Shown: piece after piece, positions 1 to 64,000 of the stretch
Layout: the number at the start of each line of letters is the position of its first letter
Position numbering within the stretch: the stretch's first letter is position 1
The notes under the pieces: model-generated
The model's input: the letters and a program-made list of their open reading frames with translations, nothing else
What the model was told of the DNA's origin: nothing
Database searches by the model: none
Position numbers and translations under genes: made by a program
Assembly: GCF_018383585.1 (NCBI RefSeq)
Contig: NZ_JAHAMK010000018.1
Location: 1 to 64,000 of the forward strand
DNA length: 64,000 nt
DNA from: Microvirga sp. 3-52
GTDB lineage: Bacteria; Pseudomonadota; Alphaproteobacteria; Rhizobiales; Beijerinckiaceae
Reading direction: 5' to 3'

Positions 1-126
1 CGGCTCAAGGCAAAAGCCCCACGTAGCCTTGAAGCCTTGGAGGCAGAGCTCAAACCAGCCCTCGACACCATCAGCGCAAAGGATGCTCAAGGCTGGATCA
101 GGCATGCCGGCTATGCTCTACACTGA
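1..126 (+). mobile_element. IS630-family transposase, C-terminal fragment
   Basis: Frame 1 is open from the window edge to a TGA at 124-126 and encodes 41 residues ending WIRHAGYALH. An Arg-rich segment, an acidic helix and a final aromatic-x-x-AGY tail are what is seen at the C-terminus of IS630/Tc1-type transposases. The catalytic DDE residues would lie outside the window. The element's right end should lie in the roughly 45 bp between this stop and the luxI stop at 174; I could not define its terminal inverted repeat. The family call rests only on this tail. Confidence 0.65.
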
Positions 127-173
127 GACCAAAAGCGCTTTAGGCTCAACTCCTTTTCATTCTGTGCCATGAT

Positions 174-806
174 TCACCCCACAAGACGGTGCGTCACTGT
201 TTCTGACGCGGCAAGAACACGCCTATTGTCGCCGCGCATCTCCCTGAGACGCGACAATGTCCGACAGTCGAAGGTAGCCGTGACGGCGACAACGTCCTGA
301 TCCCCAATCCGCTGCGGCAAACCGAGCGGGACCGTGCGGAAGTGCAGTTGGACAAGACGTAGCAACCACAGCGGATTCATCTCGATGATGATGGTGGAGA
401 TTCCGCTCTCAAGGCCCCATTCGACGATGCCGGAGAGAAGCGCATTGGCTACCGGACTGAGGGCCCTCCCCCGCTCCCGGTAAGCCGGCTCGACGCAATA
501 CCGGGTCCATTCCCAGATATGCGTCCCGACAGGGCGTTCGTCCTCGCAGAGTTGAGGCATCACGTCGGAGAGAAGATGAGGCCTCGTGGACGGCAGCATG
601 CGCTGGTAACCATGCACTTTGCCATCATTGATGTAGAGCATATGGACGGCATGTTCATTGTCGAACTGATCGATCTCTCTGCCATCGGGCCTCGCCAGAT
701 CGGTCCATTTCATTTCATCGACAAACACGCGATGCCGCAGTCGATACGCCTGCTCCATTTCATCCTGAAACAGGTGCTGATTTTCGGGCGTAACGGTATG
801 GATCAT
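174..806 (-). CDS. luxI: Acyl-homoserine-lactone synthase (LuxI family)
   Basis: Makes the N-acyl-homoserine lactone signal from S-adenosylmethionine and an acyl carrier (acyl-ACP or acyl-CoA). The 210-residue product has the invariant LuxI residues at nearly standard positions: R24, F28, W34, D46, D49, R69, E99 and R102, with the WEWTRY motif. The start at 806 is chosen because a perfect AGGAGG lies four bases upstream; the longer frame from 857 has no such site. It follows luxR on the same strand after 72 bp that hold a lux-box palindrome, so positive autoinduction is likely. Acyl chain length cannot be read from the sequence. An IS630 remnant lies just beyond the stop. Confidence 0.93.
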   Translation of the reverse strand: MIHTVTPENQHLFQDEMEQAYRLRHRVFVDEMKWTDLARPDGREIDQFDNEHAVHMLYINDGKVHGYQRMLPSTRPHLLSDVMPQLCEDERPVGTHIWEWTRYCVEPAYRERGRALSPVANALLSGIVEWGLESGISTIIIEMNPLWLLRLVQLHFRTVPLGLPQRIGDQDVVAVTATFDCRTLSRLREMRGDNRRVLAASETVTHRLVG

Positions 807-831
807 AGGTCCTCCTGAGATTGAGGACACC

Positions 832-876
832 ATCATATGATCGGATGTTAGGAACATAAGTACGCAAAAGCGTACT
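832..876 (-). promoter_or_regulatory. lux box and promoter of luxI
   Basis: A perfect 18-bp palindrome with 7-bp arms AGTACGC/GCGTACT around AAAA lies at 859-876, in the gap between luxR and luxI. On the minus strand a TATGAT hexamer follows at 837-832. The palindrome would then be centred about 42 bp upstream of a start near 826, the position used by LuxR-type activators that overlap the -35 region. Assignment to the adjacent LuxR is inferred. Confidence 0.7.
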
Positions 877-878
877 GT

Positions 879-1610
879 CTATTTGATGAGGCCTCGGCGG
901 ATGGCTTCAGCAACAGCATGCGTTCGGCTCGTGGCACCGAGCTTAAGCCGAGCCGCACGCATGTGCTTGTCCACGCCATGCTCCGAGATCCCCATGATCG
1001 CGCCGGTTTCCCATTCCGATTTTCCTTCGGCCGCCCATTGAAGCGCTTCTTGCTCCCTTCTGCTCAGTGAAAGCAGCGGCTTCCCGTCGTCCTCGCGCAG
1101 CAGGAATGATCTGCCGAGGGCGTATGTTGCCACCAGGGTCAGCATTCCTCTATCTGCAGGCGAAACCTCCAACTTCTCGCCGGCCAAGGAGAAGCCTGCT
1201 ATATCGCCTTCCAGGGTTACCAATGGAATTGTGAACCCTCGCTTCAGCCTGAACTCACCAGCCTCATCCATAACTCGCCATGCCGTTTCGTCATCTCGAT
1301 ACAGAGGCTCAAGTTCATCCCACAGGAACGGCCTCATATTCGACGTAACGCCCCGAATGGCGGGATCGTGGAAGACATAGCCATGAGCGAAGTAACGGCG
1401 AGACCACTCAACGGGCCAATGATCAAGGATGATGTTCGAGATCTGCTGCTCACGATTTGTCCCAGGCGATGGCATGGTTCCTGCCAGGACATACTCGGCC
1501 CCAAACCTGCGGACCTTTGACAGCAGCATCCCGCATACCTCAGTCGGCGTTCTCGCCCGATCAAGGTCCTGAATAAACTCGATTGTCTGCTCGAAATCCC
1601 TGCGCGACAT
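879..1610 (-). CDS. luxR: LuxR-family acyl-homoserine-lactone-responsive regulator
   Basis: A transcription factor that binds the acyl-homoserine lactone and then DNA. Taking the ATG at 1610 gives 243 residues, close to TraR-type length. All ligand-pocket residues line up with the TraR set W57/Y61/D70/P71/W85/G113 as W69/Y73/D82/P83/W97/G125. The C-terminal GerE-type helix-turn-helix begins at LSRREQEAL and ends at the stop. A longer frame from a TTG at 1661 is possible, but its first 17 residues are not typical. It lies directly upstream of luxI on the same strand, which makes it the cognate receptor rather than an orphan. Confidence 0.92.
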   Translation of the reverse strand: MSRRDFEQTIEFIQDLDRARTPTEVCGMLLSKVRRFGAEYVLAGTMPSPGTNREQQISNIILDHWPVEWSRRYFAHGYVFHDPAIRGVTSNMRPFLWDELEPLYRDDETAWRVMDEAGEFRLKRGFTIPLVTLEGDIAGFSLAGEKLEVSPADRGMLTLVATYALGRSFLLREDDGKPLLSLSRREQEALQWAAEGKSEWETGAIMGISEHGVDKHMRAARLKLGATSRTHAVAEAIRRGLIK

Positions 1611-1887
1611 GTTCCCGTCCCCGTTTTTGGAACATTGTTGCGATATTGTCGGGGCCGTCAACTCGACCGATCGAAGACCGGATCCGGCCGGGAGGGTTCG
1701 ACCGGCAGTTCCTCTGGTCGGCGACGCGTTATGCGACGCTCTTCAATGCAACCGTAAGCAGGAGTTGATTGCAGGCTGAAAGTGTAGGGAGCATCCCGCG
1801 GCACACGCGCTAAGACTTTTGATGTACGAAGAAGCTGCAGAATTAACTTGCCCGACAGGAAGACCGTGAATAGGCTCCCCCGATCAG

Positions 1888-1912
1888 AAAAAGGGCCGCA
1901 ACGAAGCGGCCC
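1888..1912 (-). terminator. Rho-independent terminator, minus strand
   Basis: Arms GGGCCGC (1893-1899) and GCGGCCC (1906-1912) form a perfect 7-bp stem around a six-base loop. On the minus strand the stem is followed by TTTTT (1892-1888). No minus-strand gene is recognised upstream of it, so the transcript it ends is unknown. Confidence 0.6.
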
Positions 1913-2018
1913 GAAGTTTAGGGAGGAAACGCCCAAGAAGGGCGAGCAGTGCGGTAACGCCAATTACTGCGCTGCATTGCAATAAAGTACTTTGTGCATC
2001 AAAAACCGGCAAGTACAA

Positions 2019-2050
2019 AAGGGCAGCATCGCTGCCTTTCTCTTTTTCTG
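2019..2050 (+). terminator. Rho-independent terminator, plus strand
   Basis: GGCAGC (2022-2027) and GCTGCC (2031-2036) pair around ATC, flanked by A-rich and T-rich tracts that extend the stem, followed by TTTCTCTTTTT. No plus-strand gene is recognised upstream, so a small RNA is possible. Confidence 0.6.
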
Positions 2051-2432
2051 TATCCAATTCGACACACTTGGATCCGCGCGCTCATGATCGAGAGGCACCG
2101 CCGGATCGCCCCGAGCGATTGTTTGAGGCGTGATCGTCCGCGAGCGGCGATCGATTCCCGAGCCGGAGACGGCATCCGCGCAGCCCGATGAACTCATCGG
2201 ATCCATGGGTACTCACCAGCGCCAGGTGCGGGAGCTCGGGCAAGGGACAGATGCAGGCTCCGAACAAACCACTGGCGAGGCGCCGCGCCCGGCCTCATAA
2301 TCAATGAAACGTGACCGTTACGGGTCGAGGGCTTTCGATGACAGCCTTGCCTTCCGTATTGATGCTCCGCACGATTCCTGTCCGCATCTTTCCAACCGGC
2401 TTCCGCCGGGATGGGTTGAAGCGCATGCGGTC

Positions 2433-4175
2433 ATGACCAGGCGCCGTCTCCGCTTCAGTGGCCTCTTCCAGAAGTACTTCCTCGTGCTTTTTCTGGCTGT
2501 CGTCATTCCACTGGCGACGAATGGTGTCAGTGAGGCCTGGTTCGGCTATCGCGATCAGCGGACGACGCTCGACCAGTTGCTGGGTGTCGAGGCGAGATCC
2601 GCGGCCGCCAAGATCCAGGGCTTTCTCGACGGCATCACCAATCAGCTCGGCTCGCTCGTTCAACTCCCGTGGACCGAGGAACCGGACGAGCAGCGGCGGA
2701 TCGAAGCCCTGCGCCTGCTGCGACAGCTGCCTGCGATCGTCAGCCTCACCCTGGTCGATGGCGCCGGGCGCGAGCGGCTCTATGTCTCGCGCATCGGCCT
2801 GAACCGAACCGAGAGCCGCGCGAACCGCTCTGAGAATGAGGCCGTCGCCGGAGCCCGTTCGAGCCGGCTCTGGTATGGCGAGGTCCGTTATTATCGCGAT
2901 TCGGAGCCGTACCTGACGATTGCGATCGCCGGCAATCGACCATCCGTCGGCGTGGTTCTCGCCGAGGTGAACCTGAAGCTGATTTGGGATGTGATCTCGG
3001 CCATCAAGGTCGGGGAGACCGGCCACGCATTCGTACTCGACGCTCCCGGACGACTCGTCGCCCATCCTGACATCAGCCTCGTCCTCCGAGGGGCGGATGA
3101 GGCCACCCTCGCTCCTTTTCGGGCAATCCGGGAGGTGATCAGGCGCGCGGGGGAGGATGTCGCCACGAGCTGGGATGGGCAGGGAGAAGCGGTTGCGGCT
3201 GCCGCGTCACCCGTCGCCGGCCCCGACTGGACGGTCGTCGTCGAGCAACCCCTTTCGGAGGCCTATGGGCCCATCTATGCCGCCCTGTGGCGGACGGCAG
3301 GCCTCCTCCTCGCCGGTGCCGCCTTAGCGGGTCTATTGGCCTATGTCCTGGCCAGCCGGATGACCGAGCCGATCCGGCGGCTCGAGGAGGGTACCGAACG
3401 CATCGGCGCCGGACAGTTCGATCATCGCATTCATATCGCAACGGGCGATGAGCTCCAGCGCCTGGCCGACAGCTTCAACACCATGGCGGCCGAACTCGCC
3501 ATCTCCCAGGAGCGTCAGGAGCGCATTGCCAAACTCAAACGCTTCTTGGCGCCCCAGGTCGCCGAGCTTGTGGACCGAAAAGGCGACGGTGTGCTCGAGG
3601 GCCGCCGCACCGAGGTGGTGGCTGTGTTCTGCGATCTGCGGGGCTTCACCGCCTTCTCCGCGAGAGCAACGCCCGATGAGGTGATGAGCGTACTTTCGGA
3701 ATACTACGAGGCTCTTGGCCGGATCATCACCAAGTATGCCGCCACGCTGACGAGCTTTTCAGGAGATGGCATGATGGTGCTCGTGAACGCGCCCGTTCCG
3801 GTCGAGGACCCGGCCGTCCACGCGGTCGACCTGGCGATGGAGATGCAGCAATGCGTGCAGGAGCTCGTCGTCGGCTGGAGGGCGCGAGGCCATCGGATCG
3901 GCTTCGGCGTGGGCCTGGCGATCGGGTTGGCGACCGTCGGGCCGATCGGATACGAGAGCCGGTTCGACTACACCGCCATCGGGACCGTGGTGAACCTCGC
4001 GGCCCGTTTGTGCGCCTCGGCGGCCGACCGGGAAATCCTGGCCGACGTGGCCATTGCCGAGGCCGTGAACGGCAAGCGTGCCATGATCCCGCTGGGGATG
4101 AGATCGATCAAGGGCTATGACGAGGAATTGCCCGTGTACGGCATACCCTTCGAAGAGAGGCGCCATACCGCATGA
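2433..4175 (+). CDS. Membrane-bound class III adenylate/guanylate cyclase with periplasmic sensor and HAMP domain
   Basis: Makes a cyclic nucleotide (probably cAMP) in response to an external or membrane signal. Layout from the chosen ATG (580 aa): transmembrane helix at about 10-31, a periplasmic Cache-like sensor to about 280, a second helix at about 285-308, a HAMP linker, and a class III cyclase domain from about 390 to the end. Metal-binding aspartates are D401 (in FCDLRGF) and D445 (in SGDGM), 44 residues apart as usual. VNLAARL marks the dimer-interface helix. A frame from 2304 would add 43 residues with no membrane or family character, so 2433 is preferred. The next genes are unrelated, so this is probably a single-gene unit. 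Adenylate versus guanylate specificity is not resolved. Confidence 0.85.
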   Translation: MTRRRLRFSGLFQKYFLVLFLAVVIPLATNGVSEAWFGYRDQRTTLDQLLGVEARSAAAKIQGFLDGITNQLGSLVQLPWTEEPDEQRRIEALRLLRQLPAIVSLTLVDGAGRERLYVSRIGLNRTESRANRSENEAVAGARSSRLWYGEVRYYRDSEPYLTIAIAGNRPSVGVVLAEVNLKLIWDVISAIKVGETGHAFVLDAPGRLVAHPDISLVLRGADEATLAPFRAIREVIRRAGEDVATSWDGQGEAVAAAASPVAGPDWTVVVEQPLSEAYGPIYAALWRTAGLLLAGAALAGLLAYVLASRMTEPIRRLEEGTERIGAGQFDHRIHIATGDELQRLADSFNTMAAELAISQERQERIAKLKRFLAPQVAELVDRKGDGVLEGRRTEVVAVFCDLRGFTAFSARATPDEVMSVLSEYYEALGRIITKYAATLTSFSGDGMMVLVNAPVPVEDPAVHAVDLAMEMQQCVQELVVGWRARGHRIGFGVGLAIGLATVGPIGYESRFDYTAIGTVVNLAARLCASAADREILADVAIAEAVNGKRAMIPLGMRSIKGYDEELPVYGIPFEERRHTA

Positions 4176-4420
4176 ACCGGTCAAAGGAACGGGGATGGCG
4201 CCCGCAAACAAATTGCCATTGTTGAAACGGCAAATAAAAGCCTGATCTGAAGCGAGTTGCCGAAGATGAATTAGGCATATTACAATCAGAACAATTGCGG
4301 TTATCATGCCGGCGAAGTCGTCGGGTTCACATGAGCACTTTTAGGTGACCTCTTGATGGCAGCCGGAAGTAAAGCCCACTTGAAGCTCCGAGTCCTCTCT
4401 CGCGTGAGGACGCTGATCGC

Positions 4421-5401
4421 ATGAGGCGGCGCGACATCCTCACGGCGATCGGCGGCGCGGCAGCATCGACGCTCCCCTTGCGCGCCCAACCACTGGCGGT
4501 GCCGCTGATCGGGTATATCGGACCTGAATCGCCCGAGCCCTTCACCAGTCGCCTCAAGGCCTTCCGCGAAGGCCTGGGCGAGAGCGGATTTACCGAGAGT
4601 CGCAATGTGGCGATCGAGTATCGATGGGCACAAGGCCAGTACGATCGATTACCGTCACTCGCGGCAGATCTGGCCAGTCGGAAGCCCGCCGTCATCGTCG
4701 CGGCAGGGGGCGCACCCGCAGCTCTCGCGGCGAAAGCGGCAACCAGCAGGATAACGATCGTCTTCGAGATGGGCGGCGATCCCGTCGCACTCGGCGTCGT
4801 GGACAGCCTGTCACGACCAGGCGGCAACCTCACGGGCGTATCGAGCTTGAGCGTGGAAGTCTCGCGAAAGCGGCTGGAATTCATGCATGAGCTGCTCCCA
4901 TCCGCGACCGAGTTCGCCGTCCTCGCCAACCCGACCAGTCCGACCGTCGATTCACAATTGAAGAACCTCCATGCGGCAGCCGATGCACTCGGGGTGCGCC
5001 TTCATGTTCTGAGCACCAGCGACGAACGAGAGTTCGAGGCCATGTTCTCGTCCGTCTCCCAGCTCCGGGCAGGAGGGCTCGTGTTCACCTCCGACCCTTA
5101 CTTCGCATTCCGCAGCCAGCGGCTCGCTGCACTGGCGACCCGCTATCGTGTGCCTGCCATCACGCAATCGCGCGACTTCCCGATTGCCGGCGGCTTGATG
5201 AGCTACGGAGGCGATTTTACCCAGTCGCATCGTCGCGCCGGCCTCTATACCGGGCGAATCCTCAGCGGCGAGAAGCCTGCAGATCTTCCGGTCCAGCTCG
5301 TCACGAAGGTGGAGATGTTCGTGAATCTGAAGGCCGCCGGCACCCTGGGCGTCACGCTGCCGCCCTCACTGATCAGCAGCGCCGATGTGGTGATCGAATG
5401 A
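4421..5401 (+). CDS. ABC transporter substrate-binding protein (ABC_sub_bind family)
   Basis: Periplasmic solute-binding protein of the TrpX/ABC_sub_bind type (326 aa). The N-terminus MRRRDILTAIGGAAA resembles a twin-arginine signal with cleavage near LRAQP. The body has family hallmarks: LIGYIGPESPE, EYRWAQGQYDRLPSLAADL, FEMGGDPVALGVV, and a C-terminal MSYGGDF segment. Genes of this family occur in large numbers as orphans in Hyphomicrobiales genomes; no permease or ATPase lies beside this one. Ligand unknown. GTGAGGA upstream of the ATG at 4421 may serve as ribosome-binding site. About 245 bp separating it from the cyclase hold no gene. Confidence 0.82.
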   Translation: MRRRDILTAIGGAAASTLPLRAQPLAVPLIGYIGPESPEPFTSRLKAFREGLGESGFTESRNVAIEYRWAQGQYDRLPSLAADLASRKPAVIVAAGGAPAALAAKAATSRITIVFEMGGDPVALGVVDSLSRPGGNLTGVSSLSVEVSRKRLEFMHELLPSATEFAVLANPTSPTVDSQLKNLHAAADALGVRLHVLSTSDEREFEAMFSSVSQLRAGGLVFTSDPYFAFRSQRLAALATRYRVPAITQSRDFPIAGGLMSYGGDFTQSHRRAGLYTGRILSGEKPADLPVQLVTKVEMFVNLKAAGTLGVTLPPSLISSADVVIE

Positions 5402-5591
5402 AAAGTTCGACGACGCGGCGGGATGTCCATTTGCGCCTGACCTAACGGATCCACGCTCGAGCTGCTCTCCTCAAAGGCGCGGTTATGATACCTCGGCTGG
5501 AGGTTCTCGCGTCCCGGCTGGAACCGTTTTCAGCATCCTTGGACCGCCTTTCGTGGTAGAATGATGCCTGTTCAGAGCAGGACCTTTCGCC

Positions 5592-6317
5592 ATGGCACAG
5601 GTTCAGATGGACAGCCCTCACCGCTCGAACCGGCTCCTGGCCGCTCTGGACGATGAGGATTTTGCCTGTCTGGAACCGCATCTGAACCTCGTCGACCTCC
5701 AGCGAGGTCAGGTTGTCTACGAAGCCGGAGAGACGATTCAGTATACCTATTTCCCTCACAGCGCGATGGTGTCTCTCGTGACCATGATGCGGGACGGGAA
5801 ATCGGCCGAGATGGCCACATTCGGGTGCGAATCCCTTTTCGGCCTCGTCAGCGCCTTCGTCTCACGCAACTCGTTCGGGCGCTACATCGTCCAAATATCC
5901 GGCACGGCTTCCCGGATCGAGCTCGATTGGATGCACGATGCATTCACGACGCGCCCCAAGATCCAGCAGCTCGTTCTGCGCTTCACCGAGGCTCTGCTGG
6001 CGCAGACGCTTCAAAGTGTGGCCTGCAATGCTACGCACAGCGTCGAGGCACGTTGCTGCCGCTGGATCCTCAGTACGCGCGATCGCTGGGGCTCGGACGA
6101 GCTGCCCCTGACGCATGAATTCCTCTCGGAGATGCTGGGCGTCCAGCGCTCGACGGTCAGCGCGGTCACGCGCACACTTCACGAAGCCGGCCTCATCAAC
6201 CAGAGCAGAGGCGCCATCACGATCACCAATCGCCGCGGGCTCGAAGACACAGCCTGCGAGTGCTACTCGGTCATCCGTGAGAAGTTTTCACAGCTCCTGC
6301 CTCGGTCCACGACATAG
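5592..6317 (+). CDS. Crp/Fnr-family transcriptional regulator
   Basis: A 241-residue one-component regulator: an N-terminal cyclic-nucleotide-binding-type beta-barrel (about 14-130) with signature YFPHSAMVSLVTMMRDG, then a winged helix-turn-helix (about 150-225) with LTHEFLSEMLGVQRSTVS as recognition region. It lacks the N-terminal cysteine cluster of oxygen-sensing FNR and the full phosphate-binding cassette of CRP, so the effector is unclear. This subgroup is abundant in Methylobacteriaceae and Bradyrhizobium. It stands alone, with about 190 bp upstream and no neighbour on the same transcript. Confidence 0.85.
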   Translation: MAQVQMDSPHRSNRLLAALDDEDFACLEPHLNLVDLQRGQVVYEAGETIQYTYFPHSAMVSLVTMMRDGKSAEMATFGCESLFGLVSAFVSRNSFGRYIVQISGTASRIELDWMHDAFTTRPKIQQLVLRFTEALLAQTLQSVACNATHSVEARCCRWILSTRDRWGSDELPLTHEFLSEMLGVQRSTVSAVTRTLHEAGLINQSRGAITITNRRGLEDTACECYSVIREKFSQLLPRSTT

Positions 6318-6400
6318 AAGCCGGCGGATGGAATTGTTGACTTGCCGATCCCGCGACACAGGTAAGACAGCCTGTGGTGCCCCTGCAAGCGAGCCGTGAC

Positions 6401-6520
6401 GTGATCAAGCGAACACCAAATCGCGCTGCCCTGTCCGACTATGTCATCGACAACGGGTTGATCGCTACGGCCGTGACGGCAGCCCTGGCGGCCTTCCTCT
6501 TGTGCTGCCAGCTGCCATGA
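6401..6520 (+). CDS. Possible small single-pass membrane protein
   Basis: A GTG-initiated frame of 39 residues (MIKRTPNRAALSDYVIDNG then a hydrophobic stretch ending FLLCCQLP). A charged N-terminus followed by one hydrophobic helix would fit a small inner-membrane peptide. The ribosome-binding site is weak, there is no known family, and the frame could be chance. Confidence 0.25.
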   Translation: MIKRTPNRAALSDYVIDNGLIATAVTAALAAFLLCCQLP

Positions 6521-6685
6521 CACAGCTGGGATCAGGCCATTTCAGCGATCCTGCTCACGCGGCGACGATGCCGCGCCTATGGAAGGCGCAAGGCTCATGA
6601 GAACTTCATGAGATCGGAAAGACTCTTCACGACTTTAGTTGCACTTCAAAGGCGTATCCAGCACTCGCCCACAGCGCGATGGCGC

Positions 6686-6701
6686 AAAGTGGATCCACTT
6701 T
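6686..6701. repeat. Perfect 16-bp palindrome, AAGTGG repeat family
   Basis: AAAGTGG followed by its exact complement. The same AAGTGG/CCACTTT core recurs near 7824 and 41033 and, degenerated, near 50940 and 53161, always outside genes. Confidence 0.6.
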
Positions 6702-7088
6702 TGCTCTGGCCTCGTTCCTGAGGCAGACTTGGTCGTAAGTGGTTATACTCGACGAGTGAGTTATACTCCCGACGTGGAGAGCCAACCCGCCGGCTCCGGT
6801 AAATATAGCAACTCCCCTGGGCCAAAACCCCGCGAGCTGGGCGAGCAGCCCCTAGGATCAAAAGAGCAGCCGGTTCCCGCTTCCAGCCAGGATCGAATTT
6901 CGAGACGCGGCGTTACCCCAGCCGCTCGGGACTAAATTGATGCCTTAAGTTCCGGGGTTGGTGTTCAACCACCATTCCGGGCGACAGCAACGAGTCAAGT
7001 CTTCCTATGGGAGGAACGCGCGACGAGGCTTTGCGTCCTCTCGAACCGGGCCGACGGCAATGCCCTGGCCTTTTTCCGGGATTGGCAG

Positions 7089-7316
7089 TCAGATATCCGA
7101 GCATGGGATGATCAGGACGGGGCGAAGATCCTCCCCTACGATCTCGATCATGATGTCGCTGCTGTAATCCGGCGGCATCCCGGCCCAGCTCTTCAAGAGC
7201 TTCTCTGCCACCTTCAAGGCCTCGGTCTTGGCGGCTGCTATATCGGGCAGTTCGATGCCACTTGGATCCTCATCAATGCCGAAATGGCTCCTGATATCGA
7301 TGTAATAGCGGGGCAC
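7089..7316 (-). CDS. DUF6894-family small protein
   Basis: A 75-residue protein whose start MPRYYIDIRSHFG and pattern GIELPDIAAAKTEAL match the small DUF6894 proteins that are highly multiplied in Methylobacterium and Bradyrhizobium; function unknown. The GTG at 7316 is chosen because it gives the family's MPRYY start and has GAAGGG at correct distance; the frame also runs back to 7373. Cytosolic, no membrane segment. It stands alone. Confidence 0.72.
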   Translation of the reverse strand: MPRYYIDIRSHFGIDEDPSGIELPDIAAAKTEALKVAEKLLKSWAGMPPDYSSDIMIEIVGEDLRPVLIIPCSDI

Positions 7317-7561
7317 GGGCACATCCCTTCGGCAACTCGGAATTGGATGGAGTGATCCCATTATGCTATTCACCTATGTTAATTTATAATGGGGAGTCTT
7401 GTAATTCACTCTGAATCCCCGCTCACTATTCCGGGCAAGCCGGCCCTTCGTGAAACATCATGCCATTACTTTGATGGTACAATTTCCCCTTTTCTCGCGT
7501 TAGCGGATCGGTTGCCGAAATCCGAGGCAGCCAGTCTACCGTCCCCTTTTCAGGAGTTCCG

Positions 7562-7816
7562 ATGCTATTGCCCTGGATGAAACTTGCGACAGACACGACG
7601 ATGCTGGCCTTCGAGGCTCAGACGGTGATCTGGACCCGTCTGTCCCGAGCCGCCATGGGCCAAGGCTCCACGGCGGAAAATCTGCTGATGGTGACGGAAA
7701 AGGTCACCGCCTTTGCCGAGGCCGCGGCGACGCTTGCAACGGGCGGATCGGCTCATAAGGTTGTGAAAGCATACCGCAAGAAGGTCCGCGCCAATGTGAA
7801 GCGCCTGAAATGCTAA
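7562..7816 (+). CDS. Small conserved hypothetical protein, phasin-like character
   Basis: 84 residues, mostly helical and alanine-rich, with a basic C-terminus (VVKAYRKKVRANVKRL). The ATG follows an AGGAG at good distance (about 7550). The MLLPWMKL start and central EKVTAFAEAAATLATGG recall small phasin-like proteins in Methylobacteriaceae, but I cannot prove that link. A strong hairpin 8 bp after the stop may end the transcript. Confidence 0.6.
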   Translation: MLLPWMKLATDTTMLAFEAQTVIWTRLSRAAMGQGSTAENLLMVTEKVTAFAEAAATLATGGSAHKVVKAYRKKVRANVKRLKC

Positions 7817-7823
7817 AGTATCG

Positions 7824-7884
7824 CCCCAAAAGTGCCCGCCACTTTTGGGGCCCGTCGATGCGCCACTCTTCGCAAGGCGCATCG
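7824..7884. repeat. Two adjacent palindromes downstream of the small gene
   Basis: First a hairpin with perfect 11-bp arms CCCCAAAAGTG/CACTTTTGGGG (7824-7834, 7840-7850). Then a second with perfect 9-bp arms CGATGCGCC/GGCGCATCG (7856-7864, 7876-7884). They belong to the AAGTGG / GCGCATCGT intergenic family seen again near 53.1 kb. No T-run follows, so it is listed as repeat rather than terminator. Confidence 0.7.
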
Positions 7885-8025
7885 TGCGGGGCGGAGAACT
7901 GGATCCACCGTTGCGCACGAAGCGCTAGATCCCCTTTCCTCCCGCCAGCACCTTACCGAATATCTCGGACTCCAGCCGAGAGAATCGGATCGAGGCCTGA
8001 GATCGGCCTGTGAGCGGATTTCCGC

Positions 8026-8277
8026 TCATGTTTCACGTTTCACGAGACGGTTTCGAATTTCGGACACGATCCCCAGCAATGAAGCGCCGCCGATCATGGC
8101 AGCAAAGAGTTCGCCGAAGATGTGAACAACGGCATCGTTTTCAGGAAGATCGCCGACGCTCAGATGATGGGTGTGATGGGCGGTTGCGAGCGCGATACCG
8201 AGAAAGGCTCCAAGATAGGCCAGCCCTGGGGAGTTCCAGGGCTTGGCAGTCTTCTTCTCAATGTGACCGGACGGCAT
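8026..8277 (-). CDS. Small membrane protein of unknown function
   Basis: 83 residues with two probable hydrophobic helices (GLAYLGAFLGIALATA and IFGELFAAMIGGASLLGIV) and a histidine-rich turn AHHTHHLSVGD between them. AGGAG lies nine bases before the ATG, supporting a real gene. The His cluster between helices could bind metal, but this is speculation. No family recognised. Confidence 0.55.
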   Translation of the reverse strand: MPSGHIEKKTAKPWNSPGLAYLGAFLGIALATAHHTHHLSVGDLPENDAVVHIFGELFAAMIGGASLLGIVSEIRNRLVKRET

Positions 8278-8390
8278 TCAACCTTGTCTCCTGGCGATGT
8301 TCATCGGTCTCGTTCAGACTCGAACTCCCTCGGATCTGTTCCAATGCTTCGAGAACAGACAAATGGCGTGGTAAAGCGAGAGCGTCAAAC

Positions 8391-8573
8391 ATGGCACAAC
8401 CAGAAGAAGGATCACTCAAGCCGAGCCTAAGCTGGCATCAATCCTCTTCAAAAAGCTTAACGCCAGATGAAATACCCATCCATAAACTTGGCTATACGCA
8501 TCATGTGGCCAAGCTTGACCATTTGGAGTACGTACTTTCCACTATTTCTATTTTCAGGGGCGCTGGGTTATAG
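8391..8573 (+). CDS. Possible small protein in low-GC DNA
   Basis: A 60-residue frame starting MAQPEEGSLKPSLSWHQ. It lies in DNA visibly richer in A/T than its surroundings and is followed 92 bp later by a plus-strand terminator, so a transcript probably crosses it. No recognised domain and only a weak ribosome-binding site. Confidence 0.3.
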   Translation: MAQPEEGSLKPSLSWHQSSSKSLTPDEIPIHKLGYTHHVAKLDHLEYVLSTISIFRGAGL

Positions 8574-8664
8574 ACTGAACCCATTGATGCGGGGCAATTC
8601 AAAACAACAGTCACCAAAGATATTTTCAAAAAACTACCGTGCTTGGGGGGCTTCGCACGGATGT

Positions 8665-8708
8665 AAGCCGCGGTTCTGATCGAAAGATCGGGCGCGGCTT
8701 TTTCTTTT
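8665..8708 (+). terminator. Rho-independent terminator, plus strand
   Basis: AAGCCGCG (8665-8672) pairs with CGCGGCTT (8693-8700), with an inner GATC-GAAA-GATC stem-loop, followed by TTTTCTTTT. A smaller hairpin CCGTGC/GCACGG lies just before it (8637-8660). On the minus strand no T-run follows, so it does not serve cobC. Confidence 0.7.
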
Positions 8709-8726
8709 GCTCGGATTCAACTGAGT

Positions 8727-9737
8727 TCACCGGGAAAAGCGTGCACAAGCGCGCTCGAGGCGCCCCCAATTCTCTTCCGAACCCGGCAGACCAAACCGGA
8801 GGAGACGCGGATCGTATTGGAAGCGGCGGACCCAGATGCCGTGACGCCCCAGATGAGAGAATAGCGCCGAAGCGCAGTCACCGTCCATGAGACGGTAGAG
8901 GATCGTGCCTCTCAGCGCCCCGTCCGAATGAGGCGCAAGCAGCGCATCCAGGCGACGGGCGTCCTCGGTCCGCGCCTCCTGCGCCGCCTGTCTCCATGCG
9001 CGATCGCGCAGCGCCCGGCGTCCGACTTCCATGGCCGGTCCCGAGACGGACCAGGGTCCGAGCGCTCTTCTCAGTTTATCGGCAAAGCCGTTGGCCGCTA
9101 CGGCAAAGCCGAGCCTCACGCCGGCGAGCCCATAGGTCTTGCCGAAGGAGCGCAGGACAATGGCGTTCGCCGGAAGAGCCGGGACAAGCGTCCCGCCGCC
9201 GTCGAAATCGGCGAAGGCTTCATCGACCACGAGCCAGCCGCCGCGCCGCCGCAGACGTGCTGCATGATCGAGTAATGCGTCCCGCTGGAGCGTGCGTCCG
9301 TCAGGGTTGTTGGGGTTCACCATGACGACGATCTCCGCGCCCTCTGCCCCGCCTGTCGAGCCGACCTCAACGACCTCGTGCCCCGCTCCGCGCCAGGCAC
9401 GCGCATGCTCGGCATAGGTCGGACCCAGGATCGCGACGCGCGACTGGGCCCACAAGGCCGGCAGCAGGCTGATGAGAATCTGGGTTCCCGGCGCGGCGAC
9501 CACCATGGCGGCATCCGACGCGCCATATGCCTCGGCCGCAGCTATCTCAAGATCCTTGTGGTCGGCGGGCGACGGCAGTCGCTCGAACAGGGAGGCTGGC
9601 AAGGGAGGCATGGGATAGGCTATGGGGTTGATCCCGGTCGACAGGTCGATCCACGGTTCGGGCGCGTCCGGAAAGAGCCGGCGGGCCTCATCCAGATCGC
9701 CTCCGTGCCAGATCCGCGCCTCACTCATCCGATTCAC
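8727..9737 (-). CDS. cobC: L-threonine-O-3-phosphate decarboxylase
   Basis: PLP enzyme that makes (R)-1-aminopropan-2-ol O-phosphate, the nucleotide-loop linker of cobalamin. 336 aa of aminotransferase fold type I: substrate motif DLSTGINPIAYP near the N-terminus, NPNNPDGR, VDEAFADF, and the PLP lysine in SFGKTYGLAGVRLGF. The GTG at 9737 has GGAGAGG seven bases upstream; an in-frame ATG at 9728 is an alternative. It is divergent from cobD, whose start is only two bases away, so its promoter must lie inside cobD. Confidence 0.92.
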   Translation of the reverse strand: MNRMSEARIWHGGDLDEARRLFPDAPEPWIDLSTGINPIAYPMPPLPASLFERLPSPADHKDLEIAAAEAYGASDAAMVVAAPGTQILISLLPALWAQSRVAILGPTYAEHARAWRGAGHEVVEVGSTGGAEGAEIVVMVNPNNPDGRTLQRDALLDHAARLRRRGGWLVVDEAFADFDGGGTLVPALPANAIVLRSFGKTYGLAGVRLGFAVAANGFADKLRRALGPWSVSGPAMEVGRRALRDRAWRQAAQEARTEDARRLDALLAPHSDGALRGTILYRLMDGDCASALFSHLGRHGIWVRRFQYDPRLLRFGLPGSEENWGRLERACARFSR

Positions 9738-9739
9738 CC

Positions 9740-10726
9740 ATGGTCCTCTCCGATAGCCTATTCACCTTAAGCCTCGCCCTCGCGGCCGAGGCGGCGTTCG
9801 GCTATCCCCACCGCCTTTACACGTGGATCGGGCATCCCGTCACCTGGATCGGACGGCTGATCAAAGGGCTCGACCGGAGCTTGAACCGTGAGAACCGATC
9901 CTTCAGCAGGCGCCGCGCCGCCGGCATTCTGGCTTTGCTGATCCTCCTGGCCGTGACGGGAACGGCAGCGTGGACGCTGCAGACGGCCTTCCGGTCGCTC
10001 GGTCTCACAGGCACCGTGATCCTTGCTTTCCTCGCCGGCACTCTCATGGCCCAGCGCAGCCTCTATGAGCATGTGGCAGCCGTGTCGAAAGGGTTACATG
10101 AGGGCGGACTCGACGGTGGACGTTCTGCCGTTTCGATGATCGTCGGGCGCAACCCGCAAAGCCTGGACGAGGCCGGTGTCTCCCGCGCCGCCATCGAAAG
10201 TCTGGCGGAGAACTTTTCCGACGGGATCGTGGCGCCTGCCTTCTGGCTCGGGCTCGGTGGCCTCACTGGAGCGGCTCTTTACAAGGCCACGAACACCGCC
10301 GACAGCATGATCGGCCATCGCACCCCCCGGCACGAGGCCTTCGGCTGGGCCGCCGCACGGTTCGACGATCTCGTGAACCTGCCCGCCTCGCGTCTGTCGG
10401 CCCTTCTCATTCTCGCAGCGGCCGCCCTGAACCCGGGAGCCTCGCCTCGCGGTGCATGGCAAGCCGTCCGGCGCGACGCCTCCCATCACCGCTCGCCCAA
10501 TGCCGGTTGGCCTGAGGCCGCAATGGCCGGCGCGCTGGGTCTGCGATTGGCCGGACCGCGGATCTATGACGATGTGCGCGTCGAGGACCGCTGGATGGGC
10601 GACGGGCGCGCCGACGCGACGGCGGATGACATCGCACGCGCCCTCACCCTTTACCGAACAGCCTGTGCGCTGCTCTTTGCACTCGCGGCTGGATTGACGC
10701 TGCTGACCTGGATTATCGCGCGCTGA
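9740..10726 (+). CDS. cobD: Adenosylcobinamide-phosphate synthase (CobD/CbiB)
   Basis: Integral membrane enzyme that attaches the aminopropanol phosphate linker to adenosylcobyric acid. 328 aa, several hydrophobic helices, and family motifs [40 protein letters not shown] and [12 protein letters not shown]. Named cobD in the Pseudomonas denitrificans scheme and cbiB in the Salmonella scheme. It acts after CobC and CobQ, both adjacent. Its 3' end overlaps that of cobQ by 14 bp in convergent orientation. There is no clear ribosome-binding site. Confidence 0.94.
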
Positions 10727-12170
10727 TGGCGAGGAGCCGTTCGCAATCGAGATGCACTTCCAGATGATCGGCAAAGCGGTCGAGGATATCGTCGACGAGC
10801 GCCTCGTAGGCGAGATCGCTCGTCTCGGCCCCGAGCAGGTCGAGCCACCGAGCCCTTTGGCGGTCGTCCGAGAACAGACCGTGGAGATAGGTGCCGAAGA
10901 CTCGTGCATCTGCCGAAACGGCACCGTCGGGCTGCCCGTTCGCCAGTTGCGCGAAGGGACGCGAACAGGCGTCCGGTCCCGCCGTCTCGCCGATATGCAT
11001 CTCGTAGCCTGAGAGCGGCGTGTCATCCGCGAACGTGGTTCCGGTGACCGCCTCCAGCCGTTTCCTGGCCGTGAGCGTCGTCGTGACATCGAGCAGCCCC
11101 AGTCCCTCGATGGAGCGGCCCGCCTCGCCCTCGATGCCGAACGGATCGTCGATGCGCTGCCCGAGCATCTGGTAGCCGCCGCAGAGACCGAGAACCCGCC
11201 CTCCCCGGCGCACATGCGCCTTGAGATCGATGTCCCAGCCCTGTGCCCGAATGAACTTGAGATCGTCGATGGCGGTCTTGGACCCGGGAAGCAGGACGAG
11301 CGCGGCCTCCACCGGCAGCGGCCGGCCGGGCTCCACCAGCACAACCTCCACGCCGGGCTCCTCGCGCAGGGGGTCGAGATCATCGAAATTGGAGATCCAG
11401 GGCGTCACCGGGACGGCAACGACAACCGCGCCCTTGTGCCCCTCCCGTCTGAGCCCCAAACCGTCCTCGGCTGGAAGGCGCGCGGCGTCCGTGAAATGCG
11501 GCACGAGGCCGAGAGCCGGCCAGCCGGTGCGCTCCGACACAAAACGCATGCCGCTGTCAAACAGGGTCGGATCGCCCCGAAAGCGATTGACGATGAAGCC
11601 ACGGATCATTGCGGCATCCGCCTCATCGAGCACCTCCTTCGTGCCGACGAGGCTCGCGATCACGCCGCCCCGGTCGATATCGCCGACGAGTACCACGGGC
11701 ACACCGGCCGCGCGGGCAAAGCCCATATTGGCGATGTCGCCGGCCCGGAGGTTGACCTCGGATGCCGAGCCCGCACCCTCGACGAGCACGAGATCGGCCT
11801 CTTCCGAGAGCCGGCCGAAGCTGTCGAGCACCGCCTCCATGAGGCGCGGCTTCCAGGATTGGTATTCGCGCGCCTTGGCGGTGCCGGCCACGCGGCCCTG
11901 CACCACCACCTGCGAGCCGATCTCGCTCTGGGGCTTGAGCAGCACGGGGTTCATGTGGACGCTCGGCGCCACGCCCGCCGCCCGCGCCTGGAGCGCCTGG
12001 GCGCGGCCGATTTCGCCGCCATCGGCCGTGACGGCGGCATTGTTCGACATGTTCTGCGGCTTGAAGGGCCGGACCGTCAGCCCCTTTCGTGCGAAGACCC
12101 GGCACAGGCCAGCCACAAGGAGCGACTTGCCCACGTTGGAGCCGGTGCCCTGCACCATGAGCGCGCGCAT
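10713..12170 (-). CDS. cobQ: Cobyric acid synthase
   Basis: Glutamine- and ATP-dependent amidation of adenosylcobyrinic acid a,c-diamide at four side chains. 485 aa from the ATG at 12170, which overlaps the cobO stop as TGATG. N-terminal P-loop GTGSNVGKS, central [12 protein letters not shown] and a C-terminal class I amidotransferase domain with nucleophile cysteine in [12 protein letters not shown]. The open frame continues upstream through cobO in another phase, but that extension is a shadow. Translationally coupled to cobO. Confidence 0.95.
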
Positions 12171-12775
12171 CAGAACTCGACGCCTTCCTGCGCCTTCACG
12201 CCGGCCGCGAAGTGATGCTTCACCAGCGTCATCTCGGTCACGAGATCGGCGGCCTCGATGAGTTCCGGCTTCGCGTTTCGGCCGGTGACGACCACGTGGA
12301 GATCGGGCCGGCGCTGCCGCAGGGTTTCCACGACCTGCGACAGGTCCAGGTAGTCGTAGCGAAGCGCGATGTTGAGTTCGTCGAGCACCAGGAGACGGAT
12401 GTCCTCGCGGGCCATCAGGCCCTTCGCCTTCTCCCATGCGCGTTCCGCCGCCGCCACGTCGCGGGAGCGATCCTGCGTCTCCCAGGTGAAGCCCTCGCCC
12501 ATGGTGTGCCACTCGACCTGATCGGAGAACCGGTCGAGGGCGAGGCGTTCGCCGGTTTCCCACGCGCCCTTGATGAACTGCACGACGCCCACATGAAATC
12601 CGCGCCCGAGCGCCCGCAGCATGAGGCCGAAAGCGGCCGTCGACTTGCCCTTGCCGGGACCCGTATGGACGATGAGGAGCCCCTTCTCGACCGTCTTCGA
12701 GGCGACCTCCCGGTCCTGGACTTCCTTGCGTTTGATCATCTTGGCGCGGTGGCGCGCCTCGTCGTCCTGGGTCAT
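12170..12775 (-). CDS. cobO: Cob(I)yrinic acid a,c-diamide adenosyltransferase
   Basis: CobA/CobO/BtuR-type corrinoid adenosyltransferase that adds the 5'-deoxyadenosyl group. 201 aa, P-loop [23 protein letters not shown], and the late [14 protein letters not shown] and VVVTGRNA motifs, all as in the family. First gene of the minus-strand pair cobO-cobQ. Its promoter must lie in 12776-12896, opposite the riboswitch leader. Confidence 0.95.
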
Positions 12776-12820
12776 CCCAACCTGCTTTCAGCATGAGTGG
12801 GCAGCACCATGAACAGGCTC

Positions 12821-12848
12821 AGGCCCGATTTCAAGGCCGGGCCTTTTC
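12821..12848 (+). terminator. Possible plus-strand hairpin terminator
   Basis: AGGCCCG (12821-12827) pairs with CGGGCCT (12838-12844), followed by TTTT. No plus-strand gene lies before it. It may stop antisense transcription coming from under cobQ/cobO before the riboswitch promoter. Confidence 0.35.
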
Positions 12849-12896
12849 AATACTCAGGCTTGAAAGATGCCCCTGGCCCCGGTAAGCAAGTAACGG

Positions 12897-13053
12897 ACGG
12901 TGCCCCGGCAACGGGGTGAAAAGGGAATGCGGTGAGACGCCGCGGCTGCCCCCGCAACTGTAAGCGGCGAGCCTTCGCTCCAAATGCCACTGGGTCATGA
13001 CGCCCGGGAAGGCGGCGGCGAAAAGCATCGACCCGCGAGCCAGGAGACCTGCC
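12897..13053 (+). promoter_or_regulatory. Cobalamin riboswitch
   Basis: All conserved blocks are present in order on the plus strand: GGTGCC at the 5' end, GGGTGAAAAGGGAA, the CCCCCGCAACTGTAAGCGG core, AAATGCCACTGG, CGGGAAGGCGGCG, and the B12 box GCCAGGAGACCTGCC at 13039-13053. It lies 137 bp before hupE. Binding of adenosylcobalamin should reduce expression of hupE, DUF1636, cobW and cobN, and probably the cob genes coupled to cobN. Confidence 0.96.
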
Positions 13054-13170
13054 GTCAGCCTTTGCTTCTATCGGGTCTGTCGGACGGGGTGTGCCGACGG
13101 TGACCGTAGTCGAATGACTCTTCGTCGTTCGGTTCCGTCCGTGGAAGCGCAACAGACTCAAGATCCAGAG

Positions 13171-13184
13171 TCTCCCGACGGAGA
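13171..13184 (+). promoter_or_regulatory. Hairpin covering the hupE ribosome-binding site
   Basis: TCTCC (13171-13175) can pair with GGAGA (13180-13184), which is the Shine-Dalgarno sequence of hupE five bases before its ATG. No T-run terminator is seen between riboswitch and gene, so this short stem is a candidate expression platform acting on translation. Inference from sequence only. Confidence 0.5.
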
Positions 13185-13189
13185 GAACG

Positions 13190-13831
13190 ATGACCGCACG
13201 CTTTCTGCCCAAGACCAGCCTCCTTGCCCTGGCGCTCGCCGCCACTCTCGCCGCGACGCCAGCCCTCGCCCACCATCCGATGGGCGGCATGACGCCTGCC
13301 ACCTTCATGCAAGGCTTGCTTTCGGGCCTCGGCCACCCAGTCATCGGCCTCGACCACCTCGCCGCGCTCATCGGCGTCGGCCTCGTCTCGTCCCGCTTCG
13401 CACGCGGCCTCGCCCTGCCGGCCTTCTGGCTCGTGGCCATGGCGGCCGGCGTCGGCCTGCACCTGGCGAGCGCCGACCTGCTCCATGCGGAACTGCTCGT
13501 AGCGCTGAGCGTCGTCATCATCGGCATCGCGGCGACCGTGCGCACCACCCTTCCCTATGCGGCGATCGCCGCTCTCTTCGCCATCGGCGGAGCGGTGCAC
13601 GGCTATGCCCTGGGCGAGTCCATCGTCGGCGCCGAATCCACCCCTCTCGTGGCTTATCTCATCGGCCTCGTCGTGGTTCAGACGGCGCTCACGATCGGCA
13701 TCGCCTTCGCGGCGCGCCGCTTCACGAAGGCTTCCCTCCAGGCGCCTTCGCCGCAGTTGCGCCTTGCCGGGCTCGCGGTCACGGTGATGGGAGCGGCAAC
13801 CCTGGCCCTGGCCTTTTCAGCATCCGCGTAA
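13190..13831 (+). CDS. hupE: HupE/UreJ-family protein, probable cobalt transporter
   Basis: Inner-membrane protein, 213 aa, with a signal-like first helix ending TPALAHHP, then about six helices. Family motifs HPMGG and GLDHLAALIGVGL with conserved His residues are present. HupE/UreJ proteins carry Ni or Co; the position right after a cobalamin riboswitch and before cobW and cobN points to cobalt. GGAGA precedes the ATG. First gene of the long plus-strand cob run. Confidence 0.85.
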   Translation: MTARFLPKTSLLALALAATLAATPALAHHPMGGMTPATFMQGLLSGLGHPVIGLDHLAALIGVGLVSSRFARGLALPAFWLVAMAAGVGLHLASADLLHAELLVALSVVIIGIAATVRTTLPYAAIAALFAIGGAVHGYALGESIVGAESTPLVAYLIGLVVVQTALTIGIAFAARRFTKASLQAPSPQLRLAGLAVTVMGAATLALAFSASA

Positions 13832-13849
13832 GCTCAGCGACCTGAAGCC

Positions 13850-14245
13850 ATGACCTCATCCCATGAGGAGATCTGCCTGCACGTCTGCGTCACCTGCCGT
13901 CAGGCGGGTGGCCCGGACGACAAGGCGCTCCGGCCCGGTGCCATTCTTCACCAGGCCCTCGCGGAGGCACTTGAACACCCCGACGCGCCGAGGGTGCGCG
14001 TGGAGGCCGTCGAGTGCCTGTCCGTGTGCAAGCGCCCGTGCACGATTGCAGTCTCCGGCCCCGGGCGCTGGACCTACATCTACGGCGACCTGAACGCCGA
14101 GACCTCGGTCGAGACAATTCTCGACGGATTGCGGCGCTACGCAGCGACCTCCGACGGCCTCGTGCCCTGGCGCGAGCGGCCCGAGGCCTTCCGCAAAGGC
14201 GTCGTCGCCCGCATTCCCCCATTCAAGACCAATAACGCGGCTTAA
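13850..14245 (+). CDS. DUF1636 metal-binding protein
   Basis: 131 aa with cysteines in CVTC near the N-terminus and CLSVCKRPC in the middle, the layout of thioredoxin-fold [2Fe-2S]-like or metal-binding proteins of DUF1636. Members of this family recur next to cobW and cobN, so a role in cobalt handling or delivery to the chelatase is likely, though no biochemical role is established to my knowledge. It starts 18 bp after hupE and ends 27 bp before cobW. Confidence 0.82.
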   Translation: MTSSHEEICLHVCVTCRQAGGPDDKALRPGAILHQALAEALEHPDAPRVRVEAVECLSVCKRPCTIAVSGPGRWTYIYGDLNAETSVETILDGLRRYAATSDGLVPWRERPEAFRKGVVARIPPFKTNNAA

Positions 14246-14272
14246 TCAAAGAGCCGCCGAAAGGCTCACTTC

Positions 14273-15310
14273 ATGAGCGATCTCGCAAAGATCCCCTGCA
14301 CCATCGTCACCGGATTCCTCGGCGCCGGCAAAACAACCCTGGTGCGCCACCTCCTGGAGAATGCAGGCGGACGCCGCCTCGCCGTTCTCGTCAACGAGTT
14401 CGGCGATCTCGGCTTCGACGGCTCCTTCATCGAAGGCTGCGGCATCGAGGGCTGCACCCAGGAAGACATCGTCGAGCTCCCTAACGGCTGTCTGTGCTGC
14501 ACGGTGGCCGACGATTTCGTTCCGGCCCTGAACACGCTGCTCAACCGGCCCAACCCGCCCGAGCACATCTTGATCGAGACCTCGGGCCTCGCCCTGCCGA
14601 AGCCGCTGGTGCGCGCCTTCAACTGGCCGGACATTCGCTCCCGCGTCACGGTGGATGGCGTGATCGCCGTGGTCGACGGACCCGCCGTCGCCTCCGGCGC
14701 TTTCGCGCAAGATCCGGAAGCGCTCGAAGCGCAGCGCGCAACCGATTCCTCCATCGACCATGAAAACCCGCTTGAGGAAGTGTTCGAGGACCAGCTCCTC
14801 TGCGCCGATCTCATCATCCTCAACAAGACCGACCAGATGGCGGCCGGCGACAGATCAAAGGTTCTCGCGGAGATCAACGAGCACCTGCCCCGCGCCGTGA
14901 AGGTCATCGAGACCACTCACGGCAAGGTTGATCCGACCGTTCTGCTCGGCCTCGGGGCTGCGGCGGAGGCCGATCTCGAATCCCGCCCCTCGCACCACGA
15001 GACTGCCGAAGATCATGATCACGACGATTTCGACAGCGTCGCGATTCGGGTCGCGCCCGTTGCCACGCCGGAGGCTCTTGTCGCCCGCGTCGAGCGTGCG
15101 GCGGAAGCGGCCGGCGTGCTGCGAATCAAGGGCTTCGCACCCGTCGACGGCAAGCCCATGCGCCTTGTGGTCCAGGGCGTCGGCCAGCGCGTCGCCCATC
15201 ATTTCGACCGGCCGTGGAAGGCCGGCGAGGCCCGCGACGGACGCATGGTGGTGATCGGTCTGAAAGGGTTCGACATCAAGGCCGTCGAGGCCGCTTTGCG
15301 CAACGGATGA
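14273..15310 (+). CDS. cobW: CobW, GTP-dependent metal chaperone
   Basis: COG0523-family GTPase, 345 aa, thought to deliver Co(II) for corrin insertion. Walker A GFLGAGKTTLVRHLL, the metal site NGCLCC, guanine motif LNKTD, a histidine/aspartate stretch HHETAEDHDHDD near residues 240-255, and the CobW C-terminal domain. It lies one base before cobN, which encodes the large subunit of the chelatase that would receive the metal. Confidence 0.95.
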   Translation: MSDLAKIPCTIVTGFLGAGKTTLVRHLLENAGGRRLAVLVNEFGDLGFDGSFIEGCGIEGCTQEDIVELPNGCLCCTVADDFVPALNTLLNRPNPPEHILIETSGLALPKPLVRAFNWPDIRSRVTVDGVIAVVDGPAVASGAFAQDPEALEAQRATDSSIDHENPLEEVFEDQLLCADLIILNKTDQMAAGDRSKVLAEINEHLPRAVKVIETTHGKVDPTVLLGLGAAAEADLESRPSHHETAEDHDHDDFDSVAIRVAPVATPEALVARVERAAEAAGVLRIKGFAPVDGKPMRLVVQGVGQRVAHHFDRPWKAGEARDGRMVVIGLKGFDIKAVEAALRNG

Positions 15311-15311
15311 C

Positions 15312-18300
15312 ATGCACCTCCTTCCGGTCACAGCGATTTCCCTCGACGAGGGCGGGGAGGCCACAGACCTCCAGCAACCGCCGGGGGATATCGTCGTCCT
15401 CTCCTTCGCGGACAGTGACCTCGGCGCGCTGGCGGCCGCCCATCGGCTCGCGGCAGGAGGAGCGTCCCTCCGCCTCGCCTCGCTTCGCCGCCTGCGCCAT
15501 CCTCTCTCCGTCGACCTTTACATCGAGAAGACCGCCGCAAAGGCACGCTTCGTCCTCGTGCGCTGCCTCGGCGGCCTAGAATACTGGCGCTATGGCATCG
15601 AGCACCTCACCCAGGCCTGCCGCGCCCATGGGGTGAAGCTAGCGGTTCTCCCCGGCGACGACCGGCCCGATCCGCGCCTGTCGGCCTATGCCACCGTGGC
15701 GCAGCCGCTCTGCGACGAACTGGAAGCCTATTTCCAGGGCGGGGGCGTAAACAATATGAGCCGACTGCTTGCGCGCATCGGCGTTGAGATCGGTGAAGTG
15801 GATCAGGCGATCCAGCCGCCGCGTGCAGTTCCGCGCGCTTTCGTGTGGGTACCTGGAAGACCACCCATAGACGGGTCTTCCAGCAACGGCCCTCATTCTG
15901 GGAGGCTGGTTCACCGAGGGCCAGCACCTTCCTCACGTCATCACCGGCCTTGTGCCGGTGGTCCCGATCCGAAAAGCGTTGCGCCACCAACAATCGGGAT
16001 GGCCAGGACAAGCCCGGCCATGACGGCGAGAGAAGCGCATGATGTGCTTGTCACGGAGGATAGGGTCCGCGGGGTTGAAGCCCGCATCGTTACAGAACCC
16101 GAGGCCGTCCTTGCCGGCCATTCCAACGAGCGCCCCCTCGCCTATCTCCTCGTCTATCGCTCCGCCGTTCTCTCAGGCGACACGCAGGCTGTCGAAGCCT
16201 TGGCGGCGGCTCTCGCCGAGCGAAGCATCGACTCGCTCGTGCTCGCGGTGTCGAGCCTGAAGGACCCGGAAGCGGTCGCCGTCGTTCGGCGCGCGATCTG
16301 GACGCGCCGCCCCGACATCATCGTCACGACCACGGCCTTCTCATCGCGCGACGATGAAAGCTTCGTGCTCGATGAAGCCGATTGCCCGATCCTGCAGGCA
16401 ATTCCAGTCGGGAGTTCACGGGAAGCCTGGGAGGCGTCTCCGCGGGGTCTGTCCGCCGCCGATCTCGCCATGCAGATCGCCCTGCCCGAATTCGACGGGC
16501 GCGTCGCCGCTGGCCCCATCTCGTTCAAGTCCGAGGAGCCTGCCGACAATGCGCTTGCCTTCTCGCGCCGGGTGCAGGCACCGGATGCCACCGGCATCGA
16601 TGCCGTTGCGGATATGGCCGCCGCATGGATAGGTCTTGCCCGCGCATCGCGTCACGAGCGGCGGCTCGCCCTGGTTCTCTCCGATTATCCGGCACGCGGC
16701 GGACGCGCTGGCTTTGCGGTCGGGCTCGATACTCCGGCCAGTGCCTGCGCCATCCTCGATGTTCTCAAGGAAGCCGGTTACGCGGCCGAACGGGATTTCA
16801 CGACCTCCGACCTGATGCCGCGTCTCACCGAAGGCCGGACTTCGATCAAGGTCTCGCTATCCAGATATCGCACGTGGCTCGACACGCTGCCGGCAGAATG
16901 GCGGAACATCATCGATGGGCGCTGGGGCCGACCCGAGAACGATCCGACGTTCGAAGCGGGAGCCTTCCGCTTCCACGCGATCCGCGCCGGAAATATTCTG
17001 GTCGCGCTTCAACCCGATCGCGGCCACGGCCTCGACCGCAAGGGCTCTTACCACGATCCGGAATGCCCACCGAGCCACGGCTATCTCGCCTTCTATTTCG
17101 GCCTGCGCGTTTTGGAGAACATCCATGCGCTCGTGCATCTCGGCACCCATGGCACCACCGAATGGCTGCCCGGCAAGGCGGTGGCGCTGTCCTCCACCTG
17201 CTGGCCCCGTCTCGCCATCGGCGCCGTTCCGGTGATCTATCCGTTCATCGTCGACGATCCGGGTGAAGCCGCGCCTGCCAAGCGCCGCATCGGTGCGGTG
17301 ACGATCGGCCATCTCACGCCGCAGACGGCGGAGGCCGGCCTGCACGGCGAGGCGGCGGCGTTGCGTGACCTGGTCGAGGAATTCTCGTCCGCCCAGGTGC
17401 TTCATCCCGGTCGGGCGGAACTTGTCGCAAGCGAGATCCTGGGGCGTGCCAGGGCAAGCGGGCTCGCATCGGCCTGCGGCGTCGATGACGGCATGCCCAT
17501 GGATGAGGCGTTGACGCGCCTGGACGCGCATCTCTGCGATCTCGGCGAGGTCACGATCCGCGACGGACTCCACGTCTTCGGCAGCGCTCCTGCCAGGCTG
17601 GAGGCCTGCGCCACCGGGGAGCGTGAGGGATTGCTGAGGGCGCTGGATGGCCGCTTCGTCCGGCCCGGGCCATCCGGGTCGCCGTCGCGCGGTCAGATCA
17701 ACGTGCTGCCCACCGGACGCAACCTGGCGACCCTCGATCCGCGCTCCATCCCCACCCGCGCCGCCACGGAACTCGGCTGGCGTGCGGCCGCGGAGGTGGT
17801 GCGTCGTCACCTGCAGGACGAAGGCGACTGGCCGCGTCGGATCGTGATGGACCTGTGGGCCTCCCCGACGCTGCGCTCCGGCGGCGAGGACATCGCCCAC
17901 GCCCTTGCGCTCATGGGCGTGCGCCCGACCTGGGACCATGTCTCCACCCGCGTGACCGGCTTTGAGATCGTCCCGCAGCCGCTCCTCGACCGACCGCGCG
18001 CAGACGTGACCCTTCGCGTCTCCGGCGCGTTCCGCGATACGTTCCCGGACCAGATCGCGCTGCTCGATCAGGCGGCCCGCACGGTCGCAGCGCTCAACGA
18101 GGACGACGAGTGGAACGAACTCGCCGCCGCGCGCCGGCGCGGAGAAGCGCTGTCGCGCGTGTTCGGCTCCGCGCCGGGCACCTTTGGTGCGGGCGTGTCG
18201 GCCCAGGCGCTCGATGGCGCGTGGGTGACGAAAAACGATCTCGGACGTACCTATCTCGACGGCACCTCCCATGCTTTCGGAGCCGCGGGCGAAGCCCGCG

Positions 18301-18851
18301 CTGATGGGAGCTTCCCGCGCCGTGTCGGACAGGCCGAAGCCTTCGTGCACGTGAGCGACGTGGCCGAGCGCGATATTCTCGATGGCGACTCCGCCGCCGA
18401 TGCGATCGGCGGTTTCGCGGCAGCCGCCCAGGTGCTCGGTGCTGCTCCGGCCGTCTACAGCCTCGACGCGAGCCGCCCGCAGCAGCCGAAAGCCCGCTCC
18501 TTGATTGAAGATATTGATCGTCTCGTGCGCGGTCGCCTGACGAACCCGCGCTGGATCGAAGGCCAGCTACGTCATGGCTGGCGCGGAGCAGCGGAAATCG
18601 CGCAGGGCGTCGATGCGCTCTTCGCCTTCGCCGCGACGACGGATGCGGTTCCATCGGCAACCCTCGATCTCGTGTTCACGGCCCTGATGGCTGACGGGTC
18701 GACCCGGGAACGGATTGAAGCTGCCAACCCCGCCGCCGCGCGAGCCATAAGCGAGCGTCTTGCGGACGCGCGCCGTCGTGGCCTGTGGCAGACGCGCGTC
18801 AATTCGGTTGCAGCCTTCTTCGACGATGGGCGGAAGGAGGCCGCCGAATGA
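15312..18851 (+). CDS. cobN: Cobaltochelatase subunit CobN, with palindromic insertion
   Basis: Large subunit of the aerobic ATP-dependent cobaltochelatase that inserts Co(II) into hydrogenobyrinic acid a,c-diamide. 1179 aa. The body from about residue 270 is a normal CobN/magnesium-chelatase H domain, including HLGTHGTTEWLPGKAVAL and PTGRNLATLDP. Between PRAFVWVPG (about residue 180) and YLLVYRSAVL (about 278), where I recall only a short linker in relatives, there are about 90 low-complexity residues. Residues 209-238 are translated from a 90-bp palindromic element. The frame stays open, so the gene may be functional. CobS and CobT are not in the window. Overlaps cobG by ATGA. Confidence 0.95.
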   Translation: MHLLPVTAISLDEGGEATDLQQPPGDIVVLSFADSDLGALAAAHRLAAGGASLRLASLRRLRHPLSVDLYIEKTAAKARFVLVRCLGGLEYWRYGIEHLTQACRAHGVKLAVLPGDDRPDPRLSAYATVAQPLCDELEAYFQGGGVNNMSRLLARIGVEIGEVDQAIQPPRAVPRAFVWVPGRPPIDGSSSNGPHSGRLVHRGPAPSSRHHRPCAGGPDPKSVAPPTIGMARTSPAMTAREAHDVLVTEDRVRGVEARIVTEPEAVLAGHSNERPLAYLLVYRSAVLSGDTQAVEALAAALAERSIDSLVLAVSSLKDPEAVAVVRRAIWTRRPDIIVTTTAFSSRDDESFVLDEADCPILQAIPVGSSREAWEASPRGLSAADLAMQIALPEFDGRVAAGPISFKSEEPADNALAFSRRVQAPDATGIDAVADMAAAWIGLARASRHERRLALVLSDYPARGGRAGFAVGLDTPASACAILDVLKEAGYAAERDFTTSDLMPRLTEGRTSIKVSLSRYRTWLDTLPAEWRNIIDGRWGRPENDPTFEAGAFRFHAIRAGNILVALQPDRGHGLDRKGSYHDPECPPSHGYLAFYFGLRVLENIHALVHLGTHGTTEWLPGKAVALSSTCWPRLAIGAVPVIYPFIVDDPGEAAPAKRRIGAVTIGHLTPQTAEAGLHGEAAALRDLVEEFSSAQVLHPGRAELVASEILGRARASGLASACGVDDGMPMDEALTRLDAHLCDLGEVTIRDGLHVFGSAPARLEACATGEREGLLRALDGRFVRPGPSGSPSRGQINVLPTGRNLATLDPRSIPTRAATELGWRAAAEVVRRHLQDEGDWPRRIVMDLWASPTLRSGGEDIAHALALMGVRPTWDHVSTRVTGFEIVPQPLLDRPRADVTLRVSGAFRDTFPDQIALLDQAARTVAALNEDDEWNELAAARRRGEALSRVFGSAPGTFGAGVSAQALDGAWVTKNDLGRTYLDGTSHAFGAAGEARADGSFPRRVGQAEAFVHVSDVAERDILDGDSAADAIGGFAAAAQVLGAAPAVYSLDASRPQQPKARSLIEDIDRLVRGRLTNPRWIEGQLRHGWRGAAEIAQGVDALFAFAATTDAVPSATLDLVFTALMADGSTRERIEAANPAAARAISERLADARRRGLWQTRVNSVAAFFDDGRKEAAE
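15853..15922 (+). repeat. Two hairpins inside cobN, upstream of the 90-bp element
   Basis: Perfect 10-bp arms CTGGAAGACC/GGTCTTCCAG (15853-15862, 15874-15883), then perfect 7-bp arms GGCCCTC/GAGGGCC (15888-15894, 15916-15922). They lie in the part of cobN that looks foreign to the family, so may be part of one composite insertion. Confidence 0.6.
15936..16025 (+). repeat. 90-bp REP-like palindromic element inside cobN
   Basis: Outer arms CGTCAT/ATGACG enclose two hairpins, CACCGGC/GCCGGTG and GGCCAGG/CCCGGCC (one mismatch), and CCCGAT/ATCGGG pairs between them. It begins exactly at codon 209 and encodes 30 residues, RHHRPCAGG to SPAMT. Two more 90-bp copies lie at 59602-59691 and 59779-59868. 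Confidence 0.88.
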
Positions 18852-20146
18852 GCGCGCAGCCTGTCAGCGGAAGACGCCGCGGGTGGTGTCCAGGCGTCCG
18901 TCGCCCCATGGCAACAGGCGACGGCCTGCTCGTGCGCCTGAGTCCATTCGGCGGCAGACTCAGCGCCGACCAGGCGCGCCTCATCGCCGATGCTGCACGC
19001 GAACACGGCAACGGCCATCTCGACATCACTGCCCGCGGCAACCTGCAGATCCGCGGCGTGAGCGACGGGACCTATCCCGACCTGCTTGCTCTCCTCGACC
19101 GAGAAGGCTTGGCCGAACCCGAGGGCGACGGCCCGAACCGGCTCACCGTTCTCTCGCCCCTGGCCCGTCTCGACCCGAACGACCGCTTTGACCCCTATAC
19201 CCTGGCCCAGGCGATCGAGAGCAAGACGGCCGCCCTGGACGGCCTGCCTGCAAAGTTCTTCGTCGCCATCGATGGCGGCGGGTCCATGCCGCTCGATTCC
19301 GTCGGGGCCGATCTTCATCTGGTGGCGGGCAAGGACGGATCGGTTGTTTTTGGCCTTCCCTCCTCCGGGGGCCTGGACAGGATCGGTGTGGCATCCTTCG
19401 CCGACGCCCTTGATGCAGCCCATGCGGTTCTCTCGAACTTCGCATCCCTGAGGCGCTCGGGACGAACGGAGGCGCGGCGTCTTCGTGATCTCGAGCCGTA
19501 CCTCGTTCAGGAATTGGCCGCGTCGGCGGCTCTGGAACCTGCAGCTGCCCTGCCGTCGCGCCCTCCGGCGCCGCGTGCAGGCGTAATCCCGGTCGACAAG
19601 GGATATGCCGTTCTTCTCGCCCTGCCGTTCGGCCGTTCTGGGACCGAGCAACTGGCGCAGGCAGCGGCGTGGTGCGAGCGCTTCGGCACGGCGGAGATCC
19701 GCCTGTCCTTTACGCGGGGCATCCTGTTGGCGGGAGTGCCGGGAAAGGATGTTCCGATGCTCCTCGACGAAGCCGGGAGGGCCGGCTTCGTCACCGACGC
19801 CGACGATCCCCGCCTGTCGCTCATCGCCTGCCCTGGCCGACCGGACTGCGCCAGCGCTTCGACCCCGGCGCCTGCGGACGCCTTGCGGATTGCCGGGTCC
19901 TGCAGCGACCTGCTGGCCGATGGCACAACCGTTCACGTCTCAGGCTGCCCGAAAGGCTGTGCTCATGCGGGCAGGGCCGATCTAACACTGGTGGGCCGCA
20001 CCGATGGACGCTATGACGTCGTGCCCCATGGCTCCACCCGCGATATTTCCACTCTTCACCTTTCCATCGACGAGATTATGACCTGTTTATTGCCTGCAAA
20101 GACCCGCGACAGCCTGCATCGCGCCTTTCCGGAGCGCGTCCGATGA
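18848..20146 (+). CDS. cobG: Precorrin-3B synthase
   Basis: Oxygen-dependent hydroxylation and lactone formation on precorrin-3A, the step that defines the aerobic pathway. 432 aa, nitrite/sulfite-reductase fold. Iron-sulfur/siroheme cysteines in ACPGRPDCASA and CPKGCAHAGRADLTLVG. The ATG at 18848 overlaps the cobN stop; a frame from 18785 is only its upstream extension. Coupled on both sides (ATGA with cobH). Confidence 0.93.
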   Translation: MSAQPVSGRRRGWCPGVRRPMATGDGLLVRLSPFGGRLSADQARLIADAAREHGNGHLDITARGNLQIRGVSDGTYPDLLALLDREGLAEPEGDGPNRLTVLSPLARLDPNDRFDPYTLAQAIESKTAALDGLPAKFFVAIDGGGSMPLDSVGADLHLVAGKDGSVVFGLPSSGGLDRIGVASFADALDAAHAVLSNFASLRRSGRTEARRLRDLEPYLVQELAASAALEPAAALPSRPPAPRAGVIPVDKGYAVLLALPFGRSGTEQLAQAAAWCERFGTAEIRLSFTRGILLAGVPGKDVPMLLDEAGRAGFVTDADDPRLSLIACPGRPDCASASTPAPADALRIAGSCSDLLADGTTVHVSGCPKGCAHAGRADLTLVGRTDGRYDVVPHGSTRDISTLHLSIDEIMTCLLPAKTRDSLHRAFPERVR

Positions 20147-20775
20147 GCGGATCCCGCGATTACATCCGCGAAGGCGCGGAGATCTATCGCCGTTCCTTCG
20201 CCGTCATCCGGACGGAGGCCGATCTCTCGCGCTTTTCCGGCACGGCGGAACGCGTCGTCGTGCGCATGATTCATGCCTGCGGCATGACCGACCTGCCGCG
20301 CGATGTCGATCTCTCGCCTGATTTCGCGGAAGTGGCGGAAGCAGCCTTGAAGCGCGGCGCGCCGATCCTATGCGACGCCAAGATGGTAGCGAACGGCATC
20401 ACCCGCGCGCGGCTGCCGGCGGGCAACGAAGTGATCTGCACCCTCGACGACCCCGGCGTTCCGGCACTCGCCGCTGACCTCGGCAACACCCGCTCGGCCG
20501 CCGCCATGGAACTGTGGCGCGAACGGCTGGAGGGCGCGCTCGTGGTGTTCGGCAATGCACCCACGGCCCTCTTCCACCTTCTCGAAATGCTTGATGCCGG
20601 AGTGCCCAAGCCTGCCGCCGTCATCGGCATTCCGGTCGGCTTCATCGGCGCGGCGGAATCCAAGGAGGCGCTCGCCCGGGACGGGCGCGTGCCGTACCTC
20701 GTCGTTCATGGACGCCGCGGCGGCAGCGCCATGGCGGCCGCGGCCGTCAATGCCCTCGCGAACCCGATCGAGTGA
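20143..20775 (+). CDS. cobH: Precorrin-8X methylmutase
   Basis: Moves the C11 methyl to C12, giving hydrogenobyrinic acid. 210 aa with the catalytic histidine in VVRMIHACGMTD, LCDAKMVANGI, and the C-terminal GFIGAAESKEAL motif. Start overlaps the cobG stop; cobI begins four bases after its stop. Confidence 0.95.
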   Translation: MSGSRDYIREGAEIYRRSFAVIRTEADLSRFSGTAERVVVRMIHACGMTDLPRDVDLSPDFAEVAEAALKRGAPILCDAKMVANGITRARLPAGNEVICTLDDPGVPALAADLGNTRSAAAMELWRERLEGALVVFGNAPTALFHLLEMLDAGVPKPAAVIGIPVGFIGAAESKEALARDGRVPYLVVHGRRGGSAMAAAAVNALANPIE

Positions 20776-20779
20776 GCCG

Positions 20780-21523
20780 ATGACCACCCAGGATCCCATC
20801 CGCCTCTTCGGCCTGGGCCTCGGCCCGGGCAATCCGGATTACATGACCGTCCGCGCCCGCAAGGTGCTGGAGACGGCGGACCGGCTCGTCCATTTCTGCA
20901 AGCGCGGACGGCGCGGCAATGCGCGCACCATCGCGGATGTCATCGTCGGCCGGAATCCGGAGCGGGAAATCGTCCTTGCCTACCCGGTGACGACCGAGAT
21001 CCCGGCCGATCATCCGGATTATGCGGCAGCCCTCAACCCGTTCTACGAGGAGGCGGCAGCGCGCCTTCTCGCCGAGGTCGAGACGGGACGCACCATCGCA
21101 GTTCTCTGCGAAGGCGATCCCTTCTTCTACGGCTCCTTCATGCATCTCTGGTGGCGCCTGAAAGACCGCGTTCCAATCGAAGTGGTACCGGCTGTCACAG
21201 CCATGTCAGGGGCGTGGACCCGGGCCGGGGCACCAATCACCTGGGGTGATGATGTGCTGACCGTCGTGCCCGGCACGCTGCCCGAGACCGAGCTCACGCG
21301 CCGACTTTCCGGCACCGATGCCGCCGTGGTGATGAAGCTCGGAAGCCATCTTCCGAAAGTCCGCGCGGTGCTCAAATCGACAGGACTTTTCGAGCGCGCC
21401 ATCTATGTGGAGCGCGCAACCATGGCGGATGAGAAGATCATCCCCCTGCCCGACCTCCCTGAGGATTTCGACGCTCCCTACTTCTCCCTGATCATCGTGC
21501 CCGGGCAAGGGAGGCGAGTATGA
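20780..21523 (+). CDS. cobI: Precorrin-2 C20-methyltransferase
   Basis: SAM-dependent methyltransferase of the tetrapyrrole methylase fold, 247 aa. GLGLGPGNPDYMTVRA at the N-terminus and CEGDPFFYGSFMHLW are family motifs. The ATG at 20780 gives the usual length; the frame extends to 20555 inside cobH but that is not coding. Overlaps cobJ by ATGA. Confidence 0.95.
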   Translation: MTTQDPIRLFGLGLGPGNPDYMTVRARKVLETADRLVHFCKRGRRGNARTIADVIVGRNPEREIVLAYPVTTEIPADHPDYAAALNPFYEEAAARLLAEVETGRTIAVLCEGDPFFYGSFMHLWWRLKDRVPIEVVPAVTAMSGAWTRAGAPITWGDDVLTVVPGTLPETELTRRLSGTDAAVVMKLGSHLPKVRAVLKSTGLFERAIYVERATMADEKIIPLPDLPEDFDAPYFSLIIVPGQGRRV

Positions 21524-22284
21524 CGGGGCTGCTCACCGTCGTCGGCCTAGGACCTGGCAATCCGCGCTATCTGACGCCCTCCGCTTCCGAAGCGCTCGCC
21601 TCCGCGACCGATATTGTCGGTTACGGCCCTTACGTGGACCTCGTGCCGGAAAGGCTGGGCCTTCGGCGGCATGCCTCCGACAATCGCGTCGAGCTCGACC
21701 GAGCACGCTTCGCGCTCGATCTCGCGGCGAAAGGCGCGCACGTGGCCATCGTCTCCGGCGGCGATCCCGGCGTCTTTGCCATGGCGGCCGCCGTGTTCGA
21801 GGCCGTCGACAATGGTGATCCGGCTTGGCGCAGCCTCGACATCCGCGTGGAGCCTGGCATCACGGCGATGCTCGCCGCGGCGGCTCGCGTCGGCGCGCCT
21901 CTCGGCGGCGATTTCTGCGCCATGTCGCTGTCGGATAACCTGAAGCCCTGGGAGATCGTTGCAGCACGCCTGAGAGCCGCTGTTGCTGCGGATTTCGTCG
22001 TGGCGCTCTACAATCCGATATCCTCAGCCCGACCCTGGCAGCTCGGGGCGGCGCTGGAAATCGTTGCCGAGACGCATGGCCCTGACACGCCGATCGTTCT
22101 GGCCCGCGCCGTGGGCCGGCCCGACGAGCGGATCAGAATCCTGCCTCTCGCCGAGGTGGAAGCGTCCATAGCCGACATGTCGACAATCGTGATCATCGGC
22201 GCCACCACCACACGGCTGATCGAGCGGCCTGAGGGCGAACAGCCTTACGTCTATACACCGCGCTTTTACGGAGAGCGGCCGTGA
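21520..22284 (+). CDS. cobJ: Precorrin-3B C17-methyltransferase
   Basis: Ring-contracting methyltransferase, 254 aa. VVGLGPGNPRYLTP start, GYGPYVDL, SGGDPGVFAMAAAV and ALYNPISSARPWQL are typical. Last gene of the unbroken plus run from hupE. Its 3' end overlaps the opposed cobK by 19 bp. Confidence 0.95.
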   Translation: MTGLLTVVGLGPGNPRYLTPSASEALASATDIVGYGPYVDLVPERLGLRRHASDNRVELDRARFALDLAAKGAHVAIVSGGDPGVFAMAAAVFEAVDNGDPAWRSLDIRVEPGITAMLAAAARVGAPLGGDFCAMSLSDNLKPWEIVAARLRAAVAADFVVALYNPISSARPWQLGAALEIVAETHGPDTPIVLARAVGRPDERIRILPLAEVEASIADMSTIVIIGATTTRLIERPEGEQPYVYTPRFYGERP

Positions 22285-23018
22285 AGACGCTCCAGCCAAT
22301 CGAGCGCCGCCTCGGCACTGGTGACCTCCTCGACGCCGAGCGGCGTTTCCGGCCGCGCCACGACGACAACCGGCAGGCCGAGAGACCGCGCGGCTGCGAT
22401 CTTCGGGTAGGTCGCCGCGCCGCCGGAATTCTTCGTCACCACCATGTCGATGCGCTCGCGCTCCATGAGCGCGCGCTCGGCCGCCTCATCGAACGGCGCC
22501 CGCTCCCGGATGGCAATCACGTTCGGCATCGGCAGCGCATCGCCGATCGGCTCGATGGTGCGCACCAGATAAGTGTGCTGCGGCGCAGCCGCGAAGGGTG
22601 CGAGTTCGAGGCGGCCCACCGTGAGGAAGACGCGACGCGGCGCCTCCCCGAGAGCCTGAACGGCCTCTCCCATCGAGGCCACCTCGATCCAGCGATCCCC
22701 CTCCTGCGGAACCCAGGCCGGTCGGCGCAGGGCGAGCAGCGGCACCTGAGCCTGCGCACAGGCCTCTGCCGCGTTGCGGGACATCACCGCGGCGAAGGGA
22801 TGAGTCGCGTCGATCACAGCCTCTATCCGCTCGATGCGCAGAAAGTCGGCGAGCCCCGCCACGCCGCCGAAGCCGCCGATGCGGGTTGGGATCGGCATGG
22901 GACGCGGATCGCTGGTGCGACCGGCCATGGACAGGAGCGGACTGAAATCAGGCTTACCGGCAAGCCGCGCCGCAAGTGCGGAGGCCTCTGTCGTGCCGCC
23001 CAGAATGAGGATGCGCAT
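22266..23018 (-). CDS. cobK: Precorrin-6A reductase
   Basis: NADPH-dependent reduction of precorrin-6A, 250 aa. MRILILGGTTEASALAARL nucleotide-binding start, IDATHPFAAVMSRNA, and late VTKNSGG. AAAGGAG sits just before the ATG at 23018; the frame extends to 23204 without coding character. Placed antisense inside an otherwise plus-strand series, divergent from cobL with 37 bp between starts. Confidence 0.93.
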   Translation of the reverse strand: MRILILGGTTEASALAARLAGKPDFSPLLSMAGRTSDPRPMPIPTRIGGFGGVAGLADFLRIERIEAVIDATHPFAAVMSRNAAEACAQAQVPLLALRRPAWVPQEGDRWIEVASMGEAVQALGEAPRRVFLTVGRLELAPFAAAPQHTYLVRTIEPIGDALPMPNVIAIRERAPFDEAAERALMERERIDMVVTKNSGGAATYPKIAAARSLGLPVVVVARPETPLGVEEVTSAEAALDWLERLHGRSP

Positions 23019-23055
23019 GCGCTCCTTTTCCCTGAATTCTGAGCAGGAGTCGAGC

Positions 23056-24270
23056 ATGGCGACAAACCGTCCCTGGCTCACCATCATCGGCATCGGCGAG
23101 GATGGGCGCGCGGGTCTCTCGCCTGCGGCTCTGGCTGCACTCGACCAAGCCGAATTCGTGATCGGCGGAGCGCGCCATCTTGATCTCGCGGCCCCTCTTG
23201 CCACGCAAACGCTCGCTTGGCCGAGCCCATTTGCGGACGGCTATGCGATCATCCTGGCCCGCCGCGGCCAGCCGACCTGCCTTCTCGCCACGGGCGACCC
23301 GTTCCATTACGGCGTCGGCGCTGAACTCGCGCGCCTCATCCCTGCCGAGGAAATCTCCTGCTTTCCGCAAGCATCCGCCTTCAGCCTTGCGGCCGCGCGC
23401 CTAGGCTGGTCGCTGCCCGATTGCGACTGCGTGAGCTTGCACGGCCGGGCCTTGGAGCGGATCATTCCTCATCTGCAGCCCGGCGCCCGCATCCTTGCTC
23501 TGTCTTGGGACGGCTCGACGCCGCGCAAACTCGCCAACCTGCTGCAGGCGCGGGGCTTCGGAGGATCGATGATCACCGTATGCGAATCCATGGGCGGCAC
23601 GCGCGAGCGCATCAGCCGCGCGGTTGCTGCCGATTTCGCCATGACGGGCATTGATCCGCTCAACACGATCGCCGTCGAGGTCGTGGCTGGGGGCAATGCC
23701 AGAGTCATCAATCTCTCACCGGGCCTGCCCGATGCCTTTTTCCAGAACGACGGCCAGCTCACAAAGGCGGAGATCCGCGCTCTCACCCTTGCCGCGCTCG
23801 CACCCAAGGTGGGTGAATTGCTGTGGGACATCGGCGCAGGTGCAGGCTCCATCGGCATCGAATGGTGCCTGCGCCATCCACGCAACTGCGGCATCGGAAT
23901 CGAGGAGCGGCCGGAGAGGGCCGAGCGAGCGCGCCGCAATGCGCTGGAACTCGGCGCGACCAAACTTGACATCCGTATCGGGCGTGCGCCGGAAGCCCTG
24001 GCCAATCTGCCCGCACCGGATGCCGTGTTCATCGGCGGCGGAGCCTCGGAAGTTGGTGTGTTCGACCAAGCCTGGGCGGCGCTGAAATCCGGCGGACGGC
24101 TCGTCATCAACGGCGTCACGCTCGAAACCGAGACGCTGCTCGGCACGCTCTATGGGCAGTATGGCGGCGCGATGCGTCGTCTGGCGGTCTCGCGTCTGGA
24201 GCCCGTTGGCGGCATGCACGGATGGCGGGCAGCGATGCCCGTCACGCAATGGTTGGTGACGAAGTCATGA
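23056..24270 (+). CDS. cobL: Precorrin-6Y C5,15-methyltransferase (decarboxylating)
   Basis: Fused CbiE-CbiT enzyme, 404 aa. N-terminal tetrapyrrole methylase domain (TIIGIGEDGRAGLSPAA, LATGDPFHYGVG) and C-terminal class I SAM methyltransferase domain (LLWDIGAGAGSIGIEWCL). AGGAG precedes the ATG at 23056. Overlaps cobE by ATGA. Confidence 0.95.
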   Translation: MATNRPWLTIIGIGEDGRAGLSPAALAALDQAEFVIGGARHLDLAAPLATQTLAWPSPFADGYAIILARRGQPTCLLATGDPFHYGVGAELARLIPAEEISCFPQASAFSLAAARLGWSLPDCDCVSLHGRALERIIPHLQPGARILALSWDGSTPRKLANLLQARGFGGSMITVCESMGGTRERISRAVAADFAMTGIDPLNTIAVEVVAGGNARVINLSPGLPDAFFQNDGQLTKAEIRALTLAALAPKVGELLWDIGAGAGSIGIEWCLRHPRNCGIGIEERPERAERARRNALELGATKLDIRIGRAPEALANLPAPDAVFIGGGASEVGVFDQAWAALKSGGRLVINGVTLETETLLGTLYGQYGGAMRRLAVSRLEPVGGMHGWRAAMPVTQWLVTKS

Positions 24271-24653
24271 TCATCGCCGGTGTCGGATTCAGGCGCAGCG
24301 TCGCCGCCGAGGAGATCGTGATGCTCGTGGAGCAGGCGCTTGAGCGTTCTGCGCTGACGCATGGTGCATTGGCAAAACTCGCAACCATTGAAGCTCTGGC
24401 CGATCTGCCGGCTTTCACGAAGGCAGCCCGCCGACTTGCCGTTGCCGCGATAGCAGTCGAGGAACAAGCGCTATTCGCCGCGGCGCCTCAAGTGCGTACG
24501 AAATCGGTACGCTCCCTCGCCGCTCATGGCGTCGGATCGGTTGCGGAAGCGGCGGCGCTTGCCGCCGCAGGACCTGGAGCCACGCTCGTTCTTGAGCGCA
24601 TCGCGTCGGCATCCGCCACCTGCGCCCTCGCCTGTCCGGAGACTGCGCCATGA
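24267..24653 (+). CDS. cobE: CobE, CbiG C-terminal-domain protein
   Basis: 128 aa similar to the C-terminal domain of Cbi[18 protein letters not shown] start, [28 protein letters not shown]. Needed in the aerobic pathway near the precorrin-5 stage, exact reaction not settled. Coupled by ATGA to both cobL and cobM. Confidence 0.9.
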
Positions 24654-25423
24654 CCGTTCATTTCATCGGCGCCGGGCCTGGCGCGGCCGATCTCGTCACC
24701 GTGCGCGGGCGCAGCCTCATCGAGCGCTGTCCCGTCTGCCTCTATGCCGGATCCATCGTGCCGCCGGAGATCCTGACTTGGTGCCCGCTTGGCGCGCGGC
24801 TCGTCGACACCGCCCCTCTCGATCTCGATGCCATCACGGCGGAATACGTGCGGGCGCATGAGCAAGGTGAGGATGTGGCACGGCTCCATTCCGGCGACCT
24901 GTCGATCTGGAGCGCCATGGGCGAGCAGCTCCGGCGGCTCGATGCGCTCGGCATCCCCTACACGATCACGCCCGGTGTGCCAGCCTTCGCGGCCGCCGCC
25001 GCAGCATTGGTGCGCGAATTGACCGTGCCGGAAGTCGGACAGTCGGTGGTCCTCACCCGCACGTCAGGTCGGGCGTCCGCCATGCCGGAGACGGAGCGGC
25101 TTGCCACCTTCGCGCAGACCCGGGCGACGCTCGCCATTCATCTATCGATCCACGTCATTGAGCAGGTGGTCGAGGACGTGCTGCCGTTCTACGGCGCCGA
25201 TTGTCCCGCAGCGGTGGTCTGGCGCGCGTCCTGGCCAGACGAGCGGGTGATCAGGGGCACGCTGGAGACAATCGCCGCCATGGTCCGCGCCGAGAAGCTG
25301 GAACGCACGGCGCTGATCCTGATCGGACGGACGCTGGCAGCCAAGGACTTCCGCGACAGCGCCCTCTATTCGACCGATTACGACCGCCGCTTCCGTCCCG
25401 GCGTCCGCGAGGACAACCGATGA
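24650..25423 (+). CDS. cobM: Precorrin-4 C11-methyltransferase
   Basis: 257 aa tetrapyrrole methylase. [18 protein letters not shown] start, [28 protein letters not shown] and [17 protein letters not shown]. Its product goes to the C1 step, for which the next gene (cbiD, opposite strand, ending 11 bp downstream) is the candidate. Confidence 0.95.
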
Positions 25424-25434
25424 ATTACGTAGCG

Positions 25435-26538
25435 TCAGGCAACCGGATGGAACGGCATGCGGCCGACGAGTTGTCCGTCGCGGTCGAACACGGCGATCTC
25501 GAGAGCGATCTCGGCACCGCGCAGGGCCTTGGCCGCCGTACGCCAGGCATGCTGCGCCACCATGTCTCCCAACGGAAGGGCAAGGCTTTTCGCGTTCTCC
25601 AGCACTTCAAGCGCCGTATTGGCGCTTCGGGAAGCCTCCACAACGCTCGGCTCCGCACCAGTTTCCGCAAGGCGCTCGGCAAGCCAAACGAGATCGACTG
25701 CACCGGAGCGCGAATGCAGGTCGAGCAATCCTTGTCCGAGCTTCGTCATCTTGGCGATGCCGCCCGCTATCGTGACACGCGGGACCGGGTTGCGACGCAG
25801 GTATTTCAGCATGCCGCCGGCGAAATCACCCATGTCGATGAGGGCATGGTCCGGGAGGTCGTGCAGGATCTGCACTGCCCTCTCGGAGGTGGATCCGGTC
25901 GCTCCTGCCACATGGTCGAGGCCACCCGCGCGGGCCACGTCGATGCCGCGATAGATGCTGTGGATCCAGGCCGAGCAGGAATAGGGGACTACTACCCCGG
26001 TCGTGCCGAGGATCGACAGCCCGCCCAGGATACCGAGACGCGGATTGAGGGTCTTCTGCGCAATTGCCTCGCCACCCGGTATGGAGATCTCAACCTCGAT
26101 ATCCAAGGTTCCGCAGACACTGCGTGCCGCCTCCTCCAGGTTGTCGCGGATCATCTGGCGCGGAACCGGATTAATGGCAGGCTCACCCGGCGGCAGCGGC
26201 AGGCCGGCCCGGGTGACTGTGCCGACGCCCGGGCCTGCGCGGAACTTGATGCCCGAGCCCGGCGCGCCGTCACGGATGGTTGCAACCACCAGTGCGCCAT
26301 GGGTCACGTCCGGATCATCGCCCGCATCCTTGATCACACCCACCCGGGCACCGCCATCGCAAGGCTCACTATTGGCAAGGGCGAAGGCAGGCCGCGCCCC
26401 ACCTGGAAGCGCGATCTCGACGGGATCAGGAAAATCGCCTGTCTGCCAACCAAGATACGCCGCCTTGGCCGCCGCCGTGGCGCAGGCGCCCGTGGTCCAG
26501 CCCCGGCGCAACGGTCCGGCGGGTTTACTCTCGTCCAT
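25435..26538 (-). CDS. cbiD: Cobalt-precorrin-5B C1-methyltransferase (CbiD)
   Basis: 367 aa with the CbiD signature LRRGWTTGACATAAAKAA at the N-terminus, then KDAGDDPDVTHGA and PCSAWI-like segments typical of the family. CbiD belongs to the cobalt-early pathway, but it is found in several alphaproteobacteria whose other genes are of the aerobic type and which lack cobF, as here. The ATG at 26538 gives the usual start; the frame reaches 26577. Divergent from cobA across 71 bp. Confidence 0.93.
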   Translation of the reverse strand: MDESKPAGPLRRGWTTGACATAAAKAAYLGWQTGDFPDPVEIALPGGARPAFALANSEPCDGGARVGVIKDAGDDPDVTHGALVVATIRDGAPGSGIKFRAGPGVGTVTRAGLPLPPGEPAINPVPRQMIRDNLEEAARSVCGTLDIEVEISIPGGEAIAQKTLNPRLGILGGLSILGTTGVVVPYSCSAWIHSIYRGIDVARAGGLDHVAGATGSTSERAVQILHDLPDHALIDMGDFAGGMLKYLRRNPVPRVTIAGGIAKMTKLGQGLLDLHSRSGAVDLVWLAERLAETGAEPSVVEASRSANTALEVLENAKSLALPLGDMVAQHAWRTAAKALRGAEIALEIAVFDRDGQLVGRMPFHPVA

Positions 26539-26609
26539 ACGCTCTCTTACATCGTCCCCATGAATTCCAACAGCCATCCCGTGAATGTCGCTCGGGTCCG
26601 GAGGCCTGC

Positions 26610-27404
26610 ATGACCTCCCTGTCCCGCCTCTCGCCGCCCTTTGCTCCGGGCACGGTCTGGCTCGTCGGCGCCGGCCCAGGCGATCCGGGCCTGCTCACCA
26701 TCCATGCGCTGAATGCCCTCGCGTCGGCCGATGTCATTGTCTACGACGCGCTCGTCGACCCGGCCGTGCTGTCGTTTGCCCGCGAGGGCGCCACGCTCGA
26801 ATTCGCCGGGAAGCGCGGAGGCAAGCCCTCCGCCGTTCAGCGGGATATCTGCGAGCGGATCATCCAGCTCGCCCGGGAAGGCAAGCGGGTGCTGCGGCTG
26901 AAAGGGGGCGATCCCTTCATCTTCGGGCGCGGTGGCGAGGAAGCACTCGCTCTCTCGAACGCTGGCATCCCGTTCCGCATCATCCCCGGCGTGTCGAGCG
27001 GTCTTGCCTCGCTCGCCATCCACGGCGTACCGGCAACCATACGCAAGACGAACCATGCGGTCATCCTTGCTACGGGCCATGCCGCTCCCGACTCGGAGAT
27101 CGAATGGAGCAGGCTTGCTCGCACCGGCGCCCCCATCGTGCTCTACATGGCGGTATCCAGCCTCCCCTCCATCGTGAAAGGTCTCCTCGAGGGCGGGCTC
27201 GCGGGCGACACCCCCACCCTGGCCGTACATGGGGCGACGACCGCTAAGGAAAGCGTGGTGGAAGGAACGCTTGAAACCCTGCCTAAACTTGCGGCAGAAG
27301 GGCTCATCCGCTCCCCGGCTATCGTAGCTATCGGGGCGATTGCAGCCTTCCGATCGGCCATCGCCAATCATCTGCTCGAATTCGGCAGCGAGGCGGCCCA
27401 ATGA
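26610..27404 (+). CDS. cobA: Uroporphyrinogen-III C-methyltransferase
   Basis: SUMT, 264 aa, makes precorrin-2, entry point to the corrin (and siroheme) branch. WLVGAGPGDPGLLT, YDALV, LKGGDPFIFGRGGEE, IPGVSSGLAS. GGAGG lies just before the ATG. Overlaps cobB by ATGA. Placed at the end of the cluster although it acts first. Confidence 0.95.
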   Translation: MTSLSRLSPPFAPGTVWLVGAGPGDPGLLTIHALNALASADVIVYDALVDPAVLSFAREGATLEFAGKRGGKPSAVQRDICERIIQLAREGKRVLRLKGGDPFIFGRGGEEALALSNAGIPFRIIPGVSSGLASLAIHGVPATIRKTNHAVILATGHAAPDSEIEWSRLARTGAPIVLYMAVSSLPSIVKGLLEGGLAGDTPTLAVHGATTAKESVVEGTLETLPKLAAEGLIRSPAIVAIGAIAAFRSAIANHLLEFGSEAAQ

Positions 27405-28723
27405 GCATCGCTCCAGGCATTCTCATTGCAGCGCCGCGCTCGGGATCGGGCAAGACGACAATCGTGCTTGGGCTCCAGCGAGCGCTGGCCCGCCGTGGTC
27501 TGCACGTGCGCGGAATGAAATGCGGGCCGGATTACATCGATCCCGCCTTCCACACCGCCGCTACCGGCGCGCCGAGCTTCAATCTCGACAGCTTCGCCAT
27601 GAGCGCGCCACTGCTGGACGCGCTCGCATCGGAGGCGGCCGGCGATGCGGAGCTTGTCATCGCGGAAGGCTCGATGGGCCTCTTCGACGGCATACGCCAG
27701 GAGACCGGCCGCACCGGCGCCAGCGCGGACATTGCGGCCCTGTTCGGCTGGCCGGTGATCCTCGTCCTCGACGTCTCGGGCCATGCGCAGTCGGCAGCCG
27801 CTGTCGCGCTCGGCTGCGCCCGCTTCGACCCACGGATCGAGGTGGCCGGCGTGGTGCTGAACAAGGTCGCAAGCGAACGCCACCGTAGGCAGGTCGAGGA
27901 CGGCATGGCGCGCATAGGCTTGCCGGTTCTCGGAGCTCTGATGCGCAACGGCGACCTGACCCTGCCCGAGCGGCATCTCGGCCTCGTCCAAGCAGGAGAG
28001 ACGATCGAGCTCGACAGGCACTTGGAACGCCTTGCCGATGCGGCGGAGGCTGCGCTTGATGTCGACCGGCTCATCACCCTGGCCCGTCCGACCCGGATTC
28101 GGTCCGCCGGCGGCGCAAGGCCTCTACCGCCGCCGGGGCAGCGCATCGCACTGGCCTCGGACCAGGCATTCTCCTTCGTCTACCCGCATGTGCTGCTGGG
28201 CTGGCGCGCGGCCGGTGCGGAAATCGTGACCTTCTCCCCCCTCGCCGACGAGCTTCCGCCGCCCGATTGCGACGTCTGTTGGCTGCCGGGTGGATATCCC
28301 GAGCTTCATGCTGGACGGATTGCCGGAGCGGAGCGCTTTCTCCACGGACTGCGCCGATTTGCCGAGGTCAGGCCGGTCCATGGCGAGTGTGGCGGCTACA
28401 TGGTGCTGGGCCGCTCCCTGGAGGACGGCGAAGGCCAGAAGCATCCTATGGCAGACCTCCTGCCGGTCGAGACGAGCTATGCGAAGCGCAGGATGCATCT
28501 CGGCTATCGGGTGGCGCATATCATCGAAGACGGTGTAACGGGCGCAGCCGGACAGCGCCTCGTCGGCCATGAGTTCCACTATGCCTGCGTGACCCAGAGC
28601 GACATGTCACGGGAGGCCGCCTTCGCGACGATTACCGATGCGGAAGGCAACGACCTGGGAACCGCGGGTCATCGCCGGGGGCAGGTTACAGGCAGTTTCT
28701 TCCATGCCATCGCCCAGGGATAG
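27401..28723 (+). CDS. cobB: Hydrogenobyrinic acid a,c-diamide synthase
   Basis: Glutamine- and ATP-dependent amidation giving the CobN substrate. 440 aa: N-terminal P-loop AAPRSGSGKTTI, GMKCGPDYIDPAFH, and C-terminal amidotransferase domain with WLPGGYPELHA and nucleophile cysteine in PVHGECGGYMVLG. Last gene of the cobalamin region; no clear terminator follows. Confidence 0.95.
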   Translation: MSIAPGILIAAPRSGSGKTTIVLGLQRALARRGLHVRGMKCGPDYIDPAFHTAATGAPSFNLDSFAMSAPLLDALASEAAGDAELVIAEGSMGLFDGIRQETGRTGASADIAALFGWPVILVLDVSGHAQSAAAVALGCARFDPRIEVAGVVLNKVASERHRRQVEDGMARIGLPVLGALMRNGDLTLPERHLGLVQAGETIELDRHLERLADAAEAALDVDRLITLARPTRIRSAGGARPLPPPGQRIALASDQAFSFVYPHVLLGWRAAGAEIVTFSPLADELPPPDCDVCWLPGGYPELHAGRIAGAERFLHGLRRFAEVRPVHGECGGYMVLGRSLEDGEGQKHPMADLLPVETSYAKRRMHLGYRVAHIIEDGVTGAAGQRLVGHEFHYACVTQSDMSREAAFATITDAEGNDLGTAGHRRGQVTGSFFHAIAQG

Positions 28724-28810
28724 TCGGTCTCTTCCATCCTCTGGGTCTAAGCTGGTCAGTGAACCTCCCGACGAACAGAGAGTTGAACAGCACCAGATAA
28801 GGAGACCATC

Positions 28811-28972
28811 ATGCGCCTTCGAATAATCTTGCCCCTGGCTGCTCTGCTAGCCCTCGCTGCCTGCGGCAATGACGGGCCGGACCAGACCGGCAGCACGGAC
28901 AATGCCAATCAGCCCGGCAACAATGCGGCTCCTGCCGATCCTCGCAGCAACCCGCCGCCTCCGGCGCAATAA
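28811..28972 (+). CDS. Small lipoprotein
   Basis: 53 residues: MRLRIILPLAALLALAACG, a signal peptide with lipobox LAAC, followed by a short tail rich in Asn, Asp and Pro. GGAG precedes the ATG and a terminator-like hairpin follows at 29003-29031. Probably an outer- or inner-membrane lipoprotein of unknown role. Confidence 0.7.
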   Translation: MRLRIILPLAALLALAACGNDGPDQTGSTDNANQPGNNAAPADPRSNPPPPAQ

Positions 28973-29002
28973 ACCTCACGCTTCCCGGGTGATTTGCGGC
29001 GG

Positions 29003-29031
29003 AAGGCCCCAGCTCCTGAAGCTTGGCCTTT
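29003..29031 (+). terminator. Terminator after the small lipoprotein
   Basis: AAGGCC and GGCCTT (29003-29008, 29025-29030) pair, with an inner AGCT/AGCT stem, followed by a short TTT (29029-29031). Moderate strength. Confidence 0.45.
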
Positions 29032-29297
29032 GTGACACTTATCCCATGTTAAGGTGCTCACGACCTGTTCGCGATTTTCTCGAGCCGCTTGCGGATCGAC
29101 AGGCGGTATCATGCCGCGGCACCGGGAAGAGATGGGAGAACGCCATCGTTTCGCCTCAGCCATCCGTCTTGATTCGGCTCCAATCCTGAAAGGGAACGCG
29201 GAGAGCATGCAAGCTTGACAGACGGGCGACTGACGTACCTCGCGGTGCTGCCTCCGACAAGCTTCTGACCATTGCATTCATGGTGTTGGAGGTGCCA

Positions 29298-29501
29298 ATG
29301 AAAGAGGCATTCCATATCGGACAACTCGTTCGGATTACCAAGCCGTCCTCCGGGTACTCGGATTGCCGCATCTATTGCATCGTCTGCCTCGTATCAAACG
29401 ATGACGATTCCCGAGTCTACCGCATCAAGAACACCGCCGGGATCGAGCGCCTCGTCAAACCCAGCGAGATCGAGCCAGCCGCGCTGACTGCCGTGCCGTG
29501 A
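29298..29501 (+). CDS. Small conserved hypothetical protein
   Basis: 67 residues beginning MKEAFHIGQLVRI, with a beta-rich central part ending YRIKNTAGIERLVKPSEIE, suggestive of a small SH3/KOW-like barrel. GGAGGT five bases before the ATG at 29298 makes this start firm; a longer frame from 29280 is unlikely. Alone between the lipoprotein and the acyl-CoA synthetase; function unknown. Confidence 0.6.
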   Translation: MKEAFHIGQLVRITKPSSGYSDCRIYCIVCLVSNDDDSRVYRIKNTAGIERLVKPSEIEPAALTAVP

Positions 29502-29753
29502 GGATCCCGCCTTCCGAAGTCGGGGCGTAGCCTCTCACCCGCCCGCGCCACCTGTCCGTGTATTAGCCCATGGTAGCGGTGGCAGGCACCTTGCCGTCCC
29601 CTGACGGGCACGACAGAATACCCTGCAACAACGCCCGGAAGGGCAAGCCGGCGCAGATCGGCGGACGCGTGGAGATGCCTCTCCATGCGCCAGAGGAAGC
29701 GAAACCATACCACGTGCTTTGAAGGCGCGGGGCTGCCAGGGAGGTTGACGTCG

Positions 29754-31736
29754 TTGACGACGGCTGCGGATGCGCGCGCGGATACATTCCCGAAACTGCT
29801 GACGCGCAATGCGCGCCTGCGCCCGAACCGCACCGCGTTTCGGCACAAGGATCTCGGGATCTGGCAATCATGGACCTGGAGCGAGGTGCATGAGATCGTC
29901 CGCGCCTATGCCTGCGGCCTGCAATCCCTCGGCCTAAAGCGGGGCGGGAAGATCGCCATCATCGGCTATAATCGCCCCTACCTCTACTGGACCATCTGCG
30001 CCGCCCAGTGGCTCGGCGCGATCCCGATCCCGGTCTATGCGGATTCCGTCGCTGAGGAGATGGCCTATGTGCTCGCCCACGCCGAAGTGACCCATGCGGC
30101 GGTGCAGGACCAGGAGCAGGTCGACAAGATCCTTTCGGTCTCGGAACAACTGCCGCAACTGGGGCATGTGCTCTATGACGAGCAGAAGGGCCTGAGGGAC
30201 TACGATCATAGCCGCCTCCATTCCATCGATTCCGTCGTCCAGGAGGGCCGCGCGCGGCTTGCGGATGCGCAGGAGGCAGCCGCCATCGAGCGGGCCCTGC
30301 AGGAGGGCAAGGGCTCCGACCTCGCCATCATCCTCTATACCTCCGGCACGACCGGGCGGCCGAAGGGCGTGATGCTCACCTCCGATGCGGTGATCGCGGC
30401 CGCCGAGATCGGCTGCGACTTCGATAAGCTCGACGAGACGGACGAGATCATCGCTTATCTCCCCATTGCCTGGGTCGGCGACCACATCTTCTCCTATGCG
30501 CAGGCGATCCTCTCCGGGCTGTGCGTCAATTGCCCTGAGAGCCCGGAAACCATTGCGGAAGACCGCCGCGAGGTCGGTGCGACCTACGTCTTCGCGCCGC
30601 CGCGCGTCTTCGAGAGCATGCTCACGCTGACCATGGTGCGCATCGAGGATGCGGGTGCTCTCAAGCGGCGCATGTTCCACTACTTCATCAATCACGCCAA
30701 CAGGGTGGGCGAGAAGATTCTGAACAGAGAGCCCGGCGTGAGAGCCTGGGACCGCTTTCTCTGGAGTATCGGCAACGTGCTCGTCTATGCGCCCCTGCGC
30801 AACCGCTTCGGCATGACCCGGGTCAAGGTCGGCTACACGGCGGGCGAGGCTATCGGGCCCGAGATCTTCCGCTTCTACCGCTCCATCGGCGTGAACCTGA
30901 AGCAGCTCTACGGACAGACGGAAGCTTCCGTCTACATCACCATGCAGCCGAACGGCGAGATCCGCGCCGATACCGTGGGCCGCCCCGCTCCGCAGGTGGA
31001 GATCCGCATCGCCGAGAACGGCGAGGTTCTCTATCGCTCACCTGGCGTGTTCGTGGGCTACTACAAGGATGATGAGAAGACGGCAGAAACGAAGACACCG
31101 GATGGTTTCGTTCATTCAGGCGATGCCGGCTTCTTCGACCAGAACGGACATTTGAAGATCATCGACCGGGCCAAGGACGTCGGCAAGATGCGCGACGGCT
31201 CGCTCTTCCCGCCGAAATACATCGAGAACAAGCTGAAGTTCTATCCCAACATCAAGGAAGTGGTCTGCTTCGGCGACGGGCGCGACCACGTCGCCGCCTT
31301 CATCAACATCGACCTCGTAGCGGTGAGCAACTGGGCCGAGAGAAACGGCGTCACCTATGCCTCCTACCAGGAACTCGCCGGCCACCCGCTGGTCTATGAC
31401 ATGATCGAAAAACACGTGGACGAGGTGAACCGTTCGCTGTCCTCCGAACCGCGCATGGGCGGCGCGCAGATCAAGCGCTTCCTGATCCTGCACAAGGAAC
31501 TCGATGCCGACGACGGCGAGCTCACACGAACGCAGAAGGTACGCCGCGGCTTCATCGCCGAGCGTTACGCTCCACTCATCGAGGCGCTCTACGACGGCTC
31601 GTCCGAGGCCGACATCTCGACCGAGGTCACTTTCGAGGATGGACGCAAGGGTGTGATTTCCGCGCGGGTCAAGATCAGGGATATGAAGCTCTATCCGACC
31701 TCGGAGTCTGGATCGGTGCTGGAGGCGGCGGAATGA
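29754..31736 (+). CDS. Long-chain acyl-CoA/aryl-CoA synthetase (AMP-binding)
   Basis: Activates a carboxylic acid to its CoA thioester through an acyl-adenylate. About 660 aa with P-loop ILYTSGTTGRPKG, the YGQTEAS motif, VHSGDAGFFDQNGHLKIIDR and a C-terminal lysine region. A TTG at 29754 with AGGGAGG upstream is the best start; the frame runs back to 29685. It overlaps livG by four bases, so is the first gene of the importer operon. Long-chain synthetases of this type sit beside Liv transporters in many Hyphomicrobiales; the substrate is not shown. Confidence 0.85.
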   Translation: MTTAADARADTFPKLLTRNARLRPNRTAFRHKDLGIWQSWTWSEVHEIVRAYACGLQSLGLKRGGKIAIIGYNRPYLYWTICAAQWLGAIPIPVYADSVAEEMAYVLAHAEVTHAAVQDQEQVDKILSVSEQLPQLGHVLYDEQKGLRDYDHSRLHSIDSVVQEGRARLADAQEAAAIERALQEGKGSDLAIILYTSGTTGRPKGVMLTSDAVIAAAEIGCDFDKLDETDEIIAYLPIAWVGDHIFSYAQAILSGLCVNCPESPETIAEDRREVGATYVFAPPRVFESMLTLTMVRIEDAGALKRRMFHYFINHANRVGEKILNREPGVRAWDRFLWSIGNVLVYAPLRNRFGMTRVKVGYTAGEAIGPEIFRFYRSIGVNLKQLYGQTEASVYITMQPNGEIRADTVGRPAPQVEIRIAENGEVLYRSPGVFVGYYKDDEKTAETKTPDGFVHSGDAGFFDQNGHLKIIDRAKDVGKMRDGSLFPPKYIENKLKFYPNIKEVVCFGDGRDHVAAFINIDLVAVSNWAERNGVTYASYQELAGHPLVYDMIEKHVDEVNRSLSSEPRMGGAQIKRFLILHKELDADDGELTRTQKVRRGFIAERYAPLIEALYDGSSEADISTEVTFEDGRKGVISARVKIRDMKLYPTSESGSVLEAAE

Positions 31737-32533
31737 GAGCGCCCGATCATCCGGTTATGGGCAAGGGCGACGTTCTGCTCGCCGTCGAGAACGTGTCGCT
31801 GGGTTTCGGCGGCGTGAAGGCACTCACCGACGTATCCTTCGACATCCGCAAGAGCGAGATCCGCGCCATCATCGGACCGAATGGCGCAGGCAAGACCTCC
31901 ATGCTCAACTGCATCAACGGCTTTTATTACCCGACCGAGGGGCGCATCACCTTCAAGGGTGTCAAGCGCCCGAAGATGCGCCCCTATGTGGCGGCGCGCG
32001 GCGGCATCGCTCGCACCTTCCAGAACGTCGCTCTCTTCAAGAGCATGTCGACCCTCGACAACATCATGGCCGGCCGTTCGATCAAAATGCGTTCGAACTT
32101 CTTCTGGCAGCTCTTCCGTCATGGCCCGGCCATGAAGGAGGAGGTCGAGCACCGCCGCTTCGTCGAGGAGATCATTGACTTCCTCGAAATCCAGCACATC
32201 CGCAAGGTCCCGGTCGGGCGCCTGCCCTACGGCTTGCAGAAGCGGGTCGAACTTGGGCGCGCGCTTGCTATGGAGCCGGAGCTTCTCCTGCTCGATGAGC
32301 CCATGGCCGGCATGAACCTGGAAGAGAAGGAGGATATGTCACGCTTCATTCTGGAGGTGAATCAGCAGTACGGCACCACTATCGCGCTCATCGAGCATGA
32401 CATGGGCGTGGTGATGGATCTCTCCGATCGAGTCGTGGTGCTGGAGTACGGGCGCAAGATCGCCGACGGCACGCCGGCCGAGGTCAAGAACGACCAGCGC
32501 GTCATCGACGCTTATCTCGGCGTGGCGCATTGA
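31733..32533 (+). CDS. livG: Branched-chain-type ABC transporter ATP-binding protein LivG
   Basis: 266 aa ATPase. Walker A IGPNGAGKTSML, signature-region LPYGLQKRVELGRALA (degenerate LSGGQ), Walker B LLLLDEPMAGM, switch His in IEHDMGVV, and the C-terminal BCA_ABC_TP_C tail. Second gene of the operon, overlapping the synthetase. The long insert after TFQNVALF is typical for LivG. Confidence 0.92.
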   Translation: MRAPDHPVMGKGDVLLAVENVSLGFGGVKALTDVSFDIRKSEIRAIIGPNGAGKTSMLNCINGFYYPTEGRITFKGVKRPKMRPYVAARGGIARTFQNVALFKSMSTLDNIMAGRSIKMRSNFFWQLFRHGPAMKEEVEHRRFVEEIIDFLEIQHIRKVPVGRLPYGLQKRVELGRALAMEPELLLLDEPMAGMNLEEKEDMSRFILEVNQQYGTTIALIEHDMGVVMDLSDRVVVLEYGRKIADGTPAEVKNDQRVIDAYLGVAH

Positions 32534-32544
32534 AGGGCTGAACG

Positions 32545-33501
32545 ATGGACATGTTGTACAAGGTCTTCATCGAACCCTTCGCCTTCATGGGCGAGGCGCC
32601 GGATCTCCTGATCCAGACACTGTGGGAAGGGCTCGTCTCGGGTGTGCTCTATGCACTGATCGCGCTCGGCTTCGTTCTCATCTTCAAGGCCTCCGGCGTG
32701 TTCAACTTCGCGCAAGGGATCATGGTCGTGTTCTCGGCCCTGATCCTGGTTGGCCTCTATGAGAAGGGCGTTCCGGCCTTCCTGGCGCTGATCCTGGCGG
32801 CTCTCGCAATGCTGGTCCTCGCCATCGTAGTGGAGCGGGTGGTGCTGCGGCCGCTGGTCAACCAGCCTGACATCATCCTCTTCATGGCGACCTTCGGACT
32901 GACCTATTTTCTCATCGGCTTCGGCGAGCTCATCTTTGGCGGCAGCCCGCGGGAAATGATCACGGAACAGCTCTTTCTGCCTCAGGGCACGACGGAGATC
33001 GATGCGTTCGGCGGCTCCATCCGCCTGCAGCATCTCGACATCGCCGCCGCCGTGATCGCCTCGATCATGATCGGCCTGCTCGCCGTATTCTTCTCCAAGA
33101 CCCGCATCGGCCGGGCCCTGCGGGCGGTGGCCGACAGCCACAAGGCGGCGCTCTCCGTCGGCATCTCGCTCAATCAGATATGGGTGATCGTGTGGTTTGC
33201 CGCCGGCATCGTGGCGCTGGTCGCGGGCATCATGTGGGGCGCGCGCTCGGGCGTGTCGTTCTCGCTTCAGATCATCGCACTCAAGGCTCTGCCGGTGCTC
33301 ATTCTGGGCGGGTTCACCTCCATCCCCGGCGCCATTATCGGCGGTCTCATCATCGGCGTCGGAGAGAAGATCGGCGAGTTTTACTGGGGACCGCTCGTCG
33401 GCGGAGGCGTGGAGACGTGGCTCGCCTATGTCATCGCCCTCCTCTTCCTGCTCTACAGGCCGCAGGGTCTGTTCGGCGAAAAGATCATCGAACGGATTTA
33501 G
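32545..33501 (+). CDS. livH: Branched-chain-type ABC transporter permease LivH
   Basis: 318 aa inner-membrane permease with about eight helices. SGVLYALIALGFVLIFKASGVFNFAQG is the LivH start region (helix 1 and NFAQG), and VVWFAAGIVALVAGIMWG lies near the transmission loop. Pairs with LivM. Confidence 0.92.
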   Translation: MDMLYKVFIEPFAFMGEAPDLLIQTLWEGLVSGVLYALIALGFVLIFKASGVFNFAQGIMVVFSALILVGLYEKGVPAFLALILAALAMLVLAIVVERVVLRPLVNQPDIILFMATFGLTYFLIGFGELIFGGSPREMITEQLFLPQGTTEIDAFGGSIRLQHLDIAAAVIASIMIGLLAVFFSKTRIGRALRAVADSHKAALSVGISLNQIWVIVWFAAGIVALVAGIMWGARSGVSFSLQIIALKALPVLILGGFTSIPGAIIGGLIIGVGEKIGEFYWGPLVGGGVETWLAYVIALLFLLYRPQGLFGEKIIERI

Positions 33502-33513
33502 GGAGGCATCTCA

Positions 33514-34599
33514 GTGCTCTATCGTGAGGCCGGCCAGTTCAAGACCAACTACGTCGCGGACAGCGCGATCTTTCCTCTGCGGGAAGACCGGATCGGGCTC
33601 ACCCTCATCATCCTGGCTGCCTATGCACTGGCTTTCCTCGGCAACAGCTTTCTGCTGCAGGCGGTGATGATCCCGTTCCTGGTGTTCTCGCTCGCTGCAA
33701 TCGGTCTCAACATTCTCACGGGCTATACGGGGCTTCTGTCGCTCGGCACCGGCGCCTTCATGGGCGTGGGGGCCTATGCCTGCTACAAGCTGATGACGGC
33801 TTTTCCCGATGTGAACGTGATTGTCTGGATCTTCGCGTCGGGCTTCTTCTCCGCAGCCATCGGAGCTCTGTTCGGCCTGCCCTCCTTACGTATCAAGGGC
33901 TTCTATCTCGCGGTCGCGACGCTTGCCGCGCAGTTTTTCCTGCAATGGTGCTTCATCCGCATCCCGTGGCTTGTGAACTACAACGTTTCGGGCGCCCTCG
34001 ATGCGCCGCTGCGCACCCTTTTTGGCATTCCGATCATGGGGCCGAACGCCACGCCGCAGACGCGGTATCTCGTGGTGCTCACTATCGTCATCGTGCTCAC
34101 GTGGCTCGCGTCCAACCTCGTTCACGGGCGCATCGGGCGCATGTGGATCGCCATCCGCGACATGGATCTTGCGGCAGAGCTCATGGGCATCCGTCCGCTC
34201 CAGACCAAGCTCCTGGCCTTTGCCGTCTCGTCCTACTACTGCGGCGTCGCCGGTGCGCTCCTCGTCTTCCTCTGGTATGGCGGCGCGGAATACGACGTCT
34301 TCAACATCAACCAGTCCTTTTTCATCCTGTTCATGGTGATCATCGGCGGATTGGGCAGCCTGATCGGCTCATTCTTCGGTGCGGCGCTCATCTTCATCCT
34401 GCCGATCATCCTCGGCATCGTGCTGCCCGCCATCCTGTCACCCTTTGGCATTTCGGTCGGCGCCGACGTCATCGAGCACCTGCGCTTCATGATCGTAGGT
34501 GCGCTCATCATCTTCTTCCTGATCGTCGAACCGCACGGCCTCGCGCGGCTCTGGCAGATCGGCAAACAGAAGCTCCTGGTCTGGCCGTTTCCCTACTGA
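33514..34599 (+). CDS. livM: Branched-chain-type ABC transporter permease LivM
   Basis: 361 aa permease starting with GTG 12 bp after livH, with AGGGAGG in the gap. GYTGLLSLGTGAFMGVGAYA and IRDMDLAAELMGI are LivM motifs. Unlike canonical LivM the N-terminal half begins with a polar 40-residue stretch. Confidence 0.92.
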   Translation: MLYREAGQFKTNYVADSAIFPLREDRIGLTLIILAAYALAFLGNSFLLQAVMIPFLVFSLAAIGLNILTGYTGLLSLGTGAFMGVGAYACYKLMTAFPDVNVIVWIFASGFFSAAIGALFGLPSLRIKGFYLAVATLAAQFFLQWCFIRIPWLVNYNVSGALDAPLRTLFGIPIMGPNATPQTRYLVVLTIVIVLTWLASNLVHGRIGRMWIAIRDMDLAAELMGIRPLQTKLLAFAVSSYYCGVAGALLVFLWYGGAEYDVFNINQSFFILFMVIIGGLGSLIGSFFGAALIFILPIILGIVLPAILSPFGISVGADVIEHLRFMIVGALIIFFLIVEPHGLARLWQIGKQKLLVWPFPY

Positions 34600-34674
34600 C
34601 GGCAGACTGAAATGGAGACGAGAGACGGAACAAGAATTCGGCCATCAGCCGATACAACGGGAGGAAACGCGACC

Positions 34675-35997
34675 ATGTCGTTTCGCACATTGAGCCTTGG
34701 ACTAGCCGTCGCAACCATGCTCGGCGGTACAGCCCTGCCCGCTTTTGCGCAGGATTCCATCTATGTCCCCCTCTTCACCTACCGCACGGGCCCCTTCGCC
34801 GGGTCTGGCACGCCCATCGCCGACGGCATGCACGATTACCTGCGCATGCTCAATGAGCGTGACGGCGGCATTGGCGGCGTGAAACTCGCGCTCGAGGAAT
34901 GCGAGACCGGCTACGACACCAAGAAGGGTGTCGAGTGCTACGAGTCGGTGAAGGGTAAGAGCCCGGTCGTGGTCAACCCGTGGTCGACGGGCATCACGCT
35001 GCCGCTGATCCCGCGTGCATCCGTGGACAAGATCCCGATCCTCTCCATGGCCTATGGACTCTCGGCCTCCGCCCGCGGCGACATCTTCCCCTGGGTATTC
35101 AACCCGCCGGCCACGTATTGGGACGGCTTGTCGATGATCATCAAGTATATCGGCGAGAAGGAAGGGGGCCTCGACAAGCTGAAAGGCAAGAAGATCGGCT
35201 TCCTGCATCTCGATGCCAGCTTCGGCAAGGAGCCGATCCCGCTGCTGCAGGAATTGTCCAAGGAGCTTGGCTTCGAGGTCGCGCTCTATCCGGTGGCCGC
35301 CCAGGATATGCAGAACCAGTCGTCGCAATGGCTCAGCGCCCGCCGCGACCGGCCCGACTACATGATCATGTGGGGCTGGGGGTCCATGAACGGCGCCGCG
35401 GTCAAGGAAGCAGTCCGCTCCGGCTATCCGATGGACAAATTCTACTCGGTCTGGTGGCCGGGTGAGGACGACGCGAAGAGCGGCGGCGCAGGCGCCAAAG
35501 GCTTCAAGATGCTCAACTGGCATGCTGTGGGGACGAACTTCCCCGCTATCCAGGACATCCAGAAGCACGTCGTCGACAAGGGCTTCTCGAAAGCCCCGAA
35601 GGATAAGGTCGGCGAGCTTCTCTACAACCGCGGCGTCTACAACTCGCTGCTGATCGCCGAAGGTATTGCCACGGCGCAGAAGCTCACGGGCAAGAAGGCA
35701 GTGACCGGCGAGGACGTGCGCCGCGGCATGGAGAACATCAAACTCGACCCGGCCCGCCTCAAGGAACTCGGGCTCGAGGGCTTCACCGATCAGCTCGTGC
35801 TCTCTTGTGCCGATCATAACGGTCACCGCGCTGCTTTCATGCAGGAATGGGACGGCACGAAATGGGTGAAGATCTCCAACCCCATCGAGCCGATGACCGA
35901 CCGCGTGAAAGGTCAGCTCGACGCGGCTGCGAAGGACTACGCCGAAAAGAATGCCGGCTGGCCCAAGCGCACGGAAGCCTGCGACAAGGCAAGCTGA
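34675..35997 (+). CDS. livK: Periplasmic solute-binding protein of the Liv-type importer
   Basis: 440 aa with a clear signal peptide (MSFRTLSLGLAVATMLGG to ALPAFAQD). Peripla_BP_6 fold: IADGMHDYLRMLNERDGGIGG, ECETGYDTKKGVECYE, VVNPWSTGIT. GGGAGG precedes the ATG; the frame extends to 34612. It belongs to the group found with acyl-/aryl-CoA ligases rather than to amino-acid binders; ligand not identifiable. Confidence 0.9.
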   Translation: MSFRTLSLGLAVATMLGGTALPAFAQDSIYVPLFTYRTGPFAGSGTPIADGMHDYLRMLNERDGGIGGVKLALEECETGYDTKKGVECYESVKGKSPVVVNPWSTGITLPLIPRASVDKIPILSMAYGLSASARGDIFPWVFNPPATYWDGLSMIIKYIGEKEGGLDKLKGKKIGFLHLDASFGKEPIPLLQELSKELGFEVALYPVAAQDMQNQSSQWLSARRDRPDYMIMWGWGSMNGAAVKEAVRSGYPMDKFYSVWWPGEDDAKSGGAGAKGFKMLNWHAVGTNFPAIQDIQKHVVDKGFSKAPKDKVGELLYNRGVYNSLLIAEGIATAQKLTGKKAVTGEDVRRGMENIKLDPARLKELGLEGFTDQLVLSCADHNGHRAAFMQEWDGTKWVKISNPIEPMTDRVKGQLDAAAKDYAEKNAGWPKRTEACDKAS

Positions 35998-36004
35998 GGT
36001 CAGA

Positions 36005-36135
36005 ACCCTCTCCCCTATGCGGGAGAGGGTGACCTGCAAAGCAGGTCGGGAGAGGGCCGAGTTCGTTCCGTGACTTCCCTCTCCCAGCTTATTCCGTTCG
36101 CCACCCTCTCCCGCATAGGCGAGAGGGTCGGGAGG
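36005..36135. repeat. CCCTCTCCC palindromic repeat within the liv operon
   Basis: Three hairpins: ACCCTCTCCC/GGGAGAGGGT (36005-36030), GACCTGC/GCAGGTC (36031-36047) and a second CCTCTCC/GAGAGGGT pair (36103-36128). Inserted between livK and livF. It may lower expression of livF or process the transcript. Confidence 0.75.
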
Positions 36136-36140
36136 TTCAG

Positions 36141-36974
36141 ATGACCGCCGCTGCCCTTCAGCCCGTACCTGCCAAAACCGTCCTCAACGTCAACAACATC
36201 GAGGTCGTCTACGACCATGTGATTCTCGTGCTGAAAGGCGTTTCCCTGAACGTGCCCAAGGGCGGCATCGTGGCCCTGCTCGGCGCGAACGGGGCCGGCA
36301 AGACCACGACGCTGAAAGCCATTTCGAACCTGCTCCACGCCGAGCGCGGCGAGGTGACGAAGGGCTCGATCGAGTTCAACGGCGAGCGGGTCGACCGTCT
36401 CTCACCCAATGAGTTGGTGCGGCGCGGCTGCATCCAGGTTCTCGAAGGCCGTCACTGCTTCGGCCATCTCACCATCGAGGAAAACCTGCTCACCGGCGCC
36501 TTTACGCGCAAGGACGGCAACGCCGCCATCCGGCGAGATCTCGAAGCTATCTACGACTATTTCCCGCGCCTGAGGCAGCGGCGCTCCTCCATGGCGGGCT
36601 ATACTTCCGGTGGGGAGCAGCAGATGTGCGCCATAGGCCGGGCCATGATGTCGAAGCCCTCCATGATCCTGCTCGACGAGCCCTCCATGGGACTTGCGCC
36701 GCAGATCGTGGAAGAAATCTTCGAGATCGTGCGCAAGCTCAACGCCACGGAGGGCGTGTCCTTCCTGCTCGCCGAGCAGAACACCAACATGGCGCTGAAA
36801 TACGCCACCTATGGCTACATCCTGGAAACCGGACGCGTCGTGATGGACGGTCCTGCGCAGATGCTGCGCGAGAACGAGGATGTGAAGGAGTTCTATCTCG
36901 GTGTCTCGGAGGGCGACCGCAAATCCTTCCGCGCCGTGAAGAGCTACAAGCGCCGCAAACGCTGGCTGGCGTAA
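36141..36974 (+). CDS. livF: Branched-chain-type ABC transporter ATP-binding protein LivF
   Basis: 277 aa. Walker A LLGANGAGKTTTLKAIS, QVLEGRHCFGHLTIEENL, signature YTSGGEQQMCAIGRAMM, Walker B ILLDEPSMGLAP. A basic tail SYKRRKRWLA extends beyond usual LivF. Completes the five-part importer; separated from livK only by the repeat. Confidence 0.92.
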   Translation: MTAAALQPVPAKTVLNVNNIEVVYDHVILVLKGVSLNVPKGGIVALLGANGAGKTTTLKAISNLLHAERGEVTKGSIEFNGERVDRLSPNELVRRGCIQVLEGRHCFGHLTIEENLLTGAFTRKDGNAAIRRDLEAIYDYFPRLRQRRSSMAGYTSGGEQQMCAIGRAMMSKPSMILLDEPSMGLAPQIVEEIFEIVRKLNATEGVSFLLAEQNTNMALKYATYGYILETGRVVMDGPAQMLRENEDVKEFYLGVSEGDRKSFRAVKSYKRRKRWLA

Positions 36975-37078
36975 GGTAGCGATGTGCCGCGCCGCACTTG
37001 ACGTTATTTAGTATGCATACCTACCGTCGGGATCTGTGAGCGGTCAGCGACTCACATCTTCTGTCTTTGGGGCATTCA

Positions 37079-37468
37079 ATGAACTTCGGACCAGCAATCA
37101 AAACCTGTCTTAACAAGTACGCGACGTTCTCAGGACGCGCGACACGTTCTGAATACTGGTACTTCTTCCTGTTCCTGGTGATCGTCAACATAGTGGCGAG
37201 CATTCTGGACTCCACAATCTTCGGCGACATGCCGGTTCTTTATCTGATCACTACGCTGGCTCTTCTCGTACCAAGCATCGCCGCCGGCGTGCGGCGTCTG
37301 CATGACACGGACAGGGCGGGTTGGTGGCTCTTGGTCGGCTTGATCCCGGTGATAGGAACCATTGTTCTGATCGTGTTTTTCTGCCAGCGCGGCTCCGTGG
37401 GCACGAACCAGTTCGGTCCCGATCCCTTGCAGGCATCGATCACGAGCGCGCACATGGCTCGCGTGTAA
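37079..37468 (+). CDS. DUF805 family membrane protein
   Basis: 129 aa with three hydrophobic helices. FSGRATRSEYWYFFLF, VRRLHDTDRAGWWLL and GTNQFGPDP are the DUF805 hallmarks; function unknown. The ATG at 37079 is preferred over a TTG at 37067. Lies between livF and the CoA-ligase gene, probably its own transcript. Confidence 0.88.
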   Translation: MNFGPAIKTCLNKYATFSGRATRSEYWYFFLFLVIVNIVASILDSTIFGDMPVLYLITTLALLVPSIAAGVRRLHDTDRAGWWLLVGLIPVIGTIVLIVFFCQRGSVGTNQFGPDPLQASITSAHMARV

Positions 37469-37504
37469 ACTCTTATCCCGAAGGAAGGATAAGCCATTTT
37501 CCCG

Positions 37505-37531
37505 CATACCGTCGGATAAGCCGACGGTATG
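37505..37531 (+). terminator. Inverted repeat after DUF805
   Basis: Perfect 11-bp arms CATACCGTCGG/CCGACGGTATG around ATAAG. No T-run follows, so termination would be weak; a binding site is possible. Confidence 0.4.
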
Positions 37532-37568
37532 TTCAGAATGAAGAGCTTTTTGAATAAAGGGCAGGCTC

Positions 37569-38801
37569 TTGTCAGATTACTTCGACAGTCTCGAAACCCG
37601 CGACCCTGCCGAGCGCGAAGCCGCGCTCTTCGCTCGGCTGCCGGAGATCCTGAAGCGGGCTTCCCTGGCGCCGGCCTATGCGGAGCGCTTTAAAGGCATC
37701 GACCTCCGCAGCATCACGAGCCGCAAGGCTCTTGCCACTCTTCCCGTGCTGCGCAAGGCCGAGTTGCCGGGGCTACAGAGAGCAGCCCTCCCCTTCGGGG
37801 GTTTCGTCTCTGATGCGCCAAGCGTGTTCGGCCGTCTCTTCACGTCGCCCGGTCCGATCTTCGAGCCGGAGGGAACCGTTTCGGATCCTTGGCGCTCGGC
37901 GCGTGGGCTGTTTGCTGCCGGGTTTCGGCGCGGCGATGTGGTGCTCAACACCTTCAGCTACCACCTGACGCCTGGTGGCTTCATCATGGATTCCGGTGCG
38001 CGGGCTCTTGGCTGCGCCGTCATCCCGGCGGGACCCGGCAACACCGAGCAGCAATTCGAGCTGGTTGAGGCTTATCGCCCCGTCGCTTACTGCGGCACGC
38101 CGGACTTCCTAAAGGTCCTGCTCGACGGCGCATCGGCCGCGGGACGAGACTTCTCCTCCATCAAGCGCGGGCTTGTCTCAGGCGCGGCCTTTCCGAAGTC
38201 GCTGCAGGACGAGTTCTCCGCGAAGGGCATCGAGGCCTATCAAGCCTATGCCACGGCGGATCTCGGTTTCATTGCCTACGAGACCTCAGCTCGCGACGGG
38301 CTCGTCGTCAACGAAGACATCATCGTCGAGATCGTACGGCCAGGCACGGGCGATCCGGTGCCGGAGGGCGATGTCGGCGAGATCGTCGTGACGACGCTCG
38401 ATCCACACCGTCCGTTCATCCGCCTCGCCCTGGGAGACCTGACGGCGGCCATGAGCGGGGCTAGCGCCTGCGGGCGTACCAACATGCGCATCAAAGGTTG
38501 GATGGGCCGCGCGGATCAGGCCGCCAAGGTCAAAGGCATGTTCGTCCGGCCCGAGCAGGTGGCTGAGATCGGCCGGCGCCATCCCGAACTCGGCCGCTTG
38601 CGCCTCGTCGTCACTCGCGAGGGTGAGACCGACGTCATGACGCTCAATGCCGAAACGGCTGAGCCAAGCGAGGATCTCTCGGCGGCCGTGGGCGCGACGC
38701 TTCAGACGATCGCGAAGCTGAAAGGATCTGTGCTCTTGGCGATGCCTGGCAGCCTTCCGAACGACGGCAAGGTGATCGCGGACGAGCGCAGATACGATTG
38801 A
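37569..38801 (+). CDS. Phenylacetate-CoA ligase-like AMP-binding protein
   Basis: 410 aa of the PaaK/CapK-type adenylating family: LARLPEILKRA-type start, LFTSPGPIFEP in place of the usual S/T-rich P-loop, YATADLGFIAYE, GRADQAAKVKGMFVRP and a C-terminal SLPNDGKVIADERRYD lysine region. It lies downstream of the Liv importer and synthetase, matching clusters where it accompanies uptake of an aromatic or fatty acid. Start is TTG. Substrate unknown. Confidence 0.8.
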   Translation: MSDYFDSLETRDPAEREAALFARLPEILKRASLAPAYAERFKGIDLRSITSRKALATLPVLRKAELPGLQRAALPFGGFVSDAPSVFGRLFTSPGPIFEPEGTVSDPWRSARGLFAAGFRRGDVVLNTFSYHLTPGGFIMDSGARALGCAVIPAGPGNTEQQFELVEAYRPVAYCGTPDFLKVLLDGASAAGRDFSSIKRGLVSGAAFPKSLQDEFSAKGIEAYQAYATADLGFIAYETSARDGLVVNEDIIVEIVRPGTGDPVPEGDVGEIVVTTLDPHRPFIRLALGDLTAAMSGASACGRTNMRIKGWMGRADQAAKVKGMFVRPEQVAEIGRRHPELGRLRLVVTREGETDVMTLNAETAEPSEDLSAAVGATLQTIAKLKGSVLLAMPGSLPNDGKVIADERRYD

Positions 38802-38936
38802 AAGGCTCTTTTCCGATCAGCAATCCGGCTTTGCGGGAATGCAAGGGAAGCGGAGCCAAGACGCCTTGAACGCAGGACTCGTGCCTCATAGGCTCAAGCT
38901 TATAGGTGATTCGAATTGGAAAAGATTACGGATTAC

Positions 38937-38965
38937 AAAAAGAAAGAGCACCCTTAGGGGTGCTC
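38937..38965 (-). terminator. Rho-independent terminator, minus strand
   Basis: GAGCACCC (38946-38953) and GGGTGCTC (38958-38965) pair; on the minus strand TTTCTTTTT follows. The only minus-strand candidate upstream is a short frame ending at 38966, so the transcript may be a small RNA. Confidence 0.65.
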
Positions 38966-39134
38966 TCAAGGTGTCCGGCCGTAGGGGCAAAAAAGACCGG
39001 AGATGCCAATAAACGCCGAGCACTGAACTTGGTTCCAAACTTTTTCAAAAAATTTTATGGCCAAGCCGTGCCTCATTGAGGTCACGTTTTCGGAGTCTAG
39101 GGCTGAGCTTCCCGTGGGGGCAAACGCGGGCCGG

Positions 39135-39185
39135 GGCCGCGACCACAGATCCTTCAAAGGACAGGGTCGCGGCCATTTTCTTTCC
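39135..39185 (+). terminator. Rho-independent terminator, plus strand
   Basis: GGCCGCGACC (39135-39144) and GGTCGCGGCC (39165-39174) form a perfect 10-bp stem followed by ATTTTCTTT. It could end the ligase transcript or a small plus-strand RNA. Confidence 0.65.
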
Positions 39186-39282
39186 GGAGCTTGGATTTAG
39201 GGAGCCGGACACGCGCGAGAGATTGCCGCTCGATGATCGCCGAAGACTCTAAATCCAATCTCCGGCACGATGTACGAGGCAT

Positions 39283-39315
39283 ATAAAAAGGCCCGGAGAT
39301 TCCCCGGGCCTTTCT
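39283..39315 (-). terminator. Terminator of the porin gene
   Basis: AAAGGCCCGG (39287-39296) and CCGGGCCTTT (39304-39313) pair. On the minus strand the stem ends in TTTTTAT, 20 bp after the porin stop. Confidence 0.75.
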
Positions 39316-39333
39316 GTTGTCAGGTAGAATGTC

Positions 39334-40104
39334 TCAGTACGTGCCGAACTTGAAGTTCAGCTTGGCGCGAGCAACGAAGAAGTCGTTCTCATCACTGCGA
39401 CCGACAGGCGAGACCACCTCGAAGGGTGTCGTGGTGCCGGCTGGCGTGAAGGTGCCGACAACCCGATCGAAGTCCTCATCGTCCTCGTCGAAACTGAGCC
39501 ACAGGCCTTCGAGACCGAAGGTCACTGCCGAAGAGCCGAACCAGTTCACCGGCAGAGCCCACTCGACACCGCCACCCGCAACCCAGCCGGTGGTGTCATC
39601 CGAATAGGCCAGACCGCCTGTGGCGTAGATCAACACGCGATCAAACGCGACACCGGCGCGGGCACGGACCGTGCCGAACCAATCCGACAGATCATTGTCG
39701 AAAGTACCGGGCACGAAGGTACCGGCACCCGCCGGAATGAACGCGACGTTCTCATCCGAGTCGGTATCCGCCCACTGAATGTCGGTCTCGAGACCGATCA
39801 CGAAGGAGCCGATCTGGTAGTTGTAACCGATCTGACCACCACCGGTGAAACCACCGTCACCGTTGTCCGGGAAGAACAGAGTGCCCGGAACGGCGCCACC
39901 GATAACAACGGCTTCCCGATCGCTGTCACGCCAGCCCCAGCCGGCGTTCACACCGGCGTAGAAGCCGGTCCAGGTGAAGATCGGCGCCGAGATGATCGGT
40001 GCAGGAGGAGGTGCCTGACTAGGAAGATCGGCGGCAGAGGCAGCGGCTGCAGCAAGCGTCACGCTTGCAACCCCTGCGAGGAGGCTAAGTACGCACTTTC
40101 TCAT
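39334..40104 (-). CDS. Outer-membrane beta-barrel protein (Omp25/Omp31 type)
   Basis: 256 aa with signal peptide cleaved near ASAADLP, a proline-rich linker, then FTWTGFYAGVNAGWGW and repeated amphipathic strands (GGGQIGYNYQIGSFVIGLE, VRARAGVAFDRVLIYATGGLAY), ending in a terminal aromatic (FKFGTY) as required for outer-membrane insertion. Typical abundant porin-like protein of Hyphomicrobiales. AAGGGG lies before the ATG; the upstream 40.1-40.3 kb region is AT-rich and probably carries a strong promoter. Confidence 0.9.
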   Translation of the reverse strand: MRKCVLSLLAGVASVTLAAAAASAADLPSQAPPPAPIISAPIFTWTGFYAGVNAGWGWRDSDREAVVIGGAVPGTLFFPDNGDGGFTGGGQIGYNYQIGSFVIGLETDIQWADTDSDENVAFIPAGAGTFVPGTFDNDLSDWFGTVRARAGVAFDRVLIYATGGLAYSDDTTGWVAGGGVEWALPVNWFGSSAVTFGLEGLWLSFDEDDEDFDRVVGTFTPAGTTTPFEVVSPVGRSDENDFFVARAKLNFKFGTY

Positions 40105-40535
40105 AACCGTAACCCCTTGGTGTGAGGACTCACGGTGAAAACTTACGCCTGTTCCGTTTCAACTGGCTATTGCAAAGGAGCAACACCTACATGTTCGATC
40201 AGTATTCAATGGGTGCAAAAGTAGTACTACTTTCGATGTAAAGAATTTTATCCAATACTGCAGAAAATAAGTCTCTTAACAATACATTTAAAGTCGTTTG
40301 ACATTACTTGTAAGGCATGTCCTAATAATCGCGTTTTCGGCTTGACAACCGAAGGCGAGGAGATCACTCAACCCTGCCCATTGGGCGGGGTTTTTTCTGG
40401 TAAACGAGGACGCTTGGGCACCGGATGCAAGAGCGGATCTGTACTTCCAAGATCCTTCCAAGGCTCCCATATCTTAGCGCGCGTGAGAACCCGATCCACT
40501 TCTCGTTGACGCCGGCCTCTGTTCCGTACCGCTCC
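40105..40535. other. AT-rich upstream region of the porin gene
   Basis: Contains the porin leader and promoter (minus strand) and, at 40372-40396, a plus-strand terminator not linked to a known gene. No coding frame trusted. Confidence 0.45.
40372..40396 (+). terminator. Rho-independent terminator, plus strand
   Basis: CCCTGCCC pairs with GGGCGGGG (one G-T pair) around ATT, followed by TTTTTT. A small TTCGG/CCGAA hairpin lies about 35 bp before it. No plus-strand gene upstream, so a short RNA may end here. Confidence 0.6.
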
Positions 40536-40985
40536 TCAGAGATCCCCCAGCAGTAGCTGCGTCTGGTTGTTCGGCTTCAGCTTCGAGCTCTTTTTCTGAG
40601 ATGAAGAGACTGTCTTCATTGCGCGATGTTCGGGCCGTTTCCGGTTGCTCTCGCCGGCCATTCGCGCCTTCGCCTTGTCCCTTGCGATCGCCTCCGGTGA
40701 GGTTGGGTCGTCATGGAGCCACTTGCCTCGCTTGATGACCTCGTTGACCCGCCCCTGATTAACGCCCAGCTGGAAGGCGATTTCCTGCTGTGTCATCTCC
40801 GTCGTTCCATGAAGGTCCAGGATCCGACGGGCGAGCTCGGGCGTCATCTTCCGGCCGGTGATGCGGCGAGCGGGCGTCACCGATCGCGTGGTGCGATCCC
40901 GTTCGCGAAGCTTCTCCAGGATGGCGAGGGCCATGTGCATTCCCTGCTCGCGCAGGGCATCCTCGAATTCTCTGAGCGTGGTCAA
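40536..40985 (-). CDS. Small helix-turn-helix protein of unknown function
   Basis: 149 aa from a TTG at 40985 with AAGGAG nine bases upstream; the frame runs to 41063 into a repeat. A helix-turn-helix is visible in TQQEIAFQLGVNQGRVNEVIKRG (about residues 65-88), preceded by MTPELARRILDL and followed by a basic, Lys/Ser-rich tail. Likely DNA-binding; target unknown. Confidence 0.6.
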   Translation of the reverse strand: MTTLREFEDALREQGMHMALAILEKLRERDRTTRSVTPARRITGRKMTPELARRILDLHGTTEMTQQEIAFQLGVNQGRVNEVIKRGKWLHDDPTSPEAIARDKAKARMAGESNRKRPEHRAMKTVSSSQKKSSKLKPNNQTQLLLGDL

Positions 40986-41032
40986 ATCGAACGCACTCCT
41001 TCGAAGAAATGGAACCTGGCACATCGTATGGA

Positions 41033-41049
41033 AAAGTGGATACCACTTT
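41033..41049. repeat. AAGTGG palindrome
   Basis: AAAGTGG/CCACTTT around ATA, flanked by imperfect CATCG/CGATG arms. Member of the dispersed intergenic family. It overlaps the upstream edge of the HTH gene. Confidence 0.6.
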
Positions 41050-41139
41050 CGAGTCCGATGCACTCAACCTCTTGAAACGACACCTTCTGCAAACTCAACG
41101 GCTACGCTGCGGCTTGGTTTCACCGAAGACGGCAATGCC

Positions 41140-41895
41140 TCAGTCCTCTTCTTCCTTGCAGGGCCAGCCCTTCGGTGAAGCGAGACCAGCCGGGAGCTTC
41201 GTCTGCGCCGTCCCGCAGGCAATGTCGACCTGCGCTTGCGTGAGCCCTGTGACCCCACTCAAATTCGCGCCGCCGAGTTGTGTCAGGTACAGATATGAGC
41301 CCGTGAGGTTCGCGCCCTGCAAATCCAGACCATCCAGACGGGCTCGAGAAAGGTTGGAGAAACTGAAGTCGACACCGGTCACTCTTGCGCTCTGAAAGAG
41401 AACCCGCGCAAGCTCCGCCTTCGACATGTTGGCGCCAGAGAGGTCAGCCCCACTGAAGTCGGATCGGTTGAGTTCGGCCTTGCTGAAATTCGCTCCCGAA
41501 GCCTTGACCTGGGCAAAGTTCGAGCGGTTCATATCCGCTCCGCTGAAGACGGCACCGGTAAGTGTGGCCTGCCCGAAATTGGCTCGCCAGCCCAGCGCCT
41601 TGGTGAAATCCGCCTTTGTCAGGTCGGCCCCCTCGAAGCGGGTGCGGCTGACCTCCGTTTCGCTCAAATTGGCACCGGCCATCTTGGAGGACGCAAAGTC
41701 GCTCAAGGTCAGAAGGGAACGCTGGAAGACAGTGCCCGTCAGATCCTCATTGGTCAGCATGAGGCGCGCCTTGGAGCATCCGGACCAGTCGACCCCGGGG
41801 CCGGGGCCATCCTGACACTTGGCCCAGACCGGACCGGCACAGATCACGGTGACGATCAAAGCTCCTGCAATCTTCACGCGGAAACGATCCTCCAT
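41140..41895 (-). CDS. Exported pentapeptide-repeat protein
   Basis: 251 aa with a signal peptide (to about VWAKC), then about 30 A(D/N)Lxx-type pentapeptides (GADLTKADFTKA, GANFSKAELNRSDFSGADLSGANMSKAEL) predicted to form a right-handed quadrilateral beta-helix. The C-terminus LTQAQVDIACGTAQTKLP with two cysteines is the usual cap of alphaproteobacterial family members. Periplasmic; partner unknown. Confidence 0.88.
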   Translation of the reverse strand: MEDRFRVKIAGALIVTVICAGPVWAKCQDGPGPGVDWSGCSKARLMLTNEDLTGTVFQRSLLTLSDFASSKMAGANLSETEVSRTRFEGADLTKADFTKALGWRANFGQATLTGAVFSGADMNRSNFAQVKASGANFSKAELNRSDFSGADLSGANMSKAELARVLFQSARVTGVDFSFSNLSRARLDGLDLQGANLTGSYLYLTQLGGANLSGVTGLTQAQVDIACGTAQTKLPAGLASPKGWPCKEEED

Positions 41896-42106
41896 AAAGT
41901 CCTCTCAGGTTTCTCTTTCAATAATTAGGCATCCCATCCGTCCGGAGGAGCCCTCTCGATGCATCTTTCCCAACGTAAGCCACAGAAAATTGGCTTCGGC
42001 GCTGCACACGGAACGAGGTGTCTGTCAAAGACCGGAATATCGATACAAGACTCGACTTCCATTTCTTATGGTCTAGCTTCTGCAGCAATCCTTGTGGAGT
42101 AAAACC

Positions 42107-42334
42107 ATGCGCCTTTCCGTAACGTTTCCTGCCATTGTGCTTGCCGGGCTTGCCTTGAGCGGCTGCGTCGCCTCTACCGCCCCCGTCGGGGTTCTGCCGC
42201 GCGATCCCGTTCCTCCCCCGCCATCTGTTTCGGGTGAGAGTGCAAGGCGTCCAGCCGTCACGCCGCGGACCGGTGCCACGTCTCAGCGCAGGGGTCTGAG
42301 CGTGCCTGGCCAAACCTCCACCCCCCGCCCCTGA
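42107..42334 (+). CDS. Small proline-rich lipoprotein
   Basis: 75 aa: MRLSVTFPAIVLAGLALSGC gives a signal peptide with lipobox LSGC, then a Pro/Ser/Arg-rich low-complexity tail. TGGAG precedes the ATG at 42107. Function unknown. Confidence 0.65.
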   Translation: MRLSVTFPAIVLAGLALSGCVASTAPVGVLPRDPVPPPPSVSGESARRPAVTPRTGATSQRRGLSVPGQTSTPRP

Positions 42335-42497
42335 CCTCGGAATCAAGCATTGGCCGCTTCGGATCGGCCGATGCCTGAGCCCCTGACGGGCACCCTCCTT
42401 AAGAGGTTCCCATACTGCGCCAATGCGTAGCTGGCGCCTATTCCTATCCTGGTGCTATATGCCGTAACGATAAATCAGAATGCGGGGATGAAGATTC

Positions 42498-43160
42498 ATG
42501 ACTTGGTTTGAGGCGATCGGCTGGTTTGGGGCAGTCCTTACCGTCACGGGCAGCGCGATGAAGACTATCATCCCGCTGCGCTGCATTGGGATTGGGGCCA
42601 ATATCTGCTCCCTGATCTTCTCTTCCTTTACGGGCAATTACCCGAGCCTCGTCGTCAACCTGATCCTGCTGCCACTGAACAGCGTGCGCCTGTATCAGAT
42701 GCTGGGCCTGATCAGGCGGGTGAAACACGCCTCCAGGAGCGACCTGTCGATGGAATGGCTCAAGCCCTTCATGACCCGCCACAAAACGACCACCGGTGAG
42801 GTGCTGTTCGCAAAGGGAGACATCGCCAACTGCATGTTCTTCACGATTTCCGGACGTTACCGCTTGAAGGAGATCGATATCGAGCTTCTTCAGGGGCAGG
42901 TCGTCGGCGAGATGGGCTTCATGTCCCCGACCAGCACGCGCACCCAGACACTCGAATGCCTTGAAGCGGGCGAGGTGCTGAGCATCTCGTATGACGAGGT
43001 GCGCCAGCTCTATTTCCAGAACCCCGAATTCGGCTTCTACTTCCTGCGCCTCGCCAGTGAACGGCTCTTCTCCAACATGGAGAGAATGGAAGAGGAGATC
43101 GCCCGCCTTCGCGCCGCCCTTCCCGAGGTCGAATCGGTTCAGAAGGCCGCCTCAGCTTAG
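42498..43160 (+). CDS. Membrane-anchored cyclic-nucleotide-binding-domain protein
   Basis: 220 aa. Two or three N-terminal hydrophobic helices (MTWFEAIGWFGAVLTVTGSA; NICSLIFSSFTGNYPSLVVNLILLP) precede a cNMP-binding fold (about 85-200) with GEVLFAKGDIANCMFFTISG and GQVVGEMGFMSPTSTRTQT, the latter being the phosphate-binding cassette region. No DNA-binding domain, so it is probably a membrane sensor or scaffold rather than a regulator. Confidence 0.8.
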   Translation: MTWFEAIGWFGAVLTVTGSAMKTIIPLRCIGIGANICSLIFSSFTGNYPSLVVNLILLPLNSVRLYQMLGLIRRVKHASRSDLSMEWLKPFMTRHKTTTGEVLFAKGDIANCMFFTISGRYRLKEIDIELLQGQVVGEMGFMSPTSTRTQTLECLEAGEVLSISYDEVRQLYFQNPEFGFYFLRLASERLFSNMERMEEEIARLRAALPEVESVQKAASA

Positions 43161-43182
43161 AATACTTACAAGAAAGAACTAG

Positions 43183-43199
43183 TTTAGAAATCTTATAAG
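43183..43199 (+). promoter_or_regulatory. Candidate Irr box upstream of fbpA
   Basis: TTTAGAA-ATC-TTATAAG matches the Irr iron-control element TTTAGAAnnnTTCTAAA at 12 of 14 positions. It lies 112 bp before the fbpA start. A second inverted repeat, ATTGAAA/TTTCAAT (43202-43224), follows at once. Control by Irr is an inference. Confidence 0.5.
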
Positions 43200-43311
43200 G
43201 TATTGAAATCACTTGATTTTCAATTGACGCAATGTCCCGATCATGGTTCCTCCAACGACAACGTGACGGAGCAAAATCGCCTGCCCGGCACGGTTGCTGG
43301 AGGATTTCATA

Positions 43312-44349
43312 ATGGTGGACCTTTCGTTTGGACGCAGGCTTCTTGTCGGTGCCGCGGCTCTTGGCGCCTTGGCGGGATCGAGCCTCTCGGCCTCCGCTGA
43401 GGAAGCGCTGAACATCTACACGACGCGCGAGCCCGGCCTGATCAAGCCCGTCCTCGACGAGTTCACCAAAGAGACCGGCATCAAGGTCAACACGATCTTC
43501 ATCGCCAACGGCCTTGAAGAGCGCATCCGCACCGAGGGCCAGAACAGCCCTGCCGATCTGATCATTACCGTCGATATCGGCCGCCTCGCAGCCGCGAAGG
43601 ATTACGGCGTGACGCAGCCGGTGAAGTCCGAGGCGCTCGAGAAGGTCATCCCGGCAGCCTACCGCGATCCGGAGGGCCACTGGTTCGGCATCGCCCTGCG
43701 CGGCCGCGTCGTCTATGCCTCCAAGGAGCGCGTGAAGCAGGACAAGATCACCTATGAGGAGCTCGCCGATCCCAAGTGGAAGGGCAAGGTCTGCATCCGC
43801 TCGGGCCAGCACCTCTACAACATCAGCCTGATTGCCGCCATGATCGCCCACAAGGGCGAGGCGAAGGCGGAGGAGTGGCTGAAGGGCGTGAAGGCGAACC
43901 TCGCCAAGAAGCCTTCCGGCGGCGACCGCGAGCAGGCCAAGGACATCCTCGCCGGCGTGTGCGACATCGCCGTCGGCAATACCTACTATGTCTCACTCAT
44001 GCTCAACGGCAACGACGCCGAGCAGAAGAAGTGGGGCGAGGCGATCAACGTGATCCTGCCGGCTTTCGAGGGCGGCGGCACGCACGTGAACGTTTCGGGT
44101 CTTGCCTTGGCGAAGCACGCGCCCAACAAGGCCAATGCCGTGAAGTTCATGGAATACATGGTCTCGGATGCGTCCCAGCAGATCCATGCGGAAGCCAATT
44201 CGGAATATCCGATCAAGGCCGGAATCAAGATCCATCCGACCATCGCGTCCTTCGGCGAACTCAAGGCCGACAAGATCCCGATCGCCGAGATCGCGAAGCT
44301 GCGCAAGAAAGCCAGTGAGCTGGTCGACAAGGTCGGCTTCGACCAATAA
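43312..44349 (+). CDS. fbpA: Ferric-iron ABC transporter substrate-binding protein
   Basis: 345 aa periplasmic protein of the FbpA/FutA/AfuA type. Signal peptide to about SASAEE; EEALNIYTTREPGLIKPVLDEF start of the mature domain; paired tyrosines in VGNTYYVSL that coordinate Fe(III). GGAGG lies before the ATG at 43312. Precedes the permease fbpB; no ATPase gene is beside them. Confidence 0.9.
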   Translation: MVDLSFGRRLLVGAAALGALAGSSLSASAEEALNIYTTREPGLIKPVLDEFTKETGIKVNTIFIANGLEERIRTEGQNSPADLIITVDIGRLAAAKDYGVTQPVKSEALEKVIPAAYRDPEGHWFGIALRGRVVYASKERVKQDKITYEELADPKWKGKVCIRSGQHLYNISLIAAMIAHKGEAKAEEWLKGVKANLAKKPSGGDREQAKDILAGVCDIAVGNTYYVSLMLNGNDAEQKKWGEAINVILPAFEGGGTHVNVSGLALAKHAPNKANAVKFMEYMVSDASQQIHAEANSEYPIKAGIKIHPTIASFGELKADKIPIAEIAKLRKKASELVDKVGFDQ

Positions 44350-44392
44350 GACTGAGGGCGGCTTGTCCAGTCGCCCTCTCATCATCCCGAGA

Positions 44393-44416
44393 GGCGCCGC
44401 CGGCGACGGCGGCGCC
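44393..44416 (+). promoter_or_regulatory. Strong hairpin between fbpA and fbpB
   Basis: Perfect 10-bp arms GGCGCCGCCG/CGGCGGCGCC around GCGA. Without a T-run it is more likely an mRNA stabiliser or attenuator that makes more binding protein than permease. Confidence 0.55.
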
Positions 44417-44424
44417 GTTTCCAT

Positions 44425-46149
44425 TTGACCGTGATCACGAAAATCCAGACTGCATTCGGCCTCCCTTCCCGACGAAAGGCAAAGCGCCTTCCCTGGTGGC
44501 TCTCGGCTGCCGTGGCGGCTATCGGCTTACTCGTTCTTTTGCCGCTTGCCGCATTGATCGGCATCGCCGCCGAAGGCGACGCGGAGATCTGGCCGCATCT
44601 CATCGCAAACGTTCTGCCGGCCAGCACCATGGATACCCTGGCGCTGCTGACAGGGATCGGCATCGTGGCGGGCTCGATGGGCATTACGGCGGCCTGGCTC
44701 GTCACCGCGCATCTCTTTCCGGGTCGTGGCATTCTGGTATGGCTGCTGCCTCTGCCGCTCGCCGTGCCGACCTACATCACCGCCTATATCTACGTGGAGA
44801 TCTTCGACTCCGCCGGTCTTTTGCAGATGGCTCTGCGCGACGTCATGGGCTGGAAGTCGCGAAGCGATTACTGGTTTCCGGAGGTTCGTTCGCTCCCCGG
44901 CTGCATCCTCGTGATGTCCGCCGTCCTCTACCCTTACATCTATATCGCGGCACGCGCGATGTTCCTGACGCAGAGCGCCAGCTTGCTGGAAGTGGCGCGG
45001 ACCCTCGGCGCAAGCCGCATCAAGCTTTTCCGCATCATTGCACTTCCCCTCGCCCGCCCTGCCCTTGCGGTCGGCGTGTCGCTCGCGCTTCTCGAGGCGT
45101 TGAACGACATCGGCGCAAGCGAGTATCTGGGCGTGCGCACGCTGACAGTGTCGGTCTACAACACGTGGCTCAACCGCGGCAGTCTCCCTGGCGCGGCGCA
45201 GATCGCCTGCGTCATGCTCGCTTTCGTGATGAGTCTGATCCTGATCGAGCGCTACGGCCGGCGAGACCGGCGCTATGCCGCTTCGCCCAAGCGACACCGC
45301 AATGTGCATCCTGTTCCTCTCCTCCGGGCACGCGGCTGGATTGCGACCGTCCTCTGCACCATGCCGGTTGTCCTCGGTTTCGTTCTGCCAACGGCCTTCC
45401 TGCTGCGTGAGACATTCCGCGGCCGCCTCTTCGATCAGTTCAATGCGGATTTCCTCGCTCATTTCATGACGACTATCGGCCTCTCGGTCGTGGCAACTTG
45501 CGCAGTCTTGATTCTCGCCGTCGTGCTGGTCTCGGCAGCCCGCTTGTCCAAAAACTCTCTGACCAAGGGAGCGCTCTTCGTCGCGGGCCTAGGCTATGCA
45601 CTTCCAGGCACGGTGCTCGCTCTGGGACTGATGACGCCGCTGGTCGGGATCGACAATCTGATCGGCACCCTCTGGCGCAGCCTCACCGGGGAGCGCCTCG
45701 GCCTCCTGCTCATGGGAGCCGCGGGCGGCATCGTCATTGCTTACGTGATCCGCTTCCTGTCGATTGCGACCGGCTCCCTGTCGGCCGGGCTGGACCGGGT
45801 ATCGTCGAGCCTCGAGGATGCGGCTCGCGCCCTCGGCGCGTCACGGCGGGAAATGGTCTGGGCGATCCAGATCCCGCTGATGCGCCCGGCGCTCGCCAGC
45901 GCCGCCCTGCTCATCTTCGTCGATTGCATCAAGGAACTGCCGGCGACCCTGCTGCTGCGGCCCCTTAATACGGAAACGCTCTCGACTCTTGTCTACACCC
46001 ATGCTTCCCGCGGCCGCTTCGAAGACGGATCCCTCGCTGCCCTTGTGATCGTCCTGGTAGGCCTCCTCCCGGTGATCCAACTCGTGCGTAGCGCCGAAGG
46101 CCGGCCGAGAGTGGCAGTGAGCCCAGTCAGTTCGGCATCGGGCTCCTGA
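44425..46149 (+). CDS. fbpB: Ferric-iron ABC transporter permease
   Basis: 574 aa with two fused MetI-like permease domains, each with an EAA loop (EVARTLGASRIKLFRIIALPLARP and EDAARALGASRREMVWAIQIP), as in FbpB/AfuB. Start is TTG at 44425 or GTG at 44431. Second gene after fbpA; the ATPase FbpC must be encoded elsewhere or shared. Confidence 0.9.
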   Translation: MTVITKIQTAFGLPSRRKAKRLPWWLSAAVAAIGLLVLLPLAALIGIAAEGDAEIWPHLIANVLPASTMDTLALLTGIGIVAGSMGITAAWLVTAHLFPGRGILVWLLPLPLAVPTYITAYIYVEIFDSAGLLQMALRDVMGWKSRSDYWFPEVRSLPGCILVMSAVLYPYIYIAARAMFLTQSASLLEVARTLGASRIKLFRIIALPLARPALAVGVSLALLEALNDIGASEYLGVRTLTVSVYNTWLNRGSLPGAAQIACVMLAFVMSLILIERYGRRDRRYAASPKRHRNVHPVPLLRARGWIATVLCTMPVVLGFVLPTAFLLRETFRGRLFDQFNADFLAHFMTTIGLSVVATCAVLILAVVLVSAARLSKNSLTKGALFVAGLGYALPGTVLALGLMTPLVGIDNLIGTLWRSLTGERLGLLLMGAAGGIVIAYVIRFLSIATGSLSAGLDRVSSSLEDAARALGASRREMVWAIQIPLMRPALASAALLIFVDCIKELPATLLLRPLNTETLSTLVYTHASRGRFEDGSLAALVIVLVGLLPVIQLVRSAEGRPRVAVSPVSSASGS

Positions 46150-46345
46150 AGCCCATAGGATGCTCGGCTGCAGACCCGCGTGCCGTTCCGACTTCCAAGC
46201 GGCACCGCGGCCAGGCCGGATGGGCCTCGATAGCATACCGGATCAAGTATCTAGGTAAATAAGACCTATTCCTTTGCGTTAATCGTTCTTCATTCATTAA
46301 CCAGAAGCGTGAATTATTCATTGTTATCTGTCTGGGGGGCAATAA

Positions 46346-48046
46346 GTGAAGAATACCGGAAAATCAAAAATCGTAAGCAGGCTTGTTGTTGGATTTGCAA
46401 TCGTCTTGGTATCGTTGGTCGGAACGGTGTCCCTGGCGATCAACGAGATATCGACAGTAAATGCAAATCTGCGTGAAGTGAACGAGATCAACAGCGTCAA
46501 GCAGAGATTTGCCATCAACTTCCGCGGCAGCGTCCATGACCGGGCAATCAGCCTGCGCGACGTGGTCCTCGTCAGCAAGCCGGCAGAGCTTGAGGCCACA
46601 CTGGCCGAAATCAAACAGCTTGAGGAGTTCTACGCCAAGGCCGCCATTCCCATGGATGCGATGTTCGCCGGCTCGGACCCAGGTGCGGCGGATCTCCGGC
46701 TCCTCACCGACATCAAGGCCGTCGAGGCACGCACGATGCCGCTCGTCGCGCGCGTCATCGAGGCTCGGCAGAAAGGCGACGGAACGACGGCCCACAGCAT
46801 CCTTCTCAACGAAGCGCGGCCTGCATTCGTCGATTGGCTCAAGGCGATCAACCGCTTCATCGACTTCCAGGAAGCACGGAACAAGACGATCGGAGCCGAA
46901 GTCGAAGCCATCGTGAGCCGCTTCGCCCTGCTAATGATCGTCATCGGCACGATCGCCGTCATCGTCGGCGCGGGCTTCGCCTATTGGAACGTGCGCTCCC
47001 TCAGGCCCCTCCGCTCGCTCACATCCGTGATGCTGAGGCTGGCACAAGGAGACATACGGGTCGAGGTGCCTTCCATCGGCCAGAAGGACGAGGTTGGAGA
47101 GATGGCTGCCGCCGTGGAGGTGTTCAAGCAGAACACGATCGCGATGCAGAATCTCGAACGCGAGCAGGAGACGCAGAAAGCCGTCACCGAGGCGGAAAAG
47201 CGGGCTACCATGAGCCGCCTCGCCGACGAGTTCGAGAGCAGAGTGCTGGGTATCGTCCACGTCGTTTCCGCCGCCGCAACTCAGCTGCAGCAGAACGCAT
47301 CGCGGATGAGTTCGGTGGCGGAGGAGAGCAGCCATAAGTCGAACGAGGTCGCCGTGGTCTCCGAGTCGGCCGCTTCGAACGTCGGAACGGTGGCAAGCGC
47401 TGCAGAGGAGCTGTCCGCCTCCATCCAGGAGATCGCGTCCCGCGTGGAATCCGCCGCCAGAATTGCCAATCAGGCCTCGAGCCAAGCCACCCTGACGGCC
47501 AACGTCGCATCGGGACTGGCTTCCAGCGCGCAGCGGATCGGCGAGGTGGTGAGCCTCATCAACGACATCGCCGCCCAGACGAACCTGCTTGCCCTCAACG
47601 CGACTATCGAGGCTGCCCGTGCCGGCGAGGCCGGCAAGGGCTTTGCCGTGGTGGCTTCCGAAGTGAAGACCCTCGCCTCGCAGACGGCCAAGGCGACGGA
47701 CGATATCTCGAAGCAGATCCAGGAGGTCCAGAGCGCGACCTCGGAAGTCGTCGGCGCCATCAACTCCATCACGGCAACCATCGAGGAGATCAACAGCATC
47801 TCGAGCGCGATCGCCCTTTCCGTCGACCAGCAGGGGGCGGCGACCTCCGAAATCGCGCGCAGTATCACTCAGGCGGCGCACGGCACCGATACGGTGAAGG
47901 CCAACGTGGAAGGCTTCAGGTACGCCGCCTCGGAAACGAGGTCTGCGTCGGACGAGATCGTCCGGGCTGCCAACGACCTGACGCACCAGTCGGAGGCTCT
48001 GCATCGACAGGTTTCCGACTTTATCCAGCGGGTGCGTGCGGCGTAG
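46346..48046 (+). CDS. Methyl-accepting chemotaxis protein
   Basis: 566 aa chemoreceptor: first helix about 12-34, a periplasmic four-helix-bundle-type sensor, second helix about 190-215, HAMP about 216-270, then the long coiled-coil signalling domain with the kinase-contact tip [20 protein letters not shown] (about 410-430). Start is GTG with GGGG upstream. It ends in a strong terminator. Ligand unknown; no che genes are near. Confidence 0.92.
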
Positions 48047-48097
48047 TTCCACGCGCATGAAAGCGCTGCATCGGCGGCAGACGTCATCCCGATACGA

Positions 48098-48128
48098 AGG
48101 CCCGGTTCACGAACCGGGCCTTTCTTTC
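48098..48128 (+). terminator. Terminator of the chemoreceptor gene
   Basis: Perfect 12-bp arms AAGGCCCGGTTC/GAACCGGGCCTT around two bases, followed by TTTCTTT. Could act on both strands. Confidence 0.8.
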
Positions 48129-48249
48129 GCGTAGCGGGCGACGGGCCGGGTTTCTGACGGAGCTGTGAAGAGGCGACCCCGCCAAGCGGGATACAGTGGA
48201 CCACCTCGAGGACACGACTTAAGATATCCCACGGCAGGCTCATCGGAGC

Positions 48250-49395
48250 ATGAGTGGCATGAAGAAGCGGCGTGTCTTGTGGAGCGGTCTGGGCGTCGCC
48301 GCACTCCTCGCGACAATCGGGACAGTTTGGATCATCTCCCTGCCTCCGACGCAGGATGGCGGCGCCGCGCCGCCGATCGCAAAGGAAGAGACCGATGCCA
48401 CGATCGCGGCCTTGAAGCCGCCCAAACGCCGGCGCCCTCTCATCGCAATTGTCGGCATCAATGATGCGACCGAGACAACCGATTATCTCATGCCCTATGG
48501 CATCCTCCGGCGGGCGGACGTTGCCAATGTGGTGGCGCTGGCAACGAAACCGGGACCAGTGAAACTCTATCCCGCATTCAAGGTCGTGCCGGATATGACG
48601 GTCGCGGATTTCGACACGCGGCATCCGGATGGCGCGGATTATGTCATCGTTCCCGCCATGAGCCGAGACGACGACCCCGCCGCGCTGCAATGGATCAGGA
48701 ACCAGGCCATCAAGGGCGCAACGGTCATCGGGGTTTGCGCAGGCGCTAAGGTCGTCGGCGCGGCCGGGCTGCTGGACGGCAAGCAGGCGACGACGCACTG
48801 GTATTATCTCGATGAACTCCGCAAGGAGCATCCCGCGATCCGCTATGTCGCGGACCGGCGGCTGGTGGTCGACCAAGGGGTTGCGACGACGACGGGGATC
48901 ACGGCCTCCATGCCGATGGCGCTCACCCTGATCGAAGCCATCGCAGGTCGGAACAGGGCCGAAGCAGTCGCCCGAGATCTCGGCCTCCCCCAATGGGACG
49001 CGCGCCACGAGAGCGATGCGTTCACGTTCACGCGCCCTTTTGCACTGACGGCCATCGGCAATACGCTCGCCTTCTGGAATCGCGAGCAGCTCGGAATCGA
49101 TCTTCGACCTGGCGCCGACGAAGTGTCCCTTGCCCTCGTGGCGGATGCCTGGTCGAGGACCTACCGGTCACGCGCAGTGACGTTCGCGCGGACAGAAGAT
49201 CCGCTTGAGACTCGCAGCCACATCCGCATCATCCCCGACAAGGTTGCGACGAGCTGGTCCGCGGAGCATCTGCTGCCGGCGATCGGGAGCCAACGGCCGG
49301 CGGAAGCATTGGATCGTGCCCTGCAGGGAATCGCAGCCCGCTACGGAGTGCCCACGGCCGATCTGGTCGCTATGCAGCTCGAATACCCGAGGTAG
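48250..49395 (+). CDS. Membrane-anchored DJ-1/PfpI-like protein
   Basis: 381 aa. One N-terminal helix (about 11-30), then a class I glutamine-amidotransferase-like DJ-1/PfpI domain (about 60-220) with the nucleophile-elbow cysteine in VIGVCAGAKVVGAAGLLDG and TTHWYY. This is the N-terminal domain of GlxA-type regulators, but the AraC helix-turn-helix is missing and replaced by about 150 residues of unknown fold. Topology suggests a periplasmic domain. Catalytic activity not shown. Confidence 0.75.
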   Translation: MSGMKKRRVLWSGLGVAALLATIGTVWIISLPPTQDGGAAPPIAKEETDATIAALKPPKRRRPLIAIVGINDATETTDYLMPYGILRRADVANVVALATKPGPVKLYPAFKVVPDMTVADFDTRHPDGADYVIVPAMSRDDDPAALQWIRNQAIKGATVIGVCAGAKVVGAAGLLDGKQATTHWYYLDELRKEHPAIRYVADRRLVVDQGVATTTGITASMPMALTLIEAIAGRNRAEAVARDLGLPQWDARHESDAFTFTRPFALTAIGNTLAFWNREQLGIDLRPGADEVSLALVADAWSRTYRSRAVTFARTEDPLETRSHIRIIPDKVATSWSAEHLLPAIGSQRPAEALDRALQGIAARYGVPTADLVAMQLEYPR

Positions 49396-49415
49396 CGTTT
49401 CCAACTTTCAGGAGC

Positions 49416-49446
49416 AAAGAAAAGGCCCCGGGCGGACCCGAGGCCT
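49416..49446 (-). terminator. Terminator of scoAB
   Basis: AGGCC/GGCCT (49423-49427, 49442-49446) with inner CCGGG/CCCG pairing; on the minus strand TTTTCTTT follows. It lies 40 bp after the scoB stop. Confidence 0.6.
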
Positions 49447-49485
49447 ATGTGGAAGCATTTGATCAGCGCGACGAAGCCTTGATCG

Positions 49486-50166
49486 CTATGCGGCGCTGGA
49501 CTGGCTGCCGTTCAGGGCGACCTTGAAGTCGGCTTCCGTCTTGGCCTTAATCTCGTCCACGGTGACGCCGTCGGCCAGCTCGATCAGGGTCATGCCGGTG
49601 CCGCCCTTCTTGTCGATGGCAAACACGCCGAGATCGGTGATCACGAGATCCACCACGCCGGTTCCGGTGAGCGGCAGGTTGCAGCTTTTAAGGAGCTTCG
49701 GATCCTCGGAGCCGTCCTTGGCCTTGGCCACGTGCTCCATGACCACGACCACGCGCTTGACGCCCGCCACGAGATCCATGGCGCCGCCCATGCCCTTCAC
49801 CATCTTGCCGGGGATCATCCAGTTGGCGAGATCGCCGTTCTGGGCCACCTGCATGGCGCCCAGGATCGACAGGTCGATATGGCCGCCGCGGATCATGCCG
49901 AAGGAATCGGAGCTGGAGAAATAGCTCGTGGTCGGCAGCTCGGTGATCGTCTGCTTGCCGGCATTGATCAGGTCCGGGTCCTCCTCGCCCTCGAAGGGAA
50001 ACGGCCCCATGCCGAGCATGCCGTTCTCCGACTGGAGCTGCACGCGCATGCCCTTGGGGATGTAGTTCGACACCAGCGTCGGGATGCCGATGCCGAGATT
50101 CACGTAGAAGCCGTCGCGCAGCTCCTTGGCCGCGCGCTCGGCCATCTGGTCACGGGTCCAGGCCAT
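49486..50166 (-). CDS. scoB: 3-oxoacid CoA-transferase subunit B
   Basis: 226 aa, beta subunit of succinyl-CoA:3-ketoacid CoA-transferase. Catalytic glutamate in [26 protein letters not shown] and [11 protein letters not shown] are family motifs. AGGAAG before the ATG at 50166, which overlaps the scoA stop by one base. Acts with ScoA in acetoacetate or ketone-body use, perhaps linked to PHB turnover. Exact acid specificity is not shown. Confidence 0.93.
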
Positions 50167-50900
50167 CAGACTTCCTCCCCTGCTCCGGCAGGCGCGGCCT
50201 CGGCGCGCTTGCGGGTCGTGCGTTGCTCGATGTGTTTGACCGGGTTTTGCACATGCACGATGCGCTTCACGAAGATGCCCGGCGTATGGATGCAATCCGG
50301 GTCGATCTCGCCGGCTTCCACCAGATGCTCCACCTCGGCGATGGTCAGCCGCGAGGCGGTCGCCATCATTGGGTTGAAGTTGCGGGCGGTCTTCCGGTAG
50401 ACGAGGTTGCCCTCCGTGTCGCCCTTCCAGGCGTGGACGATGGCGATGTCCGCGAAAAGGCCGGTTTCCATGACGTAGGTCTCGCCGTTGAACTCGCGCA
50501 CCTCCTTGCCCTCCGCAATGAGGGTGCCCACGCCTGTCTTGGTGTAGAAGGCCGGAATGCCGGCGCCGCCGGCGCGGATACGCTCGGCCAGGGTGCCCTG
50601 CGGGTTGAACTCCAGCTCCAGTTCGCCGGAGAGGTACTGCTGGGCGAAGAGCTTGTTCTCGCCCACATAGGAGGAGATCATCTTGCGGATCTGGCGGGTC
50701 TCGAGCAGGCGGCCGAGACCGACCCCGTCCACGCCGGCATTGTTGGAGATGAAGGTCAGGTCATTCGCCCCCGAATCACGGATTGCTTCGATCAGCGTCT
50801 CCGGAATGCCGCAGAGGCCGAAGCCCCCGGCCATGATGGTCATGCCGTCCTTGACCGCCCCGGCCAGCGCGGCCCGCGCGTCGCTGTAAACCTTATCCAT
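50166..50900 (-). CDS. scoA: 3-oxoacid CoA-transferase subunit A
   Basis: 244 aa alpha subunit with [15 protein letters not shown] (CoA-binding glycine loop), [11 protein letters not shown] and [14 protein letters not shown] at 50900 with AGAGGA upstream. First gene of the two-gene operon with scoB. Confidence 0.93.
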
Positions 50901-51257
50901 CAAATCCTCTCCCCATGGGCATATTCATGCTCGCTAGAGCATCGGGCCCAAAAGTGGAAGGCACTTTTGAACTCGATCCGATGCCCTGATCCTGGCTGAC
51001 GCACCGATCGGGGAGGAAAACGGATCCCCTCGTCCGTGCGATGCGCTTGAGCATTCGCGGAAAAACCTCGGGAGCAGCTTGCGACGTTTTGGCCACATGC
51101 CGCTCGGTACCAATGGCGGCCACCCTGCAACTTGGCCTCAATTTAGACAATCCCTTCATATGGATATATGGAAACGATTCATGATCTCGGCCGTGCCTGA
51201 GGATATCCCCTCACCCCCGCTTGCGAGGCAGGGCTTAAGGTTTACAACATTCATCCC
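50901..51257. other. Intergenic region with palindromic element
   Basis: Holds the scoA promoter (minus) and a palindromic element at 50936-50986 with GCATCGG/CCGATGC ends and inner AAAAGTG/CACTTTT arms. No gene recognised in the rest. Confidence 0.55.
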
Positions 51258-53069
51258 ATGTCCCGCCGCGTTGTCCTTCTTATTGCGCTGATTTCGCTCG
51301 CCGTTCTCGGAACGGCGGCGTCCCCCTGGACGCTGCCGGGCGGCGGCCTGTCGGCGGAGCTGACGCAGCATGTGAAGGACAAATATGGGCTGGACCTGAA
51401 AGTTAAAGGCCGCAGCATCTTCGCCGTCCTGCCTATCCCCCGGGTCAAGTTCGAGAACGTGGTACTTCAGTTCCCGGATCAGGCCCTCAAGGCGGAGGGA
51501 GGCACCTTGAGAGGCGAGCTGCGCCTCCTGCCGCTGCTCTTCGGCCGGATAGAGCTCTCCGATTTCGACCTGACCGAAACGCGCATCACGGGATCGCTCC
51601 AGGCACTCCAATCAGTGAATTGGACGGAAATCCTCAAGAACCGGTCGAGCGAGACCTATGCCCGGCGTCTCATCGTGAGCAAATCCACCCTGCGCTGGAC
51701 CGATCTGAAGGAAGCCAACCTGGACCAGCTCAACCTCGTCGTCCGCTGGGCCGACGCCGCCGAGCCTTTGTCTATGACCGGATCCGCCCTCTGGCAGGAT
51801 GAGGTGGTCTCCCTCGAACAGGCCTCCGTTTTCCCGGATCTTCTGGTATCCGACCGGATCAGCCCCTTTACCCTGACACTCTCCACCCATTCCGCACGCA
51901 TCACGGCGGAAGGCGAGGCTCAGCTCGGCGAACCCCCCCGGATCACGGGGGAAAGCACCGTTCAGGCCAAGTCCGTGCGCGATTTCACCCGCTGGAGCGG
52001 CGTGGAACTGCCCTTCGGATCGCTGCTGCGGGCGGTCTCCATCGGAGGTGATTTCTCCATGGATCGCCGCCGCCTGTCCTGGCCCGCCGTTTCGGTGATG
52101 CTGGGAGACGACAAGCTTGAAGGCACCATGGGCGTCCGCTTCGATACGGACCGGCCCGTCATCACCGGCACGCTCGCCGCAGAAACGCTCAACCTGTCTG
52201 ACCTGTTCGCCCCCTTCTCACAGGCCCGGACGTCTTCCGGCTCCTGGAGCGAGGAGGCTATCGACCTGACGCAGACCACCGGCACCGACCTCGATCTCCG
52301 TCTCTCCGCAGCGAGTGCCAGTCTCGGACGCCTCAGCCTCGACGACATGGCTGCCAGCGTGCTCGTGCAGCCGGGTCGGATCGAAGCCTCCATCGGACGC
52401 GCCGGCTTTCAGGACGGCAGCCTGAAAGGCCGCCTGTCTCTGGTGAGGCAGAACGACGAGGTCGAATTCAAGAGCCAGGGCACTTTTGCGGGGGTGAAGA
52501 TCGCCCCCTTCCTTGCCGCCATAGGGGAGCCGCGCTGGATTACCGGCCGGGCCGATGGGCAGTTCAGCTTCGAGGGACTTGGCAAGAATCCAGCCGACGT
52601 GATCCGCCAGGCGCAAGGCCGCTCGTCCGTGGAGGTCACCGATGGGGAGATCGTTGGCATCGCCCTCGATGACGCTCTTCGCCGTGTGGAGAAGCGCCCG
52701 CTGCTCGCCTCGCTCAACTGGAAGGGTGGCCGTACACCCTTCGACAAGGCGCAGGCACAGGTGGTTGTGAAGAATGGTGTCGGTGAGTTCGCGGAGGCCC
52801 ATCTCAGGGGGCCTGCCGTTCAGGCCGACCTTCAGGGCCAAGTACTTCTGGTGGACCGCACCCTCAGCATGACTGCGAAGATTTCGCCGGCTGACGCTCC
52901 CGCGGATCAGTCGCCCGCCCTTATCTTCAACGTCGCGGGCGATTGGGACAACGTCGCGGTCTCCCCGCAAGTCCGCTCCCTTATCGAGCGCTCGGGCGCT
53001 GCCAAGCCCCTCTTTCCCTCCCAACGGGCTCCCGGCACCCAGCAGCGGCCCCAGGTCACCGCTCAGTGA
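51258..53069 (+). CDS. AsmA-like protein
   Basis: 603 aa, N-terminal membrane anchor (MSRRVVLLIALISLAVLG), then a long beta-rich body of the AsmA/bridge-like lipid-transfer type, with GRADGQFSFEGLGKNPADVI in the AsmA C-terminal domain. Such proteins act in the periplasm in outer-membrane lipid homeostasis. No partner gene is nearby. The start at 51258 is the first ATG. Confidence 0.82.
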   Translation: MSRRVVLLIALISLAVLGTAASPWTLPGGGLSAELTQHVKDKYGLDLKVKGRSIFAVLPIPRVKFENVVLQFPDQALKAEGGTLRGELRLLPLLFGRIELSDFDLTETRITGSLQALQSVNWTEILKNRSSETYARRLIVSKSTLRWTDLKEANLDQLNLVVRWADAAEPLSMTGSALWQDEVVSLEQASVFPDLLVSDRISPFTLTLSTHSARITAEGEAQLGEPPRITGESTVQAKSVRDFTRWSGVELPFGSLLRAVSIGGDFSMDRRRLSWPAVSVMLGDDKLEGTMGVRFDTDRPVITGTLAAETLNLSDLFAPFSQARTSSGSWSEEAIDLTQTTGTDLDLRLSAASASLGRLSLDDMAASVLVQPGRIEASIGRAGFQDGSLKGRLSLVRQNDEVEFKSQGTFAGVKIAPFLAAIGEPRWITGRADGQFSFEGLGKNPADVIRQAQGRSSVEVTDGEIVGIALDDALRRVEKRPLLASLNWKGGRTPFDKAQAQVVVKNGVGEFAEAHLRGPAVQADLQGQVLLVDRTLSMTAKISPADAPADQSPALIFNVAGDWDNVAVSPQVRSLIERSGAAKPLFPSQRAPGTQQRPQVTAQ

Positions 53070-53072
53070 GCT

Positions 53073-53146
53073 TTGCGCATCGTGCGGACCCGAAGGGCCG
53101 GGCCAGTGAAATGTGGACACGGTTTTCCGCGAAGAACGATGCGCAA
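53073..53146. repeat. 74-bp palindromic element
   Basis: Perfect 11-bp ends TTGCGCATCGT/ACGATGCGCAA enclose a segment containing TGTGGACACGGTTTTCC. Shares GCGCATCGTGCGG with the element at 7876. Placed just after the AsmA stop. Confidence 0.65.
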
Positions 53147-53156
53147 TTCAGGCAAG

Positions 53157-53203
53157 GAGCATCGGGCCCAAAAATGCATTCCTCCTTTGGGACCGATGCT
53201 CTA
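53157..53203. repeat. Palindromic element at the potI 3' end
   Basis: AGCATCGG/CCGATGCT ends around degenerate AAAATG...CTTTGGG. Same family as 50936-50986. The last bases include the potI stop codon, so it entered or formed right at the gene end. Confidence 0.6.
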
Positions 53204-53995
53204 GCGGCGCGAGCGCAGCACCGAGTGCTTGCTGAGCAGGGTCGCTGAGATCACGCCCAGCGTGACGATTCCGATCAGGATCGCCGAGGCCGCATTCACC
53301 TCCGGCGAAAGCCCGAGCCGTACCTGGCTGTAGATCTTGATGGGCAGGGTCGTCGCGCCTGGGCCCGCATTGAAGCTCGCGATCACCAGATCGTCCATGG
53401 ACAGCGTGAAGGCGAGCAAGAATCCCGCCACGATGGACGGTGCGATCAGCGGCAGCGTCACGGAGAAGAACGTCCGCAGGGGCGGCGCACCGAGATCCAT
53501 CGCGGCCTCTTCGAGCGACCGGTCGAAGGTCATGAGGCGCGACTGTACCACCACCGTCACGAAGCACATGGTGAGCGTCGTATGCGCGAGCGTGATCGTC
53601 CAGAATCCGCGATCGAGATCAATGGCCACGAAGAAGAGCAGCAGCGACAGTCCGGTGATGACCTCAGGCATGACCATGGGCGCATAGACCATGCCGGTGA
53701 AAAGGGTCCGGCCCGGGAAGCGTCCGTAGCGCGTGAGCGCGAGCGCCGCGAGGGTGCCGAGAACCGTCGCCAGCGTGGCCGACAGAAGCGCGATACGCAG
53801 TGTCACCCAGGCCGCCTCCATCAGCGCCTGGTTGCGGAAGAGCGCGCCATACCATTGCGTAGAGAAGCCACCCCACACGGTGACGAGGCGGGACGCATTG
53901 AAGGAATAGACCACCAGCAGCAGGATCGGCAGGTAGAGGAAGGCGAAGCCAACCACGAGCGAGGTGACGTTGAAGAGGCTGAGGCGCCGGTTCAT
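53201..53995 (-). CDS. potI: Polyamine-type ABC transporter permease PotI
   Basis: 264 aa permease, six helices, EAA loop EEAAMDLGAPPLRTFFSVTLP. NASRLVTVWGGFSTQWY is a PotC/PotI hallmark. Overlaps potH by ATGA. Third gene of potG-potH-potI. Confidence 0.9.
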   Translation of the reverse strand: MNRRLSLFNVTSLVVGFAFLYLPILLLVVYSFNASRLVTVWGGFSTQWYGALFRNQALMEAAWVTLRIALLSATLATVLGTLAALALTRYGRFPGRTLFTGMVYAPMVMPEVITGLSLLLFFVAIDLDRGFWTITLAHTTLTMCFVTVVVQSRLMTFDRSLEEAAMDLGAPPLRTFFSVTLPLIAPSIVAGFLLAFTLSMDDLVIASFNAGPGATTLPIKIYSQVRLGLSPEVNAASAILIGIVTLGVISATLLSKHSVLRSRR

Positions 53996-54897
53996 GGCCG
54001 GGCCTCCAGGCGCCGCGCCTCGACATCGCGATAGATCACGATGGGCATGACGAGGACGATGAGCAGCAGGATCGCCACTGCCGAGGCCAGCGGCCAGTCG
54101 CGGTTGGAGAAGAACTCACTCCAGAGCTGGCGGCCGATCATCAGCGTCTCCGAACCGCCGAGCAGGTCGGGAATGACGAACTCGCCGACCGCCGGAATGA
54201 AACCCAGGAGCGAGCCGGCGATGATGCCCGGCATGGCGAGCGGCACGGTAATCGTCCAGAACGAGCGCCATGGCGTGGAGCCGAGATCGAGGGCCGCTTC
54301 CAGCAACGTATCGTCCATCTTTTCCAGCGTGGCGTAGAGCGGCAGCACCATGAAGGGCAGATAGGCATACACGATGCCAATATAGACTGCCGTTTCGGTG
54401 TTGAGGATGTCGAGCGGCTCGGAGATGAGGCCCAGTTCCATGAGAGCCTGGGTCAGCAGGCCTTCGGGTTTCAGGATCGCCACCCAGGCATAGATGCGGA
54501 TGAGGAAGCTCGTCCAGAAGGGCAGGATCACGAGCGCGACCAGCAGCGAGCGGGAGCGCTCCGGAGCGCGGGCCATTCCATACGCAATGGGAAACCCGAC
54601 AAGGAGCAGCAGCAATGTGGAGATCGCCGCGATGCGGACGGACGAGAGCGTCGCGCGGAAATAGAGGTCGTCCTGCGTCAGGAGTTCGAAATTCTCGAGA
54701 TCGAGCCCGCTGAAGAACCCGGCGATGTCACTCCACTCGAAGACCGGCTTGTAGGGCGGCTGGGCCACGGCGGGATCCGACAGGCTGATCTTGAGAACGA
54801 TCAGGAACGGCACGAGGAAGAGTACGCCGAGCCAGAGATAAGGCACGGTGGGCACGAGACCCGCGGTCAGGCGTCGCGTGAGGGTGCGTTCCATCAT
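53992..54897 (-). CDS. potH: Polyamine-type ABC transporter permease PotH
   Basis: 301 aa permease. EAALDLGSTPWRSFWTITVPLAMPGI is the EAA loop. Starts three bases after the potG stop (ATGATG at 54897); the open frame upstream to 55074 is a shadow of potG. Confidence 0.9.
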   Translation of the reverse strand: MMERTLTRRLTAGLVPTVPYLWLGVLFLVPFLIVLKISLSDPAVAQPPYKPVFEWSDIAGFFSGLDLENFELLTQDDLYFRATLSSVRIAAISTLLLLLVGFPIAYGMARAPERSRSLLVALVILPFWTSFLIRIYAWVAILKPEGLLTQALMELGLISEPLDILNTETAVYIGIVYAYLPFMVLPLYATLEKMDDTLLEAALDLGSTPWRSFWTITVPLAMPGIIAGSLLGFIPAVGEFVIPDLLGGSETLMIGRQLWSEFFSNRDWPLASAVAILLLIVLVMPIVIYRDVEARRLEARP

Positions 54898-54899
54898 GG

Positions 54900-56141
54900 C
54901 TATTCCGCCAGGATCACCGCCGCATCCGGCGCGAAGGTGACATAGACCTGCTCGTCCCAGTCGATGGGGTTCTCGACGAAGCGCGAGGCGTTGGCGCGGG
55001 TGACGCGCAGGATCTCGCCGGTGGCGAGCCTGACGCGATAGACCGTCCAGTCGCCGAGATAGCCGATATCCCACACCTCGCCGGTGAGCACATTGATGGC
55101 GGTGGGCCCCGGCGGGTCACGCTGGATCACCATCTTCTCGGGCCGCACCGCAATCGCCACCGCCTGTCCGGAATGCAGCACCTCGTCCGGATCGTCGATG
55201 GTGAGCGGCACTTGCGCCGACGGCGTCTTCACGCGCCACAGGCCATTCTCCTGGCCCTGCACATGGCCTTCCAGAATGTTCACGTCGCCCACGAACTCGG
55301 CGATGAAGCGAGTCCTGGGCTGCTCGTAGATCTCGCCCGGCGTCGCCACCTGCACAATCCGGCCATGGTCCATCACCGCGATCCTGTCGGCCATGGTCAT
55401 GGCCTCCTCCTGGTCATGGGTGACGACCACGAAGGTCATGTGGAGGTCGTGCTGAATGTCCATCAGCTCGAACTGGGTCTCCTCGCGCAGCTTCTTGTCG
55501 AGGGCCCCGAGAGGCTCGTCGAGCAGCAGCACCTTCGGCTTCTTGGCCAGCGCGCGGGCGAGCGCCACGCGCTGGCGCTGGCCGCCGGAGAGCTGGCTCG
55601 GATAGCGGCGGGCGAGCTTTTCGAGCTGGACGAGGCGCAGCATCTCGCCGACGCGCTCCGCGATCTGGTCCTTCGGCATGCCGTCCTGCTTCAGGCCGAA
55701 GGCGATGTTCTTCTCCACGCTCATGTGGGGGAAGAGCGCATAGGATTGGAACATCATGTTCACCGGCCGGCGATAGGGCGGCACGCCGGCGAGGTTCTGG
55801 TCGCCCAAGGTGATGCTGCCCTCGCTCGGCGTCTCGAAACCCGCAAGCATGCGCATGAGGGTGGTCTTGCCGCAGCCGGACGGGCCCAGCAGGCAGAAGA
55901 ACTCGCCTTCGAAGATGTTCAGGGAGAGATGATCCACCGCCACCGCATCACCGAAGCGCTTCGTGACGTTATCGAAGCGGATGAGCGGCTTGGCATTGGG
56001 ATCGGACCAGGGCGCGAAGGCGCGGCGCACGGCGCCAACGGAGGCAGATTTGCGGAACGGAGGAGGCAAGATGTTTTGACTTTGACCTTGGATGAGAAAA
56101 CCAGCCGGCAAGCTAGGATGTTCGGCCTCCAAGAACAACAA
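54900..56141 (-). CDS. potG: Polyamine-type ABC transporter ATP-binding protein PotG
   Basis: ATPase of a putrescine/spermidine-type importer. Walker A LLGPSGCGKTTLMRMLAG, signature QLSGGQRQRVALARALA, Walker B VLLLDEPLGALD, and a C-terminal TOBE domain. The conserved part starts at about RRAFAPWSDPNAKPLIRF; the first 40 residues from the TTG at 56141 are uncertain. No potF (binding protein) lies in the cluster. Confidence 0.88.
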   Translation of the reverse strand: MLFLEAEHPSLPAGFLIQGQSQNILPPPFRKSASVGAVRRAFAPWSDPNAKPLIRFDNVTKRFGDAVAVDHLSLNIFEGEFFCLLGPSGCGKTTLMRMLAGFETPSEGSITLGDQNLAGVPPYRRPVNMMFQSYALFPHMSVEKNIAFGLKQDGMPKDQIAERVGEMLRLVQLEKLARRYPSQLSGGQRQRVALARALAKKPKVLLLDEPLGALDKKLREETQFELMDIQHDLHMTFVVVTHDQEEAMTMADRIAVMDHGRIVQVATPGEIYEQPRTRFIAEFVGDVNILEGHVQGQENGLWRVKTPSAQVPLTIDDPDEVLHSGQAVAIAVRPEKMVIQRDPPGPTAINVLTGEVWDIGYLGDWTVYRVRLATGEILRVTRANASRFVENPIDWDEQVYVTFAPDAAVILAE

Positions 56142-56258
56142 CTTAAACGCCCCGGTTCACCGGCCTGAGAACGGCATCTGACGCAACCCTGCCCTGTCGG
56201 ATTTGAGCCGCACAGGTCTTGAAGCTCCCTTGGAATCCCGGCAACAGGCCCTCATATC

Positions 56259-56272
56259 GTTAGGACCCTAAT
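56259..56272. promoter_or_regulatory. Candidate MarR operator
   Basis: TTAGG-AC-CCTAA, a 12-bp palindrome at 56260-56271, in the potG/marR divergent gap and close to the marR start. MarR proteins often autorepress from such sites. Weak evidence. Confidence 0.35.
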
Positions 56273-56284
56273 AATTTGCCCCCT

Positions 56285-56728
56285 ATGATGGTCATGACCA
56301 CTCCCTCCAAATCGGCCTTTTCCGAGGAACTCTGGAAGACCAGCCGGAAAATGCGCACCCTGTTCGATGCCCGCGTTCGGGCCAAAGGGCTGACTTTGGC
56401 ACGGGCACGCGCCCTGATCCTTCTCGGCAAAAAGGACTGCGTGACTCAGACGGAACTTGCAGATGCGCTCGAGATCGAGGGTCCGACCCTGGTCCCGCTC
56501 CTCGATGGCCTGGAGAAGCAGGGCCTGATCGAGCGCCAGCCAGTGGACGGCGACAGGCGCGCCAAGCAGATCGCCCTTACGGCGGCAGGACAGGAGCAGG
56601 CTGCTTACGTCGACGCACTCGTCAAGGAATTCCGCAGCGATGTCCTGAAAGATGTCAGCGAAGACGATCTAAAGGCCGCCATCCGCGTTTTCCACGCCAT
56701 GGGCCGGAACATCGAGGCCGCAAGCTGA
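56285..56728 (+). CDS. MarR-family transcriptional regulator
   Basis: 147 aa winged helix protein: LTLARARALILLGKKDCVTQTELADALEIEGPTLVPLLDGLEKQGLIERQ covers the MarR helix-turn-helix, followed by the DGDRRAKQI wing. Start among several close ATGs; 56285 chosen. It precedes a MFS/HlyD pair, so it probably controls efflux in response to a phenolic or other lipophilic compound. Confidence 0.88.
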   Translation: MMVMTTPSKSAFSEELWKTSRKMRTLFDARVRAKGLTLARARALILLGKKDCVTQTELADALEIEGPTLVPLLDGLEKQGLIERQPVDGDRRAKQIALTAAGQEQAAYVDALVKEFRSDVLKDVSEDDLKAAIRVFHAMGRNIEAAS

Positions 56729-56735
56729 TGATGGT

Positions 56736-58433
56736 GTGCTTCCGGTGACAGCAGCGTCCGATAATCCGACCGGTACTGCCAACGCTCACGGCTCTGAGAT
56801 CAAGAGCCCTTCGAAGCCGTTGGAGCCGCAGGCGCCGCCCGCCCCTCCGGCGGCGCCTGCTCCCATGCCTCGGCCTCGGGCGGCCCTGTATATGCTGGCC
56901 TCCCTCCTCCTGTCCCTGACCCAGGGGCTGGGAATGAACCTGGCCGCGGCGAACCTGCCCCAGCTTCAGGGGCCGCTCGGTGCCACCACCAACGAGGTCA
57001 CATGGCTGATCGCCGCCTACATGGCGCCGAACGTCAGTCTCTCGCTGATTCTCGTGAAGGTCAGAGCCCAGTTCGGCCTGCGCAACTTCGCGGAGCTGAG
57101 CATTCTCGGGTTCGTACTCGTGATGCTGCTGCACATCTTCGTGCGGGACCTGCAATCGGCTCTCATCGTGCGCTTCTTCAGCGGCATCGCGGCGGCGCCC
57201 ATTTCCACGCTCGCCTTTCTGTACATGCTGGAACCGCTTCCACCGGCCAAGAAGCTGAGCATCGGGCAACCGCTCGTTCTCACGAACATCGCGATCGGCG
57301 CGCCCCTGGCCCGCCTGATCTCGCCCGAACTTCTGATGGTCGGAGACTGGCACGGCCTGTATCTGTTCGAGATCGCCCTTGCCATGATGGCCTTCGCGGC
57401 CGTGTATCTCCTGCCTCTCACACCGCCGCCCCGGGCCAAGGTCATCCACTGGCTCGATGTCGTCAGCTATCTCTTCATCGCCGTCGGATTCGGCCTCATC
57501 GCCATGGTGTTCGCGCTGGGGCGGGTCTACTGGTGGTTCGAAGCGCCCTGGCTCGGCGTCATGCTCGCCGTCGGACTGGCATCGCTCACCTGCGCGATCG
57601 TGATCGAGCTCAATCGCGAAAATCCCTTTCTGGATATCCGCTGGCTCACCAGCAAGGAAATCCTGCATCTCGCCGGCATCCTCCTGATCTTCCGTCTTCT
57701 CATGTCGGAGCAGACTGCCGGGTCCTACGCGTTCTTCCAGGTCCTGGGGCTGCAGAACGACCAGATGACGACCCTGTCCCTGGTGGTCATCGGATCCTCC
57801 GTCGCCGCGGGCCTGGCCTATATCACCCTGGTCAAGCCTGGCCGGGAGAATGCGGCCCAGATGGTCGCCCTGGGCCTGCTCCTGGTCGGCGCCCTCATGG
57901 ACAGCAACGCGACGAGCCTGACGAGGCCCGAGCAGATGTATGTGAGCCAGGCCCTGATCGCTGCGGCCGGCGTTCTCTTCCTGCCGCCCGCCATGGCGGC
58001 GGGGCTGACGCTGGCGCTGAAGCGGGGACCGACCTTCATTCTGAATTTCATCGTCGTCTTCCTGACGACGCAGAGCCTTGGCGGTGTGATCGGATCAGCG
58101 CTTGTCGGCACCTTCATCACCTGGCGCACGAGGTTCCATCTCCAGGCGCTGGCCGACCATCTCGCGTCGACGGACCCGCTCGTCTCTCAGCGCATCGCGC
58201 AGCTTGCGACGACCTTTGGCCGGGTGATCACGGACCGATCCCTGCTCAACGCGGAAGGCGTGGCGCTCCTCGGCCAGCAGGTCACCCGCGAGGCTACCGT
58301 GCTAGCCTATAACGACGCCTTCCTGGCCATCGCCCTCTTCGCCGCCTGCACGATTGCAGTGATGATCCTTCACCTTGCGATCCGGGCGATCCGCAAAAGC
58401 CTCTCACCTGAACCGCAACCGGCCGTCAGCTAA
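56736..58433 (+). CDS. MFS efflux transporter
   Basis: 565 aa with a proline-rich cytosolic N-terminus (about 45 aa) and some 14 helices, DHA2-like. EVTWLIAAYMAPNVSLSL is the motif-1 region. Starts at a GTG eight bases after marR and is followed seven bases later by a HlyD gene, so the three form one operon. Substrate unknown. Confidence 0.85.
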   Translation: MLPVTAASDNPTGTANAHGSEIKSPSKPLEPQAPPAPPAAPAPMPRPRAALYMLASLLLSLTQGLGMNLAAANLPQLQGPLGATTNEVTWLIAAYMAPNVSLSLILVKVRAQFGLRNFAELSILGFVLVMLLHIFVRDLQSALIVRFFSGIAAAPISTLAFLYMLEPLPPAKKLSIGQPLVLTNIAIGAPLARLISPELLMVGDWHGLYLFEIALAMMAFAAVYLLPLTPPPRAKVIHWLDVVSYLFIAVGFGLIAMVFALGRVYWWFEAPWLGVMLAVGLASLTCAIVIELNRENPFLDIRWLTSKEILHLAGILLIFRLLMSEQTAGSYAFFQVLGLQNDQMTTLSLVVIGSSVAAGLAYITLVKPGRENAAQMVALGLLLVGALMDSNATSLTRPEQMYVSQALIAAAGVLFLPPAMAAGLTLALKRGPTFILNFIVVFLTTQSLGGVIGSALVGTFITWRTRFHLQALADHLASTDPLVSQRIAQLATTFGRVITDRSLLNAEGVALLGQQVTREATVLAYNDAFLAIALFAACTIAVMILHLAIRAIRKSLSPEPQPAVS

Positions 58434-58440
58434 CATCGTC

Positions 58441-59487
58441 ATGACCAAATTCTTTCGTTCCTCCGCCACCATCATCGCCGCGATCATCGGCATCGCGGGC
58501 GTCGCCCTCGTGCTCTACGCATGGCGGCTGCCGCCCTTCACCAGTTCGATCCAGACCACCGACAACGCCTATGTGCGGGGTCAGATCACGGTCATCGCCC
58601 CGCAGCTCGCCGGTTATGTCGCCGAGGTGGCGGTACAAGACTTCCAGCACGTCAAGGCCGGACAGCTCCTGGTAAAGATCGACGACCGGATCTTCGAGCA
58701 GAAGCTGCAGCAGGCGAAAGCCACGCTGGCGAGCCAGCAGGCGGCCCTCACCAATTCCGAGCAGAAGGAGCGCTCGGATCGGGCGCGCATCGAATCGAGC
58801 CAAGCCCAGGTCGACAGCGCCAGGGCGGTTCTGAGTGCAGCAGAATCAAGCTGGAACAGGATCGCGCCACTCCTGGAACGCGGCGTCGCAACGCAGAGCC
58901 AGGCGGACCAGGCCCGCGCCTCCTTGGATCAGGCGACCGCCTCGCTGCACCAAGCGGAGGCGGCGCTGACCGTCTCCCGCCAGGATCTCGCCTCCACGCT
59001 CGTCAACCGCCAGTCTCTCGGAGCGGCGGTCGAAGGCGCGCAGGCCGCCGTCCGGCTGGCCGAGATCGACCTGCAGAACACGCGCATCGTGGCGCCCGAG
59101 GACGGGCAACTCGGCGAAGTCGGCGCACGGCTCGGCCAGTATGTCTCTGCCGGCACGCAGCTGCTCTCCCTCGTGCCGGAACGGATCTGGGTGATCGCGA
59201 ACTTCAAGGAAACCCAGTTGTCAGGCATGGAAGTCGGCCAGAGCGTCACTTTCACCGTCGATGCACTCCAGCATGCCGAACTGAAAGGCCATATCGAGCG
59301 CTTCTCGCCGGCTGCAGGCTCGGAATTCAGCGTGATCCGGACCGACAACGCCACCGGCAATTTCACGAAGGTTGCACAGCGGGTCCCGGTGCGCATCGCC
59401 ATCGATCCCGGACAAGCGCTGACGGAGCGTCTTGCGCCCGGCATGTCGGTGATCGTCAGCGTGGACACGCGGGCAAAGCGCTCCTGA
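58441..59487 (+). CDS. HlyD/EmrA-family membrane fusion protein
   Basis: 348 aa periplasmic adaptor: N-terminal anchor helix, TTDNAYVRGQITVIAPQLAGYVAEVAV (lipoyl half), a long coiled coil (about 85-195) and a second lipoyl half with IVAPEDGQLGE, then beta-barrel. Links the upstream MFS pump to an outer-membrane channel not encoded here. Confidence 0.9.
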   Translation: MTKFFRSSATIIAAIIGIAGVALVLYAWRLPPFTSSIQTTDNAYVRGQITVIAPQLAGYVAEVAVQDFQHVKAGQLLVKIDDRIFEQKLQQAKATLASQQAALTNSEQKERSDRARIESSQAQVDSARAVLSAAESSWNRIAPLLERGVATQSQADQARASLDQATASLHQAEAALTVSRQDLASTLVNRQSLGAAVEGAQAAVRLAEIDLQNTRIVAPEDGQLGEVGARLGQYVSAGTQLLSLVPERIWVIANFKETQLSGMEVGQSVTFTVDALQHAELKGHIERFSPAAGSEFSVIRTDNATGNFTKVAQRVPVRIAIDPGQALTERLAPGMSVIVSVDTRAKRS

Positions 59488-59601
59488 GCAACTGAGGAAA
59501 ATGCGCTCTGTAGCGCGGCGCTCCACAGGTTCGGGATGGCCGGCACGACGCCGGATGAGCCGCAGCCTTTCGCTCGTCCCTCCGCGTCGTCACTTCCTCC
59601 A

Positions 59602-59691
59602 CGTCATCACCGGGCTTGTCCCGGTGACCCCGATAGCGAGAGGCGCCGCAGTCTTCCGATCGGGATGGCCGGGTCAAGCCCGGCCATGACG
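59602..59691 (+). repeat. 90-bp REP-like element, copy A
   Basis: CGTCAT/ATGACG ends, hairpins CACCGGG/CCCGGTG and GGCCGGG/CCCGGCC, and CCCGAT/ATCGGG pairing. Same length and layout as the cobN copy. Confidence 0.88.
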
Positions 59692-59778
59692 GGAGAGGGT
59701 GTGACCCAGGACAGTGGCATACCCCGCTTCGGTCATCACCGTTCCCGCCCGGTCATCACCGGCCCTCGGATCCTCCCC

Positions 59779-59868
59779 CGTCATCACCGGCCTTGTGCCG
59801 GTGAACCCGACGCGAAGAGCACAGCGCCTAATAGGGTCGGGATGGCCGGCACAAGGCCGGCCATGACG
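59779..59868 (+). repeat. 90-bp REP-like element, copy B
   Basis: CGTCAT/ATGACG ends, hairpins CACCGGC/GCCGGTG and GGCCGGC/GCCGGCC, and CCCGAC/GTCGGG pairing. Compared with copy A, paired positions change together, keeping every stem. Confidence 0.88.
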
Positions 59869-60014
59869 AAGGAGCGTATGACCAGGGACAGCGCTACTCT
59901 CGGAGGGACGCACCATGGAGAAGGGATCCATCCGCACGCTTCATGTGGCGTAGATCCCTCTATCCTCGCAGATGCCGGCCGGCGATGACGCTGAACGGGC
60001 ACCCGACCGGCGCC

Positions 60015-61607
60015 TTAATGTCCCCCGCCTCCTGCGGGAGACGCGCGTGGCTTCTCGATGAAGGGCAAGGCGCAGACCAGTCCCAGGAACAGCACGGTCA
60101 GGAGCAGGAACACGTCGGCGAACGACATCACCAGAGCCTCCCGCCTGACCATGTTCGACATGGTCTTGATCGCCGCGGCGTTGGCATCCATGCCGAGCCC
60201 CTGGAACCTCATGGTCAGGGCGTTGAGGGTCTCCATCGCGGTGGAGCTGTCCCAGGTGACGCTCTCGCGCAGGCGCTGGAGATGCAGGTCGGTTCGGTCG
60301 TTCAGGAGCGTGTTGATGACCGCCAGACCCACCGCGCCGCCGAGATTGCGGGTGAGATTGTAAAGACCCGACGCATTCTTGATCCGGTCCGGCGGCAGCG
60401 TTCCGAGGGCGATGTTGTTGATCGGCACCATGCAGATCATGAGGCCGACGCCGCGGAGGATCTGCGGCACGAACAGCTCCCAGAAATCCCAGTCCTTGGT
60501 CAGGCCCGTGATCTGCCAGGTGCCGAGAGCGAAGGCACCAAAGCCGATGGCCATCATGAGCCTCGGATCCATCTTGCGCGACAGCATTCCCGCCACCGGC
60601 GCCATGAGGAACATGGTGGCGCCGGTCACGAACATGGTCTCGCCGATCTGCAGGGACGAATAGCCCCTCACCCGTGCCAGATAGACCGGGTAGAGATAAG
60701 TCAGGCCGTAGAGGCCGATGCCCATGACGAAGCTGAAGGACGAGCCCGCCAGGAAGTTCCGGTCGGCGAAGGCGCGCAGGTCCACGATCGGCTGCTTGGC
60801 CGTGAACGCCCGGTAGAAGAAGCCGGCCGCCCCGATGACGCAGACGATAAAGAGGATCAGCACCGCTTCGTCCTGGAACCACTCGTTGCTGGGCCCCTCC
60901 TCCAGCACGTATTCAAGGCTGCCGAGGAAAGCCGCCATGAAGCCGAGGCCGGCCCAGTCAAAGGACTTGAACAGGCTGAAATCCGGCTCGTCGAAATCGA
61001 CGAGCAGATAGGTCGATACCGTGACGAGGATGCCCGGCACGATGTTGACGAGGAACAGCCAGTGCCAGGAGAAAAGATCCGTCAGGTAGCCGCCGAGCGT
61101 CGGGCCGATGGTGGGCGCGAGCGTCGCCACGAGGCCGATGATCGGCGAGATGACCGGCCGCTTTTCCGGCGGGAAGATCGTGAAGGCCGAGGCGAAGACC
61201 GTCGGGATCATGCCGCCGCCGATGAAGCCCTGCAGCGCACGGTAGACGATCATCTGCTCGATGTTCGTCGCCGTCGCGCACATGAAGCTCATGAACGTGA
61301 AGCCGCCGGACGCGATGACGAACATCCAGCGGGTCGACAGCACGCGCGACAGCGTGCCCGAGAGCGGGATCATGATCACTTCCGCGATCAGATAGCTCGT
61401 TTGCACCCAGGAGATTTCTTCCGACGAGGCAGACAAACCAGCCTGGATCTCGGCGAGCGAGGCCGAGACGATCTGGATATCCAGGATCGCCATGAACATG
61501 CCGAAGACCATGCAGAAGAACGCGAAGGTCCGGCGCCGGTCGAGCGGCGCCGGCTTCGCGGCAGGCATGCCTTGAGGCTTGGCTTGGATGGCAGCCGATG
61601 CGGCCAT
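60015..61607 (-). CDS. emrB: DHA2-type MFS efflux transporter (EmrB-like)
   Basis: 530 aa, 14 helices. ILDIQIVSASLAEIQAGLSASSEEISWVQTSYLI is the EmrB start region; RALQGFIGGGMIPTVFASAF is motif C/D. Transcribed with emrA (six bases apart). Converges on the other efflux operon. Confidence 0.92.
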   Translation of the reverse strand: MAASAAIQAKPQGMPAAKPAPLDRRRTFAFFCMVFGMFMAILDIQIVSASLAEIQAGLSASSEEISWVQTSYLIAEVIMIPLSGTLSRVLSTRWMFVIASGGFTFMSFMCATATNIEQMIVYRALQGFIGGGMIPTVFASAFTIFPPEKRPVISPIIGLVATLAPTIGPTLGGYLTDLFSWHWLFLVNIVPGILVTVSTYLLVDFDEPDFSLFKSFDWAGLGFMAAFLGSLEYVLEEGPSNEWFQDEAVLILFIVCVIGAAGFFYRAFTAKQPIVDLRAFADRNFLAGSSFSFVMGIGLYGLTYLYPVYLARVRGYSSLQIGETMFVTGATMFLMAPVAGMLSRKMDPRLMMAIGFGAFALGTWQITGLTKDWDFWELFVPQILRGVGLMICMVPINNIALGTLPPDRIKNASGLYNLTRNLGGAVGLAVINTLLNDRTDLHLQRLRESVTWDSSTAMETLNALTMRFQGLGMDANAAAIKTMSNMVRREALVMSFADVFLLLTVLFLGLVCALPFIEKPRASPAGGGGH

Positions 61608-61613
61608 TGTGTC

Positions 61614-62798
61614 TTACTCTTTGACGCTGGCCGTCTTGGCAGGCTCGGCCGAAGTGCGCGTATCCACGTCGACGACCACCGACAGGCCCGGGCGCAGGAG
61701 ACCCTGCTGGGCGATCTCGGGGCTGACGGTGACGCGGACGGGCACGCGCTGGACGATCTTGGTGAAATTGCCGGTGGCATTCTCCGGCGGCAGCAGGCTG
61801 AACACCGCACCGGACGCAGGCGAAACGCTCTCCACCGTGCCGACAATGTCGGAATCGGGGAAGGCATCGACCTTCACATGCACCTTCTGACCAGGCTTCA
61901 GGGAGACGAGCTGCGTCTCCTTGAAGTTGGCATCCACATGGACGCTGGTCAGCGGGACGAGGGCCGCGAGACGGGCGCCGGGCTGCACATAGGTGCCGAC
62001 CTCCATGGCCTTGTTGCCGATGACGCCATCGACCGGCGCACGGATCTCGGTGAAGGAGAGATCACGTTCAGCCTTCTCGACGGATGTCCGGTACTCGGCG
62101 GCAAGGCGCTCGCCCTCGTTCTGCTGAGCGGCCAGAACCTGGACATTCGCTTGAGCGGCGGCCAGCGCCGCCTGGGCGCTTTTGACCTCAGCATTGGCAC
62201 GGTCACGGGCGGCCTTGGCGTTCTCGAGCGCGGCGCGGCTGGTGTAGTCGGACCGGGCGAGCTGCTGCTGGCGGGCATAGTCGCTCTCGGCCCGTTCGGC
62301 CTCGGCCTGCGCGCTGGCGATCTGCGCCTCGGCCTGTGCCGCAGAGGCCCGGCCCGACTCGATCTGGCGTCCGATGCGCGTGATGGCGCTCTGCTGGGTC
62401 GCAAGCTTGTCCTTGGCGGATTGAAGAGCGAGGCGGTAATCGCCGTCGTCGATCTTGGCGATCAGGTCGCCTGCCTTGACGCTCTGGTTGTTCGTGATCG
62501 CGACGGAGGATACGTAGCCGGAGATCTTGGCCGACAGGATCGTGATGTCGGCCTGCACATAGGCGTCATCGGTCGAAACCATGAAGCGCCCATCGGTCCA
62601 CCAGTGGAAACCCTCATAGCCGCCGAACGCGAGGGCGGCCGCCAGAATGGCCAGGATGACCGGCTTCTTGCCCCATCCCTTCCTGTCGGCCTTCGGCGAT
62701 GTCACGACGGGAGCGGCCGCCTGGACAGGCTGTCCTTCCCTAGCCGTCTCCGGGCGGTCGTCCTTGGCGCCCTGCTCAAACTCGTCCCGATAAACCAT
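61614..62798 (-). CDS. emrA: EmrA-like membrane fusion protein
   Basis: 394 aa adaptor. Cytosolic N-terminus, anchor helix (KPVILAILAAALAFGGYEGF), STDDAYVQADITILSAKISGYVSSV lipoyl half, long coiled coil, and FTEIRAPVDGVIG second half. GAGG lies before the ATG at 62798; frame extends to 62939. First gene of emrAB, divergent from tetR. Confidence 0.92.
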   Translation of the reverse strand: MVYRDEFEQGAKDDRPETAREGQPVQAAAPVVTSPKADRKGWGKKPVILAILAAALAFGGYEGFHWWTDGRFMVSTDDAYVQADITILSAKISGYVSSVAITNNQSVKAGDLIAKIDDGDYRLALQSAKDKLATQQSAITRIGRQIESGRASAAQAEAQIASAQAEAERAESDYARQQQLARSDYTSRAALENAKAARDRANAEVKSAQAALAAAQANVQVLAAQQNEGERLAAEYRTSVEKAERDLSFTEIRAPVDGVIGNKAMEVGTYVQPGARLAALVPLTSVHVDANFKETQLVSLKPGQKVHVKVDAFPDSDIVGTVESVSPASGAVFSLLPPENATGNFTKIVQRVPVRVTVSPEIAQQGLLRPGLSVVVDVDTRTSAEPAKTASVKE

Positions 62799-62894
62799 AT
62801 GAACCTCTGCAAGCCAACTAAAAGCCCTTGAGCCGAAAAGGTTCGGGCTTATCGTTGCAGCCTTGATCTCTATTGAATGCCTGCCATATATGAG

Positions 62895-62915
62895 TTGACC
62901 GAACCGTTCGGTCAA
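62895..62915. promoter_or_regulatory. TetR operator palindrome
   Basis: Arms TTGACCGAAC and GTTCGGTCAA around one C form a perfect 21-bp palindrome, in the gap between emrA and tetR. Typical size and position for a TetR operator controlling both genes. Confidence 0.8.
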
Positions 62916-62947
62916 TAGCTGAAACACAAAAGGAAACAAGATTGGCC

Positions 62948-63649
62948 ATGAGCGCCGTCCATCACCGTACTCACGATCAGAACCTTTCTGCCCACGGGGA
63001 AGAAAGCACCGAAAGCGCCAAGAGGCGCCAGATCCTGGAGGGTGCCCGCAAGGTCTTCCTGGCAGAGGGGTTCGACGGCGCGAGCATGGGCGAGATCGCC
63101 AAGGTCGCGGGTGTTTCCAAAGGCACCCTCTACGTCTACTTCGACAGCAAGGAGAGCCTCTTCGCGGCTCTGACCACGGAAGAGAAGCGGGGGCTGGCCG
63201 AGGTTCTGTTCAAGCTCGACGCCGACGATCCCGATGTCCGCGGCGCCCTGGAGACGCTTGGCATCAACTATCTGCGCCGCATGGGCAAGCCCGAGCACAT
63301 CTCCTCGATTCGAATGGTCATGGGCGCGGCCGAGAAGTTTCCCCGTCTGGGACAGGCCTTTTATGAGGCCGGCCCGTGCCAGGGCATTGCCCGTCTGAGC
63401 GCCTATTTCGATCACCAGGTCGCGGCCGGGCGATTGTCCATCGAGGATACGAGCGTCGCCGCGCAGCATCTCCTCGACCTTTGCGTCTCAGGCATGCTGC
63501 GCCGCCTGCTCTTTTCCGTGGGCGAGCCCCCGACAGAGGCCGAGATCCAGAAGAACGTTGAGAACGCGCTCCGGGTGTTTTTCGCGGCCTACGGCCCGAA
63601 AGACCCGTCTAATGATCCGTCTGCAGGGCCTCGGCTACGCGGGCTTTAA
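62948..63649 (+). CDS. TetR/AcrR-family regulator
   Basis: 233 aa. N-terminal helix-turn-helix RRQILEGARKVFLAEGFDGASMGEIAKVAGVSKGTLYVYFDSKESLF, then a ligand domain with a TetR_C pattern. A TTG at 62942 with AGGA seven bases upstream is an alternative start. Divergent from emrAB and next to a perfect operator, so most likely represses both. Its 3' end overlaps the next gene by 41 bp in convergent orientation. Confidence 0.9.
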   Translation: MSAVHHRTHDQNLSAHGEESTESAKRRQILEGARKVFLAEGFDGASMGEIAKVAGVSKGTLYVYFDSKESLFAALTTEEKRGLAEVLFKLDADDPDVRGALETLGINYLRRMGKPEHISSIRMVMGAAEKFPRLGQAFYEAGPCQGIARLSAYFDHQVAAGRLSIEDTSVAAQHLLDLCVSGMLRRLLFSVGEPPTEAEIQKNVENALRVFFAAYGPKDPSNDPSAGPRLRGL

Positions 63650-64000
63650 GCACGTCCGGCTGCCGCAGGATCAGGGCGCCGCGCGTGCGCTCGATCAGCC
63701 CCTCCTGGGTCAGCATGGTGAATTCCCGCGTGATCTGCTCGCGGCGGCAGCCGATGCGGGCTGCGACGATGTGATGGAAAGGCGGCGGCGTGATGACACG
63801 CTCCCCGGACCGGTCCTGCCGTGGGGACGACAGGCGCAGGAGTTCCGAATAGAGCCGGTGCCGAAGGTCGAGGACGGTCTGCTCCATGAAGCGGGCGTTC
63901 AGCTCCCGGATGCGGGAGGCCATTAGGCAGAAGAGGCGCTCCGCCACGGACTGATGCGAGAAGAGAAGCTCCTTGAAGACGGAAGCGGGCATCACGCAGG
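63609..64000 (-). CDS. Crp/Fnr-family regulator, C-terminal part (runs off the window)
   Basis: The visible 128 residues cover the dimerisation helix (QSVAERLFCLMASRIRELNARFMEQTVLDLRHRLYSELL) and the winged helix-turn-helix (PFHHIVAARIGCRREQITREFTMLTQEGLIE). The effector domain lies beyond position 64000, so the methionine at 63995 is probably internal. Confidence 0.85.
   Translation of the reverse strand, partial: CVMPASVFKELLFSHQSVAERLFCLMASRIRELNARFMEQTVLDLRHRLYSELLRLSSPRQDRSGERVITPPPFHHIVAARIGCRREQITREFTMLTQEGLIERTRGALILRQPDVLKARVAEALQTDH

Follow-up and report, generated by a model that had tools for sequence, protein, structure and literature searches.

Comparison of cobN loci from Microvirga and its relatives suggests that one linker of CobN, the large subunit of cobaltochelatase, is probably a permissive segment that has been recurrently colonised by palindromic repeats, which are tolerated there when they are open and in phase with the gene. 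The linker follows the first CobN domain (residues about 182-273 in the protein studied here) and would be permissive and probably unstructured, perhaps exposed at the protein surface. In the mechanism that we propose, several families of dispersed palindromic repeats, most of whose copies are intergenic, would insert around the genome, and nearly all copies falling in genes would be purged by selection. As open, in-phase copies would be tolerated at the CobN linker, presumably neutrally for the enzyme, it could have been colonised several times, in Microvirga by the repeats named here A, B, and C, and elsewhere by other palindromes. The encoded peptide would then drift under no visible constraint on its amino acids, and new elements would be added beside or inside earlier ones. 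The preliminary description of a protein-invading palindrome in CobN was right, and its comparison with the Rickettsia palindromic elements (RPE) fits, but the insertion site that the loop forms is a larger one, and several families have used it.

The window is the whole 64,000-nucleotide stretch of Microvirga sp. 3-52 DNA analysed here; its features are collected in the table below. The encoded protein scored 1546.6 bits against the profile of the CobN family NF008973 (curated cut-off, 1235), and the gene lies among other cob genes, downstream of a cobalamin riboswitch. A match to the suhB/mmgR small RNA (RF00519, 63.2 bits) was also seen at 1878-1950 of the window, on the minus strand.

Table. 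Coordinates of the CobN linker, its palindromic insert and associated features in the window
Feature	Position	Strand	Remarks
Cobalamin riboswitch, upstream of the cob genes	12881..13070	+	RF00174, 140.3 bits
cobW, directly upstream of cobN	14273..15310	+	TIGR02475, 563.2 bits (cut-off, 332.1)
cobN, cobaltochelatase large subunit, 1179 aa	15312..18851	+	NCBIfam NF008973; frame open throughout
Extended CobN loop, 276 nt, native linker included	15855..16130	+	42-51 nt in nine short-loop members of the genus
Element A, by anatomy a head-to-head dimer of two unlike CGTC-type REPs	15936..16025	+	In frame, codons 209-238 of cobN
Left REP arm of A	15936..15962	+	CGTC tag, 9-bp stem (one G-T pair), 5-nt loop CTTGT; by eye
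Right REP arm of A	15999..16025	-	CGTC tag, 9-bp stem with one mismatch, 5-nt loop; by eye
Intergenic copy of A	59602..59691	+	Aligned with the cobN copy
Intergenic copy of A	59779..59868	+	Aligned with the cobN copy

The 90-bp palindrome reported earlier within cobN was confirmed: it is read in the cobN frame from codon 209 onward and adds 30 residues and no stop. Its likeness to two intergenic copies at 59.6-59.9 kb was likewise borne out by an end-to-end alignment of the three (mean column identity of 88% over 91 columns). The cobN copy folds at -44 kcal/mol (z score, -4.3), and none of 200 shuffled sequences was equally stable. A default inverted-repeat scan of the cobN locus returned no pairs; the arms of A are imperfect and were detected by a model and by folding. 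An arm pattern matched three times in the window (0.00 expected) and 374 times in the whole genome of 5.19 Mb, where the reversed pattern, used as a control, gave no match. A model built on 31 genomic seed copies recovered 144 nonredundant copies in 1.23 Mb of this genome, 123 of them near full length with both arms covered. The element starts with CGTCAT and finishes with ATGACG, with the outer C in 86 and the outer G in 86 of the 94 copies whose inner ends are exact; the outer flanks are C-rich and G-rich. An open frame of 150 codons at 59536-59988 of the window runs over the two intergenic copies, and it is probably spurious, since its codon use is not coding-like.

By its anatomy, and under the definitions available to us from PMC3733652, A can be classed as a head-to-head heterodimer of CGTC-type REPs. 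That class is described there as having 8- to 9-bp stems that begin with A-T pairs, loops of 4 to 5 nt, and a 3-nt tail that is mostly CCA, and it takes in RPE-4 and RPE-6 of R. conorii. The consensus of the 31 seeds, read by eye, has the left arm ATCACCGGC-CTTGT-GCCGGTGAT and a right arm built likewise, with 9-bp stems beginning with A-T pairs, 5-nt loops, CGTC tags pointing outward at the outer ends, and arms that are unlike one another. Very high copy number, some intragenic copies, and frequent occurrence in alphaproteobacteria are further features that the REPs of that paper have in common with A. A has a tail of 3 nt as well, but its consensus reads CCC and not the CCA of most, though not all, members of the class.

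In the part of the genome surveyed, copies of A inside genes are very rare. The preliminary description had proposed a search of the whole genome for other coding sequences with the element in frame; our survey covered 2.02 Mb (39% of the genome, on contigs drawn from those listed with A matches), and of its 207 copies of A, the one in cobN was the only one with in-frame coding-like sequence on both sides. The survey also took in 10 copies of B, none of which was placed in this way. Of the 122 other full-length copies of A, 73 can be read through in the cobN frame without a stop, and 58 of 123 copies have a length divisible by three; frame alone therefore does not explain the rarity of A within genes. 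In a smaller survey (144 copies in 1.23 Mb), a 42-nt fragment of 20 bits at C55:138436-138477 was also flanked by coding-like sequence on both sides; it is absent from the list of the 207-copy survey and was rejected as a second intragenic copy. Another copy (G000:C44:63753-63841) lies near the 3' end of an open frame of 494 codons that is hardly coding-like downstream, and it might form a C-terminal extension.

The suggestion that the insert lies in a loop agrees with the short linkers, of about 13 to 16 residues, found at the matching place in two solved CobN sequences and with the low confidence of residues 183-284, which are among the least confident of an AlphaFold model. That model is weak as a whole (mean pLDDT, 62.7; 373 of 1,179 residues below 50), and other stretches score equally low; its low confidence fits a disordered loop without being proof of one. 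A structure comparison matched CobN, ChlH, and HmuS chains and yielded nothing on the loop.

Defined as the stretch between PRAFxW and RPLAY, the CobN loop measures 276 nt in this genome (L011 among the loci compared) and 51 nt in most short-loop relatives. A clean gap of 30 residues in relatives, which the preliminary description had predicted, was not found: relative to the short-loop proteins the extra stretch amounts to about 75 codons, of which A accounts for 30. None of the loci read has the loop of this genome with A alone missing. When the flanks of A were searched alone, no significant second copy appeared in 1.23 Mb of this genome; in a search with the whole loop over the same 1.23 Mb, 15 of 246 matches extended more than 12 nt past A. 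We considered that A might be nested here in a decayed copy of B; the B model had no match in L011, L016, or L018 up to an E value of 1, the likeness of the flanks was seen by eye only, and this reading was set aside. L016 and L018 are the two other loci that carry A in the same orientation. The nearest locus to L011 on the cobN tree is L012 (support of 100/100), which carries B, a different palindrome, in its loop. The tree counts two changes for A, as if it had arrived separately in L011 and in L016/L018, but this is weakened by the finding that the three loops can be aligned with no gap over the entire 276 nt, nonrepeat flanks included; loss or recombination is as likely. An assembly error, which would have undone the preliminary claim, is unlikely, since long, open, repeat-bearing loops occur in many separate assemblies.

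CobN was matched in 39 of 48 Microvirga genomes among the matches listed, in some only by repeats. Loops were read for 29 Microvirga loci and for Chelatococcus composti; these counts leave out L029 and L048 (genes broken by a contig end), those loci among L041-L057 that duplicate G-numbered genomes, and the distant relatives L050-L056, L058, and L059. The loop has 14 to 17 residues in nine of the Microvirga loci and 36 to 136 in the other 20; over all 30 loci, it spans 42-51 nt in nine and 108-408 nt in 21. Three Microvirga loci outside the set of 29 (L163, L164, and L173) also have short loops. Model and pattern searches identified a repeat in every one of the 20 extended Microvirga loops: A in four (inverted in L028, and in the orientation of this genome in L011, L016, and L018), B in 14 (complete in 12, half in two), and C or part of it in seven, the sets overlapping. 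The short C pattern also matched 2 of 1,780 shuffled loops, and the 34-nt C pattern had no match in G001, the genome to which L030 belongs, so that L030 owes its C label to the short pattern. The reading frame of B varies with the species, giving PHPEE in some and DLILRS in others; together with the presence of A in both orientations, this points to several insertion events, and the insert is thus not the product of a single 30-residue event. The longest Microvirga loop read, that of L028 (the cobN of G014; 136 residues), contains the inverted A, a weak remnant of B (E value, 0.003), and, by eye, a further inverted repeat of the CCTCTCCC type.

A, B, and C are dispersed repeats. A is found in 48 of 48 Microvirga genomes, with numbers of arm matches that range from 1 (G004 and G018) up to 1,065 (G026); B in 21 of the 21 genomes tried, where the control gave no match save one in G033; and C in 33 of 48. 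The Microvirga genomes with short loops have fewer A arms (9 versus 20 genomes; P = 0.004, kinship ignored). Loop states do not track the cobN tree (the nine states take 13 changes, against a minimum of 8); recombination may thus have spread some loops, and fewer insertions would then be needed.

In the wider family, a CobN match was found in 204 of 298 genomes, and 59 of 60 loci (all but L211), several of them from genomes already seen, were read. Those of other genera were picked by best score or because the match was split, leaving out many single-match genomes of g12, g14, and g42, so the counts that follow are not rates. Loops are short in the loci read from genera g9 and g21 and long in those from g11 (L202 and L204 among them), g12, g14, g16, g19, and g42, which were fetched largely for split matches; most of these long loops fold as long hairpins. 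Among the loci read, a fourth repeat, D, occurs in 8 of 13 from g12 and in the single one from g14, and a B-like match in 5 of 5 from g42; all 4 loci from g16 carry a further repeat. D is dispersed in 13 of 17 genomes and the g16 repeat in 4 of 4 g16 genomes and 0 of 7 others. Within g12, loop length rises with the number of D arms in the genome (Spearman coefficient of 0.96 over 12 genomes, leaving out G129; partly picked by loops, kinship ignored). The cobN of Chelatococcus composti (L044/L188), whose loop holds C, stands among Microvirga genes on the trees and was therefore probably transferred.

Pooled over five of 12 pairs (L015/L019, L016/L018, L026/L027, L020/L021, and L012/L013), differences at the three codon positions are even in the insert (58/75/74) and heavy at the third position in the flanks (141/98/496); one pair outside the pool, L026/L032, has an excess at third positions in its insert (7/7/18). 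That most changes in the flanking codons fall at third positions argues against the reading, which we consider highly improbable, that this cobN is a nonfunctional or surplus gene in which an insert is of no consequence. No point in its favor was found; among the matches listed, the genome has one full-length CobN and the CobN loci have no internal stop, and both the riboswitch and the neighboring cob genes are there. Copies of A in cobN are not slower than synonymous sites in any of three pairs, nor is the insert of L014/L017, whereas copies of B diverge 2- to 6-fold more slowly than synonymous sites in seven of eight pairs (0.039-0.175 versus 0.24-0.35; P < 0.001 in each of the seven, which share species). 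The slow divergence of B is not predicted by pure neutrality after one insertion. It could reflect selection for the hairpin as an RNA or DNA structure within cobN (acting on mRNA stability, translation pacing, or recombination), an explanation that we regard as improbable. In subfamily 1 of B, 20 of 504 paired positions are substituted versus 30 of 114 unpaired ones, and few shuffles had as few broken pairs for B1 (1/500), A (7/500), and D (1/500). Against this, broken pairs are at chance level for B2 (219/500) and the g42 repeat (152/500), A in cobN diverges at about the synonymous rate, 9 of 29 Microvirga loci have no insert at all, and a random set of 25 intergenic copies of A has the same contrast between arms and loop (158 of 1,670 paired versus 162 of 549 unpaired) and also fewer broken pairs (0/500 as low). 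The test for compensatory change, being mixed and positive in its intergenic control, is thus no proof of function. A related idea, to which we give little weight, is that lineages have in turn taken up some palindrome as a useful hairpin, with the structure being kept and not the sequence or the peptide.

Slow divergence of B would also be seen if its cobN copies were kept young by gene conversion from dispersed copies or by their reinsertion. This is compatible with a permissive linker, and we consider it a possibility, if a fairly doubtful one. Own-genome copies were compared in 8 of 12 genomes (4 to 12 copies each). The cobN copy of G006 shares 97.1% identity with an intergenic copy from the same genome (best other cobN copy, 90.3%), and the own-genome copy is also closer in G016 (88.5 versus 86.3%) and G039 (93.1 versus 91.1%). 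However, in G045 and G027 the cobN copy resembles another cobN copy more than it does the intergenic copies of its genome, and the cobN copies of G009, G019, and G036 are nearest one another (93 to 96%), which makes common descent probable for these three. The loop might instead be a target at the DNA level, for instance if palindromes attract palindromes, with tolerance by the protein being secondary. Adjacent or nested elements in L014, L015, L017, L019, L023, and L028 favor such a target, but insertion points and frames vary by lineage and, by eye, the short loops have no motif in common across genera; we judge this account unlikely. A permissive linker that is recurrently colonised is the explanation that we prefer.

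Protein-invading palindromes are already known, and PMC3733652, as far as its text was available, describes unlike REPs at about the same site in one case only, that of recB in two Xanthomonas species, and its main text contains no word that begins with cob. Like an RPE, A is a palindrome in frame within a protein gene, and the likeness is meant as one of behavior and not as family membership. The two differ in that nearly half of the 44 RPE copies are genic according to the accessible part of PMC10969869, versus 1 of the 207 copies of A surveyed, and in that several families have struck a single loop in several genera here. Intragenic MITEs such as the ERIC and RU elements are likewise small repeats fused to reading frames (PMC2759123 and PMC10969869), but the portions of those papers available to us describe no protein loop that is invaded across genera. 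Titles and the openings of abstracts of the papers listed on palindromes in Microvirga, palindromes in cobN, and REPs within coding sequences contained no case of this kind. What appears new is the scale, with five dispersed repeat patterns (some of which may be related) in one CobN loop of six genera, as well as the short-loop controls and the near absence of A from other genes over the 39% of the genome that was surveyed. In-frame palindromes have so far been mostly scattered cases in many genes; here several events, caused by unlike repeat families, can be read from a single enzyme loop across six genera, one of them probably by way of gene transfer. With several events in one loop, and with short-loop relatives as controls, the question of whether protein-invading repeats are tolerated or kept becomes testable. 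The loop also offers a natural site at which CobN accepts roughly 20 to 130 extra residues.

At the level of the order, a CobN match was found in 251 of 297 genomes. Of 25 high-scoring loci that were read, 24 have 35 to 56 residues between the anchors, and the remaining one is that of the present genome. One locus from another family of the order, L363 (G449:C2:632000-634000), has a hairpin-forming stretch of 237 nt (LTPAKAGVHTEF...WIPASAGM) in the same CobN loop.
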